The notes under the pieces were generated by a model. That model did not search any database, was not told where the DNA came from, and saw only the letters and a list, made by a program, of their open reading frames with translations. From Bdellovibrionales bacterium (GTDB taxonomy: Bacteria; Bdellovibrionota; Bacteriovoracia; Bacteriovoracales; Bacteriovoracaceae): DNA of 12,747 bases. The stretch spans positions 1 to 12,747 of the forward strand of contig SXUH01000291.1 in assembly GCA_005791855.1 (NCBI GenBank). The letters run 5' to 3'. Position numbers and translations under genes: made by a program. How positions within the stretch are numbered: the first letter of the stretch is position 1; each line of letters starts with the position of its first letter. Of this stretch, positions 1-12,747 are shown one piece after another.

Positions 1-1
1 C

Positions 2-958
2 CTCCTTTCTGCTCGTGCAAAAGAAGGAAAAAGTTTTGAGAAGATCTACGTCTTTAATTCTGACTCTTTCGCTCCTTCCTGCTCGCTGAGCTCCACCGCC
101 GTCGTCGCCAGACGGGGAGTGGAGGCGGGCGTGTCTCCTCTGGGAGACCTGCTCTACGAGGGCTTCGCGTGCTTCAAGGAACACGTGAGCTCCGCTACGC
201 CCAGTGGGGTGGAGACCATCACCCAGATCTCCGCGGCGACCAGCAAGCTCGACTCCTTCAAAGCCCGATACCCCGGCGCGGCCCAGGTCCGGGAGTGCGC
301 GGGACTTTCCTTCAAGGCCCCCGCCTGGGCCCAGACGGAGACCGCGTACCTCGTCGATCCCCCGTCCTACCTCGGCTGGCTCCAGGCCCAGGCGGAGCTC
401 TCCCTTCCTCTGGAGGTCCGACCGGAGCTCGTCACCGCCATCGACGAAGGCCAGCGGATCCGACTCTCGACCCAGGAAAAGAACGACTTCCTCGTCGACA
501 AGGTCGTCTTCGCCGGCGGCGCCTACAATTCTTTCTGGAAGCAGCTCTCCCCGGAGCCAGGGCTCTCGAGCTCCCGTTTCGTCCAAGGGGCCTACCTCGA
601 GTTCCACCAGGTTGACCTCACCCGGGAGTCCTTCTCCCTAACCTTCGACGGGGACAATCTCATCTACAACTGCCGGCTCGGGAAGCTCCTCCTGGGTTCT
701 TCCACGCAGGAGGTCCGGCACGAACTCGCTCCGCTCGCCGAGCTTAAGGCCCTGCACCGGCGGTTCCAGGACCGGCTTCTGCTCGGGCTCCCTCCGCTGA
801 GCACGGCGACGGTCCGGGTCGGCGCGCGGGAGAAGTCCACCCGGCGCGAGCCCTACGTCGTGAGCGCGGGGAACAAGTTCTTCGTGGGAGGGTTCTACAA
901 GAACGGGTTCACAGTGGCTTTATCTTTGACCAGAAGCTTTTCTCGTCGATGCCTCTAG
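2..958 (+). CDS. FAD-dependent oxidoreductase (DAO/glycine-oxidase-like), 5' end outside window
   Basis: The reading frame is open from the left edge, so the 318 visible residues are the C-terminal part of a longer protein. GTG at 119 is an internal codon, not the start. Seen in the fragment: APSCSLSSTAVVARRG followed by GVSPLGDLL near residues 24-50, a VVFAGGAYNSFW stretch near 168-179 resembling the second FAD-contacting strand and loop of DAO proteins, GAYLEF near 196-201, LLGSST near 230-235, and GGFYKNGF near 296-303, matching the C-terminal flavin/substrate-pocket signature of this fold. The N-terminal GxGxxG dinucleotide-binding motif must lie upstream of the window. The family (D-amino-acid oxidase, glycine oxidase and sarcosine oxidase types) oxidises amines or amino acids with FAD. 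The substrate cannot be told from this fragment. The 3' end overlaps the opposing peptidase gene by 50 bp. Assignment to the fold is fairly firm; the subfamily is not. Confidence 0.8.
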   Translation, partial: LLSARAKEGKSFEKIYVFNSDSFAPSCSLSSTAVVARRGVEAGVSPLGDLLYEGFACFKEHVSSATPSGVETITQISAATSKLDSFKARYPGAAQVRECAGLSFKAPAWAQTETAYLVDPPSYLGWLQAQAELSLPLEVRPELVTAIDEGQRIRLSTQEKNDFLVDKVVFAGGAYNSFWKQLSPEPGLSSSRFVQGAYLEFHQVDLTRESFSLTFDGDNLIYNCRLGKLLLGSSTQEVRHELAPLAELKALHRRFQDRLLLGLPPLSTATVRVGAREKSTRREPYVVSAGNKFFVGGFYKNGFTVALSLTRSFSRRCL

Positions 959-1703
959 CGCGCTCGTAGAACTCGTGCCTGCACTCGTCCACGCCGTCGG
1001 CCTGCTTGCGCAGGTACTTCAGCTCTTTCTTGAACACCGGGAGCCGGCCCGGGCTCTCGACCTTCGCGCCGGTGAGGATCATGTCGCTCAGGTTGTCGAC
1101 GACGCGGTAGTTGGTGCTCTTGATGTCCGGGCAGTGGTAGCTTGGGACGTGGATGAACCCGTAGGTCGTCTCCGGGTAGTTGTAGGTCATCTGGTAAGCG
1201 GTGTTGTTACACACGAAGCTCCCGGCGTTGTTGGAGACGTTCATGAGCTTCCGGTCCCGCTTGTGGAGGGCGCAGTACATGTCCGCTAGCGGATAGGTGA
1301 AGCCGAAGGCGTAGGTCGCCCCGGGGATGATGGGCCTGCCGGTCCGCGCGACCCCGGCGTTGTCCGGGGCATTCGTCGTGAGGTCGAAGTTCCTCGCCAC
1401 GAGCTCGACCTTGAATTCGCAGAAAGCTTCTCCCAGGCCGAGCACCAGCTTCGGCTCCTCCGGCAGGGCCTTGATGCAGGCCTCCTGCTGGTCCCAGGCC
1501 TTGTCGTAGATCGTGTTCAGAGGACAGAGCTTCACCGCCACGTCCTTCGAGTCCTTGAGCTTCTCGGCCACGAGCTTTGCCACAGTCTCCGAGTTGTTCA
1601 GCGGCGCCTTGTTGAACGGGTCGTAGTAGGTCACGAGGACCACGGGCCTTGCCCAGAGGGAGGTCGTCGCGAGGAGGAGGAGGAGGAAGCTGAGTGTTTT
1701 CAT
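909..1703 (-). CDS. Exported pyroglutamyl-peptidase I-like cysteine peptidase (family C15)
   Basis: The 264-residue protein is predicted to remove N-terminal pyroglutamate from peptides. The ATG at 1703 is preferred because it opens directly into a signal peptide (MKTLSFLLLLLATTSLWA, cleavage near residue 18). An upstream in-frame TTG at 1739 would add 12 polar residues in front. The mature part starts with a strand and loop, VVLVTYYDPF (21-30), like the VTGFxPF opening of C15 enzymes. The expected catalytic residues are visible: Glu100 in KVELVARN, Cys165 in NNAGSFVCNNTAY, and His185 in GFIHVPSYH. Known C15 enzymes are cytosolic and about 215 residues long. This one has a leader, a C-terminal extension of roughly 30 residues and seven cysteines in the mature part, so it may act outside the cytoplasm with disulfides. 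It is transcribed divergently from the metallopeptidase gene and converges with the oxidoreductase gene. Confidence 0.86.
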   Translation of the reverse strand: MKTLSFLLLLLATTSLWARPVVLVTYYDPFNKAPLNNSETVAKLVAEKLKDSKDVAVKLCPLNTIYDKAWDQQEACIKALPEEPKLVLGLGEAFCEFKVELVARNFDLTTNAPDNAGVARTGRPIIPGATYAFGFTYPLADMYCALHKRDRKLMNVSNNAGSFVCNNTAYQMTYNYPETTYGFIHVPSYHCPDIKSTNYRVVDNLSDMILTGAKVESPGRLPVFKKELKYLRKQADGVDECRHEFYERARGIDEKSFWSKIKPL

Positions 1704-1845
1704 AGGCGATAGCGTCTCACCGATCCCGACCCAGCTCAACCTTCAAGGTAAAAATTTCCCGACCGGCTTCCGCGGCTAGATCCTTCCAGTCCGGGCCCCT
1801 CCGCACCGATGAGAGGGGAAACTACGAAAACAAGGATTTGCCGTC

Positions 1846-2511
1846 ATGAGAACCGCCGTCACCAGCCTCGCCATCGCCCTCGCTCTCCAGCTCTCCCCGG
1901 CCTTCGCCGGAGAGGCCCACGACCACCGGGCCCCGGGAGTGGCCCGCGCCTTCGGCGACGGGGAGGCCGGGTATCTTCCGCCGGCCCTCGTCCAGCAGGA
2001 GCACCTCCGGGTGGTGGCGATGAAGCTCCAGGACTTCAAGGAAGCCCAGGCGAAGAAGATGAAGGACGCCCTGGCGCTCCTGGAGGCCATCGTGAACTCG
2101 GAGGAGTTCAAGGACCGGGTGGTGAACTTCAAGAACCGCCGGGGCCAGCGGGCCTTCGCCTCGAACCTCGGGCTCTCCAACGAGGAGATCTACCGGAAGT
2201 TCATGGAGGGCCGCGAGGAGCTCCAACCCCAGACCCCGGGGGAGATGAACTTCTTCCTGAAGCTCTACGAGAAGAACAATTCCACCGTCATCGGCTACAC
2301 CTCGCCGAGCGTGAACCTCATCCACGTCAACAACAAGTACTTCCGGGCCTACACCCTGAACGAAGTGGCCGCGAACCTCTGCCACGAGTGGCTCCACAAG
2401 CTCGGCTTCGACCACGCCTCGGCGGCCGAGCACGACTCGGTTCCCTACGGGATCGGCTACGTCGTCAAGGAGCTCGTGCGGAAGGAGCTCTCGCGGCAGG
2501 GCCTCCGGTAG
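1846..2511 (+). CDS. Exported small zinc metallopeptidase with metzincin-type HEXXHXXGXXH motif
   Basis: The protein has 221 residues. An N-terminal signal peptide ends near SPAFA (cleavage around residue 21). A charged helical region follows (about 50-125), and then a C-terminal catalytic region. Residues 180-190 read HEWLHKLGFDH, a perfect HEXXHXXGXXH zinc site with three His ligands and catalytic Glu181. Just after it comes DSVPYGIGYVV (197-207), which sits where metzincins have their Met-turn but contains no Met. The expected activity is endopeptidase cleavage of proteins or cell-envelope peptides in the periplasm or outside the cell. The start is supported by AAGGA at 1832-1836, 9 bp upstream of the ATG. 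The gene ends 10 bp from the convergent transglutaminase-like gene, with both stop codons in one inverted repeat. I do not recognise a named family, so the metzincin label rests on the motif only. Confidence 0.8.
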   Translation: MRTAVTSLAIALALQLSPAFAGEAHDHRAPGVARAFGDGEAGYLPPALVQQEHLRVVAMKLQDFKEAQAKKMKDALALLEAIVNSEEFKDRVVNFKNRRGQRAFASNLGLSNEEIYRKFMEGREELQPQTPGEMNFFLKLYEKNNSTVIGYTSPSVNLIHVNNKYFRAYTLNEVAANLCHEWLHKLGFDHASAAEHDSVPYGIGYVVKELVRKELSRQGLR

Positions 2512-2525
2512 GCCGCCCGGCCTAC
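2508..2525. terminator. Inverted repeat containing both stop codons of two convergent genes
   Basis: An 8-bp perfect stem (GTAGGCCG / CGGCCTAC) with a 2-base centre spans the gap between the metallopeptidase and transglutaminase-like genes. The + strand TAG at 2509-2511 and the minus-strand TAG at 2522-2524 sit in opposite arms. It is GC-rich and symmetric, so it could form a hairpin in both transcripts, but no T-run follows on either strand. It may serve as a shared bidirectional 3'-end structure rather than a classic intrinsic terminator. Confidence 0.4.
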
Positions 2526-3760
2526 TTCTTCGACGCCTCGAAGAGCTTCTCGACGATCGCGGTGAGGGGCTGGCCGTACTTCGCCGAGTCCTGCGACAGC
2601 TTCACCAGCGTCGAGCTCCCGTCGGCGAACTTCTCCACCACCGTCTGCGGGTAGGCGGTGTCCGTCGGCGCCCAGATGAAGTCCGGCATGTTCTTCTCCA
2701 CCGGCTCTCCGCCGAGGATGTTCATGTTCCGGTCGAGCTCGAGGTCGTAGTAGTAGGTCTTCGTCAGGATCTTGTCGTTCTCCGGGCCATCCGTGTCCAG
2801 GAGGTTCGCCGGGCGCATGTTCTTGTAGTTCACCACGGCCGTGACGCCGACGATGGCGTAGGTGGACTTGTGTCTCTTGTCGGCGTTCTTGAAGCCCTTC
2901 TTCTTGTCGAAGAGCTCGAGGGCGTCCTGGAAGGTGGCGCCGTCCTCGTCGGTGAAGACGTTGTAGTAGGTGAGCGTGTAGCTCTCGACCGGGTAGTTCC
3001 ACACCGCGCCGCCGGGGGAGACGTCCGCGATGAAGGTCTTCCCGAGGTTCCCCACGCGGTTCACCAGCGCCCGGTGGAGGGTCCCCGGGTTCGTCCCCTT
3101 GCAGCCCGACTTGAACATCCCACCGGTGCACCGCTCGCCGAGGAAGATCACCTCATCCTGGGCGCGAGCGTAGAGCAGGGACCCGAGGGCCTTGATGTCC
3201 TCCGGGTAGAAGGTCACGGGGATCCCCGAGGGCGTCTTGAGGGTCACCTTCTTCACGGGCCTTGGCATCTTCTGGGCCGCGGCCGCCCAGCCGTCGCAGA
3301 TCCCGCGCCACTCGTTCATCTCGCTCTCGTCGCTGAGCTTGGTCGAGTACTTGGTGAGGGTCATCTGCGGGTCCCCGACGAGGAGGTCGTACTTCTCCGC
3401 CGGCGAGAGGATGTCCTCCTTCCCGGAGTAGGCGTAGAGCGGGTGCTTGGTCTTGAGTTCCTTGTACTTCTTGAAGATGGCCTTGGCCTGCTCCTCCGTC
3501 GGGTCCGGCCTGTTCAGGACCGCGAAGTGCGGGTCCCGGTAGCGCGCGGCCAGCAGACCATGGTAGTGGGGCCAGAAGTTTCCGGACCACAGGTCGAGGG
3601 TGGTCTTCCCGGAGTTCAGGCCCCGCTTCTGGATCTCGGTCAGGGAGGTGATCTCCTTCTGCCCTTCGAGGAGCCGGGCCGTCTTCTCGTTCTCGGGGAT
3701 CGGCTCGACGGCGTGGGCGAGGGAGGCGAGGAGGGTCAGGGAGAAAAGATATTTTTTCAT
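2522..3760 (-). CDS. Exported transglutaminase-elicitor-like protein (shorter paralogue)
   Basis: The 412-residue protein has a signal peptide ending near LAHA (residue 17). The core resembles the oomycete transglutaminase elicitor family (GP42/M81D type): EWRGICDGWAAAA (150-162) with candidate nucleophile Cys155, then FYPEDIKALGSLLYA (184-198), NPGTLHRALVNRVG (224-237) with candidate His229, FIADVSP with candidate Asp246, WNYPVESY (254-261), and PDFIW (359-363). Such enzymes crosslink glutamine and lysine side chains with release of ammonia. The triad assignment is mine, from motif order. The residue after Cys155 is Asp, where the neighbouring paralogue has His. It is the second gene of a two-gene unit. 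Its SD (AGAGGA) overlaps the stop codon of the upstream paralogue, 7 bp away, which suggests translational coupling. The family call is fairly strong; activity is inferred. Confidence 0.78.
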   Translation of the reverse strand: MKKYLFSLTLLASLAHAVEPIPENEKTARLLEGQKEITSLTEIQKRGLNSGKTTLDLWSGNFWPHYHGLLAARYRDPHFAVLNRPDPTEEQAKAIFKKYKELKTKHPLYAYSGKEDILSPAEKYDLLVGDPQMTLTKYSTKLSDESEMNEWRGICDGWAAAAQKMPRPVKKVTLKTPSGIPVTFYPEDIKALGSLLYARAQDEVIFLGERCTGGMFKSGCKGTNPGTLHRALVNRVGNLGKTFIADVSPGGAVWNYPVESYTLTYYNVFTDEDGATFQDALELFDKKKGFKNADKRHKSTYAIVGVTAVVNYKNMRPANLLDTDGPENDKILTKTYYYDLELDRNMNILGGEPVEKNMPDFIWAPTDTAYPQTVVEKFADGSSTLVKLSQDSAKYGQPLTAIVEKLFEASKK

Positions 3761-3767
3761 GTGTCCT

Positions 3768-5321
3768 CTATTTCCTGGAAAGGTCCACCAGGCGGTCGAT
3801 GATTTGGATCAGGGGCTGGGGCTTCGGCGTGCGGAGCTCGCAGTCTACCCAGAGGAGCCCGCCGGTGCCGTTGACCGGAACCACCGGACAGGTCGGCCTG
3901 AAGCCCAGGTACTTCTCGCTCTCTTCGTAGGTGAAGCCGTGGGCGGCCCTGGCCGCGGCCCGGATCTCCTCCGGGGCGACGGGGTCCTGCTCGAAGTTCC
4001 ACTTCGGGAGCCCCGGGAGTGGTCGGAAGTAGTTCTTCCAGTTCTTCGGGACGACCCAGAAGAAGTCCGGCTGGCCCGTCTTGCTGTCGAAGGCGGAGGC
4101 GCCCCCGGTCCGCTTCACGCGCCACTGGCCTCCGACGATGTTCCCCCGGGCGTCGATCTCCAGGTCGTAGTTGAAGTCCATGTCGCCGACCTTGTCGTCC
4201 TTCGGAAGGTTCGTCTCCGCCTTCTTCGGGAACTCCCAGTCGACGTAGAAGAGCTTCATGTCCACGCCGACGATGTGGGTGGCGTCCTTGTTCCGCGAGG
4301 CGCGGAACCGGTCCTTCTCGCCGTACTCCTTGATCGAGAGCAGGCTCTTCGAGAGCGGGCCCTCGTCACCGGTCTTCGGGTTGTAGTAGACGAGCTCGTA
4401 GCCCGCCACCGGCTGGTTGGCGATGGTGAGCTCGGAGGACTTGTCGACGACGAAGCTCCGGCCTTCGATCCCGAGGATGTTCGTCACGGCGGTGTGGAAG
4501 ATCGCCGGGTGCACGTCGGCGCACTCCGGATCGGTGTAGCGGCCAAACTCGTCCCGGGTCGGCTTCTTCTTGTTACAGCGGGTCCCTTCGAAGAGCACGT
4601 CGTTCTGGATGAGGGAGTTGGCCCACATGAGGGACACGAGGGCCTTGATGTCGTTGGGGTAGAACGGAAGCTTCTTTCCGTTCGGGAGGGTCACGACGAC
4701 GGTCTTCTCCGGCCGTGGGTAGTGGCCCGCGGCGATCGCCCACCCGTGGCAGATCCCTTCCCAGGATTCGATCACGTCGTTGGCCTTGTTCACCTTGTAG
4801 CCGTTCGGCATGGCGATGCTCGAGATGAAGGACCACTGCTTGTTCGCGCCGTAGCGTTCGGTGTAGTCCCAGATCCGCGAAGTGAGGTCGAAGGAGGTAT
4901 CTCCGAGGAGCAGGTCGTACTTCTCGGTGGGCGCGAGCTTGGCGAGCTTCTTCTCCTCCAGGGTGTAGATCTTCGGGTAGACTTCCCGGGAGCGCTTCTT
5001 GAAGTCGCTGATGTTTTTGTGGTAGTTGAGGTGCTTGTCCAGGCTGAAGATGAAGGTATTGTAGTCCTTGTCCTGGTAGGTGTTGGCCGCGAGCCCCGCG
5101 CGCAGTGGCCAGTAGGAGCCGCCCCAGGGCTGGACCTTCGTCCGGGCCTTGTTGAGACCTCGGCGCTCCATCTCGTGGATGTTCCAGACGTAGTCCTGGC
5201 CCTCGGTGAGGGCCTCGAGGCGGGCCTCGATCCTGGAGGTCTCGTAGGGCTTGAAGGGGTACGAATTCGTCTGCGCGTGGACGGATCCCCAGACCAGAGC
5301 CACACCGATTAAGAGCTTCAT
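3768..5321 (-). CDS. Exported transglutaminase-elicitor-like protein (longer paralogue)
   Basis: The 517-residue protein has a short signal peptide ending near SVHA (residue 16). The transglutaminase-elicitor signature is clear: SWEGICHGWAIAA (186-198) with candidate nucleophile Cys191, FYPNDIKALVSLMWA (220-234), HPAIFHTAVTNILG (271-284) with candidate His276, FVVDKSS with candidate Asp293, ANQPVAGY (301-308), and QPDFFWVVP (417-425). It aligns with the downstream paralogue from the N-terminal RRGLNKARTK segment (RGLNSGKT there) to the last helix (PQPLIQIIDRL versus GQPLTAIVEKL). It carries extra sequence before the Cys motif and about 80 extra residues near the C-terminus, with Cys478 and Cys494 as a possible disulfide. 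The predicted role is protein or peptide crosslinking in the periplasm or outside. GAGG lies 7 bp upstream of the ATG. It is the first gene of its operon, separated from the upstream operon by a terminator. Confidence 0.8.
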   Translation of the reverse strand: MKLLIGVALVWGSVHAQTNSYPFKPYETSRIEARLEALTEGQDYVWNIHEMERRGLNKARTKVQPWGGSYWPLRAGLAANTYQDKDYNTFIFSLDKHLNYHKNISDFKKRSREVYPKIYTLEEKKLAKLAPTEKYDLLLGDTSFDLTSRIWDYTERYGANKQWSFISSIAMPNGYKVNKANDVIESWEGICHGWAIAAGHYPRPEKTVVVTLPNGKKLPFYPNDIKALVSLMWANSLIQNDVLFEGTRCNKKKPTRDEFGRYTDPECADVHPAIFHTAVTNILGIEGRSFVVDKSSELTIANQPVAGYELVYYNPKTGDEGPLSKSLLSIKEYGEKDRFRASRNKDATHIVGVDMKLFYVDWEFPKKAETNLPKDDKVGDMDFNYDLEIDARGNIVGGQWRVKRTGGASAFDSKTGQPDFFWVVPKNWKNYFRPLPGLPKWNFEQDPVAPEEIRAAARAAHGFTYEESEKYLGFRPTCPVVPVNGTGGLLWVDCELRTPKPQPLIQIIDRLVDLSRK

Positions 5322-5327
5322 AGGTTT

Positions 5328-5361
5328 TCCTCACCTGAGTCGACTTTTAGGTATAGTAGCA
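5328..5361 (-). promoter_or_regulatory. Candidate extended -10 promoter and ribosome binding site for the transglutaminase pair
   Basis: On the minus strand TGCTACTAT (5353-5361) fits the extended -10 form TGnTATAAT at 6 of 8 defined bases. No good -35 box is seen at the usual distance, which extended -10 promoters can tolerate. The GTGAGGA ribosome binding site lies at 5328-5334, ahead of the ATG at 5321. The predicted leader would be about 25 bases. Because the upstream operon ends in a terminator at 5432-5470, a promoter is expected in this gap. Confidence 0.35.
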
Positions 5362-5431
5362 GCGCCCGAAAAATTAACACTTCTTATTGGAGCGGCGGGA
5401 ATTTTTTACTCGAGGTGTCTGGCGAGGTTGC

Positions 5432-5470
5432 AAAAAAAAAGCCCGCCCCGTCCGGAGGGACGGAGCGGGC
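5432..5470 (-). terminator. Strong intrinsic terminator of the three-gene operon
   Basis: On the minus strand a 13-bp GC-rich stem with one internal mismatch (arms 5458-5470 and 5441-5453) encloses a 4-base loop and is followed directly by nine T (the A-run at 5432-5440 on the + strand). It lies 16 bp after the stop of the predicted outer-membrane gene. On the + strand no T-run follows, so it acts in one direction. It separates the ATP-grasp operon from the transglutaminase pair. Confidence 0.92.
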
Positions 5471-5485
5471 AAGAAGGTCGCTTGG

Positions 5486-6484
5486 TTAGAACCGGACGGT
5501 GAAGTCGGCCCCGAAGGCGGTGGTCGAGGGACTGAACTTCAGGTTAGACTGGGTGAACATCCCCACACTCGAGAGGTACTTGATCTTCGGGAAGTAGGAG
5601 AAGCCGACCCGGCCCCGGTGCGGGAGGTTGTTGTTCCATTCCCGGGATCCGGTCTGCGGGCCCTTCTGGTCCCAGTCGAGGATGACACTCGAAGTGAACA
5701 ACCACTTGTCATTGAACCGGTAGTTGGCGTAGGGACCGCCGCTCACGATCATGGTCTGGAGTGCCGTGTAGTTGAAGCCCGGGCCCTGCGGGGCCTTGAT
5801 GTTACTCTTGTAGTAGATCCGGTAGATCTGGTGCGAGAGACCCACGGACCAGTGCGGGTTCGGCAGGTTGAAGTTAAAGCTCTGGGCCAGCACCCACCCG
5901 TAGCGCATCTCATCGTTGCGGGAGATGCTCGAGGTCGGGGCTTCGTAGGAAGCGGTGGTGAAGAGCGTCCCGAGGTTCGACACCTTGTAGGACGGAAGGC
6001 TCAGGTAGGCCCGGGCGTTGAAGAACTCCGCGTCCGGCCGGTTGACCCCGGTCTTGGTTTGGACTTCCTCGGTGTACCCGTTCACCGCCGAGAGCGTGGC
6101 CCCGATGGCCCAGTTCGGAGTGAGTTCGTGGCGCAGGTTCGCGGCGTGGAAGCTCTGGAGGGGAGCTCGCCCTTCCTGGAACACGTTGTAGGTTTCGGTC
6201 GAGGGCCCGGAAGCCGTGGGCCCCAGGAACTGCTGGTAGTAGGTCAGGGAGGTGCGGTCGAGGAGCCGTCTGCCGAAGCTCTTCTGCGGCATCCCGATCT
6301 GGATGACGTTGCCCTGGTTGTTCTGGCTCTGGCTCTGGTTCATCCCCTGGAGGTTCGAGTTCCGGGCGAGGGACGGCGTGTGCCGGGACTGCGCGCGGGC
6401 AACCTGTGCCATGAACATCAGGACCAGGGCCGCGAGGGCCAGGATAAGGAGTTGAGAGGATACAGAACTTCGATTCAATTTCAT
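5486..6484 (-). CDS. Predicted outer-membrane beta-barrel protein with Gln/Asn-rich N-terminal segment
   Basis: The 332-residue protein has a long signal peptide with a basic start (MKLNRSS) and a hydrophobic core, cleaved near AQVARA (residue 31). The mature N-terminus (about 43-62) is rich in Gln and Asn (NQSQSQNNQGN). From about residue 75 on, alternating polar and hydrophobic strands with many aromatic residues run to the end. Examples are SLTYYQQFL, WAIGATLSAV, ARAYLSLPS, HWSVGLSHQIY and RVGFSYFP. The last residues are FTVRF, with the terminal Phe typical of proteins inserted by the BAM machinery. No specific porin or transporter family is recognised. The ATG overlaps the stop of the upstream membrane-protein gene by 4 bp (ATGA), so translation is probably coupled. 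It is the last gene before the strong terminator. A structural or channel role in the outer membrane for the products of this operon is possible but unproven. Confidence 0.78.
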   Translation of the reverse strand: MKLNRSSVSSQLLILALAALVLMFMAQVARAQSRHTPSLARNSNLQGMNQSQSQNNQGNVIQIGMPQKSFGRRLLDRTSLTYYQQFLGPTASGPSTETYNVFQEGRAPLQSFHAANLRHELTPNWAIGATLSAVNGYTEEVQTKTGVNRPDAEFFNARAYLSLPSYKVSNLGTLFTTASYEAPTSSISRNDEMRYGWVLAQSFNFNLPNPHWSVGLSHQIYRIYYKSNIKAPQGPGFNYTALQTMIVSGGPYANYRFNDKWLFTSSVILDWDQKGPQTGSREWNNNLPHRGRVGFSYFPKIKYLSSVGMFTQSNLKFSPSTTAFGADFTVRF

Positions 6485-8703
6485 AAGGCCGCCCCAGCAG
6501 TTTTTTGGTTGTTAGCAATATTTACCCCGTCGAGCTTCTCTCTGTCCGAGAGGAACTCTTTGAGATTCTCGATCACAGTCATCCGTTGACTGCTCTCGAT
6601 ATCTTTCCCTAAACGATTCATGATCTCTTCGCGGATCCCGACGTATTCTAACGTTAAGTTATGGAGGAAGGTTTCGTACATCAAAGATATCTTGCTCCGG
6701 GCGAGCATCTCGGCCGGCGTGAAGAGCTTGCCGGAGAGGTCCCGCTGCACGAGCATGGCGAGCTCCTCCCGCTTGGCGGAGTAGATGCTCTGGAGCACCC
6801 AGACGGTGTTCCGCACGGACCAGATGTACATGTTGAGGCCCATGTTCGACGCTTCCTCCGCCTTCGAGTTCTGGAGGTAGAGGATCTCCCACTGGCGCTT
6901 CATGTAGGCGCGGAACTCCTTGGTGTCGAGGAGGTTCTTCTGCTTGAAGAGGTCCGAGTTGGCCTCGAGGTTCTTCATCACCGAGCCGAGCTCCTTGCGG
7001 TTCTTGCTGTAGAACTCGGCGAGCTTCTGGATCTTCTCGTAGCCCTCCGGCTTCTTGAGGTTCTGGTAGCGCCAGGAGAGGATGTTGGTCATCTCCTGCA
7101 TGAAGACGAAGGACCGGCCCACGTAGTAGTCGTTGCGCTTCTGCTCCTGGTCCTGGTCGAGCATCACGTAGATCTGGTCCAGGATGAAGCGGGACATGCG
7201 GTCCCAGAGGTAGAGCTGGAGCTGCTGGGTCCGGTTGGTTTCGTTGAAGAGGAACTGCTTCATCTTCGCCGAGAGGTTCGGGTTCTCGGAGCGGAGCTTG
7301 AAGATCAGAGCGTTGTAGCGCTCGAGCTCTTCCCAGGTGCTCTCGACCTGCATCGGGAAGTTGTACTGGGTCTCGAGCTGCTCGAGGCGGCCCATCCGCG
7401 AGGCGTACTCGATGTTCTCCTCGTAGGCGATCTGCATCTGCTTGAAGTTACTCATGCGCTCCATCCAGCTCTGCTTGTCCACCAGCGGGACGTCGGTGGA
7501 GATGAGCAGGTTCAGGAAGGACGGCTTCGCGTTCTGCTTGACACCGTTGCCGAGGCCCAGCACCAGGGGCTCCTGCGGATCGGTGGTGATCTTCGACTGG
7601 TAGATGATGTGGGCGAGGGCGGGGGAGTCCTTCGCGGGAGCCGCGCTCTTGGTGCTCACGGAGTCGGAGACGGTCCCCGGCTTCGGGGCCGGCTTGGTGT
7701 CGGCGTAGGCTTCCTTGGACGACATGTCGTTGACGGCGACCGACCCCTTGTCCAGGAGCTGGCTAATCTCGGTCTTCACGTCGAGGTAGACGGACCGGAC
7801 CCGGCCCACCGCCTGCATGGCGTGCGGGTTCATCGGCATGGTGATGAAGTAGTAGGTGAACGGACCGTAGACGGCCAGGGCCACGGAGTAGCCCAGGTTG
7901 TTCTTCACGGTCTGGAAGAACCAGATGATCTTCCCGATGGTGTAGCGGTAGAGGAGGCCACTGGCGTTGCTGCCGGGGCGGGCGATCACGCGGTCGAAGA
8001 AGTTCCCGACGTTCTTCCCGAAGATCGCCAGCTTCATGGCGGCCTTCGAGAGCCGGTGGGCACGGACCTTGGTGTTCACGATCTTGTTTAGGACCGCGCG
8101 GTGCTGGCCGAAGACCAGGTGCCGCTCTTCCCAGGTGAGGACCGGGTCCATCTCCGTCTTGAGGATCTTGTTGTAGACGTTCTTGATCGCCGGATCCGAA
8201 GCCCCGTCCCGGATGGGGAGGCGGACGGTCTTCGACCGGTAGGCGGTCCGGAGGAACCGCTCCACGGACTGGACGAGCAGCGTGTGCGACTTCCCCTCCG
8301 AGGCCTGGAGGTACTCGACGTTCAGGAAGTTGTAGAAGTGGTTGAGGATCGGACAGCTCAGGTCCATCTCGTAGGCGTCGATGAACTGGACCTTCAGCGC
8401 CTCTTTCTCAGAGGTGAAGGTCAGCTCCCCGTCCAGGTTGAAGTGGTCGAAGCGCTCTTCCGGGCCTTCGGCCTGGATCCGCACGCGCCGGAGGACGAAC
8501 CCGGTCCCGCCGAGGATCAGGCCCACGGCGAGGGATCCGGAGAGGCCCGCGCCTTCGTACTCGAAGCCGCTCATCCCGTTGTGGTTGCGGATGGCGGTGA
8601 TGGCGCCGTCGATCCCGAAGGCGGCCCGGCCTCCGTCCTGGAGAATCGTCTCCAGGAAGGGTTGGATCTTCGGAACGTCAGCGGTGAGTAGGTCGGTTCT
8701 CAT
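6481..8703 (-). CDS. Large predicted membrane-associated protein of unknown function
   Basis: I do not recognise a family for this 740-residue protein. It has no signal peptide. A glycine-rich hydrophobic stretch (about 53-71, LAVGLILGGTGFVLRR) and a clear hydrophobic segment (about 268-289, GYSVALAVYGPFTYYF) may cross or touch the membrane. Between them is a charged alpha/beta region. A low-complexity Pro/Ala/Ser/Thr/Lys linker (about 328-360) follows. The C-terminal half (about 410-720) is almost wholly helical and very rich in Gln, Glu, Lys, Met and aromatic residues, with possible coiled coils and several Trp. Its start is 15 bp after the ATP-grasp gene, with GAGGAAG 7 bp upstream of the ATG, and its stop overlaps the barrel gene. 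This fits an inner-membrane scaffold or adaptor between a cytoplasmic ligase and an envelope component. That role is inference only. Confidence 0.75.
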   Translation of the reverse strand: MRTDLLTADVPKIQPFLETILQDGGRAAFGIDGAITAIRNHNGMSGFEYEGAGLSGSLAVGLILGGTGFVLRRVRIQAEGPEERFDHFNLDGELTFTSEKEALKVQFIDAYEMDLSCPILNHFYNFLNVEYLQASEGKSHTLLVQSVERFLRTAYRSKTVRLPIRDGASDPAIKNVYNKILKTEMDPVLTWEERHLVFGQHRAVLNKIVNTKVRAHRLSKAAMKLAIFGKNVGNFFDRVIARPGSNASGLLYRYTIGKIIWFFQTVKNNLGYSVALAVYGPFTYYFITMPMNPHAMQAVGRVRSVYLDVKTEISQLLDKGSVAVNDMSSKEAYADTKPAPKPGTVSDSVSTKSAAPAKDSPALAHIIYQSKITTDPQEPLVLGLGNGVKQNAKPSFLNLLISTDVPLVDKQSWMERMSNFKQMQIAYEENIEYASRMGRLEQLETQYNFPMQVESTWEELERYNALIFKLRSENPNLSAKMKQFLFNETNRTQQLQLYLWDRMSRFILDQIYVMLDQDQEQKRNDYYVGRSFVFMQEMTNILSWRYQNLKKPEGYEKIQKLAEFYSKNRKELGSVMKNLEANSDLFKQKNLLDTKEFRAYMKRQWEILYLQNSKAEEASNMGLNMYIWSVRNTVWVLQSIYSAKREELAMLVQRDLSGKLFTPAEMLARSKISLMYETFLHNLTLEYVGIREEIMNRLGKDIESSQRMTVIENLKEFLSDREKLDGVNIANNQKTAGAAL

Positions 8704-8718
8704 TTCAAGGCTTCCTCA

Positions 8719-11700
8719 TTACTGCTGTTGCTGCTGCTGGGTCTGGTTGTAGCTATTGCCCAGGGAGATCGTGCTCAGGATCGGCCGCAGGGTGATCGAG
8801 CGGGAGAGGTCGACCTTCCGCGCGAAGCTCACGCCGTAGAACTGGTGGTTCCCGATCGCGGTCAGGGCTTCGTAGTCCGGAGAGGCTTTCTTGATCGCCT
8901 TCCGGATCTTCGGACCGAAGGCCCGGAGCTGTGCCTTGTTCGCGCTCGGCAGAGCGGAGCGGATCTCGTCCCAGCCGATCTCGAGCCCGAGTTCCTTGGC
9001 GAAGAGGATGTTCTTCGCGTTCTCGAGGGCCGGGATCACTTCCTGGAGGGCCTTCACCTTCACCTGGTTCGAGTTCGGCATCATGTAGCCGAAGAGGGAC
9101 CCGTACTTGTTCAAGACGGCGTCGTAGACTTCCCGGGAGTCGTTGATCCCGTTGCGGATCTCGGTGATGAGGCCGGTGAAGAAGTGCGGAACGATCCGGT
9201 CGGCCAGACCGTAGAGCGGCTGGCGCTCCACCGAGATGTCCACCGAGAGGCCTTCCAGCGACGCGGCCGAGACCCCCAGGAAGTTCCCGTAGAAGTTCAG
9301 GAAGTAGGCCTGGGCGATGGCGCCGTCGGAGAGGGCCTTGGCCTCCATCTTCGTCGTCTCGTCGATCTGGTGGTAGTGGATCACTTCGTGTCCGGCGGTG
9401 TAGATCTGGGTCAGCGGATCGAGTTCCTTCCGCACCCAGATGAAGATGTCCGAGTCGGAGAAGAGCCCGTGGGACTTCCGCTTCTTGGCGAAGCACTCTC
9501 CCGCGTCCTCGCGGGCGGAGAGGTGGTTCTCCCGGATCTTCTGGGACGAGAGGAAGGAGATGCGGTTCGGCGTGAGGTCGGTCACGAAGATCTCTTCGAG
9601 GGCCGTGCCCTGCTTCTTGGCGAACTGCTCGAGGTTGTACTTAGCGTACGGCATGGCCGGCAGGAGCTCGAAGAGCTCCGAGAGCTCGACGTTGGTCGAC
9701 TTCATGATGTCGTTCATGCGGGCGAGGAACGGGAACTTGTTGAAGTGGGCCACGCGCTTCTTCGCGAGGAAGGCCCCGCGCTGGTCGCGCTCGAGCTTCT
9801 TTGCCTCCGCCTGGACGGCCATCCACTCGGCCCGGGCTTCCTTGATGTGGGCCGGGATGTAGTCCGAGTCGATGAGGGACTCGCCGGTGGCGAACTCCTT
9901 CTGGGAGGCGATGGAGAAGTCGTCGGTCTTCTGGAGGCTCGCCTCGGAGAGGCCGAAGGTTTCGAACTTCAGCTCCGGGTGGACCATGTCGGTGGAGAAG
10001 AGCTTGGCGAACTCGATGGCCTTCTCGGAGTTGATCATGCGGTCTCGGGAGATGTTCATGAAGGTTTCGATCAGCCTCAGCATGTTGATGGCCGCTTTCC
10101 CGGAGATGTTCTCTCTCGGGAAGGACGCCTCGATGCTCGAGCGAAGGATCGCCAGGATCTGCGTGTACTTCTTGAGGAGGAGCTTGTCGCCCTGGGCCTT
10201 CTCGACCATGGCGTCCTTGAGGTTCTTCAGGATCTTCCGGTCGTGCTTCCGGTGCTCCATGGTGTAGTTCTGGTAGACCACGTCCATGTCCAGGACGATG
10301 AGTTCGTCCATCATGTCTCGGAAGCCCTTCGGGAGCTGGCGCTTGCTCTCGAGAGCTTCCAGCGCGGTGACGAGGTTGATCTGGTTAGTGTTGATCTTCT
10401 CGAAGTAGGCGGCGACGTCCAGGGAGGACTGCTTGCTCTCGAGCATGTCGATGATCTTGTACACCGGCTCGATGGCCCGCGGGTTGAGGAAGCTCAGGAC
10501 TTCCCGGCACTGGGTCTTAAGCGAGAGCGAGAGGCCCAGCATGATGTAGTTGTCGGCCGTGTCGTTCTTCAGGTGGTTGTACATCTCCGTCGCGAGGCGG
10601 GCCACCTGGATGAGCTGGGCCGCCACGAACATCGGGAGGTGCGTCTGGAACGGCACCGGCGTCTTCACCTTGATGAATTCCGCCGCGGAAACGGACTCGG
10701 AGGTTCCGATGTCGTCGATCACCACGAACGGGGCGTAGCCGCCGCCCTTGGAGGTGTTCACGATGGAGCTCATCGGTCCTTTCTCTTCCGGGGCGTACCT
10801 CACCAGAGCGTTGTGGGTCATCTTCGGGAGGGCCTTCGGTCCGCCGCCGTAGAAGACCCAGAGCCGGATGTCGGCCGCGAGGTTGGCGAAGCGGGTTCCC
10901 TGCTTGTCCTTCATGGCCACGGGGATCCGGGCGATCTTCACGAGCTTCTGGTAGGCGTAGTGGGACGGGTTCTTCCGGATCTTATTGAGGACTTCTTTCT
11001 TCGATTCTTCCGAGAGGGTCTTCATGATGTAGATCCCCGAGCCGCCGGAGAGGTTCGGCGCCTTCACCACCCAGTCGTTCGGGTTGCGCTCGATGACCTT
11101 CACCGACTCTTTCTTCGGCGGAAGGGTTTCCGGTGGGACGATCTTCTGGCCCACGGAGGAGAGGCCGAGCTCCTTGAGCTTGGCAGCGAAGTACTTCGGA
11201 GCGTGGGTCGTCAGCGCGGCGAGGATGATCTTGTTATCGAGGATCCGGTTGAGGCCGCCCATGTAGATCTTGCGGTTCAAGATAGCGTCCAGGAGTCCTG
11301 GAACAGCATAGTCAGACTGGAGCGGGATCGGATTTCCGTTCACGTCGAGGACCAGGGGAGCGTCGCCTTCCTGCCCGAGCTTGAGGGAGTCCCGGAGGTA
11401 GATCGGCTCGTTGGTGTCCGGGTCCCGGAGGATGATTCCCTTGTCCGCGTCGAAGAGGGCGGAGTCGGCGTTGATCCGCGAGTAGATGGCCGTGACGATC
11501 GGGTTGGAACCGTTGATGGTGCGCAGGCGGATGTAGCCCTTCTCGTCTTGGAAGAGCTGGACCGGATCGGCGTAGACTAGCCCGGAGTAAGCCGCGAGGT
11601 TGTGGATCTCCGGGGCCGCACCGTTCATCCCGCCCGGAGGGAGGATCACCTGGATCCCGTCTTTGATCCCGGTCCAGTCTTCACCGAGGGTCCGGTAGGT

Positions 11701-12480
11701 CTCCGCGAGGACCTGGAAGTGGTCGTTCGGCATCATCCGGCCAAGGGAATCCAGGACCTCCGGATTCTGCTCGTAGTGGCCCTCGAGGACGTTCATATTG
11801 TTCGAGGCACCCGACGGGGCGCCGGCGTTGAGCTCGAGGATCCGGAAGGGGAGCTTCGGGAGCTTGTCGAGCTTCTTGGACTTCAGGATGTCGTCGAAGT
11901 TCTTGGACTGCTCGAGGTAGTCTTCCACTAGGACGAGGTCCAGGCCGACGTTATCGAAGAAGGGGTACTTCTTCATGTTCGGGTGGTGGAGCTGCGGGAA
12001 GTAGTTCGGCGACTCCTTGATCGCGTCGATGAAGATCTGCTTGATCTCGACCGGGAGGGACTTCACGAAGCCGGAGTCCTTGATGGACTTCGAGCCGTAG
12101 ATGTCCTGGATCACGCAGCGGAGGGAGACGATGAGGGTCTGGGCCGCTTTCTCGATCGTGTTGAAGACGGACTTCTGGAGCGGGACGATGGTGGTGGTGC
12201 ACGGAACGGTGAAGATCTTGTAGTTTCCGTTTTCGTCGGACTTCTGGAACGTCAGATCCCGCTTCTTGATGAAGCGGGTGAGGTTCCGCGATTCCTTCAG
12301 GTGCACCGAGACTTCCCGTGTGAGGAGGTTCTTCACCAGGGCCTTGGAGTGCATGTACGGGGCACGCTTTCTTCGAGAAGAGAAGATGTAATTGGCAACA
12401 TCCACTTTCGCACTTCCGATAAATCCGAGGTTCGGATTGTATGGTTGTAACTTGCGACGCTGACTTTTCACTTTGATCAC
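8719..12480 (-). CDS. Circularly permuted ATP-grasp protein fused to a helical region and a C-terminal HEXXH metallopeptidase-like domain
   Basis: The protein has 1253 residues and no signal peptide. Residues about 90-590 carry the ordered landmarks of circularly permuted ATP-grasp proteins (COG2308-like): ILELNAGAPSGAS (214-226), VILPPGGMNGAAPEIH (278-293), YSRIN (333-337), VPGLLDAILNRK (393-404), VVKAPNLSGGSGIYIM (471-486, with Lys473 and the Gly-rich ATP loop), YQKLVKI (510-516), ADIRLWVFYGG (536-546), NALVRYA (557-563) and NTSKGGGYAPFV (575-586). Such enzymes are predicted to join carboxylates to amines through acyl-phosphates. A long helical region (about 610-920) may be analogous to the alpha-E partner of this family. 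Residues 1027-1038 include HEVIH (1031-1035), a zinc-peptidase motif. The tail ends in six Gln. The start is GTG with GAGAGG 6 bp upstream. It is the first gene of the operon. The ATP-grasp call is strong; the peptidase call is moderate; the substrate is unknown. Confidence 0.85.
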   Translation of the reverse strand: MIKVKSQRRKLQPYNPNLGFIGSAKVDVANYIFSSRRKRAPYMHSKALVKNLLTREVSVHLKESRNLTRFIKKRDLTFQKSDENGNYKIFTVPCTTTIVPLQKSVFNTIEKAAQTLIVSLRCVIQDIYGSKSIKDSGFVKSLPVEIKQIFIDAIKESPNYFPQLHHPNMKKYPFFDNVGLDLVLVEDYLEQSKNFDDILKSKKLDKLPKLPFRILELNAGAPSGASNNMNVLEGHYEQNPEVLDSLGRMMPNDHFQVLAETYRTLGEDWTGIKDGIQVILPPGGMNGAAPEIHNLAAYSGLVYADPVQLFQDEKGYIRLRTINGSNPIVTAIYSRINADSALFDADKGIILRDPDTNEPIYLRDSLKLGQEGDAPLVLDVNGNPIPLQSDYAVPGLLDAILNRKIYMGGLNRILDNKIILAALTTHAPKYFAAKLKELGLSSVGQKIVPPETLPPKKESVKVIERNPNDWVVKAPNLSGGSGIYIMKTLSEESKKEVLNKIRKNPSHYAYQKLVKIARIPVAMKDKQGTRFANLAADIRLWVFYGGGPKALPKMTHNALVRYAPEEKGPMSSIVNTSKGGGYAPFVVIDDIGTSESVSAAEFIKVKTPVPFQTHLPMFVAAQLIQVARLATEMYNHLKNDTADNYIMLGLSLSLKTQCREVLSFLNPRAIEPVYKIIDMLESKQSSLDVAAYFEKINTNQINLVTALEALESKRQLPKGFRDMMDELIVLDMDVVYQNYTMEHRKHDRKILKNLKDAMVEKAQGDKLLLKKYTQILAILRSSIEASFPRENISGKAAINMLRLIETFMNISRDRMINSEKAIEFAKLFSTDMVHPELKFETFGLSEASLQKTDDFSIASQKEFATGESLIDSDYIPAHIKEARAEWMAVQAEAKKLERDQRGAFLAKKRVAHFNKFPFLARMNDIMKSTNVELSELFELLPAMPYAKYNLEQFAKKQGTALEEIFVTDLTPNRISFLSSQKIRENHLSAREDAGECFAKKRKSHGLFSDSDIFIWVRKELDPLTQIYTAGHEVIHYHQIDETTKMEAKALSDGAIAQAYFLNFYGNFLGVSAASLEGLSVDISVERQPLYGLADRIVPHFFTGLITEIRNGINDSREVYDAVLNKYGSLFGYMMPNSNQVKVKALQEVIPALENAKNILFAKELGLEIGWDEIRSALPSANKAQLRAFGPKIRKAIKKASPDYEALTAIGNHQFYGVSFARKVDLSRSITLRPILSTISLGNSYNQTQQQQQQ

Positions 12481-12486
12481 AAAAAA

Positions 12487-12492
12487 CCTCTC
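12487..12492 (-). promoter_or_regulatory. Ribosome binding site supporting the GTG start of the ATP-grasp gene
   Basis: On the minus strand GAGAGG is followed by six T and then GTG at 12480-12478. The spacing of 6 is optimal. It favours GTG at 12480 over the second in-frame GTG three codons later. Confidence 0.6.
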
Positions 12493-12538
12493 AAATGAAT
12501 TAAACTCTTGTGCCCGAAGTTTAGCCTAAAAAATCGAC

Positions 12539-12580
12539 GACTTGCGTAATTAGTCTGTATGACTGTAATAACTACAAGTC
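12539..12580 (-). repeat. Imperfect inverted repeat in the operon leader
   Basis: Outer arms GACTTG (12539-12544) and CAAGTC (12575-12580) pair perfectly. Inner arms AGTC (12552-12555) and GACT (12561-12564) close a 5-base loop, with a weakly matched middle. It could be a leader hairpin or an operator for a dimeric regulator, 59-100 bp upstream of the start codon. The inner part is too imperfect to be sure. Confidence 0.3.
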
Positions 12581-12670
12581 TGCTTACTTTTTAGACAGAA
12601 ATCTCAGCTCCCTCTATGCAAAAACTATGACAGCTCTAGCTTAGTGTGAATCTAAGGGTTTAAGTCATGT

Positions 12671-12699
12671 AATGTAGTTGGATTGAGTACAATTGTCTA
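12671..12699 (-). promoter_or_regulatory. Candidate sigma-70-type promoter for the three-gene operon
   Basis: On the minus strand TAGACA (12694-12699, 5 of 6 to TTGACA) and TACATT (12671-12676, 4 of 6 to TATAAT) are separated by exactly 17 bp. Transcription would start near 12664, giving a leader of about 185 bases that includes the inverted repeat. In AT-rich DNA such matches arise by chance, so this is only the best candidate seen. Confidence 0.35.
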
Positions 12700-12747
12700 C
12701 GTTTTGGTCAAATAGGGACAATCTTCTAAGTTATTAATAATTTTGGA

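What the first reader, a model, noticed from the sequence alone, without database searches (positions are those of the whole stretch)
8719..12480. ATP-grasp ligase module and HEXXH peptidase-like domain in one 1253-residue protein
The N-terminal half has the full motif series of circularly permuted ATP-grasp proteins (COG2308-like), including Lys473, the Gly-rich loop at 478-482 and SKGGG at 577-581. The C-terminal third carries HEVIH at 1031-1035 in a predicted helix, followed by an acidic helix (about 1040-1052) that could give the third zinc ligand. Comparative genomics of amidoligases by Iyer, Aravind and colleagues linked stand-alone circularly permuted ATP-grasps with alpha-E, transglutaminase-like and peptidase genes. 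Having the bond-making and a putative bond-breaking domain in one chain, with a long helical spacer, suggests a self-contained peptide synthesis/processing or tagging/untagging enzyme. I do not recall this architecture being described.
Basis: partly seen in the sequence, partly recalled or inferred. Interest (0 to 1): 0.82.

Follow-up and report, generated by a model that had tools for sequence, protein, structure and literature searches.

The report
Ligase-peptidase fusion with glutamine tail
Some relatives of predatory bacteria carry one large protein that joins an amide-bond-making enzyme to a probable zinc-dependent bond-cutting domain, ends in a short glutamine tail and travels with a partner gene, which hints at an undescribed peptide tagging-and-trimming system.

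Summary
The frame is on the minus strand (12480..8719, 1253 aa). It has a circularly permuted ATP-grasp domain with catalytic-type residues conserved (Pfam CP_ATPgrasp_2 3.7e-19), a helical spacer, and a C-terminal domain whose HExxH and Glu1046 are invariant in 34 of 34 fused homologues down to 31% identity. The one detached copy found has lost both His. The third zinc ligand is unresolved: the model puts Glu1046 on the same helix, and no fold match of this domain is significant.

It is not self-contained. A 740-aa partner occurs in the same 58 of 368 genomes of the phylum, usually followed by a protein with a signal sequence and, by eye, a beta-barrel pattern. Transglutaminase-like genes lie nearby more often than expected, but not always.

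Four of 11 relatives lacking the HExxH domain and the partner also end in QQ, so the tail may belong to the ligase.

Most likely: an amide ligase with a built-in trimming metallopeptidase, in an envelope-linked module. Ligase-hydrolase chains are known (trypanothione synthetase-amidase, cyanophycin synthetase), so this is a new variant.

The parts
8719..12480 (-). c0: 1253-aa protein, ATP-grasp + helical spacer + HExxH domain + Gln tail
   Evidence: GAGAGG 6 nt before the GTG start
10681..12303 (-). circularly permuted ATP-grasp domain, residues about 60-600 (K473, loop 478-482, SKGGG 577-581)
   Evidence: Pfam PF14403/PF04174; 3n6x by sequence and as Foldseek top hit of a poor model, E 0.016, prob 0.96; motif alignment
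9901..10653 (-). poorly conserved helical spacer, residues about 610-860
   Evidence: 1 invariant residue among 700-850 in 35 sequences; helical in the model, ten-residue pLDDT means about 64-92
9271..9603 (-). HExxH domain core, residues about 960-1070
   Evidence: invariant motif; strands then HExxH helix, mean pLDDT 74.6 for 860-1253
9376..9390 (-). HEVIH 1031-1035
   Evidence: 34 of 34 fused homologues
9343..9345 (-). Glu1046, invariant acidic residue after HExxH (candidate third ligand, unproven)
   Evidence: 34 of 34
8722..8751 (-). conserved C-terminal tail YNQTQQQQQQ (residues 1244-1253)
   Evidence: 45 of 45 distinct complete fused ends finish in QQ; synonymous codon variation; YNQTQQ pattern matched 9 of 19 genomes, once each, in c0
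6481..8703 (-). c1: 740-aa partner protein of unknown fold (no structure run), no Pfam family
   Evidence: 15 bp after c0; same 58 of 368 genomes as fused c0 (against 32 and 42); beside c0 in 31 of 31 family-f1 loci with room; no Pfam match better than E 0.0063 in any of 17 members
5486..6484 (-). c2: 332-aa protein with a hydrophobic N-terminal signal-like stretch, beta-barrel-like by eye, ends in VRF
   Evidence: 4-bp overlap with c1; present in 26 of 27 loci with room; alignment A5; Pfam OMP_b-brl only at E 0.55
3768..5321 (-). 517-aa transglutaminase-like protein (TGase_elicitor, PF16683), signal sequence by eye; associated, not core
   Evidence: Pfam 5.7e-37; Cys191 invariant, 26 of 26
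2522..3760 (-). 412-aa transglutaminase-like protein (PF16683), signal sequence by eye; associated, not core
   Evidence: Pfam 2e-29; Cys155 invariant, 26 of 26

Best explanation
c0 is an ATP-dependent carboxylate-amine ligase of the circularly permuted ATP-grasp class with a built-in zinc-dependent hydrolase. The ligase activates a carboxylate as acyl phosphate and joins it to an amine; the HExxH domain cuts the product, trimming, releasing or reversing it. The conserved tail ending in -Gln-Gln-COOH is most economically read as a peptide segment that the ligase itself handles, in cis or on a neighbouring subunit. The enzyme works with c1 and a probably exported protein c2, so the product or its target probably belongs to the cell envelope. 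Shown: architecture, residue conservation, co-occurring partner, tail. Inferred: ligase active (about 0.85), HExxH domain a metal hydrolase (about 0.75), both act on the same product (about 0.4), envelope role (about 0.45), tail handled by the ligase (about 0.3).
For: ATP-grasp by Pfam, PDB sequence search and Foldseek top hit; catalytic-type residues invariant in 31 of 31. HExxH + E1046 invariant in 34 of 34 down to 31% identity, while the one detached copy found, in a genome without c1, has YELIY instead. In the order, matches to the C-terminal domain (43 of 129 genomes) lie in full-length fused frames, except 8 genomes with shorter frames; 7 of these touch a contig end and the eighth (G027) was not checked. 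c1 in the same 58 of 368 genomes. Tail; four of 11 complete non-fused ATP-grasp relatives also end in QQ (L065, L066, L126, L127), in genomes without a c1 match, against 6 of 504 other complete genes. Transglutaminase-like genes nearby more often than expected. Analogous systems: Rlo (passages), cyanophycin synthetase (passages).
Against: No biochemical data. Most of the ATP-grasp part of the model has pLDDT below 50; the C-terminal domain has no significant fold match. E1046 lies 11 residues past H1035 on one continuous modelled helix, too far to share a zinc unless the helix breaks. c0 shows no signal sequence while the transglutaminases seem to, so they may never meet. Transglutaminase-like genes are common in these genomes (1-18 copies in 23 genomes) and were seen within 10 kb in only 17 of 31 family-f1 loci and 4 of 9 f22/f26 loci. 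Seven of 11 non-fused relatives lack the QQ end. The number of terminal Gln varies from 2 to 8, which argues against one exact fit of the C-terminus. The detached degenerate copy is a single case.
Confidence: 0.4

Rival explanations
1. Functional analogue of glutathionylspermidine or trypanothione synthetase-amidase: c0 makes and hydrolyses a small amide metabolite in the cytosol, and the tail and partners only regulate or localise it.
For: The only PDB relative by sequence at E 1e-3 or better, 3n6x, is annotated putative glutathionylspermidine synthase; synthetase-amidase in one chain is known (listing).
Against: Co-occurring partner c1 and a probably exported c2 and nearby transglutaminase-like genes suggest more than small-molecule metabolism; the second domain here is HExxH, not a cysteine amidase (nature of the known amidase recalled).
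Confidence: 0.2
2. The QQ tail is a short docking motif for c1 or another partner, unrelated to catalysis.
For: Conserved terminal motif after a weakly conserved, low-confidence linker; c1 always co-occurs.
Against: Four of 11 non-fused ATP-grasps, in genomes without a c1 match, also end in QQ.
Confidence: 0.3
3. The HExxH domain is a non-catalytic metal-binding or structural domain.
For: No significant fold match; third ligand not identified.
Against: HExxH, including the Glu that would be the general base (role recalled), invariant in 34 of 34 at 31-84% identity; strand-then-HExxH-helix order of zincins in the model.
Confidence: 0.2

Closest known systems
CP_ATPgrasp_1 / CP_ATPgrasp_2 (COG2308-like) proteins with alpha-E and transglutaminase partners (Anbu-type operons)
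   Same: Same ATP-grasp class above Pfam cut-off; a transglutaminase-like gene sometimes nearby (passages on the Anbu operon; on Alpha-E with CP_ATPgrasp_1).
   Different: No alpha-E match in the window's genome; the transglutaminases are PF16683; fused to an HExxH domain; c1/c2 partners; Q tail. The name COG2308 is recalled, not from a profile search.
Cyanophycin synthetase CphA1
   Same: ATP-grasp-containing ligase and metallopeptidase-like active site in one chain; the hydrolase makes primers from the ligase's polymer (passages).
   Different: CphA1 also has a Mur-ligase-type M domain (fold recalled) and an N-terminal HxxEH site; here a circularly permuted ATP-grasp and a C-terminal HExxH site.
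Trypanothione / glutathionylspermidine synthetase-amidase
   Same: Synthesis and hydrolysis of the same amide by two domains of one chain (start of abstract in listing); 3n6x is annotated in that family.
   Different: Its hydrolase is a cysteine amidase (recalled); no partner module or Q tail recalled.
Rlo operon (RloA secreted protease, RloB inner-membrane inactive transglutaminase, RloC cytosolic ATP-grasp) and RimK/RimB
   Same: ATP-grasp + protease + transglutaminase theme serving envelope functions; RimK adds Glu to a protein C-terminus (passages).
   Different: Related to RimK, separate chains, aspartic protease (passages).

Membership tests
Circularly permuted ATP-grasp (PF14403/PF04174) | Profile match above curated cut-off | tested here: met
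   69.4 against 32 bits and 39 against 23.1 bits
Circularly permuted ATP-grasp (PF14403/PF04174) | ATP and Mg residues (Lys, Gly loop, D/R, N in N-[T/S]-S-x-GGG) | tested here: met
   K473, G480, G482, D537, R539, R561, N575, T576 in 31 of 31; residue roles recalled
Circularly permuted ATP-grasp (PF14403/PF04174) | ATP-grasp fold in the model | tested here: inconclusive
   Foldseek top hit 3n6x but E 0.016 and low pLDDT
Circularly permuted ATP-grasp (PF14403/PF04174) | Ligase activity | not testable with these tools
   none
Zincin metallopeptidase (HExxH) | Conserved HExxH | tested here: met
   34 of 34
Zincin metallopeptidase (HExxH) | Third zinc ligand | tested here: inconclusive
   E1046, E1147, E1153, H912 invariant, C996 33 of 34; no coordinates to measure distances; one continuous helix in the model
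Zincin metallopeptidase (HExxH) | Zincin fold | tested here: inconclusive
   strands then HExxH helix; no significant Foldseek match
DUF6782 (PF20573) | Score above curated cut-off | tested here: not met
   window 13.3 bits whole protein, 15.6 for the C-terminal part, against 27; weak match in 24 of 25 members, best E 6.3e-5; no match over the cut-off in 191 genomes
COG2308/alpha-E/transglutaminase operon | Alpha-E gene partner | tested here: not met
   PF04168 in 1 of 144 genomes, not the window's, which is about 60% complete; no Alpha-E among the matches of 17 c1 members
COG2308/alpha-E/transglutaminase operon | Transglutaminase-like gene nearby | tested here: met
   two PF16683 genes in the window; not in every relative

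The most novel reading that the evidence does not exclude
c0 is a self-tagging enzyme: its ATP-grasp domain extends the enzyme's own C-terminal -Gln-Gln (or that of a sister subunit) with amino acids or a peptide, using the encoded Gln run as primer, and the adjacent HExxH domain cuts the product free, giving a self-primed, self-releasing peptide maker whose product is handed to the envelope through c1 and c2.
Probability: 0.13. Interest if true: 0.88.

Novelty: new variant of a known kind. Interest (0 to 1): 0.62.

Why it matters
It adds a natural case of putative opposing ligase and hydrolase sites held in one chain and kept together over three families of a phylum, with a co-occurring partner of unknown fold. 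The conserved C-terminal Gln tail gives a direct, cheap test of whether an ATP-grasp enzyme can use its own C-terminus as substrate. The module could also mark an undescribed envelope peptide or protein-modification pathway in relatives of predatory bacteria.

Tried and rejected
Profile search of the C-terminal domain against PDB sequences gave one hit, part of centromere protein E, at E 0.2. Foldseek of both models gave no significant metallopeptidase, only an M32 carboxypeptidase at E about 3, and scattered weak SprT/IrrE-type phage hits. PADLOC found nothing for c0-c2; NCBIfam found nothing for c0; PHROGs gave one unnamed family at E 0.0015 over residues 989-1046. DUF6782 as a home was dropped: proteins found with that profile here are assorted HExxH proteins. 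Alpha-E identity of c1 was tested by Pfam only and dropped. A tag shared by many proteins was considered for the Q tail and dropped: the exact pattern occurs once per genome, in c0, in 9 of 19 genomes; of the 10 without a match, four (G059, G315, G306, G352) have c0 with a variant tail and six have no fused c0. A plasmid home: one weak hit, to the ATP-grasp part. A small precursor peptide was considered but not searched for. The transglutaminase link was first tested with one genome per genus (6 of 12, expected 0.73, P about 3e-5); for two genera (g1, g139) the chosen genome had the gene although others of the genus do not, and two copy numbers were assumed, so I recomputed it. Paper searches that led nowhere.
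Full report
Observation. The frame is at the stated coordinates on the minus strand: 12480..8719, GTG start with GAGAGG six bases upstream, 1253 residues. The window is bases 1-12747 of contig C239 of a genome that is 59.8% complete. Relatives in genome contigs carry titles such as Bacteriovoracaceae, Halobacteriovoraceae, Bacteriovorax, Oligoflexia and Proteobacteria, all MAGs in that list.

ATP-grasp half. Pfam CP_ATPgrasp_2 (3.7e-19) and CP_ATPgrasp_1 (6.4e-10) both pass their cut-offs. The only PDB relative by sequence at E 1e-3 or better is 3n6x, a putative glutathionylspermidine synthase (5.1e-6; 7.4e-5 by profile), also Foldseek's top hit (prob 0.96, E 0.016). In 20 of the fused sequences held and 11 non-fused family members E216, N218, R335, R412, D415, K417, K473, G480, G482, Q511, D537, R539, R561, N575 and T576 are invariant. 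The model of this half is poor (most of it pLDDT below 50), so the fold rests on sequence.

HExxH half. HExxH is present in 35 of 35 fused sequences. In a more diverse set of 34 fused C-terminal domains, with identity to the window down to 30.8%, H1031, E1032, H1035, Q1038 and E1046 are invariant; one further row, the detached copy, was left out of that count. The detached copy (L125, 251 aa) lies in a genome whose only match to the full profile is that fragment and which has no c1 match; it reads YELIY. It is one case. AlphaFold of residues 860-1253 (23 rows, pLDDT 74.6, pTM 0.75) gives strands at 974-977, 994-1000 and 1010-1017, then a helix 1022-1052 holding HEVIH and E1046. A third ligand could not be named: E1046 is on the same helix; E1147, E1153, H912 and R1086 are invariant too but are kept in the degenerate copy, which suggests a structural role. 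No fold match was significant. Pfam DUF6782 is matched weakly by 24 of 25 members, best 6.3e-5, with the window below cut-off, so I do not file it there.

Module. In loci of the window's family c1 lies beside c0 in 31 of 31 with room, and c2 in 26 of 27 (L068 is the exception). In family f22, c1 and c2 lie beside c0 but are transcribed divergently in the loci read (L117-L121; L132 for c1). Fused c0 was found in 43 genomes of the order, 12 of f22 and 3 of f26. c1 was found in the same 58 genomes and in none of the other 310 of 368. For f22 and f26 I read the fused protein itself in 9 loci; the remaining genomes rest on profile matches, some split over contigs. Non-fused ATP-grasp relatives (L063-L067, L126-L131) had no c1 or c2 in the stretches held. 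c1 has no Pfam match better than E 0.0063 in any of 17 members, and I ran no structure of it. c2 has a hydrophobic N-terminal stretch and, by eye, a beta-barrel pattern; its Pfam support is only E 0.55.

Context. PF16683 transglutaminase-like genes lie within 10 kb of fused c0 in 17 of 31 family-f1 loci (5 of the 14 without one, L042, L047, L057, L072 and L076, are cut short on one or both sides) and in 4 of 9 f22/f26 loci (L117, L121, L123, L124). These genes are common (1-18 per genome in 23 genomes). With one genome per genus, 6 of 12 have one against 0.73 expected (P about 3e-5), but that choice was favourable; with g139 counted as lacking it, 5 of 12 (P about 4e-4), and with f22/f26 loci alone, 4 of 8 against 0.42 expected (P about 4e-4), L132 left out. 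These figures treat genomes as independent, and some stretches held were shorter than 10 kb. The link looks real but loose. The signal sequences of the two window proteins are by eye; the hydropathy cut-off did not flag them. Other neighbours in some relatives are a protein glutaminase-like gene, an L,D-transpeptidase-like gene and an OmpR-type regulator with a histidine kinase.

The tail. Of the complete fused proteins that I read, 45 of 45 distinct ends (76 loci, many of them the same genome fetched twice) finish in QQ (three loci cut by contig ends, L025, L048 and L058, left out). Among 50 distinct coding ends, selected for ending in QQ, the residues are Y 50, N 48, Q 48, T 45, Q 49, Q 50; codons vary synonymously (TAC 22/TAT 28; all four Thr codons; CAA 25/CAG 25 at the last fixed Gln) and all three stop codons occur, so selection is on the protein. 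Residues 1229-1253 are modelled with pLDDT below 50. Of 504 other complete genes in the same stretches 6 end in QQ, five of them one gene family. Four of 11 complete non-fused ATP-grasps end in QQ (L065, L066, L126, L127; the last two closely alike), in genomes without a c1 match; seven do not. The exact coding pattern for YNQTQQ was found in 9 of 19 genomes searched, once each and in c0. The tail thus seems to track the ATP-grasp rather than the HExxH domain or c1.

Mechanism. Shown: two conserved putative active sites in one chain, a co-occurring partner, a conserved C-terminal tail. From knowledge of the class: ATP-grasps activate carboxylates and make amides (also in passages); RimK adds Glu to a protein C-terminus (passages). 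Inferred: the hydrolase trims or releases the ligase's product, as the N domain of cyanophycin synthetase does (passages), and the tail is handled by the ligase. Recalled and not tested: Pup ligation at a C-terminal Gln/Glu, and tubulin tyrosination by the ATP-grasp-like enzyme TTL with removal by an HExxH peptidase.

Novelty. I found no description of this architecture in the held library: search listings 14, 16, 34, 39, 40, 66, 67, 88, and passages of seven papers; the other listed papers were not opened. The 2009 amidoligase survey is not held and could mention it. Since ligase-hydrolase chains are known, this is a new variant of a known kind; the tail and the module are the parts most worth testing.

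Noticed in passing
window 1846-2511 (+): 221-aa protein with a signal-like N-terminus and the metzincin-type motif HEWLHKLGFDH (HExxHxxGxxH; motif name recalled), its His, Glu and Gly conserved in 14 of 14 relatives; only weak YbeY-type profile matches.
   Followed up: partly
window 909-1739 (-): Pyroglutamyl-peptidase-like protein (Peptidase_C15, 1.3e-18) with a signal-like stretch; Glu112, Cys177 and His197 conserved in 13 of 13. An exported form seems unusual (recalled).
   Followed up: partly
L125 9678-10433 (-): Detached, degenerate copy of the C-terminal domain (YELIY for HExxH), 251 aa, with two transglutaminase-like genes nearby.
   Followed up: yes
L065, L066, L126, L127: ATP-grasp relatives without the HExxH domain that also end in QQ.
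   Followed up: partly
genomes listed: 1 to 18 TGase_elicitor (PF16683) genes per genome in the 23 genomes searched, a large transglutaminase-like repertoire.
   Followed up: no
L145 (G072:C145): The one genome of 144 with Alpha-E carries it directly beside a weak match to the window's ATP-grasp, which looks like the classical pair.
   Followed up: no
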